Of a stretch of 64,000 nt of DNA, positions 1 through 64,000 are shown piece after piece (position 1 is the first letter of the stretch; every line of letters starts with the position of its first letter). The translations under genes were made by a program, and so were the position numbers. This DNA is from Actinomycetales bacterium (lineage in GTDB: Bacteria; Actinomycetota; Actinomycetes; S36-B12), in contig JAGWVT010000003.1 of assembly GCA_018970765.1 (NCBI GenBank), forward strand, positions 1-64,000. The letters are read 5' to 3'. A model generated the notes under the pieces. The model worked only from the letters and a program-made list of their open reading frames with translations, was not told where the DNA came from and did not search any database.

Positions 1-393
1 ATTGAAGCGCGTCTTGATGCGAGCCCTGGTCAATGCCGCCACCGCCCCGGTCCAGCGTTCGGCGACTGGTGGGCCGAACGGTTCGCGCTTCGACCACTGA
101 CCATGGGATGCCATTGGCTGCATCAGCGCGGCGAAGGTACTCGCTGCTCGGCTTTCCCAGGCGCGAATTGGCTTACTGTCACTGAAGGCGAGAGCAGCTT
201 CTCTGGTCTGCCAGCAGGCCAGAACCGCCCACTGATGCAAGTCGGCGTCAGTGGGCGTGAATGTGCGGCCGGCGCCGGTGCCGAGGAGTTTGGCAAAGGT
301 GCACCCTGGTGCCCGTCGCACCGGTCTGCGTTGGGTGGCCATACGCAGGATCGCCTTGGGGACCTCGCTGGTGGGAATGCGCCAGACATGCAT
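1..393 (-). CDS. CrtA-like (spheroidene monooxygenase-like) protein, C-terminus truncated by window edge
   Basis: Open minus frame from ATG at 393 to base 1, not in ORF track because it has no stop in the window: MHVWRIPTSEVPKAILRMATQRRPVRRAPGCTFAKLLGTGAGRTFTPTDADLHQWAVLACW...WSKREPFGPP...ALTRARI; resembles spheroidene monooxygenase family proteins. Confidence 0.75.
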   Translation of the reverse strand, partial: MHVWRIPTSEVPKAILRMATQRRPVRRAPGCTFAKLLGTGAGRTFTPTDADLHQWAVLACWQTREAALAFSDSKPIRAWESRAASTFAALMQPMASHGQWSKREPFGPPVAERWTGAVAALTRARIKTRFN

Positions 394-466
394 GGTGACC
401 AACATCGACTCCACCGTAGTCCTGCGTGAATTGCTTCCCCTCACAAGCGCGGCGCACACTGCACAG

Positions 467-2380
467 ATGGCGGTGTCAGGTGGTGCCCTCTTTGGGGCAG
501 CTGCCTACCTGCGTGCCTTCGTCGGCACCCGTCATGGCCAAGTAGCCCTGCTGAGCCTTGCCTCGATTGCCCTGGCAGGCGCGGGCTACCTCTGGGGTAT
601 CGATGCCCCTTGGTGGCAGGTGCCCCTCATGATTGCTACCGCCGCTGCGGGCATCCCGTTACTTCTTCAGGTGGTTCGCGATGCTCTGCATCGCCATTTC
701 GGCGCAGACCTGCTCGGCATGCTCTCCCTCATCACAGCAGGTGTGCTGGGTGAGTGGTTTGTCGCCGGGATCATCGCTCTGATGCTCTCGGGCGGCCAGG
801 CATTAGAAGAGGCGGCGTCAGCGCGCGCATCACAGGTGCTTGATGCCCTGGCTCGTCGTAGCCCCACCATCGCACACCGTCGGGGAGTTGATGGCGCACC
901 GATTGACGTGGACGTGGCCGCGGTGCAGGTGGGTGATGATCTTGTCCTGTTACCGCATGAGATCTGCCCGGTGGATGGCACGGTCGTTGAGGGCGTCGGT
1001 GCCATGGACGAGTCCTACCTCACCGGTGAGCCGTACGTGGTGCCGAAAGCGCCAGGCTCGTCAGTACTGTCCGGCGCGATCAATAGCACCGTGGCCTTAG
1101 TCATCCGAGCAGATGCGGTCGCCGCGCAGAGCCGCTACGCACAGATCGTTGGCGTGCTGGCACGTGCCGAGGAGCAACGGCCACCCATCCGCCGCCTAGC
1201 CGACCGACTGGGCATCGGCTACACGGTGTTGGCGTTGGCGTTGGCCGGTATCGGCTGGTGGGTGAGTGGCGACCCCAATCGCTTCCTGGCCGTATTGGTC
1301 ATCGCCACACCTTGTCCGCTGCTCATCGGCGTACCGGTCGCCGTCATCGGTGCGATTTCATTGGCCGCCCGACACGGCATCATCGTGAAGGACCCGTCGA
1401 TGTTGGAGCGCATCAGCACCGCACGAACGATGATCTTCGACAAAACCGGAACACTCACCTACGGCAAGCCCATGCTCGTCAACGTGCACCTGGGCTCGGG
1501 GTTCCGTCGCGATCAGGTGCTTGGCATGGTCGGCTCGCTAGAACGGTTCAGTCGTCACCCGCTGTCCACAGCGATCTTGGAGGCATCTGCCGACTTACCG
1601 ATGCCTGCCGTGGATCGGGTATCGGAGAAGCCGGGTGCCGGTGTCAGTGGCGTGGTCGGCGGGCGCCAGGTGCAGGTCACCGGTCGTCATGCGGTGACGC
1701 GGGATACGCCGGATATCGCGGGAGAGCTGCCACCTGAAGTAGGTGGCCTGGAATGCGTCATCCTCATTGACGGCGCCTACGCGGCAACCCTGCAGTTCCG
1801 AGACGAACCACGGGTCGGTGCACGCGATTTCATTGGTCACCTTGATGCCCGCCATCGCGTGCAGCGCGTGATCTTGATGTCCGGTGATCGGGCCAGTGAA
1901 GTGGAGTATCTGGCGCAGCGAGTTGGTGTGGACGAGGCCCATGCCTCGGTCTCGCCGGAACAGAAGTTGGCCATGGTCAAGGCGGAAACCGAACGCGGAC
2001 CAACGGTGTTCCTCGGTGACGGCATCAATGACGCACCGGCGATGACGGCGGCCACCGTTGGCGTGTCATTCGGCACCCAGAACGACGTGACGGCAGAAGC
2101 GGCCGATGCGGTGGTCCTTGATTCGTCACTGGAACGCCTGGACGTCCTCATGCATATCGGGCGACGAATGCGACGGGTTGCACTGCAGGGCGCGATCGGT
2201 GGCATCGCTCTGAGCGCCATCGGCATGGGCCTGGCCGTAGCCGGAATCCTCGTACCCATCGCTGGTGCGATCGCTCAGGAACTGATCGATGTGGCCGCGA
2301 TCCTGAATGCCACTCGGGTCGCCTTCACGAGGGGGCCCATGACGGATTACCGAAACGGTGAGTTCGTGGACCGTTCTTGA
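467..2380 (+). CDS. Heavy-metal/cation-translocating P1B-type ATPase (ATPCPLLIG motif, no N-terminal HMA domain)
   Basis: DKTGTLTYGKP, TGEP, GDGINDAPA and ATPCPLLIG motifs; ORF opens at 251 but start at 377/392 or 467 fits better with the divergent neighbour. Confidence 0.88.
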   Translation: MAVSGGALFGAAAYLRAFVGTRHGQVALLSLASIALAGAGYLWGIDAPWWQVPLMIATAAAGIPLLLQVVRDALHRHFGADLLGMLSLITAGVLGEWFVAGIIALMLSGGQALEEAASARASQVLDALARRSPTIAHRRGVDGAPIDVDVAAVQVGDDLVLLPHEICPVDGTVVEGVGAMDESYLTGEPYVVPKAPGSSVLSGAINSTVALVIRADAVAAQSRYAQIVGVLARAEEQRPPIRRLADRLGIGYTVLALALAGIGWWVSGDPNRFLAVLVIATPCPLLIGVPVAVIGAISLAARHGIIVKDPSMLERISTARTMIFDKTGTLTYGKPMLVNVHLGSGFRRDQVLGMVGSLERFSRHPLSTAILEASADLPMPAVDRVSEKPGAGVSGVVGGRQVQVTGRHAVTRDTPDIAGELPPEVGGLECVILIDGAYAATLQFRDEPRVGARDFIGHLDARHRVQRVILMSGDRASEVEYLAQRVGVDEAHASVSPEQKLAMVKAETERGPTVFLGDGINDAPAMTAATVGVSFGTQNDVTAEAADAVVLDSSLERLDVLMHIGRRMRRVALQGAIGGIALSAIGMGLAVAGILVPIAGAIAQELIDVAAILNATRVAFTRGPMTDYRNGEFVDRS

Positions 2381-2413
2381 CCGCTGTCGTACCGAAAGTT
2401 TAGTTTGCGAATC

Positions 2414-2659
2414 ATGCAGATCTATGTGAGCGAGGACGAGGCTCAGCGACGATTTCCTGCGTTGCTGGATGCCGTGATATCCAGGGACGAGGTCGTCATC
2501 ACCAGAGATGGGGAGGCGGTTGCGATCCTGCAGGCTGTGACGCACCCTGCAGAACAGGCGCAATCAGCCATTGATGCTCTTCGCGCGATTGGAGCCAGAG
2601 CTAAGCCTGGTCCGGAGAGCATCCGCGAATTGATCGATGAGGGAAGGCGCTGGATATGA
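2414..2659 (+). CDS. Phd/YefM-type antitoxin (orphan)
   Basis: MQIYVSEDEAQRRFPALLDAVISRDEVVITRDGEAVAILQAV, typical Phd/YefM N-terminal fold; no full toxin follows. Confidence 0.75.
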   Translation: MQIYVSEDEAQRRFPALLDAVISRDEVVITRDGEAVAILQAVTHPAEQAQSAIDALRAIGARAKPGPESIRELIDEGRRWI

Positions 2660-2717
2660 CAGTTGGGGCTGTCCAATTTCAGGATGGTGTGCGGGGCCTC
2701 ACTGATTGACGTGCTGA

Positions 2718-3386
2718 TCAAGCAAGGGCCGTGCGACTGAACTGCTCAAGGAGAGCAGTTAGACGTGCGCCAGGTGAATTCGGCTCCTGCTCGTTGTTGC
2801 GTAAGCCCTCAATGAGGGGCTGGGTGTCGTCGGGTGCGGTGTTCAGTGCCGTCGCCATGCGCTCCAGGCTCGCCGAGCTGAGTTCGACATGAGGTTGCAG
2901 TCCCCATGCTCGGCCGGCACGAAAGGCCAGGTCTGCATGGGGGAGTTGAGCCAGCACGGTTGACTGCGCAGGTGCGGTGATGGCGTCCTCGTGCCAGATC
3001 ACCCACGGTCCCTGCAGGCTCGAGGGAGCCTCGGCTGTTAAGGCGAGTTCCCGATACGCGCGGTAGGTCTGTGGCATGCGCGTGACCGTGCCGCCGAGTG
3101 CGCAGGCCAGGACCTGGGCACCGAAGCACAGCCCTAGGTACGGGCGATCTTGGGCGACCCAGTCGCGCACGGTGGCGATCTCAGCGGCGTTGGCCTGGTC
3201 GCAGTGACCTTCGGCAACACTGCCGGGCGAGCCCATGACCAGCAGGAGGTCGGCTCCGGCCAGCAGGTCGGCTGGGGGCGGGCCGTCCTCGCGGGCATGG
3301 CGAGTGAGCGTCATCGAAGCCAACCAGGGCTCGAGATAGCCGAATTCGTGCGCGATCGAGCGGTGGGCGATGACCAGGACCTGCAT
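2718..3386 (-). CDS. Class I glutamine amidotransferase (GMP synthase-like)
   Basis: MGSPGSV, YLGLCFGAQVLACALGG nucleophile motif, GLQPHVE. Confidence 0.85.
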   Translation of the reverse strand: MQVLVIAHRSIAHEFGYLEPWLASMTLTRHAREDGPPPADLLAGADLLLVMGSPGSVAEGHCDQANAAEIATVRDWVAQDRPYLGLCFGAQVLACALGGTVTRMPQTYRAYRELALTAEAPSSLQGPWVIWHEDAITAPAQSTVLAQLPHADLAFRAGRAWGLQPHVELSSASLERMATALNTAPDDTQPLIEGLRNNEQEPNSPGARLTALLEQFSRTALA

Positions 3387-3460
3387 GGTTGGACGGTAGC
3401 CGGGCTGGCGAGATATCGAATCCCGGATGGGGTTGACGACTGTCAGCCCGGGGTACTACC

Positions 3461-3498
3461 GTCCAGGGTATTCGAACACCTGTTCGAATACCCTGGAC
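3461..3498. promoter_or_regulatory. 38-bp palindrome (18-bp perfect arms, 2-nt centre) containing an actinobacterial LexA/SOS box
   Basis: GTCCAGGGTATTCGAACA-CC-TGTTCGAATACCCTGGAC; core TCGAAC-ACCT-GTTCGA. Confidence 0.85.
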
Positions 3499-3606
3499 GC
3501 CCGGATTCGCGGCTGGGCCAAGGGGTTCGGGGCTGATCAGCTCCGTCCGGTCACCGGGTTCGCCTCGACCCCGGACCCGGTGACCGGACTTCGGCCGAGA
3601 AGGGTG

Positions 3607-3879
3607 ATGTCGCGTCGGGTTCGGGCTGGGCACGCTGGCGTGACGGTCCGGATGAGTGCCCTTGATGAGCCGGAGGCCTTCCGCTGGCGCGGACGGTGGT
3701 ACGAGGTGTGTGCAGTGCTGATGCATTGGGTCGAGCAGGGTCGGGTCGAGCAGGGTCGGGTTCAGCAGGGTCGGGTCGAGGTATGGCGGGTCGAAGCGAC
3801 GTACCGGTCTTTGTCATCCGGGGTCTTCGATCTTGCGGTGGCGCCGGGTCGGGCGTGGTTGCAACGGGTTATCGACTGA
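3607..3879 (+). CDS. DUF6504-like protein with in-frame VEQGR repeats
   Basis: FRWRGRWYEVCAVLMHW...VEVWRVEAT...GVFDLAVAPGRAWLQRVID pattern; 3' part of ORF 3427-3879. Confidence 0.7.
   Translation: MSRRVRAGHAGVTVRMSALDEPEAFRWRGRWYEVCAVLMHWVEQGRVEQGRVQQGRVEVWRVEATYRSLSSGVFDLAVAPGRAWLQRVID
3730..3774 (+). repeat. Three tandem 15-bp units (GTCGAGCAGGGTCGG, third unit GTTCAG...)
   Basis: Read directly; encodes VEQGR-VEQGR-VQQGR. Confidence 0.9.
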
Positions 3880-3949
3880 GTGATGACCTTCATGGCAAGC
3901 GGATGTAGTGACGGCAGGGGTCGAGCAGGAGCACTGATGAGGAGAAGTG

Positions 3950-4411
3950 ATGACGACCCCAATGATGGAAGCCCCGATGCTTGAAGTCCCAACGATGAAC
4001 ACCCCAACAAGAGTGAACAGTTCGGCCTTCGATACAGCTCGTGAGTTGATGGATTCGGCTCGTCGCAGTATCGCCGAGGCCACGGTGGCACCGACCTCCA
4101 GCGCTCGATTCGCTGCGGCACACCTGGCTGCCTTGCGCGCGGCTACCGCTGTGCTGGCAGTTCGTGCGCAACAAGGGCAGCGTCGCGGGGTGCGCAGCGT
4201 TTGGTCGCTGCTACCCGAAATCGCCGTGGAGTTCACCGAGTGGTCGGCGTTCTTCGCCGCCACGGCTGGCAAGCGTGCACAGGCCCAGGTTGGTATGGCA
4301 GTGGTGAGCGTGCGCGAGGCTGATGACCTCGTGCGTGATGCTGAGCAGTTCCTTGAGCGGGTTTCGGCATCCCTTGGTCTTGCCCATCAGTCAGTGCTCA
4401 TCGAGTCCTGA
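3950..4411 (+). CDS. SAV_6107-family HEPN domain protein
   Basis: ARELMDSARRSIAEA...SSARFAAAHLAALRAATAVLAVRA...VWSLLPEIAVEFTEWSAFFAATAGKRAQAQ helical pattern; genomic context. Confidence 0.7.
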   Translation: MTTPMMEAPMLEVPTMNTPTRVNSSAFDTARELMDSARRSIAEATVAPTSSARFAAAHLAALRAATAVLAVRAQQGQRRGVRSVWSLLPEIAVEFTEWSAFFAATAGKRAQAQVGMAVVSVREADDLVRDAEQFLERVSASLGLAHQSVLIES

Positions 4412-4416
4412 CACTC

Positions 4417-4442
4417 ACGCCAGATCCGGTGCGATCTGGCGT
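4417..4442. terminator. Hairpin, 10-bp perfect arms, downstream of HEPN gene
   Basis: ACGCCAGATC-CGGTGC-GATCTGGCGT. Confidence 0.7.
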
Positions 4443-4451
4443 CACTCAGCA

Positions 4452-4501
4452 CGGCCGCCAACGAGTTCTCGCTCCTCCCGTGTCGAACTCGTTGGCGGCC
4501 G
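4452..4501. terminator. Second hairpin, 17-bp perfect arms with 16-nt loop, upstream of dnaE2
   Basis: CGGCCGCCAACGAGTTC...GAACTCGTTGGCGGCCG. Confidence 0.7.
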
Positions 4502-4540
4502 GTCAATGCGCTGCTATGTCGAATCGTGAAGTGAGTTCAG

Positions 4541-7500
4541 ATGAGTCAAGAACGAAATCGGATAAGCAATGGCTGGGCACATCTGCAGGTGACATCCTGC
4601 TATTCGCTGCAGTACGGCACGGCACGGCCGCGGCAGATCGCCGAACGTGCCGTCGAGTTAGGTCATGACCTGATCGCACTGACCGATCGGGATGGTCTCT
4701 ATGGCGCAGTGCAATGGGTACAGGCTTGCGAGGAACTACACCTGTCCGCAGTGCTTGGTGTCGAGTTGGCCGTCGAAGAGGTGGTGCCCGATCGTGATCG
4801 ATCAGCTATGCAGCGGCGTCGAACCCCGGTGCGAGGTGGTCGATGGCGCGATGAGCATCGACCACGGATGCTCTTCCTGGCGCAGGGTAGGCAGGGTTGG
4901 GCATCGCTGTGTCGCCTGGTCTCTGCGGCGCACTGTGGTGACCAGACCACCAGGGGTGAGCCATGGTTGACGTTGGCCGATGCTGGTCGGCACTGCGCCG
5001 GAGTGATCGCAGTTCTGGGAGCGGAATCCGAAGCTGGCTGGCGGATTGCCCAGCGTGACAGCGGTGCCGCCAATCGGATTGTTGCTGCCTGGCGGGGGAT
5101 CTTCGGTGATCGGCTGCATATTGCTGCGACCTGTCATCGTCAACCCGGTCAGCATCCGTACTCCCTGCAGGTGGGCGCCGGGCTCCTGCACTGCGCTGCG
5201 CGATCCGATGTTCCGGCAGTGATCTCCGGTGCGGTGCGTTACCTCGATAGTGCCGATGCGCAGGTTGCCGATGTGTTGGATGCCTCACGACTGTTGGTAC
5301 CGCTGTCCTCAGGAAGATTGCAGCGCGGTAATGGTGAGGCTTACCTGCGCAGCCCGCAGCAGTTGACCGCGATGGCCGATTCACTGGCTCGTGCCGCCGG
5401 AGTCGATCTTTGGACGTTGCAACGACGAACTCGAGAGTTGGCTGAATCCTGCGTCATCGATGCGACCGATCTGGGGATAGGTGAGGTCTTCGTACCCGAA
5501 CTCGATCTGCTGCTCGGGTCCAATGGTGCGGCGAGCAATCACGATGAGGTGGAACGTGCACAGGCCCTGTTGACTCAGCGCTGCCAGCAGCAGATCCCGC
5601 ATCGGTACTTGCATGCGACCGAACAGCGGCAGGCACGGGATCGATTGCGGCAGGAACTGGCCGTCATCGCCGAACTGGGGTTTGCCGGGTATTTCCTAGC
5701 GGTGGCTGAGGTAGTCCAGATGACCAAGGAGTCGGGGATTCGCGTTGCTGCCCGAGGCTCTGGCGCCGGGTGCCTGGTCAACCACCTCCTAGAGATCTCC
5801 GAAGTGGACCCCATTCGCCACGACCTACTGATGGAACGATTCCTCTCACCCTTGCGCAGGGTGCTGCCGGATATCGACATCGACGTGGAGTCGGCTCGCC
5901 GGCTGGAGGTCTACGACGCGATCCTGGATCGCTTCGGTCCACAGCGAGTGGCCTGTGTGTCGATGATGGAGAGTTATCGCGTCCGGCATGCCATCCGCGA
6001 TACGGGGGCAGCCTTCGGTCTGCCGCCGGGGGAGATCGATGCGATGGCCAAGGCATTTCCGCATATTCGTGCTCGGGATGTGCGATCGGCATTGCGCGAG
6101 TTACCCGAACTTCGGGATTCCGGGCTGGGGCGGATGGCGGCACAGGGCGAGTTGGACGGATTCTTGGCGATCGTGGAGGCCCTTGATGGCTTACCGCGAC
6201 ATGTGGCATTGCATCCATGCGGGGTACTGCTCTCCGATGCCTCGTTGTTGGATCGCACTCCGGTCGAGATGAGTGCCGCCGGTTATCCCATGAGTCAGTT
6301 CGACAAGGACGACGTCGAGACGCTCGGTTTGTTGAAGCTTGATGTCCTCGGGGTTCGCATGCAGTCGGCAATAGCCCATGCTCTGGACGAGATCGAGCGC
6401 ACCGACGGAACACGAATCGAACTGGATCACCGTGATCTGAACGATCCGAGCACCTTCGCACTCATCAGTTCGACGCGAACCTTGGGCTGCTTTCAAATCG
6501 AGTCTCCTGGACAGCGCGAACTCATCGGCAAATTCGGGCCGCAGACCTTCGGCGACCTCATCATCGACATCTCACTGTTCCGTCCCGGACCGGTGAAGTC
6601 GGACATGGTGACACCGTTCCTGCGGGCACGACAGGGTTGGGCGCCGGCCCGCTATCCGCATCCGGACCTCCAGCCGATCCTGGCGGAGACCTACGGCGTG
6701 GTGGTCTTTCACGAACAGGTCATCCGGATTGTCGCGACCATGACCGGCTGTGACCTAGCGCAGGCCGATGAGATCCGACGAAGTATGAACACGCCAACCG
6801 GTATCGATGATGTACGTGCATGGTTTACCCCGACCGCACTACGTCGCGGGTATCCGCTACCGGTAGTTGAAGAGGTGTGGGAGGTTCTTCGCGCATTCGC
6901 CTCTTTCGGGTTCTGTAAGGCACACGCTGCCGCGTTCGCCATGCCGACCTATCAGTCGGCCTGGCTGAAGGCACATCACCCAGTTGCGTTCTATGCAGGG
7001 ATCCTCACGCACGATCCAGGGATGTATCCCCAGCGACTAATCCTGGACGATGCGCGCAATCACGGCGTGCAGATCCTGGGTGTCGACGTGAACAGATCCG
7101 ACGACGCCTACCGTGTCGAAGGGGGTGCACTTCGGTTACCACTGGGTGAGGTACGCGGGATTACCGACGACGAGGTGAGCAGTCTCATTGAGCATCGTCC
7201 CTACACGGGCCTGGCGGACTGTTGGCGACGGGCCAAGATCTCCCGACCAACGGCGGAGCATCTGATTTTGGCCGGTGGTTTCGACTCTATTTACGGGTTC
7301 ACTGGCCAGCGTCGGCGCGGTCGATTGACGCGACGTGACCTGCTACTACAGGTCGCCGACCTGGATCGCTACCGGGATGCCGGGAACAGTGATCAACTCA
7401 GTCTGGCGCTGGATATCGATACCCAGTTTGCGCAGGTGCCATCCGGGCTCCCCGAACTCAGCGATGCTGAACGTGTTCGCGCTGAACTGGACATTCTTGG

Positions 7501-8065
7501 CATGGATGTCAGTCACCATGTCATGGAGTTCTATGCCGAGGTTTTCCAAGGTCTTGGCATCACGCGATCGAAGGATCTGCTGCGTTGCCGTTCCCAACAG
7601 GAGGTGCTGGTTGCCGGCGTGAAGGTCGCTACTCAGACACCGCCGATTCGATCCGGTAAACGGGTGATCTTCCTGACCCTGGATGACGGCACCGGGCCGG
7701 TCGATGCAACATTCTTCGAAAACGTCCAGCAGCGTTATGCCAAGACGGTGTTCCACTCCTGGCTGCTTGTGGTTCGCGGTCATATTCGTCGAACCGGGCC
7801 ACGGGGGGTTTCCCTGCGAGCAACCGGCTGCTGGGAGTTGGGGTTGGTGCATCGCACCCTGCGAGATGAAGGCAGTGTCGCGGTGCGCACCTGGCTCGAT
7901 ACTGATCGACCAGATGTGAACGGCGAGCCGGTAACACGTCGAGTGCTGGTTCACGCCAGCGGATTTCGTCAGTCGCCGTTCGCCGATGTTCGACCTGCCG
8001 GGCAGGATGTTCGTGGCCCGGCTAGTCGTTTGTGGCATGCCAGTCCGGGTAGCAGTGGCTGGTGA
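4541..8065 (+). CDS. dnaE2: Error-prone DNA polymerase III alpha subunit (DnaE2-like)
   Basis: 1174 aa; LPDIDIDVES, AARGSGAGCLVNHLL, GFCKAHAAAFAMPTYQSAWLKAHHPVAFYAGIL, C-terminal OB region; degenerate PHP N-terminus. Confidence 0.9.
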   Translation: MSQERNRISNGWAHLQVTSCYSLQYGTARPRQIAERAVELGHDLIALTDRDGLYGAVQWVQACEELHLSAVLGVELAVEEVVPDRDRSAMQRRRTPVRGGRWRDEHRPRMLFLAQGRQGWASLCRLVSAAHCGDQTTRGEPWLTLADAGRHCAGVIAVLGAESEAGWRIAQRDSGAANRIVAAWRGIFGDRLHIAATCHRQPGQHPYSLQVGAGLLHCAARSDVPAVISGAVRYLDSADAQVADVLDASRLLVPLSSGRLQRGNGEAYLRSPQQLTAMADSLARAAGVDLWTLQRRTRELAESCVIDATDLGIGEVFVPELDLLLGSNGAASNHDEVERAQALLTQRCQQQIPHRYLHATEQRQARDRLRQELAVIAELGFAGYFLAVAEVVQMTKESGIRVAARGSGAGCLVNHLLEISEVDPIRHDLLMERFLSPLRRVLPDIDIDVESARRLEVYDAILDRFGPQRVACVSMMESYRVRHAIRDTGAAFGLPPGEIDAMAKAFPHIRARDVRSALRELPELRDSGLGRMAAQGELDGFLAIVEALDGLPRHVALHPCGVLLSDASLLDRTPVEMSAAGYPMSQFDKDDVETLGLLKLDVLGVRMQSAIAHALDEIERTDGTRIELDHRDLNDPSTFALISSTRTLGCFQIESPGQRELIGKFGPQTFGDLIIDISLFRPGPVKSDMVTPFLRARQGWAPARYPHPDLQPILAETYGVVVFHEQVIRIVATMTGCDLAQADEIRRSMNTPTGIDDVRAWFTPTALRRGYPLPVVEEVWEVLRAFASFGFCKAHAAAFAMPTYQSAWLKAHHPVAFYAGILTHDPGMYPQRLILDDARNHGVQILGVDVNRSDDAYRVEGGALRLPLGEVRGITDDEVSSLIEHRPYTGLADCWRRAKISRPTAEHLILAGGFDSIYGFTGQRRRGRLTRRDLLLQVADLDRYRDAGNSDQLSLALDIDTQFAQVPSGLPELSDAERVRAELDILGMDVSHHVMEFYAEVFQGLGITRSKDLLRCRSQQEVLVAGVKVATQTPPIRSGKRVIFLTLDDGTGPVDATFFENVQQRYAKTVFHSWLLVVRGHIRRTGPRGVSLRATGCWELGLVHRTLRDEGSVAVRTWLDTDRPDVNGEPVTRRVLVHASGFRQSPFADVRPAGQDVRGPASRLWHASPGSSGW

Positions 8066-8068
8066 AGG

Positions 8069-9307
8069 ATGGTGCGTGTGAGTCGCAACCAGATTCGCCG
8101 ACCTAGTGGCCCAGCAGGCCTAGGTACGCATGATGACGGCTGCACGATCCTGCATGTCGACATGGATGCCTTCTACGCATCCGTGGAGTTGCGCTTCAGG
8201 CCCGAACTGCGTGGCCAACCGGTAATCGTCGGGGCAGGCCAGCGAGGCGTCGTCCTCTCGGCGACCTATCAGGCGCGAGCCCTTGGTGTGCACTCGGCGA
8301 TGCCGGTTTCCCGTGCCAAGCGCCTCGCACCACAGGCGGTTTTCATCGAACCTGATCACCAGGCCTACGCCGAAGTCAGCCGCAACGTTATGGCCCTCTT
8401 CACGTCGGTTACCCCGCTGGTTGAACCACTCAGTCTTGACGAAGCTTTCTTGGACGTCTCCGGTGCGCAGCGACGCCTGGGTACGCCCGCAGCAATCGCC
8501 GAGATGATTCGCTCACGCATCGCCGACGAGCAGCGCATTACCTGTTCAGTAGGCGTGGCCACGACGAAGTTCGTGGCGAAACTGGCTTCGACTACCTGCA
8601 AGCCGGACGGTCTGCTGGTGGTACCAGCTGATTCGGTTATCGAATTCCTCCATCCACTCCCGGTCGGTGCCCTCTGGGGTGTTGGTGAGCGCACGGAGGA
8701 GCAACTCCATCGACTGGGTTTGACGACTGTTGGTGATGTTGCCCACGCATTGCCGCAGACCCTGCAGCGTGCCCTGGGGCCCGCAGCAGGTCGTCACCTG
8801 CACGACCTCGCCTGGGGGCGCGATCCACGCCACGTCCTGCCGCACGAACCAGACAAGAGCATCGGTGCAGAGACGACCTTTGCTGCGGATCTCGACGACC
8901 CCACTGCAATTCATACGCACCTATTGAGCCTGGCTGATCGGGTGGGCGTGCGCTTGCGCGCCAGCGATCAGGTGGGTCGCACGATTCAACTCAAAGTTCG
9001 CTTCGCTGACTTCACCACCGTCAGCCGGTCTCGCACCCTGCCGGAAGCAACGGACGTGACCCAGCAGATCTACCGCACGGCCCGAACGCTGTTCGATGAC
9101 CTAGCCCTAGAACGGGTTCGAGTTCGACTGGTGGGCGTTCGGGTCGAAGGGCTGTCGCCACGAAGTGCGGCCACCCAGCAACTTGCCCTCGGGGAACCGA
9201 CCGTTGGGCAGCGGGAGGCCGAGCAGGCCATGGATCGCCTGCGGCTTCGATTCGGCCCGGGTGCCATCCGGCCCGCCAGATTGGTGGACCTGGGTGACTC
9301 CGACTAG
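8069..9307 (+). CDS. dinB: DNA polymerase IV (Y-family)
   Basis: ILHVDMDAFYASVELR, SLDEAFLDVSG, CSVGVATTKFVAKLAS motifs; 3-nt gap after dnaE2. Confidence 0.95.
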   Translation: MVRVSRNQIRRPSGPAGLGTHDDGCTILHVDMDAFYASVELRFRPELRGQPVIVGAGQRGVVLSATYQARALGVHSAMPVSRAKRLAPQAVFIEPDHQAYAEVSRNVMALFTSVTPLVEPLSLDEAFLDVSGAQRRLGTPAAIAEMIRSRIADEQRITCSVGVATTKFVAKLASTTCKPDGLLVVPADSVIEFLHPLPVGALWGVGERTEEQLHRLGLTTVGDVAHALPQTLQRALGPAAGRHLHDLAWGRDPRHVLPHEPDKSIGAETTFAADLDDPTAIHTHLLSLADRVGVRLRASDQVGRTIQLKVRFADFTTVSRSRTLPEATDVTQQIYRTARTLFDDLALERVRVRLVGVRVEGLSPRSAATQQLALGEPTVGQREAEQAMDRLRLRFGPGAIRPARLVDLGDSD

Positions 9308-9417
9308 CCCCGAGCGCTAATGCCTACCCGGACCGGTTCCCTTTCCCCCGTAGCACGCTTATATTGGGACTACACGCCTGACCTGGGGTTAGATAGGCAG
9401 GGTCAGGACAAGACAGG

Positions 9418-9445
9418 GTCCGACAAAGAGCGTCCGACAAAGAGC
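9418..9445 (+). repeat. Two exact tandem copies of GTCCGACAAAGAGC
   Basis: Read directly in the dinB-DUF3040 intergenic region. Confidence 0.95.
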
Positions 9446-9485
9446 TGTGCAAGTGGTGCAGGGAAACCTGCGGAAAGGAGCAGAG

Positions 9486-9938
9486 GTGCCCCTATCCGAG
9501 CATGAGCAGCGGCTCTTGGAGCAGATGGAAAAGGCGCTCTACGCCGAGGACCCGAAGTTCGCCACCAGCCTGCGTGCTACGCGTGGCGGCCGTGTTGGCC
9601 GCGGCCGCGCGGCGATTGGTGTCTTGGGGGTCTTGGGCGGACTTGGCCTGTTACTGGTGGGTGTGGCTACTGCGGTCATTGCGCTCGGCGTGGTCGGCTT
9701 CACGATCATGTTGGTCGGTGCGGTGCTGGCCTACTCGGGTTTCCAGAGCCGCCCGGTGCAGGTTGACGCGGAGCAGGCCGATGCCGCCGGAGCCGATGGA
9801 CTTTCGGGGTATGCGGAGTCCGCTGGGTTCACACCGCCGAGCGGGACCACTCAGGATCGACCCGCGCCACCGGCCAGCGGTGGGGGCTTTATGGATCGGA
9901 TGGAAGAGCGCTGGCGGAAGCGCCAGGAAGGGGAGTAG
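9486..9938 (+). CDS. DUF3040 membrane protein
   Basis: VPLSEHEQRLLEQMEKALYAEDPKFATSLR + two TM segments; GTG start with upstream GGAAAGGAG. Confidence 0.85.
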   Translation: MPLSEHEQRLLEQMEKALYAEDPKFATSLRATRGGRVGRGRAAIGVLGVLGGLGLLLVGVATAVIALGVVGFTIMLVGAVLAYSGFQSRPVQVDAEQADAAGADGLSGYAESAGFTPPSGTTQDRPAPPASGGGFMDRMEERWRKRQEGE

Positions 9939-11055
9939 CCGACGCGCTCGGCTGCACGAACTTCACCGGCCGGTCTTTGTTGACCAGCAGAATCCACTGT
10001 TGCCCAGGCTTGAATGGCATGGGTGAACCATCAGCCAGCGTGTACGAAGTCCCGGACTGAGCGTCCGGCCGAGACCACTGCACTGGCCATGCACGGCCAT
10101 CGCGTAGCACCAATCCTGTGCCCGTTCCCACGGTTTCGATCAGCGGTGTGCTGCCGCCGCCACGGTCACCGAATCCCGAGTCGCGTTGTGCCACGTACTG
10201 GATAACCACCGTCGCAGCCTGTTGACCGCCGTCATCCTCTTCGGATTGAGCCGGGTCACCATCCATCCAGACGTCGTACAGGCCGGAGATGGGGTCGTAG
10301 ACCAACTTCATCTTGGAGTACGGCCACTCAGCCTTGACCTTCAGGGCGGGCATTCCGCCTGGTGGTGCCTGGTCACCGAACATGAACCCAATGTCCTGGC
10401 TGATGGAAGCCTGGCCATCTGCGCGCTCGAGCAGCACGCTTCCATCACCGAAGTAGTTGTACGGGGCCCGTCGCTCATAGTCTCGGGAGTACCCCTCGCC
10501 GCCCTTGTTGGCAGAGACATCGATGAAAGGCGCCGCTTCGAGGAGGGGCCAAAGCTTGTGCTGGGCTCCAGAGAACGCGAATGCGGGGTTACCGAACTGG
10601 GCGATGAGGTCGATATCGCTGATTCGCGCAGAACGGATGGGCCCAATGCGCTCGGGAATGTAGGACGAGAAGACCGCCGCAAGCCTGGTGATGCCCCATT
10701 CCACTTCCTCTACGTAGACGAGGTCGGCATCGGCCAAGCCGGCGTGCGGCTGCGCATTTGGCGTGTTGTCCAACTTCACGATCAGTACCGGCGCGGGTGC
10801 CGTCTCCGGAAGTCCGGTGAGCAAGGACAGCCGCGGAGGTTCCGGCGTGGGGGTCGGTGTACTCGGTGACGCAGCAGGCGTTGGTGGTGTCGGCTGAGTG
10901 GACGCAGTTTCGGTGCTGGTGGCAGCACATCCAGCCAGAACCAGGCTCAGTAGGGCCAGCGCAAGTGTTGCGCGACGCGACGTGTGGCCGAGTAACGCCC
11001 GTGAGCCGGTTCGCGTCGACGCATGCGTCGGGAACCGGCTCACGGGCAACCTCAT
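9889..11055 (-). CDS. DUF3048 (YerB-like) lipoprotein
   Basis: LLTGLPETAPAPVLIVKLDNTPNAQPHAGLADADLVYVEEVEWGITRLAAVFSSYIPERIGPIRSARISD; lipobox LAGC; start uncertain. Confidence 0.85.
   Translation of the reverse strand: MRLPVSRFPTHASTRTGSRALLGHTSRRATLALALLSLVLAGCAATSTETASTQPTPPTPAASPSTPTPTPEPPRLSLLTGLPETAPAPVLIVKLDNTPNAQPHAGLADADLVYVEEVEWGITRLAAVFSSYIPERIGPIRSARISDIDLIAQFGNPAFAFSGAQHKLWPLLEAAPFIDVSANKGGEGYSRDYERRAPYNYFGDGSVLLERADGQASISQDIGFMFGDQAPPGGMPALKVKAEWPYSKMKLVYDPISGLYDVWMDGDPAQSEEDDGGQQAATVVIQYVAQRDSGFGDRGGGSTPLIETVGTGTGLVLRDGRAWPVQWSRPDAQSGTSYTLADGSPMPFKPGQQWILLVNKDRPVKFVQPSASATPLPGASASALPSDP
10997..11047. repeat. 16-bp perfect inverted repeat enclosing a 14-bp palindrome
   Basis: GCCCGTGAGCCGGTTC / GAACCGGCTCACGGGC, with CGACGCATGCGTCG in the loop. 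Confidence 0.9.
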
Positions 11056-11077
11056 CTCAAACCCTCGCTCGAACTCC

Positions 11078-12589
11078 TCAGCCACCGACTCGAATCGGAG
11101 CCTTGCCCTGCGCAAAGCCACCCTTCATCGCCGTGATGCTGTACAGACGGTTGCGACTCGGTGCCTGGAGGCGTGCGCGTCCCTGGCCGTCGGTGGTTGC
11201 AGAATCTCCGGCGATCTTCACCCGGGCTCCGGCCACCGGCTCACCAGCATCGGTCACCAGAACATTGATGGTGCCGTTGCGGGCAACTCGCGCCTGAGCT
11301 TCGATGCCCAGGGTGCGCAGTGCCTGGGTGTGCCAGACGTTGACCTGACCATCGGCGGAGCCTGACGTTGCGACGAGGTCAACGTTTTCGTCCGCCAACT
11401 CCGGTGAGAATGCCGCGCTGTTTGCGGCGACCTTCCAGATCGCCTGGCTGCCGGCAGGGGCTCCCTGGTTCCCGACGGCGCCAACGGCCGTGACCGCGGT
11501 GTTGGTGTGCGTCGTCTTGACAACGCCGCCCGCGGTCCAGGCCACCCACAGACGTCCGCCGGTGCCGGCCGACAGCGAGATTCGACTGGCGCCAGCGGAT
11601 CCGGGAACATCCAAGGTGGTGCCGGTGGCAACGTTCATGATGCGAATTCCGGTCACCTCGGGGTAGCCCAGTTTGTAGGCCACATAGACGCCACCGCCGT
11701 TACGAGCCACCATCGCGACCCGTTGGCCAGGTTCAATCGAGTTCTCGGTGCCGCTGTAATTCGTTGCCGATCCGGCGGCTCGGGTGAAGGCACCCTGGTT
11801 GGGCAGGATTTGCCCGGTCCAAATGCCGTTCTCGCCTGGTGAGCTGCTATTGCTGTAAAACGCCGTGTACACGGCACCGGTCACCTGATCCTTCGCAGCT
11901 GCTGAGTTGTAGGCGCAGCAGCCTGCCAAGCGGTAGGTGCTGTCACTTCCCGCGGGCGCTGGGTCAACCTGTGACAAGCCAACATGCCAGTTCACTCCCG
12001 AACTAGTGCCCGGATTACCGACCCACACGGGAGTTCCGTTGTCGTCCACGGCATCGTTGCCGACGCCGACGTAGGCACTGGTTGTTGCAGAAAGTGCCCC
12101 AGGATTCACCGTCCAAGTCAGGCCGTCCCCTGAGGTAGCCGCGAACTCAGCCCCGCTGGTATTGGGTGCACCCGTCGTTGTGCTCTGCAGACCGCTGAAT
12201 GCCAGGAACTGCTGGCCGTTCACGCGAATGAGACGGGGGTTGCTGATCAAGGCAACCCAGTTACTGAGGATCTCCCGTGCCGGAGTCGTCGTCGTTCCGT
12301 CCAGCCCGACAACACCGGTGTAGTACGACGTGCGCTCGGGGGAGATTTGGCCGCGCCAGATGACCTGGAGGTTATTGCCAATGCGTCCGGTTGTTGGCTC
12401 GTCGATGTTCTGGCCCTGCGGATAGCGGGTTGTCGTGGGGAAGTCCGACAGTTGTGTCCATTCGCCGGTGCCACCGGCACTGGCACTGGGTGCGACTGCG
12501 AGGCCCACGCCAAGTGCCGCGGCGATCGCGGCGAGGGTCGCAACAATGCGGCGGGCATGACTGGCCGGCTTCCTCATCGAAATGCGCAT
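11078..12589 (-). CDS. Secreted protein (possible beta-propeller) with C-terminal carboxypeptidase-regulatory-like domain
   Basis: Signal peptide MRKPASHARRIVATLAAIAAALGVGLAVAPSASA; C-term NVLVTDAGEPVAGARVKIAGDSATTDGQGRARL. Confidence 0.65.
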   Translation of the reverse strand: MRISMRKPASHARRIVATLAAIAAALGVGLAVAPSASAGGTGEWTQLSDFPTTTRYPQGQNIDEPTTGRIGNNLQVIWRGQISPERTSYYTGVVGLDGTTTTPAREILSNWVALISNPRLIRVNGQQFLAFSGLQSTTTGAPNTSGAEFAATSGDGLTWTVNPGALSATTSAYVGVGNDAVDDNGTPVWVGNPGTSSGVNWHVGLSQVDPAPAGSDSTYRLAGCCAYNSAAAKDQVTGAVYTAFYSNSSSPGENGIWTGQILPNQGAFTRAAGSATNYSGTENSIEPGQRVAMVARNGGGVYVAYKLGYPEVTGIRIMNVATGTTLDVPGSAGASRISLSAGTGGRLWVAWTAGGVVKTTHTNTAVTAVGAVGNQGAPAGSQAIWKVAANSAAFSPELADENVDLVATSGSADGQVNVWHTQALRTLGIEAQARVARNGTINVLVTDAGEPVAGARVKIAGDSATTDGQGRARLQAPSRNRLYSITAMKGGFAQGKAPIRVGG

Positions 12590-12658
12590 AACTTCTCCGT
12601 TTCTCCAGATTGGCTGCACCCTACTGTGGGCGTGTCCCGTAGCGGTTACGGTTCTCGG

Positions 12659-12684
12659 CATTCGTTCGCGACATTCGTTCGCGA
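12659..12684. repeat. Tandem 13-bp repeat CATTCGTTCGCGA x2
   Basis: Read directly. Confidence 0.9.
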
Positions 12685-12691
12685 CATTGGT

Positions 12692-13081
12692 TTATCCCCA
12701 GTAGGCATCCGTGACCAGGCCGCCCTTGGTGACGAGATTGACGCGATCAAGTCGGTAATCCATCGTCGCGGGCTGCGGTTCTCCGTCGATCTCAACGACT
12801 CGTGACATGTACCCCGCGGCCTTAATGCGTTCCTGCACCTGATTCAGGGACAAGGGCGTGGCGAGGAGTTCATCCAGGAGTGCCTGCTGTTCAGGACTGA
12901 CGTCGGGGTTTGGTTCGCGTGCTGGTTCTGTTGACTGGCTGGTCTGATCAGGTTGGAGGCTGGCAGCCTGACTGGTACTGGGTGCAGATGTCGTTGACGT
13001 GTTACTCGTACATGCAGTCATGAAGAGACCAGCTCCAAGTACCAGGGCAAGAATTATTCGGCTGACGTTGCTCGCTCTCAT
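12692..13081 (-). CDS. Lipoprotein resembling peptidase inhibitor I78 family
   Basis: Lipobox MTAC; C-term ATMDYRLDRVNLVTKGGLVTDAYWG resembles I78 TxDYRPDRLN...G. Confidence 0.6.
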   Translation of the reverse strand: MRASNVSRIILALVLGAGLFMTACTSNTSTTSAPSTSQAASLQPDQTSQSTEPAREPNPDVSPEQQALLDELLATPLSLNQVQERIKAAGYMSRVVEIDGEPQPATMDYRLDRVNLVTKGGLVTDAYWG

Positions 13082-13230
13082 GCTGTCCTCCTCGTGTTGA
13101 ACAACTGTGCACAGCGACTGCTCCCAAGTGCTCTCTTCATTCTGAGACGCCGTGGGCATTCGTTGCGTTCCTGAGGTCCCATGTGAGGGGTCGACGGCAC
13201 GGGTCAACGTCGTAGGTCAACCTCGAAAGA

Positions 13231-13246
13231 TCGAACAGATGTTCGA
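13231..13246. promoter_or_regulatory. Perfect LexA/SOS box upstream of mraZ and of the I78-like lipoprotein
   Basis: TCGAAC-AGAT-GTTCGA, overlapping a second palindrome ATGTTCGAACAT (13239-13250). Confidence 0.75.
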
Positions 13247-13280
13247 ACATGAAGTGAGGAAGTGGGAAAGGTGGGTTGCT

Positions 13281-13340
13281 GTGTGGCGAAGTTTGGGCGC
13301 GAGGGGTTGATAGTGGAGCAAAATGGAGTACAGTGGCGAG
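13281..13340 (+). promoter_or_regulatory. Candidate MraZ-binding repeat array, 10-bp period
   Basis: gtgTGGcgaa gttTGGgcgc gagGGGttga tagTGGagca aaaTGGagta cagTGGcgag. Confidence 0.65.
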
Positions 13341-13386
13341 CCTAACCAGGAAACGGTCGTGCATGGGTCGAGATCAGGGAGGTGCG

Positions 13387-13815
13387 ATGTTTCTAGGAAC
13401 GCACGCGCCCCGACTCGATGACAAGGGACGCCTAGTACTGCCCGCGAAGTTCCGCGATGGGCTTGCTGCGGGTCTGGTGATGACCAAGGGACAGGAACGA
13501 TCAGTGGTTGTCTGGCCGGCAGCGGAGTTCGCGACATACGCGGAACGCCTCAATGAGGCATCTCGCTCGGACGCTGCGGTTCGCGCCTACGTGCGGGTGC
13601 TCTTCTCCGGTGCCTTCGATGAGATTCCGGATAAGCAGGGTCGCATTACCGTTCCGCAGTCCCTTCGTGAATATGCCGGCCTCGATCGAGACGTGATGGT
13701 GGTCGGCAACGGCACCACGATCGAGATTTGGGACTCCAATGCCTGGTCTAGCTACCTGGCTGGACAGGAAGACGCCTTCTCAACGTTGAGCGAGGAGGTG
13801 GTGCCCGGCGTCTGA
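13387..13815 (+). CDS. mraZ: Transcriptional regulator MraZ
   Basis: [26 protein letters not shown]...[18 protein letters not shown]. Confidence 0.95.
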
Positions 13816-13832
13816 GAGCCGATCGTGAGGTG

Positions 13833-13910
13833 AGGTCTCTACCCGCTTCCCGCAGACTTCCTGGCGCACTTCCCCGGCGCCAGGCCGCTCAACGAAGCGG
13901 GCGGAGACCT
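13833..13910 (+). ncRNA. Structured 5' leader of rsmH/mraW, candidate actinobacterial mraW RNA motif
   Basis: Three nested helices: AGGTCTC/GAGACCT, CCCGCTTC/GAAGCGGG, CCTGGCGC/GCGCCAGG. Confidence 0.7.
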
Positions 13911-13962
13911 GGCCACACGAAAGCCACGGACAGTCCAGGCACCGCAAGGGAGGCCGCTGCGA

Positions 13963-14921
13963 TGCATCCATCTGCCGTGGCTCACGTCCCAGTCATGCTG
14001 GCTGAGGTCACCGAGGTCCTGGCTCCGGTGCTGGCTCAACCCGGTGCCGTGCTGGTCGATGCCACTCTCGGACTCGGTGGGCACAGCGTGGCCTTGTTGA
14101 AAACCTTTCCGAACGTGCGCCTGATTGGCATTGACCGGGATCCGAAAGCCCTGGTGATTGCGGCCGATCGTCTCAGTGAATTCGGCGAGCGCGTCAGCCT
14201 GCACCAGGCGCGCTATGACCAGATCAACGACATCCTTGTTGGACTGCAGGTTGATTGCGTCGATGGTGTGTTTATGGATCTCGGTGTTTCCTCAATGCAA
14301 CTCGATCTTCCTGATCGAGGCTTCGCCTACTCGCAGGACGCCCCGTTGGACATGCGGATGAATCCGGCCGATGTCCTGACGGCGGCGGAAATCGTCAATA
14401 CCTACGATGTGCAGGCGCTGGCGCGCATTCTGCGTGAGTACGGCGAGGAGAGATTTGCCACCCGAATAGCTCAGGCAATTGTTCGTGAGCGAGGCCAGGC
14501 TCCGTTCACCACGAGTAGTCGACTCAGTGATGTCGTCAAGCAGGCGATCCCGGCCGCTGCACGACGAACTGGTGGCAATCCACTCAAGCGCACGTTCCAG
14601 GGACTGCGGATCGAGGTGAACGACGAGCTCGGTTCACTCCGACGAGCCATGCCGCAAGTTCTGCAGGTGCTTTGCCTCCGTGGGCGTATTGCTGTGCTGA
14701 CCTACCACTCACTTGAGGATCGAATCGTCAAGCAGGCGCTTCGCCTGGGAGCTGCACCATCGGTGCCCGCCGAAGTTCACCGCGTACTCGGTGCCCCGGA
14801 ACCATGGCTTCGCTTGCTAACGCGCGGTGGCGCCACACCGGGACCTGGCGAGGTCCAGGCAAATCCTCGAGCAGCATCAGCTCGGCTTCGCGCTGCGGAA
14901 CGGATTGGGTGGGCGGCATGA
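13963..14921 (+). CDS. rsmH: 16S rRNA (cytosine(1402)-N(4))-methyltransferase
   Basis: HVPVMLAEV...DATLGLGGHS...GIDRDPKAL...MDLGVSSMQLD. Confidence 0.95.
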
Positions 14922-15397
14922 GTGCGGCCCAGTCTTCGGCGCCGGCTCGACGCTCAGCCGCCAGACCACAGCAGGCCGGTGCTCGCCTACGCCTTGTCCA
15001 CTCCCGTGGACGCCACCAGGCGGTACGCCAGAGGCAGGCAGGTCGAGGCGTGTTCACCCTGCTCGTCGGTGCGCTCCTCGTCGCGGGACTTCTGGGTCTG
15101 CTATTGATCAACACTGCCCTGGCGCAGGGTGCCTTTACGACAAGTGCACTTCAGCAGCAACTGGGAGATCTCTCCGCGCAGGAGTCTGCGTTGTCGGAGC
15201 AGATTGCCTTGATGAGTGCGCCGCAAGCCTTGGAACGCCAGGCGCGGGCGCTCGGCATGGTGCGCATGCGCAAGGCGGCGTTCCTCAATCTGCAAGACGG
15301 GTCGGTTGCTGGCAAGCCAAGAGTCGTGCGTGTCCCGGGCCTGCCTGCCAACGCTGCTGCGACAACGACATCGAACAACGAACGATCAGATCCATGA
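14918..15397 (+). CDS. FtsL-like cell division protein
   Basis: Position between rsmH and ftsI; one TM plus short coiled-coil; ATGA overlap. Confidence 0.75.
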   Translation: MSAAQSSAPARRSAARPQQAGARLRLVHSRGRHQAVRQRQAGRGVFTLLVGALLVAGLLGLLLINTALAQGAFTTSALQQQLGDLSAQESALSEQIALMSAPQALERQARALGMVRMRKAAFLNLQDGSVAGKPRVVRVPGLPANAAATTTSNNERSDP

Positions 15398-17190
15398 CTC
15401 GCTCGGACCTTATGCAGCGTAGAAGTCCAATGCGCTCACTTCCGCAGGGTTCAAGTCAGGTCCACCATCTGAGGCACGTTGATACGCGTCGTCGCATCGT
15501 TGTCCTTCGGGTCGCTCTGGTTGTCGTGTTGGCACTGTTTGCCGGTCGTTTGGTGGAACTACAGGCCGTACGGGGCGAGACACTTGCTGGAGCGGCTCTA
15601 GATCAGCGACTGCGCACGATCGATATTCCCGCAGCGCGTGGAGCCATTCTCGATTCCAATGGTCAGCCGCTTGCCCTGAGCGTTGATGCTCGCAATGTCA
15701 CTGCCGACCAGACTTTGGTCGAAGATCCCATTGCGACAGGGCGAGCGATCGCTGGTGTGCTCGGCGCCGATGCGGCAACCGTGGCCGAGCGACTGACCGG
15801 TGACCGCCGATTCGTGTACATCGCCAAGGGGATCACGCCCCAGACGTGGGACAAGATCGCGGAACTTAAGTTGGCCGGAATCTTCAGTGAGCCCACCACT
15901 CGGCGGATCTACCCGGCGGGCACGACTGCAGCGAACCTGCTCGGCTTTGTTGGCGGTGACGGTGCTGGACTCGGAGGCGTCGAGTACGCCTTTCAATCCG
16001 TGCTTGCCGGTGAATCAGGTTCTATGACGTACGAGCGCGGCCCTGGTGGTCGACCAATTCCTACTGCGGTGCAGCAGGCACTGCCAGCGGTTCCCGGATC
16101 GTCCGTGCAGTTGACCATCAACAGTGACATTCAGTTCGCAGCGCAACGGGCACTCGAACAGGCCCTGCGCCGGGCGAAGGCGGATAGCGGAACGGTTGTG
16201 GTGCTCGAACCCCAGACTGGGCGAATCCTCGCGCTGGTTGCACTGCCGACGTTTGATCCCGCCAAACCCGGAGCCTCACCGGCGGAGGACCGCGGCAACC
16301 GGGCGCTCAGTGACGTGTTCGAGCCTGGATCGACCAGCAAAGTGATGACCCTGGCTGCGGTGGTGGAGGAGGGCAAGGCGAGTCCCACGTCAGTGCTGAC
16401 TTTGCCACCTACTTTGGAGCGCGGGGACAAAGTGTTCCGCGATGTTGATCCGCACGGCACCATTCAGTTGACACTTGCCGGCATCATGGCGCGCTCGAGC
16501 AACATTGGCACGATTCTGGCTGCCGAGCGCATCGGCGGGAAGCAGTTATGGAAGTACCTGCGTAAGTTCGGCATCGGTAGCCCGACTGGATTGAACTTTC
16601 CCGGTGAGAGCACCGGCAAACTGCGCGACTACAGCACTTGGACACCAACATCGTTTCCCACCATTGCTTTCGGTCAGGGCGTGAGCGTTAATGCCCTGCA
16701 GGTCGCGAGCGTCTATGCAACGATCGCCAACGACGGACTTCGCCTCACACCCCGCTTGGTAGACGCCATCATTGCGCCAGATGGGACTGTTAGTGATGTG
16801 CCGGTTGGTAAGCAGGTACGCGTGGTCAGCCCGCAGACCGCGCGCGAGGTGCGCCGAATGCTCGAGGTTGTCGTTTCGGATCGTGGCACGGCCCCAACCG
16901 CGCAGATCCCCGGATACCGAGTTGGTGGCAAGACCGGAACTGCCATGTATGTCGACCCAGATTGTGGTTGCTACAACGATGGTGTCGTCGCGTCCTTCAT
17001 CGGTATGGCGCCGGCAGATGCTCCGAAACTTGTGGTCGCCGTATCCATCGTGAACCCGCAGAATGGTCGCTATGGCGGCCAACTTGCAGCTCCGGTCTTC
17101 CGCAAAGTCATGGCGTATGCCCTACAGGCCCAACACGTGGCGCCGACTGACAGCAAGGCGCCTCTTCTGCCTATCGCGCCTGCGGAATGA
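15394..17190 (+). CDS. ftsI: Penicillin-binding protein / FtsI transpeptidase
   Basis: PARGAILDSNGQPLA, EPGSTSKVMT, SSN, GGKTGTA motifs. Confidence 0.93.
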   Translation: MTRSDLMQRRSPMRSLPQGSSQVHHLRHVDTRRRIVVLRVALVVVLALFAGRLVELQAVRGETLAGAALDQRLRTIDIPAARGAILDSNGQPLALSVDARNVTADQTLVEDPIATGRAIAGVLGADAATVAERLTGDRRFVYIAKGITPQTWDKIAELKLAGIFSEPTTRRIYPAGTTAANLLGFVGGDGAGLGGVEYAFQSVLAGESGSMTYERGPGGRPIPTAVQQALPAVPGSSVQLTINSDIQFAAQRALEQALRRAKADSGTVVVLEPQTGRILALVALPTFDPAKPGASPAEDRGNRALSDVFEPGSTSKVMTLAAVVEEGKASPTSVLTLPPTLERGDKVFRDVDPHGTIQLTLAGIMARSSNIGTILAAERIGGKQLWKYLRKFGIGSPTGLNFPGESTGKLRDYSTWTPTSFPTIAFGQGVSVNALQVASVYATIANDGLRLTPRLVDAIIAPDGTVSDVPVGKQVRVVSPQTAREVRRMLEVVVSDRGTAPTAQIPGYRVGGKTGTAMYVDPDCGCYNDGVVASFIGMAPADAPKLVVAVSIVNPQNGRYGGQLAAPVFRKVMAYALQAQHVAPTDSKAPLLPIAPAE

Positions 17191-17242
17191 TTTGTTCCGC
17201 GGATTACGGTGAAATACCACGCGCACGCAATGGTCGATCTAA

Positions 17243-18934
17243 GTGGCGAAGGAGAGTGTGCCCGGCATGCTTCGCCCTGACCTTGAACCACATTCTCTGA
17301 TCTGTGTTGCGGACTCGATCGAGGCCAGCGCAGCAGACCGGATACGTCTGGACGCTCTTCGAGCCAGCGGAGTGGAACTTGATTCACGGTTGGTTCAACC
17401 GGGCGATCTATTCGTGGCCCTACCGGGTCGAACGGTTCATGGCGCGCAGCACGTGGCCCAGGCGATCGCGCAAGGTGCAGTTGCCGTACTCACGGATCCA
17501 TCGGGTGCAGGGCTATTAACCCAGGCGCCAATAGAAGTGTTCGTGGCAAGTGATCTACGAACGCGGCTGGGCCATATCGCAAGCAGCGTCTACCTAACCT
17601 CGGAGGGCTCGCAATCGCGTCGATCCATGTCGATTCTGGCCGTGACGGGAACGAACGGTAAGACCACCGTTGCGCATCTGGTCGCTGCCGGTTTGCGGAA
17701 CTGTGGAGTCGCGACAGGTCTGGTTGGGACGATAGGTATCAGTGTCGGTGATCAGCACTGGCCAACGCCGCGAACGACCCCCGAGTCGGTCCACCTGCAT
17801 GCCGCGCTGGCAGCCATGGCGCAACGAGGGGTACGAGCAGTGGCCCTGGAGGCTAGTAGCCACGCGTTGGCCGAGGGTCGTCTTGACGGACTCGTGGTGG
17901 ATGTGGCCGGATACACGAACCTGAGCCAAGATCACCTCGACTACCACGGAGGTATGGAGGAATACTTTCAGGCCAAGGCGCAACTCTTCACCCCCAGACA
18001 TGCGCGCTTGGGTGTAGTGGGAATCGATGACGCTTATGGTCCGCGGCTGGCTCGTCAGGCAAGTATCGGCATCCAAACCTGGTCTGCGGGGGATGATGAG
18101 CACTTAAGTGCGCCGGATGCGGATTGGCGCCTCGTGCCGGTACACGGTGTACACGATGTAGACGATGCCGGCTTGAGTGAGTCTCAGTGGAACGCCCTCG
18201 GTCCTGACGGATCGGTGGAGCTGCTGCCGATGCCGCTACCGGGTGCCTTCAATCGAGCCAACGTTTTGTGCGCCTATGCGATGTTGCGCTGCTTGACCAT
18301 GCTCCCTGGTGTCGGCCCTGATCTTGAAACCATCCTGTCTGCTCGTGCTGCCGCACAGGGACTTGCTCACGTCGTCGTCCCAGGGCGGATGGAACCGATC
18401 GTCGTGAACGCTGGCCAGGCGGTGCAGGCCATAGTCGACTACGCGCATACTCCGGAGGCCATTGCGCGCGTTCTACAGGCAATGCGCGTCCGCCGTGGAG
18501 GTGTGTCCCACGGCTCCGTCCAGCCTGATTCAGCAGCTGGCAAAGCTTCCAAACTCATCGCGGTCATCGGCGCAGGAGGCAATCGAGATCGCGACAAGCG
18601 ACGTGCGATGGGTGCAGCGGCGGCGAGTTGGGCCGATGTCGTTATCGTGACAGACGACAACCCTCGCGACGAGGATCCGTCGTCTATTCGAGCGGCTGTG
18701 ATCGCCGGCGCTCAACAGGGCGGCACCGGCGCGCAGATCATGGAAGTTGCTGATCGTGCCGAGGCAATTGATATCGCTGTCCGGTGTGCGCTGCCTACGG
18801 GCTGTGTCGCCATACTCGGCAAGGGGCATGAGAGGACACAGGAGGTGGCGGGGATTATGCATCAGTTCGACGACCGCGAGGAATTAGCCGGTGCTTTGCG
18901 CAGGGTCTACGGAATCTCAGGCGAGTTGTCCTAA
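17243..18934 (+). CDS. murE: UDP-MurNAc-tripeptide synthetase
   Basis: AVTGTNGKTTVAHLV, NLSQDHLDYHGGMEEYFQAKAQLF, DYAHTPEAI. Confidence 0.95.
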   Translation: MAKESVPGMLRPDLEPHSLICVADSIEASAADRIRLDALRASGVELDSRLVQPGDLFVALPGRTVHGAQHVAQAIAQGAVAVLTDPSGAGLLTQAPIEVFVASDLRTRLGHIASSVYLTSEGSQSRRSMSILAVTGTNGKTTVAHLVAAGLRNCGVATGLVGTIGISVGDQHWPTPRTTPESVHLHAALAAMAQRGVRAVALEASSHALAEGRLDGLVVDVAGYTNLSQDHLDYHGGMEEYFQAKAQLFTPRHARLGVVGIDDAYGPRLARQASIGIQTWSAGDDEHLSAPDADWRLVPVHGVHDVDDAGLSESQWNALGPDGSVELLPMPLPGAFNRANVLCAYAMLRCLTMLPGVGPDLETILSARAAAQGLAHVVVPGRMEPIVVNAGQAVQAIVDYAHTPEAIARVLQAMRVRRGGVSHGSVQPDSAAGKASKLIAVIGAGGNRDRDKRRAMGAAAASWADVVIVTDDNPRDEDPSSIRAAVIAGAQQGGTGAQIMEVADRAEAIDIAVRCALPTGCVAILGKGHERTQEVAGIMHQFDDREELAGALRRVYGISGELS

Positions 18935-20376
18935 TGATCGATGTGACCTGTGCGGATGTTGCGGCGGCAGTCGGTGGCACAGTGCACGGCTTGGCAGAGT
19001 CCGCTGACCAAGTCGACATTGGCTCCGTTGCGGCGGATTCCCGCGCCGTGGAACCCGGAGCCATGTTCGTGGCCATCACCGGGGCTCAGGTCGACGGTCA
19101 TGAGTACGCGGTAGCCGCTGTCGAGGCCGGCGCAGTGGTTGTCCTATCGGCACGACAATTGCCCGTACCGTGCATCGTGGTTGACGATCCCGTGCAGGCC
19201 CTGGGTCGGTTGGCGCATTGGTATCGCCGAGACCGACTGACAGCCACGGTGGTCGCAATCACTGGCTCTTCGGGGAAGACGAGCACCAAGGACCTTGTGG
19301 CGGCCGTACTCAGTACGGCCGGCTCCACGGTGGCTGCGCCCGGATCGTTCAACACCGAGGTGGGTGTTCCTCTCACGGTGCTCAGCGCCGAACCGTCCAC
19401 GCAGTACCTCGTTTTGGAAATGGGTATGCGAGGACCTGGCCATATCGACTACCTCTGCACGATTACCGAGCCGGACATCGCCGTCATCGTGAATGTGGGT
19501 AGTGCGCATGTAGGCATGCTCGGTAGCGTTGAGGCAATTGCGGATGCAAAGGGTGAAATCATCGCGGGCCTAGCGGGGCATGGCATAGCGGTGCTCAATG
19601 GCGATGATCCGCGGGTAATGAGCCAGTGTGAGCGGACCTCAGCCCGAGTGGTCACCTTTGGAGCAGGTTCGGCCTGTCAGGTGCGTGCCACTGATATTCG
19701 AATGGATAGCCGGGCCCGAGCATCGTTCACCTTGCACGCCACCGAGCCGATGGGTGCTGTTCCGGTGACCTTGCGATACCAGGGCGAGCACTTCGTGAGC
19801 AACGCACTGGCGGCAGCAGCCGTAGGACTTTGCTGTGGTCTGCCCCTAGATGTCGTGGGGGCTGCCCTTCGAGCGACCGAATCGACAAGCCCGATGCGTA
19901 TGCAGATCCAGGAAGAGCGGCACGGCATCACGGTGATCAACGATGCCTACAACGCAAATCCCGAGTCCATGGCGGCCGCACTTCGCACGCTCGCAGTCAT
20001 GGCCGCTGGGCGTAGGTCATGGGCGGTCTTGGGCCAGATGCGCGAACTCGGAGAAAGCTCGAATTCGGCCCATGAAGAGATAGGTCGACTAGCTGCCGAA
20101 TTGGGAATCAGCCGCTTGCTCTGCATCGGCACGCCGGCCGAGGCCATCGCTTCTGGGGCAGCGTCGGTTGCGGGATGGACTGGGCAGGCTCAGGCGGTAC
20201 CAGACATTGCTGCGGCCGCAGTGTTGCTGCGGGAGAGCCTGCTTGCCGATGACATCCTTCTCGTGAAGGCCTCGCGAGGAATCGCTCTTGACGAGGTGCT
20301 GGTCCAAGTCTTCTCCCAGCCCCTGCATCTAGACTCCGAAGCCGTCGTGGATGCAAAAGTAGAGGACACCGCGTGA
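18934..20376 (+). CDS. murF: UDP-MurNAc-tripeptide-D-Ala-D-Ala ligase
   Basis: AITGSSGKTSTKDL, NDAYNANPESM. Confidence 0.95.
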   Translation: MIDVTCADVAAAVGGTVHGLAESADQVDIGSVAADSRAVEPGAMFVAITGAQVDGHEYAVAAVEAGAVVVLSARQLPVPCIVVDDPVQALGRLAHWYRRDRLTATVVAITGSSGKTSTKDLVAAVLSTAGSTVAAPGSFNTEVGVPLTVLSAEPSTQYLVLEMGMRGPGHIDYLCTITEPDIAVIVNVGSAHVGMLGSVEAIADAKGEIIAGLAGHGIAVLNGDDPRVMSQCERTSARVVTFGAGSACQVRATDIRMDSRARASFTLHATEPMGAVPVTLRYQGEHFVSNALAAAAVGLCCGLPLDVVGAALRATESTSPMRMQIQEERHGITVINDAYNANPESMAAALRTLAVMAAGRRSWAVLGQMRELGESSNSAHEEIGRLAAELGISRLLCIGTPAEAIASGAASVAGWTGQAQAVPDIAAAAVLLRESLLADDILLVKASRGIALDEVLVQVFSQPLHLDSEAVVDAKVEDTA

Positions 20377-21437
20377 GACTTGTCGTGATTGCCGGCGCAG
20401 TAGCTGCCGTCATCGCGCTGATCGGCACGCCACTGCTCATCCGTATGTTGGCGCGGCGGGGCTATGCGCAGGCCATTCGCGTCTCGACCGAAGACGAACC
20501 GTACCCAGCACATGAAGGCAAGCGCGGCACACCTTCAATGGGTGGGGCGGCGATCATCGTCGCGGTCCTTGCCGGTTACTTCGTCACACATCTGGTGGCG
20601 TGGCGACCGGTCACCGCCTCAGGCCTGCTGGTGCTCTATTTGATCGTTGGACTCGGCCTAGTCGGGCTCGCAGATGACTATCTCAAGATTTTCCGGCAAC
20701 GCAGTACCGGCCTGCGGGCTCGGACGAAGCTCATTGGTCAGGCAATCGTTGCCCTGAGTTTTGCGGTGCTGTCCGTAACCTTCTCCACAGGTGGTGGTGT
20801 ACCGGCCTCCATGGCGATTTCGTTCGTGCGGGACACTGCCATAGTCCTGCCCTTCGTGGTGTTCCTGATCTGGATCTGGTTTCTCATCACGGCGACGACG
20901 AACGGCGTAAACATCACCGACGGGCTCGATGGCCTCGCAACGGGTGCATCGGTGATGACGTTCTGCGGTTACATTCTCATCAGCATCTGGCAGTACGGCC
21001 AAAGTTGCACGTTTCAGCAAACGGCAACCTGCTACCCAACGGTTAATCCGATGGATCTGGCAATCGTGGCGGCGGCCTGCGCGGGTGCCTGCTTTGGGTT
21101 CCTGTGGTGGAACACCGCACCTGCGCGCATCTTCATGGGGGATACCGGTGCGCTGGCCCTGGGTGGTGGGATCGCTGGCCTGGCCATCATGTCGCGTACG
21201 GAACTGTTGCTGCCCCTGATGGCAGGTTTGTTCGTCATCACGACCCTGTCGGTCATAGCTCAGGTCGGGTCCTACAAACTCACCGGCCGGCGAGTCTTTC
21301 GCATGGCGCCCTTGCATCATCACTTCGAGATGTTGGGCTGGCCTGAAATTCAAATCGTCGTGCGCTTCTGGATCATTCAAGGTTTGTGTATCGGTGCGGG
21401 ACTCACGCTGTTTTACGCCGAGTGGGTACGCACCTGA
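20373..21437 (+). CDS. mraY: Phospho-MurNAc-pentapeptide transferase
   Basis: GTPSMGG, NGVNITDGLDGLATG, MGDTGALALGG, APLHHHFE. Confidence 0.97.
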   Translation: MRLVVIAGAVAAVIALIGTPLLIRMLARRGYAQAIRVSTEDEPYPAHEGKRGTPSMGGAAIIVAVLAGYFVTHLVAWRPVTASGLLVLYLIVGLGLVGLADDYLKIFRQRSTGLRARTKLIGQAIVALSFAVLSVTFSTGGGVPASMAISFVRDTAIVLPFVVFLIWIWFLITATTNGVNITDGLDGLATGASVMTFCGYILISIWQYGQSCTFQQTATCYPTVNPMDLAIVAAACAGACFGFLWWNTAPARIFMGDTGALALGGGIAGLAIMSRTELLLPLMAGLFVITTLSVIAQVGSYKLTGRRVFRMAPLHHHFEMLGWPEIQIVVRFWIIQGLCIGAGLTLFYAEWVRT

Positions 21438-21484
21438 TGGCAGCTGATCATGCCACTGGTTCTACACGGAACGGCGCCTGAGCG

Positions 21485-22912
21485 GTGCTCGCAACCGAAG
21501 TTGACGGTGCAGCGGATTGGGCCAACGTTCGTTGCACGGTCGCTGGTATCGGCGTCGCGGGGTTTGCGGCCGCTGAGGCACTGCTCGAGCGCGGAGCATC
21601 GGTGTGCGTCATTGATAGTTCGGACGGACCTGCGCAGCGCGAGCGCGCGGAGGTGCTGGGCATTTTGGGTGCGCGAATTCTGCTGGGTCAACAAGCGGTA
21701 CTGCCACCCAGCGATCTGCTCGTTGTATCGCCGGGTCTGCGTCCGGAAGCGCCAGTCATTGCCGAGGCCCTCGCTAGCGGCGTCGCTGTGTGGGGCGAGC
21801 TGGAACTGGCTTGGAAGTTGCGAGGTCCCCAGGCACCGCCGTGGCTGCTGGTCACCGGCACCAATGGAAAGACCACGGCCACCCTGATGCTTGACTCAAT
21901 ACTGAAGGCGGCGGGTTTGCGATCCACTGCGGCCGGGAACATCGGTCTGTCGCTCGTCGAAGTTGTCACCCGCGAGTCGTTGGATGTCATCGCAGTTGAG
22001 GTCGGCGCACCACAACTGCCTTTTGTCAATTCGATAAGTCCACTTGCTGCGGCCTGTCTCAACCTCGCCGAGGATCACGTCGATCACTTCGGGTCCATGG
22101 ATGCCTACCGCGCAGCAAAGGCACGGGTGTACCAACATGCACAGGTGGCCGCCGTATACAACGTGGACGATACGCAAACCGAACAGATGGTGCGGGACGC
22201 CGATGTCGTTGAAGGATGTCGGGCAGTCGGTTTCACACTCGGGATTCCCCGGCCAGGAATGCTCGGCTTAGTAGACGATGTGCTGGTCGATCGGGCCTTC
22301 ATTGACAATCGTCAAACTTCGGCTCAGGAACTTGCCACGGTCGAAGATGTACGTCCGCAGGCTCCGCACAATGTGGCCAACGCGTTGGCGGCGGCTGCCT
22401 TGGCCCGCGCTTATGGTGTGGAACCGAGTGCGGTCCGCGAGGGCCTGCGCGCATTCGAACCCGCTCCGCACCGCATCAGCACTGTCGCGACGATTGCTGG
22501 TGTTGCCTACATCGATGACTCCAAGGCAACGAACGCTCACGCTGCGCTCACCTCCCTGCGGGCGTATTCGTCGGTGATCTGGATTGCTGGAGGTTTGGCC
22601 AAGGGTCAGCGATTCGAAGACCTGATCGCGTCGGTGGGAGATCGTTTGCGTGGAGTGGTGCTGCTCGGGCGCGATCGAGCAGTCATCGCCGAGGCATTAC
22701 GTGCATGGGCTCCCCAAGTTCCCGTTGTCGAGGTTGCCGATACCGCGCCTGAGGCGATGCACCAGGTAGTCCGCCAGGCCGCAGCCCTGGCTTCGGCAGG
22801 CGACACGGTGTTGCTGGCACCGGGCTGCGCGTCGTGGGATATGTACCGCGATTACGGCCATCGCGGCGATACCTTCGTGCAGGCGGTGCTTTCGCTCCCG
22901 GAAGGCTCGTAG
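21485..22912 (+). CDS. murD: UDP-MurNAc-L-alanine:D-glutamate ligase
   Basis: VTGTNGKTTATLML, LNLAEDHVDHFGSMDAYRAAKARV, DDSKATNAHA. Confidence 0.95.
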   Translation: MLATEVDGAADWANVRCTVAGIGVAGFAAAEALLERGASVCVIDSSDGPAQRERAEVLGILGARILLGQQAVLPPSDLLVVSPGLRPEAPVIAEALASGVAVWGELELAWKLRGPQAPPWLLVTGTNGKTTATLMLDSILKAAGLRSTAAGNIGLSLVEVVTRESLDVIAVEVGAPQLPFVNSISPLAAACLNLAEDHVDHFGSMDAYRAAKARVYQHAQVAAVYNVDDTQTEQMVRDADVVEGCRAVGFTLGIPRPGMLGLVDDVLVDRAFIDNRQTSAQELATVEDVRPQAPHNVANALAAAALARAYGVEPSAVREGLRAFEPAPHRISTVATIAGVAYIDDSKATNAHAALTSLRAYSSVIWIAGGLAKGQRFEDLIASVGDRLRGVVLLGRDRAVIAEALRAWAPQVPVVEVADTAPEAMHQVVRQAAALASAGDTVLLAPGCASWDMYRDYGHRGDTFVQAVLSLPEGS

Positions 22913-22923
22913 CTCACCTTCCG

Positions 22924-22940
22924 GTGCGATCGGATCGCAC
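22924..22940. repeat. 17-nt palindrome in the murD-ftsW gap
   Basis: GTGCGATC-G-GATCGCAC. Confidence 0.85.
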
Positions 22941-22997
22941 GCGGTCGTCGACCCCGACGATCTGCGCGTCGGTAGACGGTGTACGGGAGTAAACGGC

Positions 22998-24203
22998 GTG
23001 AAGCGGAGCAGGACCGAAGTCAATCCCAGGCGGGCTAGTCGCCTTCGTCTGTTGTTCGAGCACCCACTGAGTACTTACTACCTGCTGATGGGGTCGACGC
23101 TACTGCTCTTGATTATTGGGCTCGTCATGGTGATGTCCGCGTCGAGTATTGAAAGTTATCGAGTCTTTGGGTCGCCCTACACCCTCGCTCAGCGGCAAGG
23201 CATGTTTGCGGTGCTGGGTGTCATCGCGATGTTCCTCGCCGCGCGGACATCGCCACAGTTCTGGCGTGGCGTGGTCTGGCCGGTAGTCGGGGTGGCGTTC
23301 CTGTTGTTGGTGCTCGTGCTGGTCATCGGTGTTGAAGTCGGTGGACAGCGCAACTGGATCGAGCTTTACGGACCATTTCGCCTACAGCCCTCCGAGATAG
23401 CCAAGTTGGCCTTGGTCCTGTTTGGAGCTGACCTCTTGGCCAGGCGTGCGGGTTCGGCACGCACATGGCAACAGTGGTTGCTGCCGCTGTTGCCGATTGC
23501 TGGTGCAATGGTGATTCTGGTGCTCCTCGAGGGCGACTTCGGCAACGCGTTGCTCCTCGGAGCCATCTGCCTGGGCATGCTGTACGCAGCCGGAGCCCCG
23601 CTGCGCTATTTCCCGGCTCTGATTGCAGCGACCGCCATGGGTGTTTGGGCACTGACCCTGGCTGCTCCCTACCGGATGGCCCGCATCACCGCATGGCTAG
23701 ATCCGGCCGCCGACCGTCTAGGTTTTGGCTGGCAGGTCACCCAAGGTCAGTACGCGCTTGGCACCGGCGGGCTGTTCGGAGTCGGGCTCGGTGCAAGTCG
23801 TGAGAAGTGGGGCTCGCTGCCTGAGGCACACACTGACTTCATCTTCCCTGTTATCGGTGAGGAACTTGGCTTAATTGGCACGCTCGCCGTACTGGTCGTC
23901 GTTGGCGCACTAGCGTTCGCGATCTTCCGCCTTGCCGCCAAGTCTCAGGACCCATTCGTCCGACTTCTTGCCGCCGGTGTGGGGAGTTGGGTCGTGGTGC
24001 AGGCAGTGGTGAATATTGGAGCTTCCTTAGGCCTGCTGCCCATCACGGGATTGCCGCTGCCCCTGGTGTCCTACGGCGGTTCGTCGCTGGTGCCCACCTT
24101 GCTGGCCGTTGGCATGCTGATGGGATGTGCTCGACATGAACCGGATGCCCGTACCGCCTTACGGCGACGTCAGGCCGCGGTTGCCTCGGCGCGGCTCAGT
24201 TAA
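22998..24203 (+). CDS. ftsW: FtsW glycosyltransferase
   Basis: SEDS family: VMSASSIESY, PSEIAKLALVLF, EAHTDFIFPVIGEELGLIG, PLPLVSYGGSSL. Confidence 0.95.
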   Translation: MKRSRTEVNPRRASRLRLLFEHPLSTYYLLMGSTLLLLIIGLVMVMSASSIESYRVFGSPYTLAQRQGMFAVLGVIAMFLAARTSPQFWRGVVWPVVGVAFLLLVLVLVIGVEVGGQRNWIELYGPFRLQPSEIAKLALVLFGADLLARRAGSARTWQQWLLPLLPIAGAMVILVLLEGDFGNALLLGAICLGMLYAAGAPLRYFPALIAATAMGVWALTLAAPYRMARITAWLDPAADRLGFGWQVTQGQYALGTGGLFGVGLGASREKWGSLPEAHTDFIFPVIGEELGLIGTLAVLVVVGALAFAIFRLAAKSQDPFVRLLAAGVGSWVVVQAVVNIGASLGLLPITGLPLPLVSYGGSSLVPTLLAVGMLMGCARHEPDARTALRRRQAAVASARLS

Positions 24204-24263
24204 CGTGAGCAACGAATCTGCTCCAAATCCGCGAATCCCTCTGAACCCTCTAAATCTCAAGGC

Positions 24264-25349
24264 GTGGCAGTGACGAGCCCATCGCGCAGCGTTGTACTGG
24301 CAGCCGGGGGCACGGCTGGTCACGTCGAGCCAGCGCTAAACCTCGCGCACTCATTGGCTCAGGTCGATAGCGGCATTCACATCACGGTCCTGGGCGGGCG
24401 ACGTGGCCTCGAGAACATCCTTGTGCCGGCACGCGGCCTACCCCTGCAGACGTTCGACGCAGCACCCCTGCCACGCACTCTGTCCTGGTCAGATGTCAAG
24501 CGCGTTGCCCAGGTGGTGCGCGCAACCTGGCAGGCTCGGCGGCTCCTGCGCAGCCAACATCCGGCGGTTGTCGTCGGGTTCGGCGGCTATGTGGCCGCGC
24601 CCGTGTATCTAGCCGCCTGGTCGCTGAGCATTCCGATCGTCGTGCACGAAGCGAATGCGCGGCCAGGGATCGCGAATCGTCTGGGTGCGCGGCTGACCCG
24701 CCACGTCGTGACGGCTGCTCAGCCGAATCTGCCGAACGCCCAGGTTCTCGGCATTCCACTCAATCCACGAATCAGTGGATTGGACCGTTCGATGATGCGT
24801 GACTCGGCCCGTGCAGCACTAGGGCTGCCACGCGAAGGAACCGTGCTGCTGGTGTTTGGTGGTTCCCAGGGGGCTCAGCGACTCAACGCGGCAGTGCTCG
24901 CAGCCCTCCCGGGCCTTACTGCCGCTGGCGTCACGGTGTTACATGCCGTCGGGCGAGCCAACCCGCTACCGCCACCTGCGTCGGGCTACCACCCGGTGCA
25001 CTACCTCGATCATATGGAGCAGGCCTACGCGGCAGCGGACTTGGCTGTTACTCGCGCTGGCGCACTGACTTGTGCCGAACTCACAGCAGTGGGCCTACCG
25101 GCGATCTACGTACCCCTACCAATTGGCAATGGCGAGCAGCGGCTCAATGCGCTGCCGGTAGTCCAGGCGGGCGGAGGAGTGCTGTTGGATGACGCACAGT
25201 GCTCCGGCGAAGCACTGCAGGCCCAGGTGTTGGATCTTGTCCAAACGCCTGGGCGACTGGACCAGATGGGCAGAGCAGCTCACACCAGTGGTCACCGCGA
25301 CGCCAGCGCGGCCTTGGCTGAGTTGGTGGTCTCCGTGATGAATCATTGA
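24264..25349 (+). CDS. murG: UDP-GlcNAc transferase MurG
   Basis: AAGGTAGHVEPALNLA, FGGSQGAQRLN, RAGALTCAELTAVGLPAIYVPLPI. Confidence 0.95.
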   Translation: MAVTSPSRSVVLAAGGTAGHVEPALNLAHSLAQVDSGIHITVLGGRRGLENILVPARGLPLQTFDAAPLPRTLSWSDVKRVAQVVRATWQARRLLRSQHPAVVVGFGGYVAAPVYLAAWSLSIPIVVHEANARPGIANRLGARLTRHVVTAAQPNLPNAQVLGIPLNPRISGLDRSMMRDSARAALGLPREGTVLLVFGGSQGAQRLNAAVLAALPGLTAAGVTVLHAVGRANPLPPPASGYHPVHYLDHMEQAYAAADLAVTRAGALTCAELTAVGLPAIYVPLPIGNGEQRLNALPVVQAGGGVLLDDAQCSGEALQAQVLDLVQTPGRLDQMGRAAHTSGHRDASAALAELVVSVMNH

Positions 25350-25379
25350 CCGAAACGACTTTCTTAGGCAGGGAGAAGC

Positions 25380-26777
25380 ATGACCGTGAGCCCGGTGGAC
25401 TGGGGGCGTGTCCACATTGTGGGTATCGGTGGTGCCGGCATGTCCGGCATCGCGCGCATTCTGGTGGCCCGCGGGGTTGATGTCACGGGCAGTGATGCAA
25501 AGGAGTCCCGTCGGCTCGATGCACTACGCGCTCTCGGTGTAGTAGCGCAGGTTGGCCATCGCCCGGAATGGGTTGATGGCCGCGACACGGTCATCACCTC
25601 GACGGCGATCCCCACAAATAATCCGGAGCGAGTTGCCGCGCAGGCTCGTGGCCTTCGTTTGCTGAGTCGAGCCGAAGCCCTTGCCATGCTGATGCAGGGA
25701 AACCGAGGTATTGCGGTCTCCGGAACCCATGGCAAGACGACCACGACCTCGATGGTCACGGTGGCGCTACAGCGATGTGGCGTCGACCCATCCTTCGTGA
25801 TCGGTAGCGAACTTGCCGAAACGGGATCGAATGCTCATCTGGGCACAAGCGACATCTTCGTGGCAGAAGCGGATGAAAGTGATGGCTCGTTTCTAGCCCT
25901 GGGTGCGATCGCAGCGATTATCACCAACGTCGAAGCGGACCACCTCAATCACTGGGGAACTGTCGAGGCTTTGCGTCAGGGTTTCGTCGACTTCGCGACC
26001 GGTGTCTGTGATCGTGGCGGGTTCGTGGTTGCCTGTGGAGACGACCCCGGTGCTCGCAACCTCACGAACCAGTTGCGAGCACAGGGCGCTGACGTGCGGA
26101 CCTATGGCAGTAGCCACCATGACGACTTCCAACTTGCCAACCCCAGGCTCGCCGGAAGGGGCTGGCAATTCGATGTTGTGCACGCAGGCCGTCGCATTGT
26201 GGAACTGGGCCTGCGCGTACCGGGCCGTCACAACGCTTTGAATGCCACGGCTGCCCTGGCCACCGGAATCGGCCTCGGCTTCCCCGCGCAGGGGCTTGCC
26301 GAAGGCCTGGGAGAGTTCACCGGTACCCGACGTCGGTTTGAATACAAGGGCAGTGTCTCGGGAGTACGGGTCTTCGATGACTACGCCCATCACCCAACTG
26401 AGATCGCCACGACGCTGACGGCGGCTCGCGAGGTCGTCGGCGGCGGACGGCTGATCGTGGCCTTTCAAGCCCACCATTACTACCGAACGGCGCTGTTCAT
26501 TAAGGAATTCGGTGAGGCGTTGGGGCTCGCAGATGACGTGGTCGTCCTCGAGGTGTACGCCCCCGGGGAAGAAGCCATCCCCGGTGCCAGTGGTCAGACG
26601 ATGGCAGCCAATGTTCCGCTGGACCGTGACCACGTGGTCTTCGAGCCCCGGTGGTCAGCCGTGGCGGGGCACCTAGTGGCTCGAGCGCAGCCGGGCGACA
26701 TGATCATGACGCTCGGAGCGGGGGATATTGGCACCATCGCTGCCGAAGTGTTGACGCTCCTGGAAGCACGTGGCTAG
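25380..26777 (+). CDS. murC: UDP-MurNAc-L-alanine ligase
   Basis: VHIVGIGGAGMSGIARIL, SGTHGKTTTTSM, DDYAHHPTEI. Confidence 0.96.
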   Translation: MTVSPVDWGRVHIVGIGGAGMSGIARILVARGVDVTGSDAKESRRLDALRALGVVAQVGHRPEWVDGRDTVITSTAIPTNNPERVAAQARGLRLLSRAEALAMLMQGNRGIAVSGTHGKTTTTSMVTVALQRCGVDPSFVIGSELAETGSNAHLGTSDIFVAEADESDGSFLALGAIAAIITNVEADHLNHWGTVEALRQGFVDFATGVCDRGGFVVACGDDPGARNLTNQLRAQGADVRTYGSSHHDDFQLANPRLAGRGWQFDVVHAGRRIVELGLRVPGRHNALNATAALATGIGLGFPAQGLAEGLGEFTGTRRRFEYKGSVSGVRVFDDYAHHPTEIATTLTAAREVVGGGRLIVAFQAHHYYRTALFIKEFGEALGLADDVVVLEVYAPGEEAIPGASGQTMAANVPLDRDHVVFEPRWSAVAGHLVARAQPGDMIMTLGAGDIGTIAAEVLTLLEARG

Positions 26778-27504
26778 ACGCTCCACCGAAGTAACGCAGG
26801 GGTGGACGCGCCAAACCGGGCCGGTTGTCCGCCGTAGTCGTCGTCGACGTGCGGTGCTACGCCTCTTGCTCGCAGCGGTGCTGCTCGCGCTGGTTGCGGC
26901 TGGTGTGTGGCTACTGGCCTTCTCCTCGGTGCTGGAACTTCGCAACACGCGGGTGGTTGGTGTCCAGGGTGCTGCAGCGCAGGCGGTTCTTGAAGTCGCT
27001 GACCTACCAGTCGGGCTGCCGCTAGCCCGTGTCGACACTGGAGCCGCTATCGCAGCCGTCGCCCAGTTGCCCTGGGTCGATTCGGTGACCGCGACGCGGC
27101 GCTGGCCCGACAGCATCGTGCTGACCGTCAGTGAACGCCAACCGGTAGCGATACAACAAGCCACCGGACGCGGTGTCGACGCAGCCGGCCGCGCCTTCGA
27201 CCCCGTCAGTGCTCTGCCTGCCACGTTGATGACGATCGACGCACCGGATAGTGCGCTACCCACAGCGGTGGCGGCCTGGTTGGCACTGCCACCGGATCTC
27301 GCCGCCGAGGTCACCAAGGTGTCGGCGCGAACGCCTGACGACATCGCCTTTGAGTTGCAGTCGGACTCACTCGTGCGCTGGGGGAGTCCCGACGACGTTG
27401 CGCTGAAGGCCGAGGTACTTCGGCTGCTTATGCGCGAACCGGCGCTGGTGTACAACGTCAGTGCACCAGATGTGCCAACCGTGATTCCGCGCTCGGGTTC
27501 CTGA
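26770..27504 (+). CDS. ftsQ: Cell division protein FtsQ
   Basis: TM + POTRA-like region (VLELRNTRVVGVQGAAAQAVLEVADLPVGLPLARVDT); between murC and ftsZ. Confidence 0.9.
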   Translation: MARRSTEVTQGWTRQTGPVVRRSRRRRAVLRLLLAAVLLALVAAGVWLLAFSSVLELRNTRVVGVQGAAAQAVLEVADLPVGLPLARVDTGAAIAAVAQLPWVDSVTATRRWPDSIVLTVSERQPVAIQQATGRGVDAAGRAFDPVSALPATLMTIDAPDSALPTAVAAWLALPPDLAAEVTKVSARTPDDIAFELQSDSLVRWGSPDDVALKAEVLRLLMREPALVYNVSAPDVPTVIPRSGS

Positions 27505-28039
27505 TGACTGGTAGCACGATCCTGCTCTGGCATGGGTTCATGCGCAGCCCCCGACATCTCGCTTCGATGATTGGAATGCTGCGTTCGGCGAATTTCGCGG
27601 TTGTTGCACCGCATGCGCGGGGCCCCGTCGCGATGAATAGACCCGCCACTGCGCGCAGCGCGGTAGCTCGACTCAGTGCTACCCAGGGCCTGCAGGCCTT
27701 GCAATCGCACGATTCACCAAGTGCAGTCGTCATCGTCACGCACTCTGCCGGTGCGGCTCTAGGGGCATGGTCGGCGCTTGCTCTGCCCCCCACCGTGGTG
27801 CGGGGCCTGGTGTTTGCCGACGGCACTGACAACCTCGTGCGGGGTGCTCGCCAGAGCCTGCCGATGTTGCGGGGAGTCCCAATCCATCTCGTCGATGCTG
27901 ACCCGTGCCCATGCAACCGCTACGGAGCCTTGAGTCGTTTGGTTCGCGCCAACCACGATGTCGTTCGGTGCACAGTGATGCCATTGCGGCCCAGTTCCAA
28001 GCGGCGGTACTCGCGGCGGTACTCGACCTCGCGAAGTGA
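27504..28039 (+). pseudogene. Small alpha/beta-hydrolase with apparent frameshift near 27960
   Basis: ATGA overlap with ftsQ; THSAGAALG nucleophile elbow in frame 1, catalytic-His-like SVHSDAIAAQFQAAVLAAVLDLAK* in another frame ending 28039; annotated frame to 28127 has an R/S-rich tail. Confidence 0.6.
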
Positions 28040-28064
28040 GGGAGCGGGCGTGCTGCCGGCGGTG

Positions 28065-28087
28065 AGTCTCATGTCGAGGTTGAGACT
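28065..28087 (+). promoter_or_regulatory. Small hairpin upstream of ftsZ
   Basis: AGTCTCA-N9-TGAGACT. Confidence 0.5.
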
Positions 28088-28234
28088 TTGTTGGTGGGAC
28101 ACGCGTGACTGGGGTACATCTACGTGACGAGTTCAGGCCGCCACAGGCACCTTGGATGAGTGCCTGCGCGGCGATCCACGTGGAGGCTGGCAAGGTAGGC
28201 CTTGCCCATTGCAGTCGATGTGAAGGACGTACCC

Positions 28235-29362
28235 GTGGTTGCCCCACAGAACTACCTAGCCCAAATCAAGGTCGTCGGCATTGGGGGTGGTGGCGTCAAT
28301 GCTGTCAACCGCATGATCGAGGTGGGCATCAAGGGCGTGGAATTCATCGCCATCAACACGGACGCGCAGGCGTTGTTGATGAGCGATGCCGATGTGAAAC
28401 TCGACATTGGTCGTGAGTTGACCCGCGGCCTTGGTGCCGGTGCAAATCCAGAGATCGGGATGCAAGCAGCCGAGGACCACTCTGAGGAAATCGAGGAGGT
28501 GCTGCGCGGCGCCGACATGGTCTTCGTGACCGCCGGTGAAGGCGGTGGCACGGGTACCGGTGGGGCCCCCGTCGTGGCGCGGATCGCCAGATCCTTGGAT
28601 GCATTGACGATCGGTGTGGTGACCAAGCCCTTCGGATTCGAGGGGCGCCGCCGTGCGGCACAGGCTGAGATCGGCATCGAGAATCTGCGACCTGAGGTCG
28701 ACACTTTGATCGTGGTTCCCAATGATCGTCTGCTGTCACTGGCAGATCGCAACATCACAATGATCGACGCATTCCGCCAGGCGGATCTTGTGCTCCTCCA
28801 AGGGGTCGCCGGCATTACCGATCTCATCACCACGCCGGGCTTGATCAATCTGGACTTCGCCGATGTCAAGAGCGTTATGCAAGGTGCTGGTTCGGCGCTG
28901 ATGGGGATTGGTTCGGCCCGGGGTGAAGACCGTGCCGTGGAGGCGGCGGAACGGGCTATCACGAGCCCGCTGCTCGAAGCGCGCATCGATGGTGCACACG
29001 GCGTTCTCATGTCAATTGCCGGTGGGTCCGACCTCGGTTTGTTCGAGGCGAATGAAGCAGCGCGACTGGTGAACGATGTTGCGCACCCAGACGCCAACAT
29101 CATCTTCGGTGCCGTGATCGACGACACCCTCGGTGACGAGGTTCGCGTCACCGTCATCGCAGCTGGTTTCGATGGTGGGCAACCGCCCGCGCGACGGCAA
29201 GCCACCGTCGAACGAGAACCCTCGCGCCGTCCGCTACTGGAGGATGACTCCACTGGAGAGGTTCCGGTCGTTGTCACCTCCGGACCGCGTCCAGCGGCAC
29301 CCCGTTCAATTGGTTTCGACGATCATTCCGATGACCTGGACATTCCTGACTTCCTGAAGTGA
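28235..29362 (+). CDS. ftsZ: Cell division protein FtsZ
   Basis: [31 protein letters not shown] start [18 protein letters not shown]. Confidence 0.97.
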
Positions 29363-30120
29363 GGGATGTGCAGGTCTACGCCTCCGGAGTCATCGCGGGC
29401 TCTGCTGGGGGCGGGTCTGGTTCGGTCGACTCCAGCACGGTTGTGCGGTGGGCGGTGAGCGCCGATGGCCCGGCGGCACACGTGGATCCGGCCAATTGGT
29501 GGGTTGACGAACTTGGAGTGGCCCAACTTGTCGGTGCGACACGATCGGCGGTAACCGGGTCAGTGCACGGTGCGTCGGTGGCCTTCGCCGAGAGGCCGGG
29601 TATCGCAGCTGGCTGCGATGCCATCGTCACCGACCACCCCAATCTCGCGCTGGTGACCCTTGCCGCAGATTGCGTCCCCGTGGTGCTCGCCGATCCCGAC
29701 TGCGGTCTGGTTGCAGCGGTGCACTGCGGATGGCAGGGGCTCACCGTGGGCGTGGTCAGTGCAGCGGTTCGGGTCATGGTCCAACGCGGCGCTCGAGCAA
29801 TGACGGCGGTCGTCGGCCCGTCTATTTGCGCGACCTGTTATCCGGTAGACGATGACCGACTTGAACGGGTGCGTAACTCGGTAGCCCCGAGCGTTGCTGC
29901 CGAAGCCTGTCTTGATGACCCGGCTCGGATCGCTGTCGCAGCAGGAGTCGTCGCTGAGCTGCACTCCCTGCGCGAAATCGGGGTGCAGCGCATCGATCAG
30001 GTGCCTGGCTGCACTGCCCAGGACCCGAGACTGTTCTCGTTCCGAGACTCGGGCACGATGAATCGCCATGCCATGGTCGTTGCTGCATTTCATGACGGCG
30101 ACATACCTGAAAGTACGTGA
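29359..30120 (+). CDS. pgeF: Peptidoglycan editing factor / YfiH laccase-domain protein
   Basis: [43 protein letters not shown]. Confidence 0.9.
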
Positions 30121-30123
30121 GTC

Positions 30124-30843
30124 GTGAGTGACACTGGTCGAGCAGCGCGCGCGGCGGATATTGCCGCCGGGTTAGCCGCCGCGCGGGAGCGCATCGCAAA
30201 GGCGGCTGCGGCAGCTGGCCGTTCAGCCAGCGAGGTGAACCTCGTGGTCGTGACCAAAACTTTTCCGGCATCTGATGTGGCGCTTCTCGCCGAGCTAGGC
30301 TGCCGGGAGGTCGGGGAGAATCGCGATCAAGAGGCACGCAACAAGCGCGCGGAGCTTAGTGACGCGTCGGCGCTTCGCTGGCACATGATCGGTCAGTTGC
30401 AGACCAACAAGGCGCGTTCGGTCCTCAGCTGGGCGGACGTCGTGGAATCCGTGGATCGCCCAGAACTCGTGGAAGCCCTCGATGCAGCGGCTGCTCGGCG
30501 CGAGCGGGTCCTTGACGTGCTGATCCAAGTGAACCTCGACGTCGACCCAACGCCAGGGCGGGGCGGGGTGCTGCCCAAGGACCTTCCAATGCTCAGCGAA
30601 GCGGTCTTATCGGCCCCCAGTCTTCGCCTACGGGGGTTGATGGGTGTTGCCCCGCATCCAGGCGACCCTGCGGCCGCTTTTGACCGGTTGGCCGGGGACT
30701 GGCAGGAACTTCGACGAGCCGCACCGCAGGCCACTGTGCTCTCTGCCGGCATGAGCGACGACCTTGAGGCCGCCGTAGCGGCCGGAGCGACACAGGTGCG
30801 GCTGGGTAGCGCCGTGCTCGGGTACCGAGTAAGAGTGCAGTAA
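30124..30843 (+). CDS. YggS-family PLP homeostasis protein
   Basis: VVVTKTFP, ENRDQEARNK, WHMIGQLQTNKA, SAGMSDDLEAAVAAGATQVRLGSAVLG. Confidence 0.93.
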   Translation: MSDTGRAARAADIAAGLAAARERIAKAAAAAGRSASEVNLVVVTKTFPASDVALLAELGCREVGENRDQEARNKRAELSDASALRWHMIGQLQTNKARSVLSWADVVESVDRPELVEALDAAAARRERVLDVLIQVNLDVDPTPGRGGVLPKDLPMLSEAVLSAPSLRLRGLMGVAPHPGDPAAAFDRLAGDWQELRRAAPQATVLSAGMSDDLEAAVAAGATQVRLGSAVLGYRVRVQ

Positions 30844-30906
30844 CGTCATCATGGGTCAGGCCCTCCGCACGTGCCTGCCCAGCAAATCTCAGGAGGCATA
30901 AGCAGC

Positions 30907-31575
30907 ATGGGCGCTTTGCGCAGAATGGCCGCGTATCTGGGCCTCGTTGAGGAGGACGGGTACGCCGATTATTCGAACTACGGTGAGTACGACGACTACG
31001 ACCAAGAGCGCAGCGACGTGCGGGTGCGTTCGGGTCGACACGAGCGAGGATCTGATCGCTCGAATGTCGTCGCCACGCGTTACACCTCCCGACGCAGTGG
31101 CGGACGGTTCGATGAGTCAGATTTCCAGGACGATGACGTGGAGGAGTACGACGAGCGCCAGTCTCGGCCAGGGGTCCGTATGGTTCGGCCTGATAGGCCT
31201 ACGGGTCCGGATCGCCGAACGGTTCGGTCATTTCGGCCGGATGCCGAACGCCCGCCACTGCGCCCGGCACCCACGCGTCGGCCAGCCATGCCCGACTTCT
31301 CGCGGATCGAGACTGTCCACCCGCGTTCTTATAACGATGCACGCCCAATTGGCGAGCAGTTCCGTGAGGGCGTTCCGGTCATCATGAACCTCTCGGATCT
31401 GGACGACACCGATGCCAAGCGCATCATTGACTTTGCCTCTGGCCTCGTCTTCGGCCTGCGGGGGTCGATTGAGCGTGTCACCCCGCGGGTGTTCCTGCTG
31501 TCACCGGTCAACGTCGATGTAGGGGATGTAGCGCGCGCTCAGATTGCGCAGCGCGACTTCTACAACCAGAGCTGA
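30907..31575 (+). CDS. sepF: Cell division protein SepF
   Basis: [17 protein letters not shown]...[44 protein letters not shown]. Confidence 0.95.
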
Positions 31576-31597
31576 TGTTGGAAAGAGAAACAACGAG

Positions 31598-31882
31598 ATG
31601 AGCGCTGTAGGGCAAGTCCTGGCCACTGTGCTGTGGCTGTACTGGCTGCTCTTCGTCGTGCGCCTCATCTTGGATCTCATCCAGGGCTTTGCACGCGATT
31701 TCCGGCCCCGCGGAGTTTTTCTCATCCTTGCTGAGGCAGTCTTCACTTTGACCGATCCTCCGCTGCGACTGCTGCGCCGGTTCATTCCACCGTTAAGACT
31801 CGGCGCCGTGCAGTTCGACATGGCATTCCTGATCGTCTTGGTTGGCTTGCAGATCCTGACCCGCTTGGCACTGCTGCTTTAA
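31598..31882 (+). CDS. YggT family membrane protein
   Basis: DPPLRLLRRFIPPLRLGAVQFDMAFLIVLVGLQIL; location after sepF. Confidence 0.9.
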   Translation: MSAVGQVLATVLWLYWLLFVVRLILDLIQGFARDFRPRGVFLILAEAVFTLTDPPLRLLRRFIPPLRLGAVQFDMAFLIVLVGLQILTRLALLL

Positions 31883-31943
31883 GCCCTGCGACGATTGACG
31901 CCCAGGGATCAACCGTGAAGTTCCCCGTTTTGAAAGGTCAGTG

Positions 31944-32615
31944 ATGGCGGAATCAGCGCGCGAAAGCAGGGGAGTGGAATCCGGGGTCGGTGTTGCGCCC
32001 GTGCTGACCCCTACGGAAATCCGCAATGCCGCCTTCGGCACCACTCGTCTTCGCACCGGATACGACATGGACGAGGTCGACGCATTCTTGGACATGATCG
32101 AGGAACGGCTAGCCGTCCTGCTTGCCGAACTTCAGCGCGCGCAGGAGGGAGAGGCGCAGTACCGGGCTCAGTACGAGCAGTTACGTTCGCGAGTGGGCTC
32201 AGCAGCGCCCACCACGATTGTCCGTGCCGAATCGCCACAGGCCTCCCAGTCGCCGCAGGAACTCAGCCAAGCGCTTGCTCAAGCGCTGCTGGTAAGGCAG
32301 GCACTTATCGCCCAGCTGCGTGAACACATTGGTCAGGTGGAATCTCAAATCCGATCGGTACAAGCGAGCGTGGACACCGCAGCAACTGCCGGGGTGTTGG
32401 CCGCCGCGCAGTCAGAGCCGTCGCCTGCTCAGCCGGTGAGCGCGCAGGGTGCTGCGGCCCCCGACGTAGATCCCGACCAGGGGCAAGACTCAACGGAGCG
32501 CGCAACTGGGCCGATCGCGGGGGTACCACGTGATGGGGCACCACGAGCACGGGGGCCGGTGCCGCCGGATGCTACGCAGGAGATCCCGACCCAACCCCGC
32601 TACCCGGGCACCTGA
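31944..32615 (+). CDS. DivIVA/Wag31 family protein
   Basis: LTPTEIRNAAFGTTRLRTGYDMDEVDAFLDMIEERL. Confidence 0.9.
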   Translation: MAESARESRGVESGVGVAPVLTPTEIRNAAFGTTRLRTGYDMDEVDAFLDMIEERLAVLLAELQRAQEGEAQYRAQYEQLRSRVGSAAPTTIVRAESPQASQSPQELSQALAQALLVRQALIAQLREHIGQVESQIRSVQASVDTAATAGVLAAAQSEPSPAQPVSAQGAAAPDVDPDQGQDSTERATGPIAGVPRDGAPRARGPVPPDATQEIPTQPRYPGT

Positions 32616-32773
32616 GGGCACCCAAGCGCTGGGGGCGCTCCATGCTCGACATGCATCACGCATGAGAGGCATCTATAGTCCCGGGGACCGCGTTGATGCA
32701 GCGCATAGCGCCCGATCATGGGAAACGCGTGCGAGTGGTGGACACGCCAACCTGACGTGAAAGCGAGGAGTCA

Positions 32774-33199
32774 ATGGCCGCATCCAAGGCCGCAACGACT
32801 GCGGCCGCCCGCCTTGCCGTGCGCGATGACGAGGAACCTTGGACCAACGAAGAGATGTCCGAGGTTGAGCAGGCCTTGCGTGACGAGGTACGCCGACTCG
32901 AAGAGGAGATCGCCACCGCTGAGGCGGGTCTTGCAGCCCTTATCGAAGACTCCGGGGACGGGGCCGGTGACGATCAGGCGGATGCGGGCAGTAAGACTTT
33001 CGAACGCGAACATGAAATGTCACTTGCCAACAACGCCCGAGACATGTTGGAGCAGGTCCACCATGCACTCACCCGACTTGCTGAAGGCACGTATGGCGTC
33101 TGCGAAGGGTGCACCAAGCCGATCGGAAAATACCGACTTCAGGCATTTCCGCGAGCGAGCCTGTGTTTGGCCTGCAAGCAAGCCGAAGAGCGCTTTTAG
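32774..33199 (+). CDS. TraR/DksA-family zinc-finger protein
   Basis: GTYGVCEGCTKPIGKYRLQAFPRASLCLACKQ. Confidence 0.9.
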   Translation: MAASKAATTAAARLAVRDDEEPWTNEEMSEVEQALRDEVRRLEEEIATAEAGLAALIEDSGDGAGDDQADAGSKTFEREHEMSLANNARDMLEQVHHALTRLAEGTYGVCEGCTKPIGKYRLQAFPRASLCLACKQAEERF

Positions 33200-33232
33200 C
33201 GGCGGCGCCTGCCGGGCGCGTACAGTGCGGGG

Positions 33233-33844
33233 GTGACGGTCTCCGCCAATTCCCCGGTTGAGCGATCTGCGTCGGAGCGGTCCCGCAGTCGAACCTGCGT
33301 GATAGCCCTCATCGGGGTAGCCGTAATCGTGGTCATCGTCGATCAAATCGCTAAGGCCTGGGCTGTTCGAACGATGCTGCCCCGCATGTCGGCTGGTGGT
33401 GACGGCCCAATCGAAATCATCGGCAATTTCCTCAAACTCACCTACGTTGAGAACACCGGAGCGGCATTCGGCCTGGGCAGTGGCCTGACGGTGGTGTTCA
33501 GCCTCATCGCCCTCGGTGTCGTCATCGCAATCCTGCGTATGGCGCCACGCCTGGGTTCCCTGCCCTGGGCAATTGCGCTCGGTGGGCTCCTCGGGGGGGC
33601 CGTTGGGAATCTCGTCGACCGGCTCACGCGTGAACCGGGACCCGGCCGAGGCTACGTCGTCGATTTCATCGAACTCCCGTACTGGCCGGTGTTCAATGTG
33701 GCCGACATGTTCGTCGTGGGCTCGGCGATCCTGATGGTGGTGCTGTCGATCCGCGGGATCGATTACCGCGGGCAGGCCAACGCTGAGCCAGCCAGTTCTG
33801 AGCCTGACGAGCCCATAGAGCCCAGTAGCCCTGAATCCCGGTGA
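33233..33844 (+). CDS. lspA: Lipoprotein signal peptidase II
   Basis: VDQIAKAWA, ENTGAAFGLG, GNLVDRL, PVFNVADMFV. Confidence 0.95.
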   Translation: MTVSANSPVERSASERSRSRTCVIALIGVAVIVVIVDQIAKAWAVRTMLPRMSAGGDGPIEIIGNFLKLTYVENTGAAFGLGSGLTVVFSLIALGVVIAILRMAPRLGSLPWAIALGGLLGGAVGNLVDRLTREPGPGRGYVVDFIELPYWPVFNVADMFVVGSAILMVVLSIRGIDYRGQANAEPASSEPDEPIEPSSPESR

Positions 33845-34782
33845 CTGAGCGTCTCTTCCCAGTCCCCGAGGGGTTGGTTGGTGAGCGAGCCGACCTTGCC
33901 TTGACCAGGCTGCTGGGGATCAGTCGAGCCCGAGCCGCGCAATTGCTCGCGGATGGCTTCGTCACACTCGACGGGCGCGGGCTCGGCAAGAGTGATCGCC
34001 TAAGTGCTGATGGGCTGTTGGCCGTGACGGCAACCGAAATTGAGCCGACAGGGGCGGCCGTCGTCCCGATGCAGGTGCCCGGAATGCAGGTGTTGTTCGA
34101 TGACCGTGATCTCGTGGTGGTAGACAAACCTGCCGGAGTGGCCGCTCACCCCAGCCCGGGATGGGTCGGTCCGACAGTGCTCGGTGGCCTAGCGGGTGCC
34201 GGCATCAATGTCAGTGCCTTGGGTGCAGCCGAACGGCAAGGGATCGTCCACCGCCTCGATGTGGGTACCAGCGGCCTGATGGTCGTCGCTAAGAGCGACC
34301 TGGCCTATCGCGAGTTGAAGGAGCAATTCCGCGACCGCCTAGTGCACAAGGTCTACCAGGCGGTCGTCCAGGGCCATCTGGACCCGTTGGTCGGCACCAT
34401 CGATGCTCCCGTCGGCCGCCACCCCACCGCGGACTACCGATTTGCCGTTACCGCGCAGGGGCGTCCCAGCATCACGCACTACCGGACTTTAGAAGCTCAT
34501 CGTCACGGCTCGTTGCTCGAGATCGAATTGGAGACCGGACGCACCCACCAGATTCGCGTTCACATGTCAGCGCTGCGGCATCCCTGCGTCGGGGACCTTA
34601 CGTACGGAGCCGACCCGAGTCTGGCGAGACGGTTGGGACTGCAGCGTCAGTGGCTACACGCGGTGCGTTTGGGATTCACGCATCCGGGAACTGGTCAGGC
34701 TATCGAGTTCACCAGTGAACCGGCCGCTGACCTGCAGGAAGGGCTGGTGCGCCTTCGGGCGGGGGTCGGTCAGTCTGGTTAG
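33841..34782 (+). CDS. RluD/RluA-family pseudouridine synthase
   Basis: S4 domain + GIVHRLDVGTSGLMVVAKSD, TGRTHQIRVHMS. Confidence 0.94.
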   Translation: MTERLFPVPEGLVGERADLALTRLLGISRARAAQLLADGFVTLDGRGLGKSDRLSADGLLAVTATEIEPTGAAVVPMQVPGMQVLFDDRDLVVVDKPAGVAAHPSPGWVGPTVLGGLAGAGINVSALGAAERQGIVHRLDVGTSGLMVVAKSDLAYRELKEQFRDRLVHKVYQAVVQGHLDPLVGTIDAPVGRHPTADYRFAVTAQGRPSITHYRTLEAHRHGSLLEIELETGRTHQIRVHMSALRHPCVGDLTYGADPSLARRLGLQRQWLHAVRLGFTHPGTGQAIEFTSEPAADLQEGLVRLRAGVGQSG

Positions 34783-34802
34783 AGTGCACAGGTGGAGTCA
34801 CG

Positions 34803-37800
34803 GTGGCGAAGATGACCTCCGGCGACTTCGTTCACCTGCACGTTCACACTGAGTATTCAATGCTCGATGGTGCTGCGCGACTTGGTGATCTTCTCGACGA
34901 GACCTCACGTCTTGGCATGCGGTCCATTGCCATCACCGATCATGGAAACCTCTTCGGAGCCTACGACTTCTACCGCCAGGCAAAGAACGCCGGCATTCAT
35001 CCGATCATTGGCCTCGAGGGTTACTACGCACCGCAGGGACGATTCCTGCGCCAGCCGATGGAGTTCGGCGGGGGCTTCGAAGAAGGAACGTCAGAGGAGT
35101 CGGGTGCGGCTCGCGGTAAGTTTGCCTACACACACATGACCCTCTGGGCCCAAACGACCGAGGGGATGCACAATCTTTTTCGACTCTCGTCGTTGGCGAG
35201 TGTTGAGGGGCAGTACCACAAGCCACGCTTCGATCGAGAGCTGCTAGCCACCTATGGCAGCGGCTTGATCGGGACAACAGGGTGTCCGAGCGGCGAGGTG
35301 AATCGCTGGTTGCAGGCAGGTCGCTATGACAAGGCACTAGCTGCTGCTGCGGACATGCGTGACATCCTCGGAGCCGAGAACTACTTCTGCGAGCTCATGG
35401 ACCACGGGCTTGGCATCGAGCGCCGGTTCAGAGCCGATCTGTTACGGCTGGCCCGAGAGTTGAACCTCCCGCTGGTGGCCACCAACGACCTCCATTACGT
35501 ACGTCCGCAGGATGCGGACACCCATGACGTCCTGCTGTGCATCGGGACGCGGACCACGATGGACGACCCGAAGCGATTCCGGTTCGATGCGCGAGATTTC
35601 TACGTGAAGTCGGCTGCTCAGATGCGCGATGAGTGGGAGGAGTTTCCTGAGGCTTGCGACAACACTCTGCTCATTGCAGAGCGCTGCGATGTGTCGTTTG
35701 CTGAGGGCGCCAGCCTCCTGCCGAGGTTTGGGGTCCCCGATGGTCACACCGAGCAGACCTGGCTCGTCTTGGAGGTTGAGCGCGGACTTGCGACACGCTT
35801 TGGATCAGTTGTTCCAGATGAGGTACGTGAGCGCGCTGAATACGAAGTGCAGATGGTCGCCCAAATGGGCTTTCCGGGGTACTTCCTGGTCGTAGCGGAT
35901 CTGGTGCGCTATGCCAAAGAGCAAGGCATTCGCGTAGGCCCGGGACGTGGTTCTGCAGCGGGATCGATGATCGCCTACGCGCTGGGCATCACCGAACTCG
36001 ACCCGATCAAGCACGGGTTGCTCTTCGAACGATTCTTGAACCCAGAGCGCATCTCCATGCCGGATATTGACATCGACTTCGATGAGCGCCGTCGCGCCGA
36101 TGTCATTCGCTACGCCACCGCGAAATACGGCGAGGACCGAGTCGCGCAGATTGTCACCTTCGGTTCCATCAAGGCCAAAGCCGCCATCAAGGACAGTGCT
36201 CGGGTCCTGGGGTATCCCTACGCGCTCGGTGACCGCATCACAAAGGCCATGCCCCCGTCGGTGATGGGCCGAGATATCTCCCTGGCGGGTGCCTTTGATC
36301 CGACGGACCCGCGCTACGGGGAGGCGGCTGAATTTCGTTCATTGCTCGAGAACGATCCAGACGCTCAGCGTGTTGTCGACACCGCGCGTGGACTTGAAGG
36401 GTTGAAGCGTCAGCCCGGTGTTCATGCCGCCGGTGTCATTCTCTGCGCCGAGCCACTGATGGATGTCATTCCCATCTGGCGCCGGGAGCAAGATGGTGCA
36501 GTCATCACGCAGTTCGATATGGGAGTCTGCGAGACGCTTGGTCTGTTGAAGATGGACTTCCTTGGGCTGCGTAACCTCACGGTCCTCGACGATGCCCTGG
36601 CAAACATTGCATCGAACCGGGGGGAAACCATCGTCCTGGAGAACCTAACCCTGGATGACGCGGCAACGTACGAGCTACTGGCACGCGGCGACACGCTCGG
36701 GGTCTTCCAGTTGGACGGAGGTCCGATGCGAGCGCTGCTCAGGTCAATGCAACCGGACTCCTTCGAAGACATCTCGGCCGTGCTGGCGCTCTACCGACCC
36801 GGGCCCATGGGCGCCAACGCCCACAACGACTACGCCGATCGGAAGAACGGCCGCAAGCCGGTAACGCCGATTCACCCTGACCTGGCAGAGCCTTTGTCAG
36901 AAATTCTCGGTGACACATATGGCCTCATCGTCTACCAGGAACAGGTCATGGCAATCGCGCAGCGATTAGCCGGCTACTCGTTGGGCAAGGCGGACCTGCT
37001 CCGACGAGCCATGGGCAAGAAGAAAAAGGAAATCCTGGAACAGGAGTTCATCCCCTTCCGTACCGGTATGGAAGCTAACGGCTACTCACCGCAGGCAATC
37101 CACGTGCTCTGGGAAATCCTCGTCCCTTTCTCCGACTATGCGTTCAATAAGGCGCATACCGCCGGGTATGGACTGGTTTCCTACTGGACGGCCTATCTCA
37201 AGGCCAACTACCCGGCCGAATACATGGCTGCCTTGCTCACCTCGGTCAAGGATGACAAGGATCGATCGGCGGTCTATCTGAACGAATGTCGCCGCATGGG
37301 CATCAAAGTGCTACCACCCGACGTGAATGACTCGGACATGGATTTCACGCCTCGAGGTACTGACATTCGCTTCGGGCTGTCAGCGGTGCGCAACGTCGGC
37401 ACCAACGTTGTGGAATCGATTATCACCACGCGTCGGCGCGTCGGGCGCTTCGCCGACTTCAACGACTTTATTGCCAAAGTTGAACCGTCGGTTTGCGGCA
37501 AACGCATCGTGGAGTCCCTCATCAAGGCGGGAGCCTTTGATTCGTTGGGTCACACCCGCAAGGGTCTCCTACAGGTGCATGAAGCGGTCATTGACGCCGC
37601 CATTGACGTGAAGCGCGCCGAGGCAATTGGGCAGTTTGACCTGTTCGGTGGCTTGCAGGCCCCTGCGGACACTGGGCTGCAACTCCTACCGGAGATCACG
37701 CTCGCGGAGTGGGAGAAGGCCACATTGCTCGCCCATGAGCGCGAGATGCTTGGCCTGTACGTGTCTGACCATCCGTTGCACGGCATCGAACACGCCTTGG

Positions 37801-38345
37801 CGCAGGTTGCCGACCAGACTGTTGCGGGCCTGTATGCGGATGAACGTAGCGACGGAGCGGTCGTCAGTGTGGGTGGCCTGATCACGGCGGTCCAACGCAA
37901 GACCACGAAGCAGGGGTCGCCGTGGGCAATCATCACTCTGGAAGATTTGGCCGGCTCGGTTGACGTGATGGTCTTCCCGCAGGTCTACCAAGCCGCAGCA
38001 ACTGCACTGGCTGAGGATGCCGTGATCGTTGTTCGAGGACGATTGGATCGCAGTGATGAGGATGGATTGCGATTGATCGCCCTTGAGATCAGCCTGCCTG
38101 ATCTTTCCGACGCGCAAACCGGTCCGTTGCGCCTTACCTTGCCGGCGAGCAGGTGCGTACCTGCGCTGGTTGATCGCCTCAAGGGGATCCTGGCCGCCAA
38201 CCCAGGAACCACCGAAGTGCACCTGCATCTGACCGGGGGAGCCAAGACGACTGTGCTCAGACTCGATGACCATCTGCGGGTGTCGCCAACCGCAGCGCTG
38301 GTTTCCGATCTGAAGGCGCTCCTCGGGCCGAACTGTCTGGCCTAG
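34803..38345 (+). CDS. dnaE1: Replicative DNA polymerase III alpha subunit
   Basis: FVHLHVHTEYSMLDGAARL intact PHP, GPGRGSAAGSMIAY, MPDIDIDFDERRR. Confidence 0.97.
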   Translation: MAKMTSGDFVHLHVHTEYSMLDGAARLGDLLDETSRLGMRSIAITDHGNLFGAYDFYRQAKNAGIHPIIGLEGYYAPQGRFLRQPMEFGGGFEEGTSEESGAARGKFAYTHMTLWAQTTEGMHNLFRLSSLASVEGQYHKPRFDRELLATYGSGLIGTTGCPSGEVNRWLQAGRYDKALAAAADMRDILGAENYFCELMDHGLGIERRFRADLLRLARELNLPLVATNDLHYVRPQDADTHDVLLCIGTRTTMDDPKRFRFDARDFYVKSAAQMRDEWEEFPEACDNTLLIAERCDVSFAEGASLLPRFGVPDGHTEQTWLVLEVERGLATRFGSVVPDEVRERAEYEVQMVAQMGFPGYFLVVADLVRYAKEQGIRVGPGRGSAAGSMIAYALGITELDPIKHGLLFERFLNPERISMPDIDIDFDERRRADVIRYATAKYGEDRVAQIVTFGSIKAKAAIKDSARVLGYPYALGDRITKAMPPSVMGRDISLAGAFDPTDPRYGEAAEFRSLLENDPDAQRVVDTARGLEGLKRQPGVHAAGVILCAEPLMDVIPIWRREQDGAVITQFDMGVCETLGLLKMDFLGLRNLTVLDDALANIASNRGETIVLENLTLDDAATYELLARGDTLGVFQLDGGPMRALLRSMQPDSFEDISAVLALYRPGPMGANAHNDYADRKNGRKPVTPIHPDLAEPLSEILGDTYGLIVYQEQVMAIAQRLAGYSLGKADLLRRAMGKKKKEILEQEFIPFRTGMEANGYSPQAIHVLWEILVPFSDYAFNKAHTAGYGLVSYWTAYLKANYPAEYMAALLTSVKDDKDRSAVYLNECRRMGIKVLPPDVNDSDMDFTPRGTDIRFGLSAVRNVGTNVVESIITTRRRVGRFADFNDFIAKVEPSVCGKRIVESLIKAGAFDSLGHTRKGLLQVHEAVIDAAIDVKRAEAIGQFDLFGGLQAPADTGLQLLPEITLAEWEKATLLAHEREMLGLYVSDHPLHGIEHALAQVADQTVAGLYADERSDGAVVSVGGLITAVQRKTTKQGSPWAIITLEDLAGSVDVMVFPQVYQAAATALAEDAVIVVRGRLDRSDEDGLRLIALEISLPDLSDAQTGPLRLTLPASRCVPALVDRLKGILAANPGTTEVHLHLTGGAKTTVLRLDDHLRVSPTAALVSDLKALLGPNCLA

Positions 38346-38349
38346 TGCA

Positions 38350-38919
38350 GTGCAACCAAAACGTTCTTGGATCACGTGGGCTTCCGAGGCTTCGTCGAGA
38401 GTGACCCTTGCCGTCTCGGCACTTGCCTGGGGTGTGAGTTCAGGCATTGCGTTAGGTGTGCTGTGGTGGCGCCTTGCTCCCCGAGTGCCCCTCGTGGTTC
38501 GGCCTGAGGGAAGTAGCCCGCAGACCTACCAACCTGACGGCTACCTAGGCGCAGACCTCGGTTTCTGCGTCCTCGCCGTACTAGCCGGCACGCTGCTCGC
38601 CATTGGGTTGATCACTATTCGTCGCCAACAGGTTCTTGCGGTACTTGGTTGGGGTCTACTAGCTGGCCTCGCAGGCTCACTGTTGATGTGGCAGGTCGGC
38701 GTTAGGTTGGGTTCGGTAGATATCGAGGGCTTGGTCGCCACTACGGATGTTGAAACGGTGGTCGACGCGCCATTGGCGGTCTCTATGCCTGCGGTGCTGT
38801 TGGCTTGGCCCATTGCAACGGCAGTCGTTGTCCTCGTGGTCGCCGTGACAGATTGGGTTGCCTCCGCGCGCGTAGCGCGGCTCATTGGACCTGACCTCAG
38901 CCAACCTGACGCGCGATAG
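38350..38919 (+). CDS. Hypothetical multi-pass membrane protein
   Basis: Hydrophobic segments; follows dnaE1. Confidence 0.6.
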   Translation: MQPKRSWITWASEASSRVTLAVSALAWGVSSGIALGVLWWRLAPRVPLVVRPEGSSPQTYQPDGYLGADLGFCVLAVLAGTLLAIGLITIRRQQVLAVLGWGLLAGLAGSLLMWQVGVRLGSVDIEGLVATTDVETVVDAPLAVSMPAVLLAWPIATAVVVLVVAVTDWVASARVARLIGPDLSQPDAR

Positions 38920-39415
38920 GGGCGAGCACGCCGCCCGTAGCCTGCAGCAGATCGTCCGGACGCAGGCTGATGTCCATGCCACGTCGTCCAGCGGAGACGT
39001 AAATGAGTGCGTGCCCTTGTGCTGAGGTGTCTAGCACCGTGGTGAGCTTGCGTCGCTGGCCTAGGGGGCTAATTCCGCCGACCACGTAGCCGGTAAGGCG
39101 TTCGGCAACTGGAACCTCAGCCATAACCGCCCGCCGCGCATTGAGGGCGCTTGCCAATGCCTTCAGGTCGAGAGTGTGATCTACCGGGACGATCCCAACG
39201 CATGGTCGATCATCCACAAATGTAATCAAGGTCTTGAACACTGCAGAGGCGGGCACACCTAGTGCTGTCGCGGCCTGCAAGCCATAGCCGGCGGTGGACT
39301 CGGTGTTTGCTATTTCGAAGCTGTGTACCTGAAAAGGAAACTTGAGTCGCTGGAGTTGCTGGATGGCTGGGGTTGCTGCCCCGCGGTGTGTGCGTGCCGC
39401 CATATCGTGACTCAA
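38897..39415 (-). CDS. ybaK: Cys-tRNA(Pro)/prolyl-tRNA deacylase (YbaK/EbsC)
   Basis: AATALGVPASAVFKTLI, VDHTLDLKALASAL, GYVVGGISPLGQRRKL, SAGRRGMDISL. Confidence 0.93.
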   Translation of the reverse strand: MSHDMAARTHRGAATPAIQQLQRLKFPFQVHSFEIANTESTAGYGLQAATALGVPASAVFKTLITFVDDRPCVGIVPVDHTLDLKALASALNARRAVMAEVPVAERLTGYVVGGISPLGQRRKLTTVLDTSAQGHALIYVSAGRRGMDISLRPDDLLQATGGVLAPIARQVG

Positions 39416-40080
39416 TTTGGCGAAGGAATAAATTGACCGAGGTCCGTGGTCGGCACGCTAGCAAGTTGTTGGATCAGTGCGCATTCGCGGGCGAGGATCC
39501 TTCGCGCCAGTGCTAGGCGCTCAAGGACGCTGGGCGCAGCGAGAAGTTGTTGACGCTCGTCGGTGGGCAGAACCATCGCTGCGGTCACCAGGTAGGCAAG
39601 TGCGCCGGGGTCTACTGGCAGATCCTCGACTGGGCCGGCAGGTGTGATGAGTAGACGGGCCCCCAACAGTGTTCGGTATCGGTCGAACTCCCGCCGGACT
39701 GTGGTGGCGAGTAACTCATCTTCGGGGCCGGCGGGGTCCTCGAGCAGTTCTACATCGGCGCGTAGCAGTGGATGAGAGTCATCGAGCTGTTGAAGGCGAA
39801 ATCGCTGAGTACCGCTGGTCATGATGTTGTAGCGACCATCATCGAGAGCTTCCACCTCGCGAAGTGAGGCAACCACACCAACGTCGTAGAGCGCCTGCGC
39901 TCCGTCAACTTCGACGGATCGCCCATCTCGGACCGCAATGATGCCGAATTCGCGGCCGCTTGTCTCAGGCTGAGCCAGTAGTTCCTCGACCAGTTCGCGG
40001 TAGCGCAACTCGAATATGTGGAGAGGCAGGACAAGCCCGGGCACCAGCACCACGTTCAGTGGGAACACCGGCATGCGCAT
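39412..40080 (-). CDS. LON peptidase substrate-binding domain protein
   Basis: MRMPVFPLNVVLVPGLVLPLHIFELRYRELV. Confidence 0.9.
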   Translation of the reverse strand: MRMPVFPLNVVLVPGLVLPLHIFELRYRELVEELLAQPETSGREFGIIAVRDGRSVEVDGAQALYDVGVVASLREVEALDDGRYNIMTSGTQRFRLQQLDDSHPLLRADVELLEDPAGPEDELLATTVRREFDRYRTLLGARLLITPAGPVEDLPVDPGALAYLVTAAMVLPTDERQQLLAAPSVLERLALARRILARECALIQQLASVPTTDLGQFIPSPN

Positions 40081-40102
40081 GATTGCAGCGTAGACTGGGC
40101 GC

Positions 40103-41431
40103 GTGCTGCGGGTGATCGACCTCCGCTCAGTGGCTTTCACCGATGCTGCGGATTCACAAGGCCTGGACCTGCCGCGGGCTGGAGCCACTATCGACGATGC
40201 GTCGGAGGTTGTTCAGCCGATTCTCGACTCGGTGCGCGCCGATGGAGCCGCCGCGGTCCAAGAGTGGACCATGCGTCTGGATGGCGTTGCCGCCCCGAGT
40301 TTGCGTGTGCCCGTCGGGGTGATTTCCCAGTCCCTAGAGGGGCTTGACCCATCAGTTCGTGGCGCTCTCCAAACAGCGATCCACCGCGCCAAGGTGGTGC
40401 ACGCAAGGCAAGGTCGCCCGGATGATTCCGTCGAGGTTATTCCCGGCGGAACCGTGACCCAACGTTGGCTTGCCGTAGAGCGGGTAGGGCTGTACGTGCC
40501 TGGTGGCCAGGCGGTCTACCCGAGCAGCGTCGTCATGAATGTCGTGCCGGCCCAGGTTGCCGGTGTGTCATCCATCGCCGTGACCTCGCCCCCGCAACGC
40601 GACCACTCGGGTTGGCCGCACCAGACGATCCTCGCCGCATGTGCGCTGCTCGGTATCGAAGAGGTCTACGCCGCGGGTGGTGCTCAGGCCATCGCGATGC
40701 TCGCTTACGGCGTGGACCTGCCGCAGGGTGAGCGCTGCCTCCCAGTCGACATCATCACTGGTCCGGGGAACCTGTACGTGACCGCGGCCAAGCGTGCTGT
40801 TCGGGGTCTGGTTGGGATCGATAGCGAAGCCGGCCCTACGGAAATCGCCATCCTCGCCGACGAGACGGCTGACCCTGTCCATGTTGCGGCAGATCTCATC
40901 AGCCAGGCCGAACACGACGTACTGGCCGCTGCAGTACTGGTCACCACCAGTACGGACCTCGTAGGGCGGGTGCAAGAGGAGCTCGCGCGACAATTGGCGC
41001 GAACAAAGCATGTTGAGCGCATCACCGCCGCTCTGACTGGGCAGCAAAGTGCGATCGTGCTTGTCACTGATCTAGCGGCAGGCCTAGCGGTGGTGGATGC
41101 CTACGCCGCCGAACACCTTGAGATCCAGACTCGCGACGCACGCCAAGTGGCGCTACAGGTCCGCAACGCTGGCGCCATTTTCGTTGGCCCATGGTCGCCC
41201 GTTTCGCTCGGCGACTACTGTGCTGGCTCCAATCACGTGCTGCCGACTCGGGGTTGCGCGCGTCACTCATCGGGACTGTCAGTGCAGACCTTCCTACGCG
41301 GAGTGCAGGTCATCGAGTACTCCGAAGATGCCCTTGTTGCCTCGGCGCAGGCTGTTCAGGTCCTAGCCCACGCCGAAGATCTGCCTGCCCACGCAGACGC
41401 AGTCCGGGTGCGCCTGGAGCCCGGCTACTAA
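40103..41431 (+). CDS. hisD: Histidinol dehydrogenase
   Basis: [46 protein letters not shown]. Confidence 0.97.
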
Positions 41432-41455
41432 GCCCGTGGTGGACTAGGCAGTTCA

Positions 41456-42612
41456 TGGCAACCGAGTATGTGCCGCCCTTGCGCGACGACCTCATCGGGC
41501 TGAGCGCCTACGGCGCACCGCAGATCGACGTACCCGTTCGACTCAATGTGAACGAAAATCCCTTTCCGTTGCCTGACGTGGTTGTGGAGGCGATAACCAA
41601 CGCGGTTCGGTCGAGTGCCGTCGAACTCAATCGATACCCGGATCGAGAGGCCGTTGCCCTTCGTAAGTGTCTCGTGGCCTATTTGGCCGAGGAGTCACGT
41701 GTGCAAATCGGAGTTGACCAGGTTTGGCCGGCGAATGGTTCGAACGAGGTCATGCAGCACCTGTTCCAAGCATTCGGCGGACCCGGACGCAGCGTGGGCA
41801 CCTTCGAGCCCACGTATTCGATGTATGCCGAGTACGCTCGAACGACCTGCACCGACTATCGCCCGGTGCAACGCGCCTGGGACTTCACGCTGGATTTACA
41901 GCGTAACCTGCCGCTGTTGCACCAAACGAGGCCCGCGATCGTTGTTGTGACGTCACCGAACAACCCGACAGGTACCACCGCGCCGATCGATCAGGTGGGT
42001 GTGTTGGCTGAACAGGCCAGGTCATGGTCCGGGATCGTCGTGGTGGATGAGGCCTATATCGAATTTCGACGCTTGGGCATGCCCTCGGCCCTGGAATTGA
42101 TGACCAGTCATCCAAACCTTGTGGTGACGCGCACACTGAGCAAGGCCTTCGGTCTTGCCGGAGCCAGGATCGGATACGCAGTTGCAGATCCGACCGTGGT
42201 GGACGCTCTCCGCCTAGTGCGCTTGCCGTATCACCTCTCGGCGGTGAGCCAGGCCGTCGCCGCTGCGGCCCTGCTTCATCGTGCGGAACTTGGGGCGCAG
42301 GTTGACATTCTTCGACAGGAGCGTGATCTGCTGCATGACTGGCTGGTGACCAACGATTGGCAGGTCATCCCCAGCGATGCGAACTTTCTGACCTTCGGAG
42401 TCTTTGTTGACCGAGACGCTGCTTGGCAGGGTCTGCTCAACGAGGGCGTACTCGTACGGGCGACGGGCCCTGCTGGGTACCTGCGCGTCAGCATCGGGAC
42501 GCCGGAGGAGAACGCTAGATTCAGGTCAGCGCTGCAGCGTCTTGATCGAGCAGGCCACCGAAGTGTCCTGCCTCCTGCGAGGGGTCATGGTGACACGACA
42601 AGCTCGGATTGA
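41456..42612 (+). CDS. hisC: Histidinol-phosphate aminotransferase
   Basis: VRLNVNENPFPLP, SPNNPTGT, RTLSKAFGLAGARIGYAVA. Confidence 0.95.
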
Positions 42613-43183
42613 ACGTGAGACCAAAGAAAGTCAGGTCCTTGTCGAAGTGAACCTCGACGGTCATGGGTCGACCGACGTGGAAACCGGAGTCCCGTTCTTC
42701 GACCACATGCTGAGCCAACTTGGTCGTCATTCTGGTATCGATCTGCTGGTCCGCACATCTGGAGATCTGCACGTGGATGCACATCACACAGTCGAGGACA
42801 CCTCGCTGGCGCTGGGCACCGCCCTCAAAGATGCGCTCGGTGATCGGACAGGACTGCGCAGATTCGGTGACGCACTTGTGCCGTTGGATGAATGTCTGGT
42901 CCAGGCCGCCATCGACCTGTCTGGGAGGCCGTACTTGGTTCACGCCGAACCCGACATGGTGGAACTCATTGGCTCCTACGACACCACGCTCACGCGTCAT
43001 ATTTGGGAATCCGTCGTTGCGACTTCACAGATAACTCTCCATGTGCGAGTGCTCACAGGCCGCAATGCCCACCATGTCGTCGAGGCGCAGTTCAAAGCCG
43101 TTGCACGTGCCCTTCGCGAAGCAATCGCACAGGATCCGCGCGTCCTAGGGGTTCCGTCCACGAAAGGAACTCTGACCGGGTGA
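42587..43183 (+). CDS. hisB: Imidazoleglycerol-phosphate dehydratase
   Basis: VETGVPFFDHMLSQLGRHSGIDL, HVDAHHTVED. Confidence 0.96.
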   Translation: MVTRQARIERETKESQVLVEVNLDGHGSTDVETGVPFFDHMLSQLGRHSGIDLLVRTSGDLHVDAHHTVEDTSLALGTALKDALGDRTGLRRFGDALVPLDECLVQAAIDLSGRPYLVHAEPDMVELIGSYDTTLTRHIWESVVATSQITLHVRVLTGRNAHHVVEAQFKAVARALREAIAQDPRVLGVPSTKGTLTG

Positions 43184-43809
43184 GTGCTCGACCAACAGTG
43201 GTCATCCTGGATTACGGCTCGGGAAATCTGAGGTCGGCGCAACGGGCATTGGCCCGCGTCGGGGCCGACGTCACAGTCAGTGCAAATAGCGACGAAGGAC
43301 TTCGCGCCCACGGTCTGGTGATTCCTGGCGTTGGTGCCTTTGGAGCATGTATGCAGGGGCTGCACCGGATTGATGCCCGCAACCTCGTGGAACAGCGTCT
43401 TGCTGACGAGCGAGCCGTTCTCGGCGTCTGCGTTGGCATGCAGGTGCTCTTCACAGATTCCCAGGAGAGTCCGGATACGCCAGGGCTGGAGTTGTGGTCA
43501 GGGACGGTGCGTCGGCTCCAAGCACCCGTCCTACCGCACATGGGCTGGAACAAAGTTGACAGCGCTGGGGATTCTGCGCTGCTGCGTGGCCTGGATCGAG
43601 AGCGCTTCTACTTCGTACATTCGTACGCGGTAACTGAGTGGAGTCCGCGACAGGGGAGTCCGCCGGCTCAGGTGAGTCGCTCGCGACATGGGGAGGAGTT
43701 TCTGGCCGTGGTGGAGCAGGGAGCCCTGGCCGCCACGCAATTTCACCCGGAGAAGTCCGGTGACGTTGGCCTGGAGCTTCTTCGCAACTGGGTGACCAGT
43801 CTCAACTGA
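43180..43809 (+). CDS. hisH: Imidazole glycerol phosphate synthase, glutaminase subunit
   Basis: VVILDYGSGNLRSAQRAL, GVCVGMQVLF, HMGWNKV, TQFHPEKSGDVG. Confidence 0.95.
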   Translation: MSARPTVVILDYGSGNLRSAQRALARVGADVTVSANSDEGLRAHGLVIPGVGAFGACMQGLHRIDARNLVEQRLADERAVLGVCVGMQVLFTDSQESPDTPGLELWSGTVRRLQAPVLPHMGWNKVDSAGDSALLRGLDRERFYFVHSYAVTEWSPRQGSPPAQVSRSRHGEEFLAVVEQGALAATQFHPEKSGDVGLELLRNWVTSLN

Positions 43810-43830
43810 CAACCTGACAGACTGACCACT

Positions 43831-44586
43831 ATGTTCGAGTTACTTGCAGCGATAGACATCATGGACGGTCAGGCGGTGCGCCTTCGGCGTGGCGAGGCCG
43901 ATCATCGCACCGACTACGGCGCCGCGCTGCCGGTCGCCCATCGCTGGATCAACCAAGGCGTCCGATGGCTTCATGTCGTAGACCTTGACGCGGCCCTGGG
44001 GCTGGGCAGTAATGAATCAGTCATTGCCGAGATCGCACATGCGGCACGGGGCAAGGCCCAAGTACAGGTTGCTGGTGGCATCCGTGACGACGAGGCGCTC
44101 AAACGCGCATTCGCCACGGGGTGCGATCGCGCGGTCCTGGGCACAGGTGCAATCACCAACCTCGACTGGGCTGCCTCGGCGATCAAAACCCACGGGGATC
44201 GCATCGTGGTCAGCCTGGATTTGCGTGGCTCGACACTGGCGATCGACGGGTGGACCGTTGACGGGCCGAATGCCTGGGACACCTTGGGTCAACTCGATGT
44301 CCTGGGGTGCCATCGATACGTAGTGACAGACGTGCATAAGGACGGCATGCTGCATGGGCCGAACATCCATCTACTCGAAGAGGTTGGTAGGGCCACGTCA
44401 CGCCCATTGATCGCCAGCGGGGGAATAGCCTCCCTAGAGGATTTGCACCGCCTGGCGGATCTGCCTCATGTGTCGGGTGCAATTCTTGGCAAAGCAATTT
44501 ATGAAGATCGATTCAGTATCGCTGAGGCGCAAGCGGCCATTGAGGCACGCTACGACCCCTATGAGTGGGGACCGCCTCGTCCGTGA
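43831..44586 (+). CDS. hisA: HisA/PriA phosphoribosyl isomerase
   Basis: [44 protein letters not shown]. Confidence 0.92.
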
Positions 44587-45407
44587 GCGGTCCAGGTAAT
44601 TCCTCGGACATTTTTGACACAGGGGTCTCGATTCGGGTCATCGCATGCCTCGATGTTGATGCTGGGCGGGTCGTCAAGGGCGTTCAGTTCACCGGACTTC
44701 GCGATGCAGGCGATCCTGTCGAGTTGGCACAGCGCTATGACCGCGAAGGTGCCGATGAGTTGGTGTTTCTCGATATCACTGCATCCAGCGATGATCGTCA
44801 GACCATGCTTCAGGTCGTCAACCGCACGGCCGAGCAGGTCTTCATTCCCTTGACCGTCGGCGGTGGGGTACGCACCGTGCAGGACTTCGACCGCCTTCTT
44901 CGGGCTGGAGCGGACAAGGTCAGTGTGAGCACGGCTGCCGTGGAGCGGCCTGCGCTTCTGCACGAGGCCGCGGACCAGTTCGGATCCCAATGTGTGGTGT
45001 TGTCGGTGGATGCCCGTCGTTGCCAGGACATGCCTAGCGGATACGAGATCACGACGCATGGAGGTCGGCGCTCTACGGGGCTAGACGCAACGATTTGGGT
45101 AGAACAAGCATGCTCACTTGGCGCTGGAGAAATCCTGCTGAATGCGATGGACGCCGATGGAACCACATCGGGCTACGACCTGACACTGCTGGCAAGGATT
45201 CGCCGTCATGTGCAGGTCCCGATTATTGCAAGTGGGGGTGCCGGCTCCACCGCCGATTTCGTGGCCGCGGCCCAACAGCAGGCCGACGCTGTCTTGGCCG
45301 CGAGTGTGTTTCACTTCGGAGTGCTCACGATCACTCAGGTGAAGGATGAGTTGGCGGCTGCAGGTTTCGCCATTCGCCGACCTCGCCTACAGGAGTCACG
45401 TTCATGA
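44583..45407 (+). CDS. hisF: Imidazole glycerol phosphate synthase, cyclase subunit
   Basis: [49 protein letters not shown] start assumed. Confidence 0.95.
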
Positions 45408-45793
45408 TGCCCGCTGACCACAACCCGATCCCGGCCATGGTCACCGATGATCGACGCATTGCGGCGGAACAGTGGTGCTCACAGGTCAGGTTCAACACAC
45501 GCGGACTAGTCCCGGTGGTAGCCCAGGATGCCGAAACCGGTGATGTGCTCATGGTCGCCTGGACCGACAGAAGTGGCTTGTTGCGCACTCTGCTAACCGG
45601 CGAGGGAACCTACTTCTCGCGTAGTCGGGGTCAGCCGTGGGTGAAAGGTGCAACGTCCGGCCACCGCCAAACGGTGCTCGAGGTGCGCCTGGACTGTGAT
45701 GCGGATTCTGTCCTGTATCGCGTTCGTCAGGAAGGGCCGGCCTGTCATACCGGCGATCGCAGTTGCTTCGATGCTGGCGGTTGGCAGTGCTAG
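45404..45793 (+). CDS. hisI: Phosphoribosyl-AMP cyclohydrolase
   Basis: [57 protein letters not shown]. Confidence 0.95.
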
Positions 45794-45798
45794 GTGAC

Positions 45799-46389
45799 GT
45801 GCAAGTGCCAAGGCCGAGAATTCGACGTGGCACGGTCGTGTTAGCGGCCCTGGTAAGCGCCGCAGGTGCTCTATCGGTTCTCGCACTACCGTGGATCTCG
45901 GCCTTGGCACCGGTGGCGCCTGGGAGTCCCGCTCGGGTCCCCGTGGAACTCACAGGTGCCCAATGCCTACCCGCAGGTCAGCCGCTCGCCCTCGTCATTG
46001 CCGCTGCAGGTGTGGGATTCCTGGCGACTCGGGCGTGGGGAGTCCGGATCGTCGCAGCAATCACCACGGTGTCTGGCATTGCCCTGCTCATCATGGCCGT
46101 GCAGTTTGGCACCGCAGGAACAGACCAGGTTCTGCCGGCGGACTCCGACCTCATAGGACAGACATCCTGGTGGTTCCTCGCCGCGCTTGCGGGGGCAGTC
46201 GCGACCGCCGCTGGCCTGGTCGCGATGCTGGTGGCGCCGCGTTGGCGGCACCCCTCAGCGGCCTATCAGCGCACCGATGAGGTTTCTTCCCCAGAGGCTG
46301 TGAGCCGGGCAGTCGAACAGCCGACGGGTGCGTCCTGGTGGGATGCCTTGGACCGCGGCGAGGACCCCAGTGCGGACGGCCGCTCGTAA
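45799..46389 (+). CDS. Trp biosynthesis-associated membrane protein (TIGR02234-type)
   Basis: Four-TM pattern; SAAGALSVLALPWI; location hisI-HGxxPAAW; start uncertain. Confidence 0.7.
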   Translation: MQVPRPRIRRGTVVLAALVSAAGALSVLALPWISALAPVAPGSPARVPVELTGAQCLPAGQPLALVIAAAGVGFLATRAWGVRIVAAITTVSGIALLIMAVQFGTAGTDQVLPADSDLIGQTSWWFLAALAGAVATAAGLVAMLVAPRWRHPSAAYQRTDEVSSPEAVSRAVEQPTGASWWDALDRGEDPSADGRS

Positions 46390-46451
46390 CCGTGATCCGC
46401 GTCGTGGCCCAGTCGAGTGGGCCGGGACCGCTCGTCTGCTTGGATGAGGAC

Positions 46452-46658
46452 ATGAGCGCTGGCCATGACAACCACGGATCGACACCGGCTGCCTGGACTG
46501 TCGTGACACTGATCACGATTGCCTTCTTCATCGCCACTTTGGCACTAGTCCTGGGGAACTGGGTGTTGTTCTGGATTGGCGTCGCTGTTCTTCCGCTGTC
46601 ACTCGTCGTAGGCAAGATCATGCAGGCGATGGGTCTGGGCGCCAAGCCACGATCTTGA
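46452..46658 (+). CDS. HGxxPAAW-motif small membrane protein
   Basis: MSAGHDNHGSTPAAWTVVTLITIAFFIATLALVLGN. Confidence 0.88.
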   Translation: MSAGHDNHGSTPAAWTVVTLITIAFFIATLALVLGNWVLFWIGVAVLPLSLVVGKIMQAMGLGAKPRS

Positions 46659-47365
46659 CCACGATCCCCGGTACCCCCCGGGATACCGTCCTCATCGTTG
46701 AGGATGAGCAGGCCATTTCTGATCTTCTGGCGCGCTACGTCGCTGATGCGGGTTTTCACCCCGTGGTGTTAGCGCGCGCGGACCAAGCACTTCAATACTT
46801 GGTTGACCATCGAGTGGTTGCGGCTCTGGTCGATATTGGCCTACCTGACCTACCGGGTACTGAGATCTGTCGACTCATGCGTGGTCGTGGTGACCTCACT
46901 CCGGTGCTCTTTTGTACTGCGGCCGACGACGAGGAATCGCGGATCGAAGGGCTGGAAATTGGGGGCGATGACTACATCACCAAGCCATATAGCCCCCGCG
47001 AGGTGATGGCGCGACTTCGATCTGTGCTGCGCCGTACCCAGCCCATTGGCCCCAACGAGAGTGGACCGATCACCGTCCGTGGCGCCGTGCGCATTGACGA
47101 GAATCGTCGAGTTGTCTCGATGAATGACGTCGCAGTGCCAGCTCTTACGGCCACCGAGTTTTCCCTCCTTGCCTACCTCATGCGCCAGGGGGACCGGGTT
47201 GTCCCGCGGGAGGAACTACTTCGAGAAGTCTGGGGATATCGCGAGTTGGTAGCAACCCGCACCGTTGACGTGCACATCGCCCAGATTCGTGCAAAGTTCC
47301 AAGAGGTTGGTCAGGTGGCGCCAATTCGGACGGTGCATGGCGTGGGCTACGCCGTCGAGAGTTAG
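46655..47365 (+). CDS. OmpR-family response regulator
   Basis: VEDEQAISDLLARYV, LVDIGLPDLPG, DDYITKPYSPREVMARL, winged-helix C-terminus. Confidence 0.93.
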   Translation: MTTIPGTPRDTVLIVEDEQAISDLLARYVADAGFHPVVLARADQALQYLVDHRVVAALVDIGLPDLPGTEICRLMRGRGDLTPVLFCTAADDEESRIEGLEIGGDDYITKPYSPREVMARLRSVLRRTQPIGPNESGPITVRGAVRIDENRRVVSMNDVAVPALTATEFSLLAYLMRQGDRVVPREELLREVWGYRELVATRTVDVHIAQIRAKFQEVGQVAPIRTVHGVGYAVES

Positions 47366-47370
47366 GTCCA

Positions 47371-48720
47371 ATGCGCACCTCGCTCACCGCACGCACGGTC
47401 CTGCTGACCACAGGTGTGGCATGCCTGGTTGCGGCTGTTGCGGCGATCGCAGCGTGGCCACTGTTACGTTCTGCGGCGGACTCCCAAGGTCGTTCCGATC
47501 TGGCAAGACTTGCCAACCTCACTGCAGTAGCGCTTGCGCAAACCACTACCTCCGCACAGGTGCCTGAGGAACTGCTTAGCGAACTCCGAGACGGGCGGGT
47601 CAGTGCATTCCTGTTCACCTCCTCGAACGCCACAATTCCCGGACTAAGTGCTGATCAACCGGCGGCGGTCCTTGGTGCCCCTCCAGGGTTCGCCTTGGCA
47701 ACTATGTCGCCGGATGGCAACGCCCTCGTCGAAGCACGCACTCTGACCAGCGGCCTTGGGCTAGTGCTCCTGCAGCCCACCAGTGTTGCCGTTGCCGCTG
47801 CATGGCAGCAAGAGCTCAGGCTCATCGCCGCACTGAGTTTGGGTCTGCTCGCCGCTGGCCTTTTCGGGTTTGTTGCGGCGCGCCGCCTCGCGCGCCCACT
47901 GCAGTCACTTCGCGGTGCAGCGGTGATGCTCGCAGCAGGTGATCGCGATGTTGCCCTTCAACCAAGTGGCCCGACCGAAGTGATCGAAGTCGCCGAGGCA
48001 ATTAACCGCCTCAGCGATGCGCTCGCGGCCTCGGAAAGTCGCCAGCGTTCGTTTTTGCTCTCGATTTCCCATGAATTGCGAACCCCCTTGACTGCGGTCC
48101 TTGGTCACGCCGAAGCCATGCGTGAGGGCATGCTGACCGGAGTCGAGGTGACCTCAGCCGCTGCAGTCATTCAGCGCGAAGCCCTTCGGCTGGGCCGACT
48201 TGTCGATGATCTGTTGGTGTTAGCACGGTTGGAGGCAGTGGATTTTCCATTGCAGCGCACGACTGTCGATCTCGTGCAGTTGGCTCAAGAGGCGGCAGGG
48301 GCGCGCCGAGATGGGGAGATCGCGGTCGAGGTTGCCGCGGAAGGGGCAGCGACTGGAAATGCGACGAGCGTGCTGGTCGATACCGATCCAATGCGAGCTC
48401 GGCAGTTACTGGACAATCTGCTCGACAACGCAGTTCGGGTGAGCCCGGCGGGCAGCAGCGTCATGATCCACGTGGAACGGATGTCTGGCTGGGGATGCCT
48501 CACGGTCAGTGACGAGGGACCGGGGTTGTCTGAGGAAGATATTGCGGTGGCCTTCGAAGTTGGCACACTGCATCATCGACTCGGTGCTGCCCGAGCTGGC
48601 ACGAGCGGTTTAGGGCTTGCGCTGGTCCAACGACTGATCACGCGGCTCGATGGGCAGGTGAAAGTCAGTAGTCGCCCAGGTGCTGGCGTCCAGTTCCAAT
48701 TGCTCTTCCCCCCCGACTAG
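47371..48720 (+). CDS. Sensor histidine kinase
   Basis: Two TMs, HAMP, SFLLSISHELRTPLTAVLGHAEAM, LLDNLLDNAVRVSP. Confidence 0.93.
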   Translation: MRTSLTARTVLLTTGVACLVAAVAAIAAWPLLRSAADSQGRSDLARLANLTAVALAQTTTSAQVPEELLSELRDGRVSAFLFTSSNATIPGLSADQPAAVLGAPPGFALATMSPDGNALVEARTLTSGLGLVLLQPTSVAVAAAWQQELRLIAALSLGLLAAGLFGFVAARRLARPLQSLRGAAVMLAAGDRDVALQPSGPTEVIEVAEAINRLSDALAASESRQRSFLLSISHELRTPLTAVLGHAEAMREGMLTGVEVTSAAAVIQREALRLGRLVDDLLVLARLEAVDFPLQRTTVDLVQLAQEAAGARRDGEIAVEVAAEGAATGNATSVLVDTDPMRARQLLDNLLDNAVRVSPAGSSVMIHVERMSGWGCLTVSDEGPGLSEEDIAVAFEVGTLHHRLGAARAGTSGLGLALVQRLITRLDGQVKVSSRPGAGVQFQLLFPPD

Positions 48721-48729
48721 CCTTCAGAT

Positions 48730-49194
48730 GTGACGACGTCGGTTGAAGCAAGTTCGGCGGTTGCCGACCTGCGAGACGAACGTCCTGTTGAGCGTCGAAT
48801 CCTGGCACCTGTCTGCACAGCCTTCGGCACGCTTGCCGCCTGCGGCTATCTAGCGCTGGTCGATCCGAATGAACCCGGCCACTACCCGCTGTGCCCCCTG
48901 CGCGCCGTCTTAGGCTGGGACTGCCCCGGGTGCGGTGGCCTGCGCGGCATGCACGCCCTGCTCACCGGCGATCCGCTCCGAGCACTGGACCACAATCTGC
49001 TTCTGGTGTTTGTTGTTCCCCTAGCCCTATGGTTGTGGGCACGTTGGTTTCTGCGGTCCTGGCGTGGCGTGTCACCACCAGTCACCGATCGGCAGCAGCG
49101 GCGCTGGACTCGGTTCACCGTCGCCGTCCTGGTCTTGGCCATAGCTTTCGGCGTCCTACGAAACTTCGTGCCCTACCTGGGGTCCACTGCCTGA
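48730..49194 (+). CDS. DUF2752 membrane protein
   Basis: YPLCPLRAVLGWDCPGCGGLRGMHALLTGDPLRALDHN. Confidence 0.88.
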   Translation: MTTSVEASSAVADLRDERPVERRILAPVCTAFGTLAACGYLALVDPNEPGHYPLCPLRAVLGWDCPGCGGLRGMHALLTGDPLRALDHNLLLVFVVPLALWLWARWFLRSWRGVSPPVTDRQQRRWTRFTVAVLVLAIAFGVLRNFVPYLGSTA

Positions 49195-49232
49195 ACAGGC
49201 CGATCCGGCCACTCCTAGCTACTCTTGCCAAC

Positions 49233-50042
49233 GTGCTTCAGGCTGTCCTTGGTGCGGTGCGCCGCGATGTTGACAGCCGCATGCGTGACACTCCGCTGGA
49301 TCTTGTGAAAGAGCGAGCTGAACGAATCCCTGGTCCGCGCAATCCACTTCCTGCCCTGGCCGGCGGGGAAGTATGTGTCATCGCGGAGGTATCACCGGTT
49401 GATCTGACGAAGGCTGGTGCTGAGCGTTCGAATGAACTCGCCCAACTTGCCGGTGAATTCGAGGCGGGCGGCGCGCACTGCGTCAGCGTCTGGACGGACC
49501 AACAGGCCCATGGGGCCAGTATGAGGGACCTTGCTGCCGTGCGCGCTGGCGTGGACATTCCGGTGCTTGCTCGCGACTTCATTCTGTGTAGCTATCAGCT
49601 CTGGGAGGCTCGGGCTGCCGGCGCCGACATGGTGCTGATCATGGCCTCATGTTTGGAACCTCAGGCTCTGGTCAGTCTGGTGGAGCGAACTATGAGCCTG
49701 GGCATGGTGCCGGTGGTTCAGGTCCGTGACGAGCGCGAACTCGCGACAGCCGCAACCTGCGGGGCCACGCTGATTGCAATTCACACCGACCGTTCGCGCG
49801 AATCCGGCGGGGACCACGGCCGTCGGCGGTTCGCGGAGCTGGCTCCGCTGGTACCCAGTGGAAGTCTGCGCATCGCCGACGTCGGTGTACGCGACCCCCA
49901 TGAACTTATTGAGTTCGGTCAGGCCGGTGCAGACGCAGTTGTCGTGGGAACCACCCTGACCTCGACAAAGCAACCGAAGGCGGCTGTGCATGATCTCGTG
50001 ACCGCCGGTTCGCACCCGGCAGTGCGTCATGCGCGCCAGTGA
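49233..50042 (+). CDS. TrpC (indole-3-glycerol-phosphate synthase)-like protein lacking catalytic residues
   Basis: Overall actinobacterial TrpC pattern (SYQLWEARAAGADMVLI...EPQALVSLVERTMSLGMVPVVQV) with catalytic motifs replaced; start within ORF 48891-50042. Confidence 0.75.
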   Translation: MLQAVLGAVRRDVDSRMRDTPLDLVKERAERIPGPRNPLPALAGGEVCVIAEVSPVDLTKAGAERSNELAQLAGEFEAGGAHCVSVWTDQQAHGASMRDLAAVRAGVDIPVLARDFILCSYQLWEARAAGADMVLIMASCLEPQALVSLVERTMSLGMVPVVQVRDERELATAATCGATLIAIHTDRSRESGGDHGRRRFAELAPLVPSGSLRIADVGVRDPHELIEFGQAGADAVVVGTTLTSTKQPKAAVHDLVTAGSHPAVRHARQ

Positions 50043-50051
50043 CCCGGCGTC

Positions 50052-50082
50052 TTGGTCATAATGAATTTTGGTCATAATGAAT
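50052..50082. promoter_or_regulatory. Direct repeat TTGGTCATAATGAAT x2 at 16-bp period, each with palindrome TCATAATGA
   Basis: Read directly. Confidence 0.7.
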
Positions 50083-50164
50083 AATGCTTGGAACACCAGT
50101 AGTGCTCGGAACCTGCGCAGTTCCAGCGCCACCCGTCGATAGTCCTGAGAAAGGATGAGCCAGC

Positions 50165-50962
50165 ATGGCCCAGAGCAGCAAGAGTAGGCGCGAGCGGGCA
50201 GAACAGGCCCGAGCCTCGGTTCAGGTGGGGCAGGCTCGACGTGAGCGCATGGTGCGCATCGTCGGAGCGGTCGTGGTTGTGGGCGTGGTTGCCGGGATAA
50301 TCGGCGTGGCAGTCTGGGCGCGCAGTAGTGCACCGGGCACGCCTGGCCTGGTCACCGCGGAGCCAGATCCCAATGCTGCGGTTCCTGCGGGCGTGCTGCC
50401 TGCCACGGACACGCTGCCGTTCGGGGTCGTCTATGGGACCGCAGCGCAGGGTGCCCCCACGCTTGAACTCTGGGAAGACTTCCAGTGCCCTGCCTGTGGA
50501 GCACTGGAAGCAGTCAATGGGGCTGGGATCGCCAAACTGGCCGAAGAGGGCCAGTACCGACTCGTCTGGCGCCCGACCACCTTCCTTGACAACAAACTCG
50601 GCAATGACGCGTCGCTTCGAGCGGTGGCTGCCTGGGGCTGTGCGATCGATGCGGGTCGCATTCGTGAATACCACGATGTGGTCTACGCCAATCAACCCCA
50701 GGAAGAGGGTAAGGGATACACGAAGGAGCAGTTGATTGCCTTCGGCTCCGATGCAGGTGTACCGGAGGGTCAAATGGAAACCTTCACGCAGTGTGTGGAG
50801 TCCGGCCAGTACCTAACCTGGGCCGCGAACAGCACGCAGGAGTTCTACAACAACGAGGTGAGCGCGACGCCAACCGGGAAGCTGAACGGAGCAGAGGTGC
50901 CCCCGGAGATCCTGGCGGATGAGGCAAAGCTCCGCGATTACGTAGCTAAGAACGCGGGCTAA
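50165..50962 (+). CDS. DsbA-like thioredoxin-fold protein, membrane anchored
   Basis: N-term TM; LELWEDFQCPACGALEAVNG CxxC motif; ATPTGKLNG. Confidence 0.92.
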   Translation: MAQSSKSRRERAEQARASVQVGQARRERMVRIVGAVVVVGVVAGIIGVAVWARSSAPGTPGLVTAEPDPNAAVPAGVLPATDTLPFGVVYGTAAQGAPTLELWEDFQCPACGALEAVNGAGIAKLAEEGQYRLVWRPTTFLDNKLGNDASLRAVAAWGCAIDAGRIREYHDVVYANQPQEEGKGYTKEQLIAFGSDAGVPEGQMETFTQCVESGQYLTWAANSTQEFYNNEVSATPTGKLNGAEVPPEILADEAKLRDYVAKNAG

Positions 50963-50972
50963 TTCGCACGTT

Positions 50973-51006
50973 CATCGGCCGTCGACGAGTGCGTCGGCGG
51001 CCGATG
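50973..51006. terminator. Hairpin after dsbA-like gene
   Basis: CATCGGCCG...CGGCCGATG. Confidence 0.7.
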
Positions 51007-51060
51007 CGCTATTCTGCGCTCGCAGGCCAACGTCGTCCTGTCCCCAAGGAAATTCCCATC

Positions 51061-51087
51061 AACTGAGTTGACCGTGAACTGAGTTGA
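51061..51087. promoter_or_regulatory. Direct repeat AACTGAGTTGA x2 at 16-bp period upstream of gltB
   Basis: tcAACTGAGTTGAccgtgAACTGAGTTGAtt; first copy within palindrome TCAACTGAGTTGA. Confidence 0.7.
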
Positions 51088-51120
51088 TTGGCACGCCATT
51101 GGACGACGGAAGGCAATCCA

Positions 51121-54100
51121 GTGAAAGATCTACCTGTGCGGCAGGGTCTGTATGACCCCTCACGCGAACATGATGCCTGTGGTGTGGCGTTCGTTGCGAC
51201 GTTGACAGGTATCCCCAGTCATCACATCGTTCAGCAGGCGCTTACGGCGCTGCGAAACCTTGAGCACCGAGGGGCGTCCGGTAGCGAGCCGGAAAGCGGC
51301 GATGGCGCAGGCACATTGATCCAGATTCCGGACCGTTTCCTGCGCGACGTAGTTCCGTTCGACCTTCCGCACTCCGGGGGCTACGCCGTCGGTATGGCTT
51401 TCCTGTCCACGAATGCGGCGCAGGCGCAGGCGGCAAAGGATCAGTTAGCTGCAATTGCCAGTGAAGAGGGCCTGCGCGTCCTTGGTTGGCGAACGGTGCC
51501 GACAAACCCGGCTGGTCTTGGTCGTACCGCTCGGCAGGTGATGCCGGCCTTCGAGCAACTGTTCCTCGCTGGAATCAACGACGAGACCGATGTCGCCCTT
51601 GATCGCCTCACGTTCTGTTTGCGCAAGCGTGTCGAGCACGAAGTCGGGCTGTACTTTCCGTCCTTGTCTTGCCGCACCGTGGTCTACAAGGGCATGCTCA
51701 CTACCGCTCAGTTGGAGCCCTTCTATCCAGACCTGTCTGATGAGCGCGTCGAAAGCGCGATTGCACTCGTGCACTCCCGCTTCTCCACGAATACGTTTCC
51801 TTCCTGGCCGCTGGCGCACCCGTACCGCTACATCTCCCACAACGGTGAAATCAACACGGTGCAGGGCAACCGAAATTGGATGCGCGCAAGAGAATCCATG
51901 TTGACCTCCGATCTGATTCCGGGTGATCTGACCAGGCTCTTTCCAATATGTGCCGCCGGCGGAAGCGACTCCGCGTCCTTTGACGAAGTGTTGGAATTGA
52001 TTCACCTGGGCGGGAGATCACTCCCACACGCTGTAAGGATGATGATTCCCGAGCCCTGGGAAAACGATCACCGTATGGACCCGGACCTGCGCGCCTTCTA
52101 TCAATTCCATGCCACGCTCATTGAGCCCTGGGATGGTCCGGCAAACGTCTGCTTCACCGATGGCAAGGTCATTGGTGCGGTATTGGACAGAAATGGTCTG
52201 CGGCCAGGTCGTTATTGGGTGACCAACGATGGCCTTGTCATCCTTGCTTCTGAGACAGGCGTCCTGGACATTCCGGCAGCGCGCATTGTCGCCAAGGGGC
52301 GCCTTCAGCCGGGACGCATGCTCCTCGTGGATACCCAAGCCGGACGCATCATTCCGGATGAAGAGATCAAAGCGCAGTTGGCGTCAGCCGCTCCTTACCG
52401 GCAATGGCTTGCAAATGGCCTGGTTCATCTCGACGCCCTGCCGGAACGTGAACATGTCGTACACACGCATGGTTCGGTGTTACGCCGTCAACAGACATTC
52501 GGATACACCGAAGAGGAAATCCGGGTCATCATCAAGCCCATGGCCAAAGCTGGCACTGAGCCGGTTGGTTCAATGGGTACGGACACTCCACTTGCGGTGC
52601 TCTCCGATAGACCGAGACTGCTTTTCGACTACTTCCAGCAACTCTTTGCTCAGGTCACCAATCCGCCCCTCGATGCGATCCGTGAAGAGATCGTGACTTC
52701 GCTGGGCAGCCACATTGGACCCGAAGGGAATCTGCTGGATGCCGGACCGGCTCATTGCAGGCAGGTCGTTGTCCCCTTCCCGGTCATTGACAACGACGAA
52801 CTGGCCAAGATCCTTCATATTGATGCCGACGGATCGTTGCCATGGTTTTCAAGTGCCCGTATCAAAGGTTTGTATCCCGTGGCCGCTGGCGGTGAAGGAT
52901 TGAAGCGGCGCCTGTCTGAGATCTTCAACGAGGTTGATGCCCTGATTCGCCAGGGAAAGCGATTCATCGTGTTGACCGATCGGGATAGCAGCGCTGATCA
53001 AGCGCCAATTCCCTCACTCCTGCTCTGCGCTGCCGTGCATCAACACCTAGTGCGCACCAAGGCCAGGACCATGGTGAGCGTTCTCATCGAAGCAGGGGAT
53101 GTCCGCGAGGTCCATCACGTGGCACTGCTCATCAGTTACGGCGCGGCAGCCGTAAACCCGTATTTGGCGCTGGAGACTGCGGAGGACCTGAGTCGGCGCG
53201 GTGAACTTGATGAGGTCACACCGGAACGCGCCATGCGTCACGTAGTCAAGGCGCTCGGCAAAGGTGTCCTGAAAGTGATGAGCAAGATGGGCGTGTCCAC
53301 CGTTGCTTCCTATCGTGGTGCGCAGATCTTTGAGGCAATTGGCCTGGGTCCCGAAGTTGTCGATGCCTACTTCACTGGGACAACTTCCAGGCTCGGTGGA
53401 ATCGATCTAGATGTCATAGCCGGCGAGGTCGCCCAACGTCACGCAGTTGCCTATCCGCCGACTGGAATTTCACCGGCGCATCGCCAACTTGTTGTTGGCG
53501 GGGAGTACCAGTGGCGAAGGGAAGGCGAGGCACACCTGTTCGACCCAGAGACGGTTTTTCGCCTGCAACATGCCACACGCGAACGTCGATTCGACATTTT
53601 CCGCGAGTACACCGAGCGCGTCGATGCACAATCCGAACGGCTTATGACGCTACGCGGGCTGCTTCGGCTCCGTGTCGGGATGCGTCCACCGCTTCCCATC
53701 GAGGACGTTGAGCCAGTGAGCTCCATCCTGTCTCGCTTTTCTACCGGAGCGATGTCATACGGATCAATCTCTGCCGAAGCCCACCAAACACTCGCCATCG
53801 CCATGAATCGGATTGGCGGCAAGTCCAACACCGGAGAGGGTGGCGAGGATCCCGAGCGGTATGTACCACTACCTAACGGTGACTCAATGAGGTCGGCAAT
53901 CAAGCAGGTGGCCTCGGGTCGCTTCGGCGTCACGAGTGAGTATTTGGTGAACGCGGACGATCTGCAGATCAAGATGGCACAGGGAGCCAAGCCAGGGGAG
54001 GGCGGTCAACTTCCCGGACACAAGGTCTATCCCTGGATTGCCAAGACTCGGCACTCCACTCCCGGGGTAGGCCTCATCTCACCGCCACCGCATCACGACA

Positions 54101-55624
54101 TCTACTCCATCGAGGATCTCGCCCAACTGATCTTCGACCTCAAGAATGCAAACTCTAAGGCGCGAATCCACGTGAAGTTGGTAAGCGAGGTAGGCGTGGG
54201 CACCGTGGCAGCAGGAGTGGCAAAGGCACACGCCGATGTGGTGCTGATCTCGGGGCACGACGGAGGTACTGGAGCATCACCTCTGACGTCGCTTAAGCAC
54301 GCGGGCGTTCCATGGGAACTGGGGTTGGCTGAGGCTCAACAAACGTTGATGCTGAACGGGCTTCGGGAGCGAATCGTCGTGCAGGTCGATGGTCAACTCA
54401 AGACTGGGAGAGATGTCGTCATCGCGGCATTGCTCGGTGCCGAGGAGTTTGGGTTCGCCACGGCGCCACTTGTCGTCATGGGCTGCATCATGATGCGCGT
54501 CTGCCATCTGGATACGTGCCCTGTCGGTGTCGCAACCCAGAATCCCGAGTTGCGTGCGCGCTTTTCCGGAAAGCCGGAGTTCGTTGAGACATTCTTCGAG
54601 TACATCGCCGAGGAAGTGCGCGAAACGCTGGCCGCACTCGGCCTGCGTTCACTGGACGAGGCCGTCGGGCAGGTTGAACTTCTTGAAGCCTCTCGGGCCA
54701 TCGCGCACTGGAAAGCAGCCGGTCTCGATCTTGAGCCGATCCTGCACCCGCCGTCAGCTGGCACTGCGCGCCGCAGACTGCGCGAACAGGATCATGGCTT
54801 GACTGACGTTCTTGATCAGCAACTCATCGAAATCTGCGAACCGGCAATTGCCCGGGCTGAACCAGTTCGAGCGACGATGCCGATCCGAAACGTGAACCGC
54901 ACCACGGGCACCATGCTCGGGAGTCGAGTGACTGCCAGCCACGGTGGTGCGGGCTTGCCTGCGGACACCATCGACATCACGTTCACGGGCTCAGCGGGCC
55001 AGTCCTTTGGGGCATTCCTGCCTGCTGGTATCACTCTTCGGCTCCATGGGGACGCCAACGATTACGTAGGAAAGGGCCTATCGGGCGGACGCATCATCGT
55101 TCGTCCGCCGCGGGAAGCCACCTTCGACGCCGCGGAGCAGATCGTGGCAGGCAATGTCATCGCCTACGGCGCTACTGCAGGTGAGATGTTCCTTTCGGGC
55201 AGCGTTGGCGAGCGCTTTGCCGTACGAAATTCCGGGTCGAGTCTGGTTGTCGAGGGTGTCGGCGACCACGCCTGCGAGTACATGACCGGGGGTCGGGTAG
55301 TCATCCTGGGCAGAACGGGACGCAACCTCGCTGCCGGAATGTCGGGCGGAGTTGCTCACGTCCTTGACCTCGATCCTGCCTGCGTCAATCGGGAGATGGT
55401 CGATCTGCAGCCGGTGACTGATGTCGATGCCCTGCAACGCCTGGTCCGTGGCCATGCTGAGGAGACGGGGTCGCAGGTTGCGATGACACTGTTAGCGCGC
55501 TGGCCTGAGTCCGTGGTGCGCTTCACCGAGATCATGCCTAGGGACTATGCGCGAGTGCTTGCCCTACAAGCCCAGGCCACCGCTACAGGTGAGGACCCGA
55601 TGTTGCTCGTGATGGGAGGTACCC

Positions 55625-55632
<8 letters not shown>
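51121..55632 (+). CDS. gltB: Glutamate synthase large subunit
   Basis: [15 protein letters not shown] class II GATase Cys, [28 protein letters not shown]. Confidence 0.97.
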
Positions 55633-57145
<1,513 letters not shown>

Positions 57146-57154
57146 GGTTTCCTC

Positions 57155-58588
57155 ATGCGGCGCGCCAAGATCGTTGCCACACTCGGGCCCGCGGTGAACA
57201 CGCCTGCAGGCATTCGCGCGCTGGTCGACGCTGGAATGGACGTTGCGCGCCTCAACCTCTCGCATGGGTCACATGAGGATCACGCTCAGGCCTATGCGAG
57301 CGTGCGGGCAGCCTCTGATGAATCAGGCCGTGGCGTTGGCATCCTGGCAGACCTGCAGGGGCCGAAAATTCGGCTCGGTCGCTTCGCCGCTGGCCCCGTA
57401 GTACTCAAAGAGGGGCAGGAATTCACCGTTACGACTGATGATGTTCCGGGTGATGATCAGATCGTTTCGACGACCTACGCGGGACTGCCGGGCGATGTGC
57501 GGGCGGGGGATCGAGTCCTCGTTGATGATGGGCGCATCAACCTCGAAGTCCTGAAAGTCGAGGGTCCCAACGTCGTAACACGCGTCGTCATTGGCGGCAC
57601 GGTGTCGGACAACAAGGGTTTCAACCTCCCCGGTGTTGCGGTGAACGTTCCGGCCCTGTCGGAAAAAGACGTAGCCGATCTTCGTTGGGCCCTGCGGTTG
57701 GGTGTGGACCTTGTTGCCCTGTCCTTTGTGCGGTCGCCGGCCGATATCGCCGATGTGCATCGCATCATGGACGAAGAAGGGCTGCGTGTCCCAGTCCTCG
57801 CCAAGATTGAGAAGCCTCAGGCGGTCGAGAATCTCGAAGCGATTGTCGATGCGTTCGACGGGATCATGGTTGCGCGGGGGGACCTGGGTGTTGAGTTACC
57901 AATGGAAGCGGTTCCGCTCGTTCAGAAGCGGGCAGTGCAGTTGGCCCGGGAAGCCGGCAAACCCGTAATCGTTGCCACGCAGATGCTCGAGTCCATGAGC
58001 ACGGCTTCGCGACCGACCCGCGCCGAGGCAAGCGACGTCGCAAATGCAATTCTGGATGGTGCTGACGCGCTCATGTTGTCTGGTGAGACCAGCGTGGGGG
58101 TGCATCCGCCTCTTGTGGTGCGCACGATGGCTCGCATCATCCAGCATGTTGAGGAACAGGCGCTAGAGACGCTCCCCTCGCTGACCGATGATCGTGACGG
58201 ATCGACGGCGAAGGCCCTCACTCACGCTGCGGTAATGGTGGCGCTGGACATCGACGCAACGAACTTGATTGCGTTTACTGAGACCGGGCTCAGTGCGCGG
58301 CTTATTGCCCGGTGGCGTAGCGTGACGCCGCTCTTGGCATTCACGCCCAATCCCCGAGTGCGCAGCCAGTTGTCCCTGGTTTGGGGTATCGAGACGTTTT
58401 TGGTTCCACAGGTGCTGCACACCGACGACATGGTCAGGCAAGTTGACCGAGCGTTGCTTGACATCGAACGCGCATCGATCGGGGAACGAGTCGTGATCGT
58501 TGCTGGTGTGCCTCCGGGCATTCCGGGTACGACGAACGGTATGAGGGTGCACAAGATCGGTAGTGGCGTCCCCGGAAGCGGGGTGTGA
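57155..58588 (+). CDS. pyk: Pyruvate kinase
   Basis: RRAKIVATLGPA, GIMVARGDLGVELP, ATQMLESM. Confidence 0.97.
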   Translation: MRRAKIVATLGPAVNTPAGIRALVDAGMDVARLNLSHGSHEDHAQAYASVRAASDESGRGVGILADLQGPKIRLGRFAAGPVVLKEGQEFTVTTDDVPGDDQIVSTTYAGLPGDVRAGDRVLVDDGRINLEVLKVEGPNVVTRVVIGGTVSDNKGFNLPGVAVNVPALSEKDVADLRWALRLGVDLVALSFVRSPADIADVHRIMDEEGLRVPVLAKIEKPQAVENLEAIVDAFDGIMVARGDLGVELPMEAVPLVQKRAVQLAREAGKPVIVATQMLESMSTASRPTRAEASDVANAILDGADALMLSGETSVGVHPPLVVRTMARIIQHVEEQALETLPSLTDDRDGSTAKALTHAAVMVALDIDATNLIAFTETGLSARLIARWRSVTPLLAFTPNPRVRSQLSLVWGIETFLVPQVLHTDDMVRQVDRALLDIERASIGERVVIVAGVPPGIPGTTNGMRVHKIGSGVPGSGV

Positions 58589-59775
58589 ACCGCGAACGCT
58601 CGCGGAGTGGGGAGTCTCGCTCACCCGCGGTCCTAGTACTTGAAGATGGGCGGATATTCCAGGGTTCTTCTTTTGGTGCCCTAGGGGAAACGTTGGGTGA
58701 AGCCGTTTTCGCCACCGGAATGACCGGCTATCAGGAAACGCTCACTGATCCCTCGTATCACCGGCAGATCGTGGTCATGACGGCGCCACATATCGGAAAT
58801 ACGGGTCTGAACGATGAGGATGACGAATCGACGCGAATTTGGGTCGCCGGCTACGTGATTCGCGACCCCGCGCCAATTGCCTCGAACTGGCGAGCGCGAC
58901 GCACACTTGAGGAAGGCCTTTATGAGGCGGATGTCATTGGTATCTGCGACGTTGACACGCGAGCAGTTACTCGGCACCTCAGAGACCGTGGTGCCATGCG
59001 GGCAGGAATCTTCAGTGGTCCCGCCTTTGAATCAATGATTCGTGACGCAAACTTTTCGGAATTGCTTGAGCGCGTCCGCACGAGTCAGGGGATGAGCGGT
59101 CGCAACCTGACCGCGGAGGTCAGTTGCCTCGCTCCTTACGAAGTGTCCTGCGTCGGCCTGAAGCGACACTCAGTTGTAGCTGTCGATCTCGGGATGAAGT
59201 CGATGACCCCTCGCCTGCTTGCTGAGCGAGGCATGCAGGTGACAGTCGTACCTGCTCAGACGAGTGCTCAAGAGGTTCTCGAACTCAGTCCGGACGGTGT
59301 GTTCTTCTCCAATGGCCCCGGGGACCCGGGCGCGGCTCGGGCCGCCGTGGACACCATGAGCGCCATCCTGCAGGCGCAGGTCCCCGTCTTCGGTATCTGC
59401 TTTGGTCACCAGATTCTTGGGCGCGCCCTCGGACTATCTACGTACAAGATGCAGTTCGGCCATCGAGGCCTAAATCAGCCGGTTCAGGATCTACGAACTC
59501 GAAAAGTGGCGGTCACCGCCCACAATCATGGTTTCGCCGTCGCTGCCGAAGTAGACCGGCCCTTCCAGACGCCCTTCGGTTTGGCGGAAGTCAGTCACGT
59601 GAATCTCAATGACGGCGTCGTTGAGGGCCTGCGGTGTCTCGAGGTGCCCGCCTTCAGCGTGCAGTATCACCCTGAGGCGGCAGCTGGAACCCACGACGCT
59701 GTCGATCTGTTCGAGGACTTCGCCACCATGATGGAGCAGGCACGCTCGCGCCGGAGTGATCATGCCCAGGCGTGA
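58585..59775 (+). CDS. carA: Carbamoyl-phosphate synthase small chain
   Basis: [55 protein letters not shown]. Confidence 0.96.
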
Positions 59776-62700
59776 AGACATCAGCAGCGTTTTGGTGATC
59801 GGCTCTGGGCCGATCGTGATTGGTCAAGCCTGCGAATTCGATTACTCGGGCACCCAGGCCTGTCGCGTCCTTCGACAAGAGGGACTACGCGTGATTCTCG
59901 TCAACTCCAATCCGGCCACGATCATGACGGATCCGGAAATGGCGGATGCCACCTACGTGGAACCGATAACACCGGACGTGATCGAACAGATCATCGCGAA
60001 GGAAAAGCCGGATGCCGTACTGGCCACCCTGGGCGGTCAGACAGCCCTCAACGCGGCTATGGCCTTGCATCGCAGCGGTGCCCTGCAACGACACGACGTG
60101 CAACTCATCGGGGCGGATGTGGACGCGATTGAGCGTGGTGAGAATCGTGAGCGATTCCGTCAGATAGTCCACGATGTCGGCGCCCAAAGTGCGCGCTCGG
60201 CAATCTGCCACACCATGCAGGAGTGCCTGGCGGCCGTCGTTGACTTGGGTTACCCGGTTGTTGTCCGCCCCTCATTCACCATGGGTGGTGCAGGGTCTGG
60301 AATCGCCTTCAACGAGCTGGAACTGTTCGACATTGCCGGTGCCGGACTGCAGGCCAGCCCCACCTCAGAGGTGCTCCTGGAGGAGTCCATCATCGGTTGG
60401 AAGGAGTTCGAACTCGAGCTGATGCGAGACCGCAATGACAACGTCGTGGTGGTTTGCTCGATCGAGAATCTTGACCCGATGGGCGTCCATACTGGAGATT
60501 CCATCACCGTAGCGCCGGCGCTGACGCTCACAGATCGTGAGTACCAACATATGCGCGATGTGGGTATCAACATCATTCGCGCCGTTGGGGTAGACACCGG
60601 CGGCTGCAACATCCAGTTCGCGGTCAACCCGCAAGATGGGCGCCTCATCGTTATCGAGATGAATCCTCGGGTATCACGATCATCAGCACTTGCCTCCAAG
60701 GCGACGGGATTTCCTATCGCGAAGATCGCCGCGCGACTGGCCATCGGGTACACCCTGGATGAGATCACCAATGACATCACTGGCTGTACGCCGGCGTCAT
60801 TTGAGCCGACACTTGATTACATCGTGGTCAAGGCGCCACGGTTTGCCTTTGAGAAGTTTCCTCAGGCCGACGCACGATTGACCACCACGATGAAAAGTGT
60901 TGGGGAAGCAATGGCTATCGGACGCAACTTCCCTGAAGCGCTACAAAAGGCGCTGCGCTCCCTGGAGCGACCCGAGGCCAACTTCAGTTGGCCAGCCAAC
61001 AAGCCACCCGTTTCGGAGCTTCTCGAAGCCATGCGTACTCCTACCCAGGATCGACTGCAGCAGGTGCAGTGGGCACTGGCGTCCGAAGTTCCCGTGGCAA
61101 AGGTCCACGAGGTGACCGGCATCGACCCGTGGTTTCTTGAGCAGATCGCCGCGATCAATCGAGTTGCCGCCAAGGTGCAGGATGCCATTGCTGTGGACAA
61201 GCACCTCCTTCGTCAGGCGAAGCGTTGTGGGTTCTCAGATCGACAGATTGCGGACCTTCGTGGACAGTCCGAAAGTCAGGTGCGCCAAATCCGCACCGAC
61301 TTCGGCGTACATCCCGGGTACAAGACGGTGGACACCTGCGCGGCAGAGTTCGCGGCTACAACGCCGTATCACTACTCGAGTTACGACGACGAAGATGAGT
61401 CTGAGCCGACCAACGCGACCAAGGTCATCATCCTCGGCTCTGGCCCGAATCGTATTGGCCAAGGGATCGAGTTCGACTACTCCTGTGTTCACGCAGCGAT
61501 GGCTTTGCGGGAAGTGGGCCTGGAGACCATCATGGTCAACTGCAATCCGGAAACAGTTTCCACCGATTACGACACCTCTGATCGCCTGTACTTTGAACCG
61601 TTGACGCTCGAAGACGTCCTCGAAATCGTTCGTGTGGAATGCAGGCGGGGGGAGTTGCTGGGTGTCATCGTGCAACTCGGCGGACAAACCCCGCTCGGAT
61701 TAGCCCAAGGTTTGGCCGATGCTGGCGTTCCCATCATCGGCACCAGCCCCGAATCGATCCACATCGCCGAGGAACGCGGCGCCTTCGGCGCCTTACTCGG
61801 CAGACTGCAGTTGAGTGCGCCCGAACACGGCATGGCTGGCTCATTGGACGAGGCCCAAAGCATCGCTCAGAACATCGGTTACCCGGTGCTGGTACGGCCG
61901 AGCTACGTCCTGGGTGGTCGTGGAATGGAAGTAGTCACCGACGGACAAAGCCTCGGGCATTACCTGAATCGTGCCGCAACAGTCAGCCCCGACCGTCCAG
62001 TGCTGGTCGATAGGTTCCTAGACGCTGCGATCGAGATCGATGTTGACGCGATCTTCGATGGAACCGAGCTTTACCTCGCCGGTGTCATGGAACATATTGA
62101 AGAAGCGGGAATCCACTCCGGGGACTCAGCCTGCGTACTGCCCACCCGGAGTCTGACACCTGAGGTACTCAAGGAGATTCGTGCAGCCACGCTGGCACTG
62201 GCTCAAGGGATCGGCGTTCGAGGTTTGATCAACGTTCAGTACGCCTGGGCCGATGATCGTCTTTACGTTCTCGAAGCCAATCCGCGCGCATCCCGCACTG
62301 TGCCGTTCGTCTCCAAAGCCACCGGCATTCCGGTAGCCAAAGCAGCGACTTTGGTAATGGCGGGTCGGAGCCTGGCCGAAGTGCGCGAACTGGGTCTGCT
62401 GCCTGCTGAAGGTGACGGGGATGAATCACTACGCGACGTTGCCGTGGCGGTGAAGGAAGCGGTCTTGCCATTTGCTCGATTCCTAGGCGCGGACACGATT
62501 CTTGGACCAGAGATGCGCTCCACAGGTGAAGTCATGGGCCTGGCGGATGACTTCGGGGTGGCATTCGCGAAGTCCCAGGAAGCGGCCTACCCTGGCGGTC
62601 TTCCCACCGGCGGTACGGTGTTGGTCTCACTTGCGGCGCAGGATCGCTCGTCAGCTTTGCCCGCTATTCGTCAGCTCTTAAATGCGGGTTTTGCTCTCGT

Positions 62701-63067
62701 GGCGACGCCTGGAACGGCTGCAAGCCTCGCGGAACATGACATCCACGCTGACGTTGTATGCAAGCAGGATTCTGCTGCTGCCGGAACTAAGCGGGCGGTC
62801 TCTGAGCGCACCGCGGTTTCGGTCGTGCTTGATGGCGAGGTTGCAATGATCGTCAACACGCCTGTGGGAGGTGGCGCGCGTCGCGATGGCTACGAGCTCA
62901 GAACAGCCGCGGTGCTGCGCGGAATTCCCTCGATCACGACCGTACAGGGACTGGCTGCTGCAGTCGACGGCATCATGTCCTTGCGTGCAGGACAGCCTGG
63001 AGTACGTAGCCTCCAGGAGCACGCTCAGGCCCTTCGCCACCACGCGGCGGCGACGAATTCCAAGTAG
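59762..63067 (+). CDS. carB: Carbamoyl-phosphate synthase large chain
   Basis: [26 protein letters not shown], second half [22 protein letters not shown]. Confidence 0.97.
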
Positions 63068-63124
63068 CGCACGGTAGCGTGGGGGCTTCATTGGTAGCCA
63101 CCAACCGGAGTAGGTGACGCGGAC

Positions 63125-63967
63125 GTGCCTGTGCAGGTACGGGGTGAAATCCTCGATGCGCGACGCGTCGGTTCTTACACGATCCTGTCTGTCACGGCTC
63201 CTGGAATCCCCGAGGCGGCACGTCCTGGGCACTTCGTCATGGTCGGCATCGGCGGGGAGGAATCAAGCCACATTGTGCCGCGCGCAATGGCCGTGTATCA
63301 GGTTCACGCCCGCGGGGTGTACGGCGGTTCGGTAGATCTTGTGGTCGGCGTTACCGGTCCGGGCACGTTGTGGCTGAGTCAACGCAGGCGCGGAGACGAG
63401 CTTGATCTGACTGGTCCGCTTGGTCGGCCATATGTGTTACCCAAGGAAGCAGTGCCGTGCGTTCTCGTCGGTGGAGGGTACGGAGCTGCCTCACTGCTGA
63501 TGTTGGCTGAGCATCTGCGTGAGCGCGGCTGCCGCGTCGAGGTGATCTTGGGTGCCGGCACCGCAGATCGCCTCTTCGGGTCGCTTGAAATCAAGCGCGT
63601 TGCCTCGATGCTCACGATCGTCACTGAGGATGGCACAACAGGCGTACGGGGCCGTGTCACCGATGTACTCGCTGATGTCATGGACAAAGTCGACGCAGCC
63701 GTCGTCTATGCGGCAGGTCCCATGGGCATGTTGGCTTCCGTGGCACGCATGGCTGCGGACCGCCGCGTATACAGCCAGTGCGCAGTCGAGGAACTCATGG
63801 CCTGTGGCTTTGGCACCTGCCTCACCTGCGTTATTCCAGTGGTCGGGGATGACGGCGTTACTCGTTTGCTGCGCGGCTGTGTGGAAGGCCCGGTGCTGCG
63901 CGGGGACCGAGTTCGCTGGGAGGCACTTGGCACCATTCCAGCGGATGCATTCGGAGCGTCACCATGA
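63125..63967 (+). CDS. pyrK: Dihydroorotate dehydrogenase electron-transfer subunit
   Basis: PGHFVMVGI, CAVEELMACGFGTCLTCV [2Fe-2S] motif. Confidence 0.9.
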   Translation: MPVQVRGEILDARRVGSYTILSVTAPGIPEAARPGHFVMVGIGGEESSHIVPRAMAVYQVHARGVYGGSVDLVVGVTGPGTLWLSQRRRGDELDLTGPLGRPYVLPKEAVPCVLVGGGYGAASLLMLAEHLRERGCRVEVILGAGTADRLFGSLEIKRVASMLTIVTEDGTTGVRGRVTDVLADVMDKVDAAVVYAAGPMGMLASVARMAADRRVYSQCAVEELMACGFGTCLTCVIPVVGDDGVTRLLRGCVEGPVLRGDRVRWEALGTIPADAFGASP

Positions 63968-64000
63968 GTGACCGCTACCAGCCGACATCGGTGCGTGGCA
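63964..64000 (+). CDS. Start of the next gene, expected pyrD (truncated by window end)
   Basis: ATG at 63964 overlapping the pyrK stop; call rests on context only. Confidence 0.45.
   Translation, partial: MSDRYQPTSVRG

Follow-up and report, generated by a model that had tools for sequence, protein, structure and literature searches.

The window, that is the whole stretch of 64,000 nucleotides analysed here, carries at its native trpC locus a homologue of the indole-3-glycerol-phosphate synthase (IGPS) TrpC. Replacement of its catalytic residues strongly supports that this protein can no longer perform IGPS catalysis. It is probably an expressed TIM-barrel pseudoenzyme, dead as an IGPS and kept for its scaffold or for a new ligand after the loss of the tryptophan pathway. 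The protein is derived from an active enzyme and is without the catalytic residues of that enzyme, the label of pseudoenzyme being based on residue loss and substitution pattern in one genome. The features of the locus are collected in Table 1.

Table 1. Features at and around the trpC locus of the window.
Feature	Position	Strand	Remarks
HisA/PriA isomerase	43831..44586	+	below dual-function cut-off, without PriA Arg143 equivalent
hisI	45404..45793	+	left edge of missing trpE
Trp_oprn_chp (PF09534) membrane protein	45763..46389	+	directly after hisI; relatives have trpE between
HGxxPAAW family small protein, trp locus	46338..46658	+	
OmpR/PhoB-type response regulator	46655..47365	+	fast-evolving here
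Sensor histidine kinase	47371..48720	+	positional orthologue in relatives; fast-evolving here
DUF2752 membrane protein, next gene upstream of TrpC	48730..49194	+	GTG start
TACTCT, TANNNT-type -10 box, 7 nt before GTG	49220..49225	+	leaderless-promoter geometry
TrpC-derived protein (predicted IGPS fold, catalytic residues replaced), 269 aa	49233..50042	+	GTG start
122-bp gap	50043..50164		site of trpB and trpA in relatives
DsbA-like thioredoxin-fold protein	50165..50962	+	right flank, normal rate
gltB	51088..55632	+	right flank; relatives' preceding lgt missing

A TrpC homologue with a replaced catalytic site

The preliminary description of this DNA had recognised a TrpC backbone in a frame intact over about 270 codons, and both points hold. 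The open frame encodes 269 amino acids, Pfam IGPS (PF00218) matches residues 5-255 at 2.2e-38 and the best Foldseek matches of the predicted structure are to Mycobacterium tuberculosis IGPS, so that homology to IGPS covers the full (beta-alpha)8 domain. The score against NCBIfam NF001369 is 236.9 bits, under the equivalog cut-off of 329 bits, and four canonical relatives score 426-438 bits. The highest identity to any TrpC of the same order is 52%; the proteins of the relatives are about 72% identical among themselves and 63% identical to M. tuberculosis TrpC. By position the gene is orthologous to trpC, with DUF2752 upstream and DsbA and gltB downstream as in the relatives. No close relative was identified in the GTDB contigs, which contained one canonical TrpC at 47-48% identity, nor in the viral contigs. 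A second species carrying the variant was not found among the genomes compared, none of which is of the same genus, and the variant is known from a single genome. The only candidate outside the IGPS family was 3-hexulose-6-phosphate synthase (HxlA), which was rejected: TIGR03128 matches residues 122-255 weakly (26.8 bits, 3.7e-6, below the equivalog cut-off of 200 bits) and Pfam gives nothing of the kind. This match in the C-terminal half is missing from the four canonical TrpCs. Another family member among the genomes (L091, G106:C57) has a trpC that is canonical except for one in-frame TGA at codon 189, possibly a sequencing error.

The alignment comprises the window TrpC and 67 homologues of about 30-52% identity to it. 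Sixteen catalytic and ligand columns read EKSSFRKFEHNRESGG in all 67 homologues, even in those at about 30% identity, and ESDTHARFQRHDDVGG in the window TrpC, in which 12 are changed and four are kept: E52 (equivalent to M. tuberculosis E57, the glutamate of the catalytic triad), F116, G218 and G239. The earlier statement that essentially all catalytic residues are gone is right for the 12 and too broad for these four. The catalytic set E57, K59, K119, E168, N189 and E219 (M. tuberculosis numbering) retains E57 and has S, R, Q, H and D at the remaining positions. The changes K59S, K119R, E168Q and E219D affect four of the five residues proven essential in M. tuberculosis IGPS. Single mutants of that enzyme have no detectable activity (K59A) or lose more than 2700-fold (K119R), more than 9000-fold (E168Q) or about 80-fold (E219D) (PMC10591298), and the asparagine whose position is taken by H in the window TrpC is essential in IGPS (PMC7681013). 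With S, R, Q and D at four essential sites and H at the essential asparagine, IGPS activity is therefore very unlikely, in agreement with the loss of catalysis first proposed.

The motifs diverge as they had been read from the letters alone: EVKRxSPSKG has become EVSPVDLTKAG, RKDF has become ARDF, VEVH has become VQVR, GVNxR has become AIHTD, AESG has become ADVG and VGES has become VGTT. In the comparison with the 67 homologues, the lost lysine, glutamate and asparagine residues were not recovered at shifted positions. The beta1-alpha1 loop, thought at first to be shortened, aligns without gaps and was thus replaced at equal length; an insertion of two residues is located in the beta6-alpha6 loop. 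Forty-five of the 120 columns conserved at 95% or more are lost in the window TrpC, and every other sequence has lost six at most. Polar or charged residues new to the catalytic face are H93, C140, R165, H184 and D186. The divergent relatives of 30-43% identity were considered as further pseudoenzymes and ruled out, since all of them have the canonical residues.

Tryptophan genes of the genome and the locus

The assembly is a draft of 2.96 Mb in 238 contigs, 96% complete and with 5% contamination. A search of these sequences for a canonical TrpC found none, the window gene being the sole IGPS homologue of the assembly. The genes that would give it a pathway context are absent as well: trpA, trpD, trpE (N-terminal domain) and canonical trpB were not found in the 2.96 Mb. 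This loss of the remaining pathway is the decisive context that the first account of TrpC lacked. Among the other near-complete genomes of the order, trpA was identified in 65 of 66, the exception (G013) being a contig end inside trpB. The order in the relatives examined is hisI-trpE-Trp_oprn_chp-HGxxPAAW-RR-HK-DUF2752-trpC-trpB-trpA-DsbA-lgt-gltB (RR, response regulator; HK, histidine kinase), with which the window locus is syntenic except that trpE, trpB, trpA and lgt are cleanly missing. The genes hisI and Trp_oprn_chp overlap in the window and only 122 bp separate TrpC from DsbA. The lgt gene located between DsbA and gltB in the relatives is absent from 50963-51087; the sole lgt of the genome, a diverged copy, is located on a different contig (L094, G000:C231:9124-9849) and scores like the sole lgt of genome G009 and the second lgt copy of genome G002. 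An mraW cis-regulatory RNA motif (Rfam RF01746), ordinary in actinobacteria, was identified at 13817-13930 of the window.

The TrpB-like match of the genome is a full TrpB2 (TIGR01415, 622 bits) on the minus strand at 1130-2635 of L045 (G000:C175), and it might make tryptophan from external indole in a genome without the other pathway genes. Lowered tryptophan content was considered as a sign of auxotrophy and discarded, as the flanking genes show no difference. The HisA/PriA isomerase scores 269 bits against the dual HisA-TrpF model (cut-off 306) and three relatives score 307-378 bits. It has lost conserved PriA residues, with R139D at the equivalent of M. tuberculosis Arg143 and alanine at the equivalent of Ser81, and may have lost its TrpF activity. 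The score below the cut-off and the missing Arg143 fit the loss of the trp genes, like the isomerases that dropped the TrpF duty once the trp genes were lost (PMC5404923).

Protein branch lengths to the window were measured on a tree built from the flanking genes, the ratio being the multiple of the median tip. The TrpC branch is 1.39 (6.7 times the median). The two-component pair adjoining trpC is also accelerated, with branches of 1.66 for the response regulator (8 times) and 1.36 for the histidine kinase (3.4 times), and the phosphoacceptor region of the regulator looks intact despite this acceleration. The other branches are 0.50 for hisF (2.5 times), 0.52 for DUF2752 (1.7 times), 0.29 for gltB (1.5 times) and 0.53 for DsbA (1.1 times). 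As a hypothesis only, the acceleration of the pair could be linked to the change in TrpC.

Predicted fold, expression and substitution pattern

The best of five AlphaFold2 models, made from an alignment of the window TrpC and one homologue, is a complete barrel with pLDDT 85.7 and pTM 0.86; confidence is confined to this model, the remaining four having pLDDT of 71 to 44. Its best Foldseek matches, to M. tuberculosis IGPS, have TM of 0.85-0.93. The structural comparison proposed at the outset thus yields a matching barrel, and the window TrpC is predicted to retain the IGPS fold.

Of 48 relatives, 36 have a TANNNT box 6-7 nt ahead of the start of trpC, the background being 0.4% of start triplets. 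The window retains TACTCT 7 nt before its GTG despite a shift of the start by two codons, and no Shine-Dalgarno (anti-SD) pairing was found upstream of this start. The gene therefore has two features of a leaderless one, a TANNNT -10 box centred some 7-12 bp ahead of the start codon and no Shine-Dalgarno pairing, and a box just before the start is the known leaderless geometry of actinobacteria (PMC3160421, PMC3898074). Given this geometry, transcription and leaderless translation of the window TrpC are likely, and its product is apparently still expressed. A box of this type, TAGCCT, also precedes the GTG of DUF2752 by 6 nt and suggests that the locus has another leaderless promoter.

For the catalytic face, the AlphaFold2 secondary structure was used to select the two final residues of every strand together with the beta-alpha loop. 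The window TrpC has lost the conserved residue at 31 of 46 positions of the face versus 18 of 74 elsewhere (p=3.9e-6), and the residue of the window occurs in any homologue at 29 of 68 face positions versus 165 of 201 other positions (p=1.9e-9). In 3000 simulated runs of neutral decay the losses on the face had a mean of 17 and a maximum of 27, and 31 of 45 were observed in that alignment; nearly all neutral runs gave less conservative changes off the face than those observed. This pattern disfavours a simple, uniform pseudogene decay of the window TrpC.

Two other measures of retention were set aside. The preliminary description took the intact frame as favouring either a retained new role or a decay that is very recent; simulated neutral decay with equal loss leaves no stop with a probability of 0.05-0.18, so the frame alone is weak evidence and was dropped as proof of function. 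In branch models of dN/dS, omega=1 over the whole branch was rejected for every gene, with dS saturated and branch lengths at their bounds; the test is not usable because synonymous sites are saturated, and it is silent on late decay. Between the new role and the decay that had both been considered, the evidence leans to retention of the scaffold because the losses are focused on the face, the changes off the face are conservative, an intact fold is predicted and the promoter box persists. A new role, probably a non-catalytic one, is suggested by the sequence, and the specific role stays conjectural.

The gene could instead be a decaying relic on its way out, in which the fold bias would come from selection against misfolding or from an early release of the active site. 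In favour of a relic are the loss of the trp pathway, a branch 6.7 times the median of the relatives, the occurrence in a single genome and the probability of an intact frame under neutrality (0.05-0.18). A relic is unlikely, however, since the split between face and scaffold rejects uniform decay, the promoter box and its spacing are retained despite the shifted start, and the face has gained many polar or charged residues (H93, C140, H184, D186 and R165) instead of showing a collapsed site.

Proposed role, alternatives and meaning

In the mechanism proposed for the pseudoenzyme, a native actinobacterial trpC would have been stranded once the lineage lost trpE, trpD, trpB and trpA, keeping its own leaderless-type promoter. 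The predicted (beta-alpha)8 barrel would persist with the synthesis of indole-3-glycerol phosphate gone. The catalytic face, made up of the C-terminal ends of the strands and the beta-alpha loops, has been rewritten: the general acid, general base and second acid are replaced, as are further contacts to the substrate, and the helices, strand cores, alpha-beta side and C-terminal tail have been conserved. The product would be a stable barrel without CdRP turnover, and the gene may be kept as that of a pseudoenzyme. In IGPS enzymes phosphate is contacted by the loop 7 and loop 8 glycines, and as they are kept a phosphorylated ligand is plausible: G218 and G239 may still grip phosphate, of a different phosphorylated ligand. 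The new polar face would likewise point to a different ligand and not to an empty pocket. Binding would be its mode of action, with the protein serving as sensor or scaffold and contacting other proteins, perhaps those of the fast-evolving two-component system encoded alongside. Its most likely role is that of a scaffold or a binder of small molecules. It is possible, and is put forward tentatively, that the rewriting of the barrel in place has produced a new functional protein (a ligand sensor or an enzyme of new chemistry) that works with the response regulator, the histidine kinase and DUF2752.

A neofunctionalised enzyme, with new chemistry or a new substrate gained beyond mere loss, is improbable. 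Many of the substitutions on the face are radical and polar, E52 and D115 remain along with the loop 7 and loop 8 glycines, the C-terminal half has the weak TIGR03128 match (3.7e-6) unlike the four canonical TrpCs, and the IGPS barrel is a proven design host (Kemp eliminases and retro-aldolases are among the Foldseek structural neighbours). The HxlA match, however, reaches 26.8 of the required 200 bits and is absent in Pfam, one sequence allows no conserved new catalytic set to be demonstrated, and the adjacent genes include no obvious metabolic partner. A redundant copy, drifting after native trpE, trpB and trpA were lost in favour of a complete foreign trp operon in the unassembled part, is very improbable. 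The assembly is 96% complete and not closed, the acquisition of a whole trp operon gave SubHisA in Corynebacterium (PMC5404923) and the HisA of this genome has lost PriA features, but 2.96 Mb contain no second IGPS, trpA, trpB, trpD or trpE and the entire operon must fall in the missing 4% or so. A divergent but working IGPS can practically be discounted, for the general acid, the base, the second lysine and the asparagine are all replaced and the pathway partners are absent, against which stand the predicted overall fold and the kept equivalent of E57.

Pseudoenzymes derived from metabolic enzymes have lost their catalytic residues, and the window TrpC resembles this class in its intact frame, predicted fold and lost catalytic residues; a literature search aimed at a natural IGPS pseudoenzyme found none. 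M. tuberculosis TrpC (PF00218; 3QJA/3T40) shares with it 42% identity, the predicted fold (TM 0.85-0.93), the locus and the length, whereas the window TrpC has replaced 12 of the 16 invariant catalytic and ligand residues and is without trpE, trpD, trpB and trpA partners. The designed barrels of S. solfataricus IGPS (1A53, RA95 and KE59 series) likewise have the native site of this barrel replaced, but they are engineered and their substitutions are unrelated to those of the window TrpC, which is natural. The subfunctionalisation of PriA (SubHisA2/SubTrpF, PMC5404923) also concerns an actinobacterial his/trp (beta-alpha)8 enzyme changing after partner loss; there a bifunctional enzyme kept one activity, whereas the window TrpC lost its only known activity.

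Annotation by homology could name this gene trpC and assign a step of tryptophan synthesis to a genome that has lost the pathway. If the reading as a retained pseudoenzyme is true, the gene would clearly exemplify an orphaned biosynthetic enzyme with a rewritten active site and a kept scaffold, and would be nature's parallel to the many enzymes designed on the IGPS barrel. The fate of the last gene of a lost pathway, whether decay, pseudoenzyme or new enzyme, is thereby made testable.
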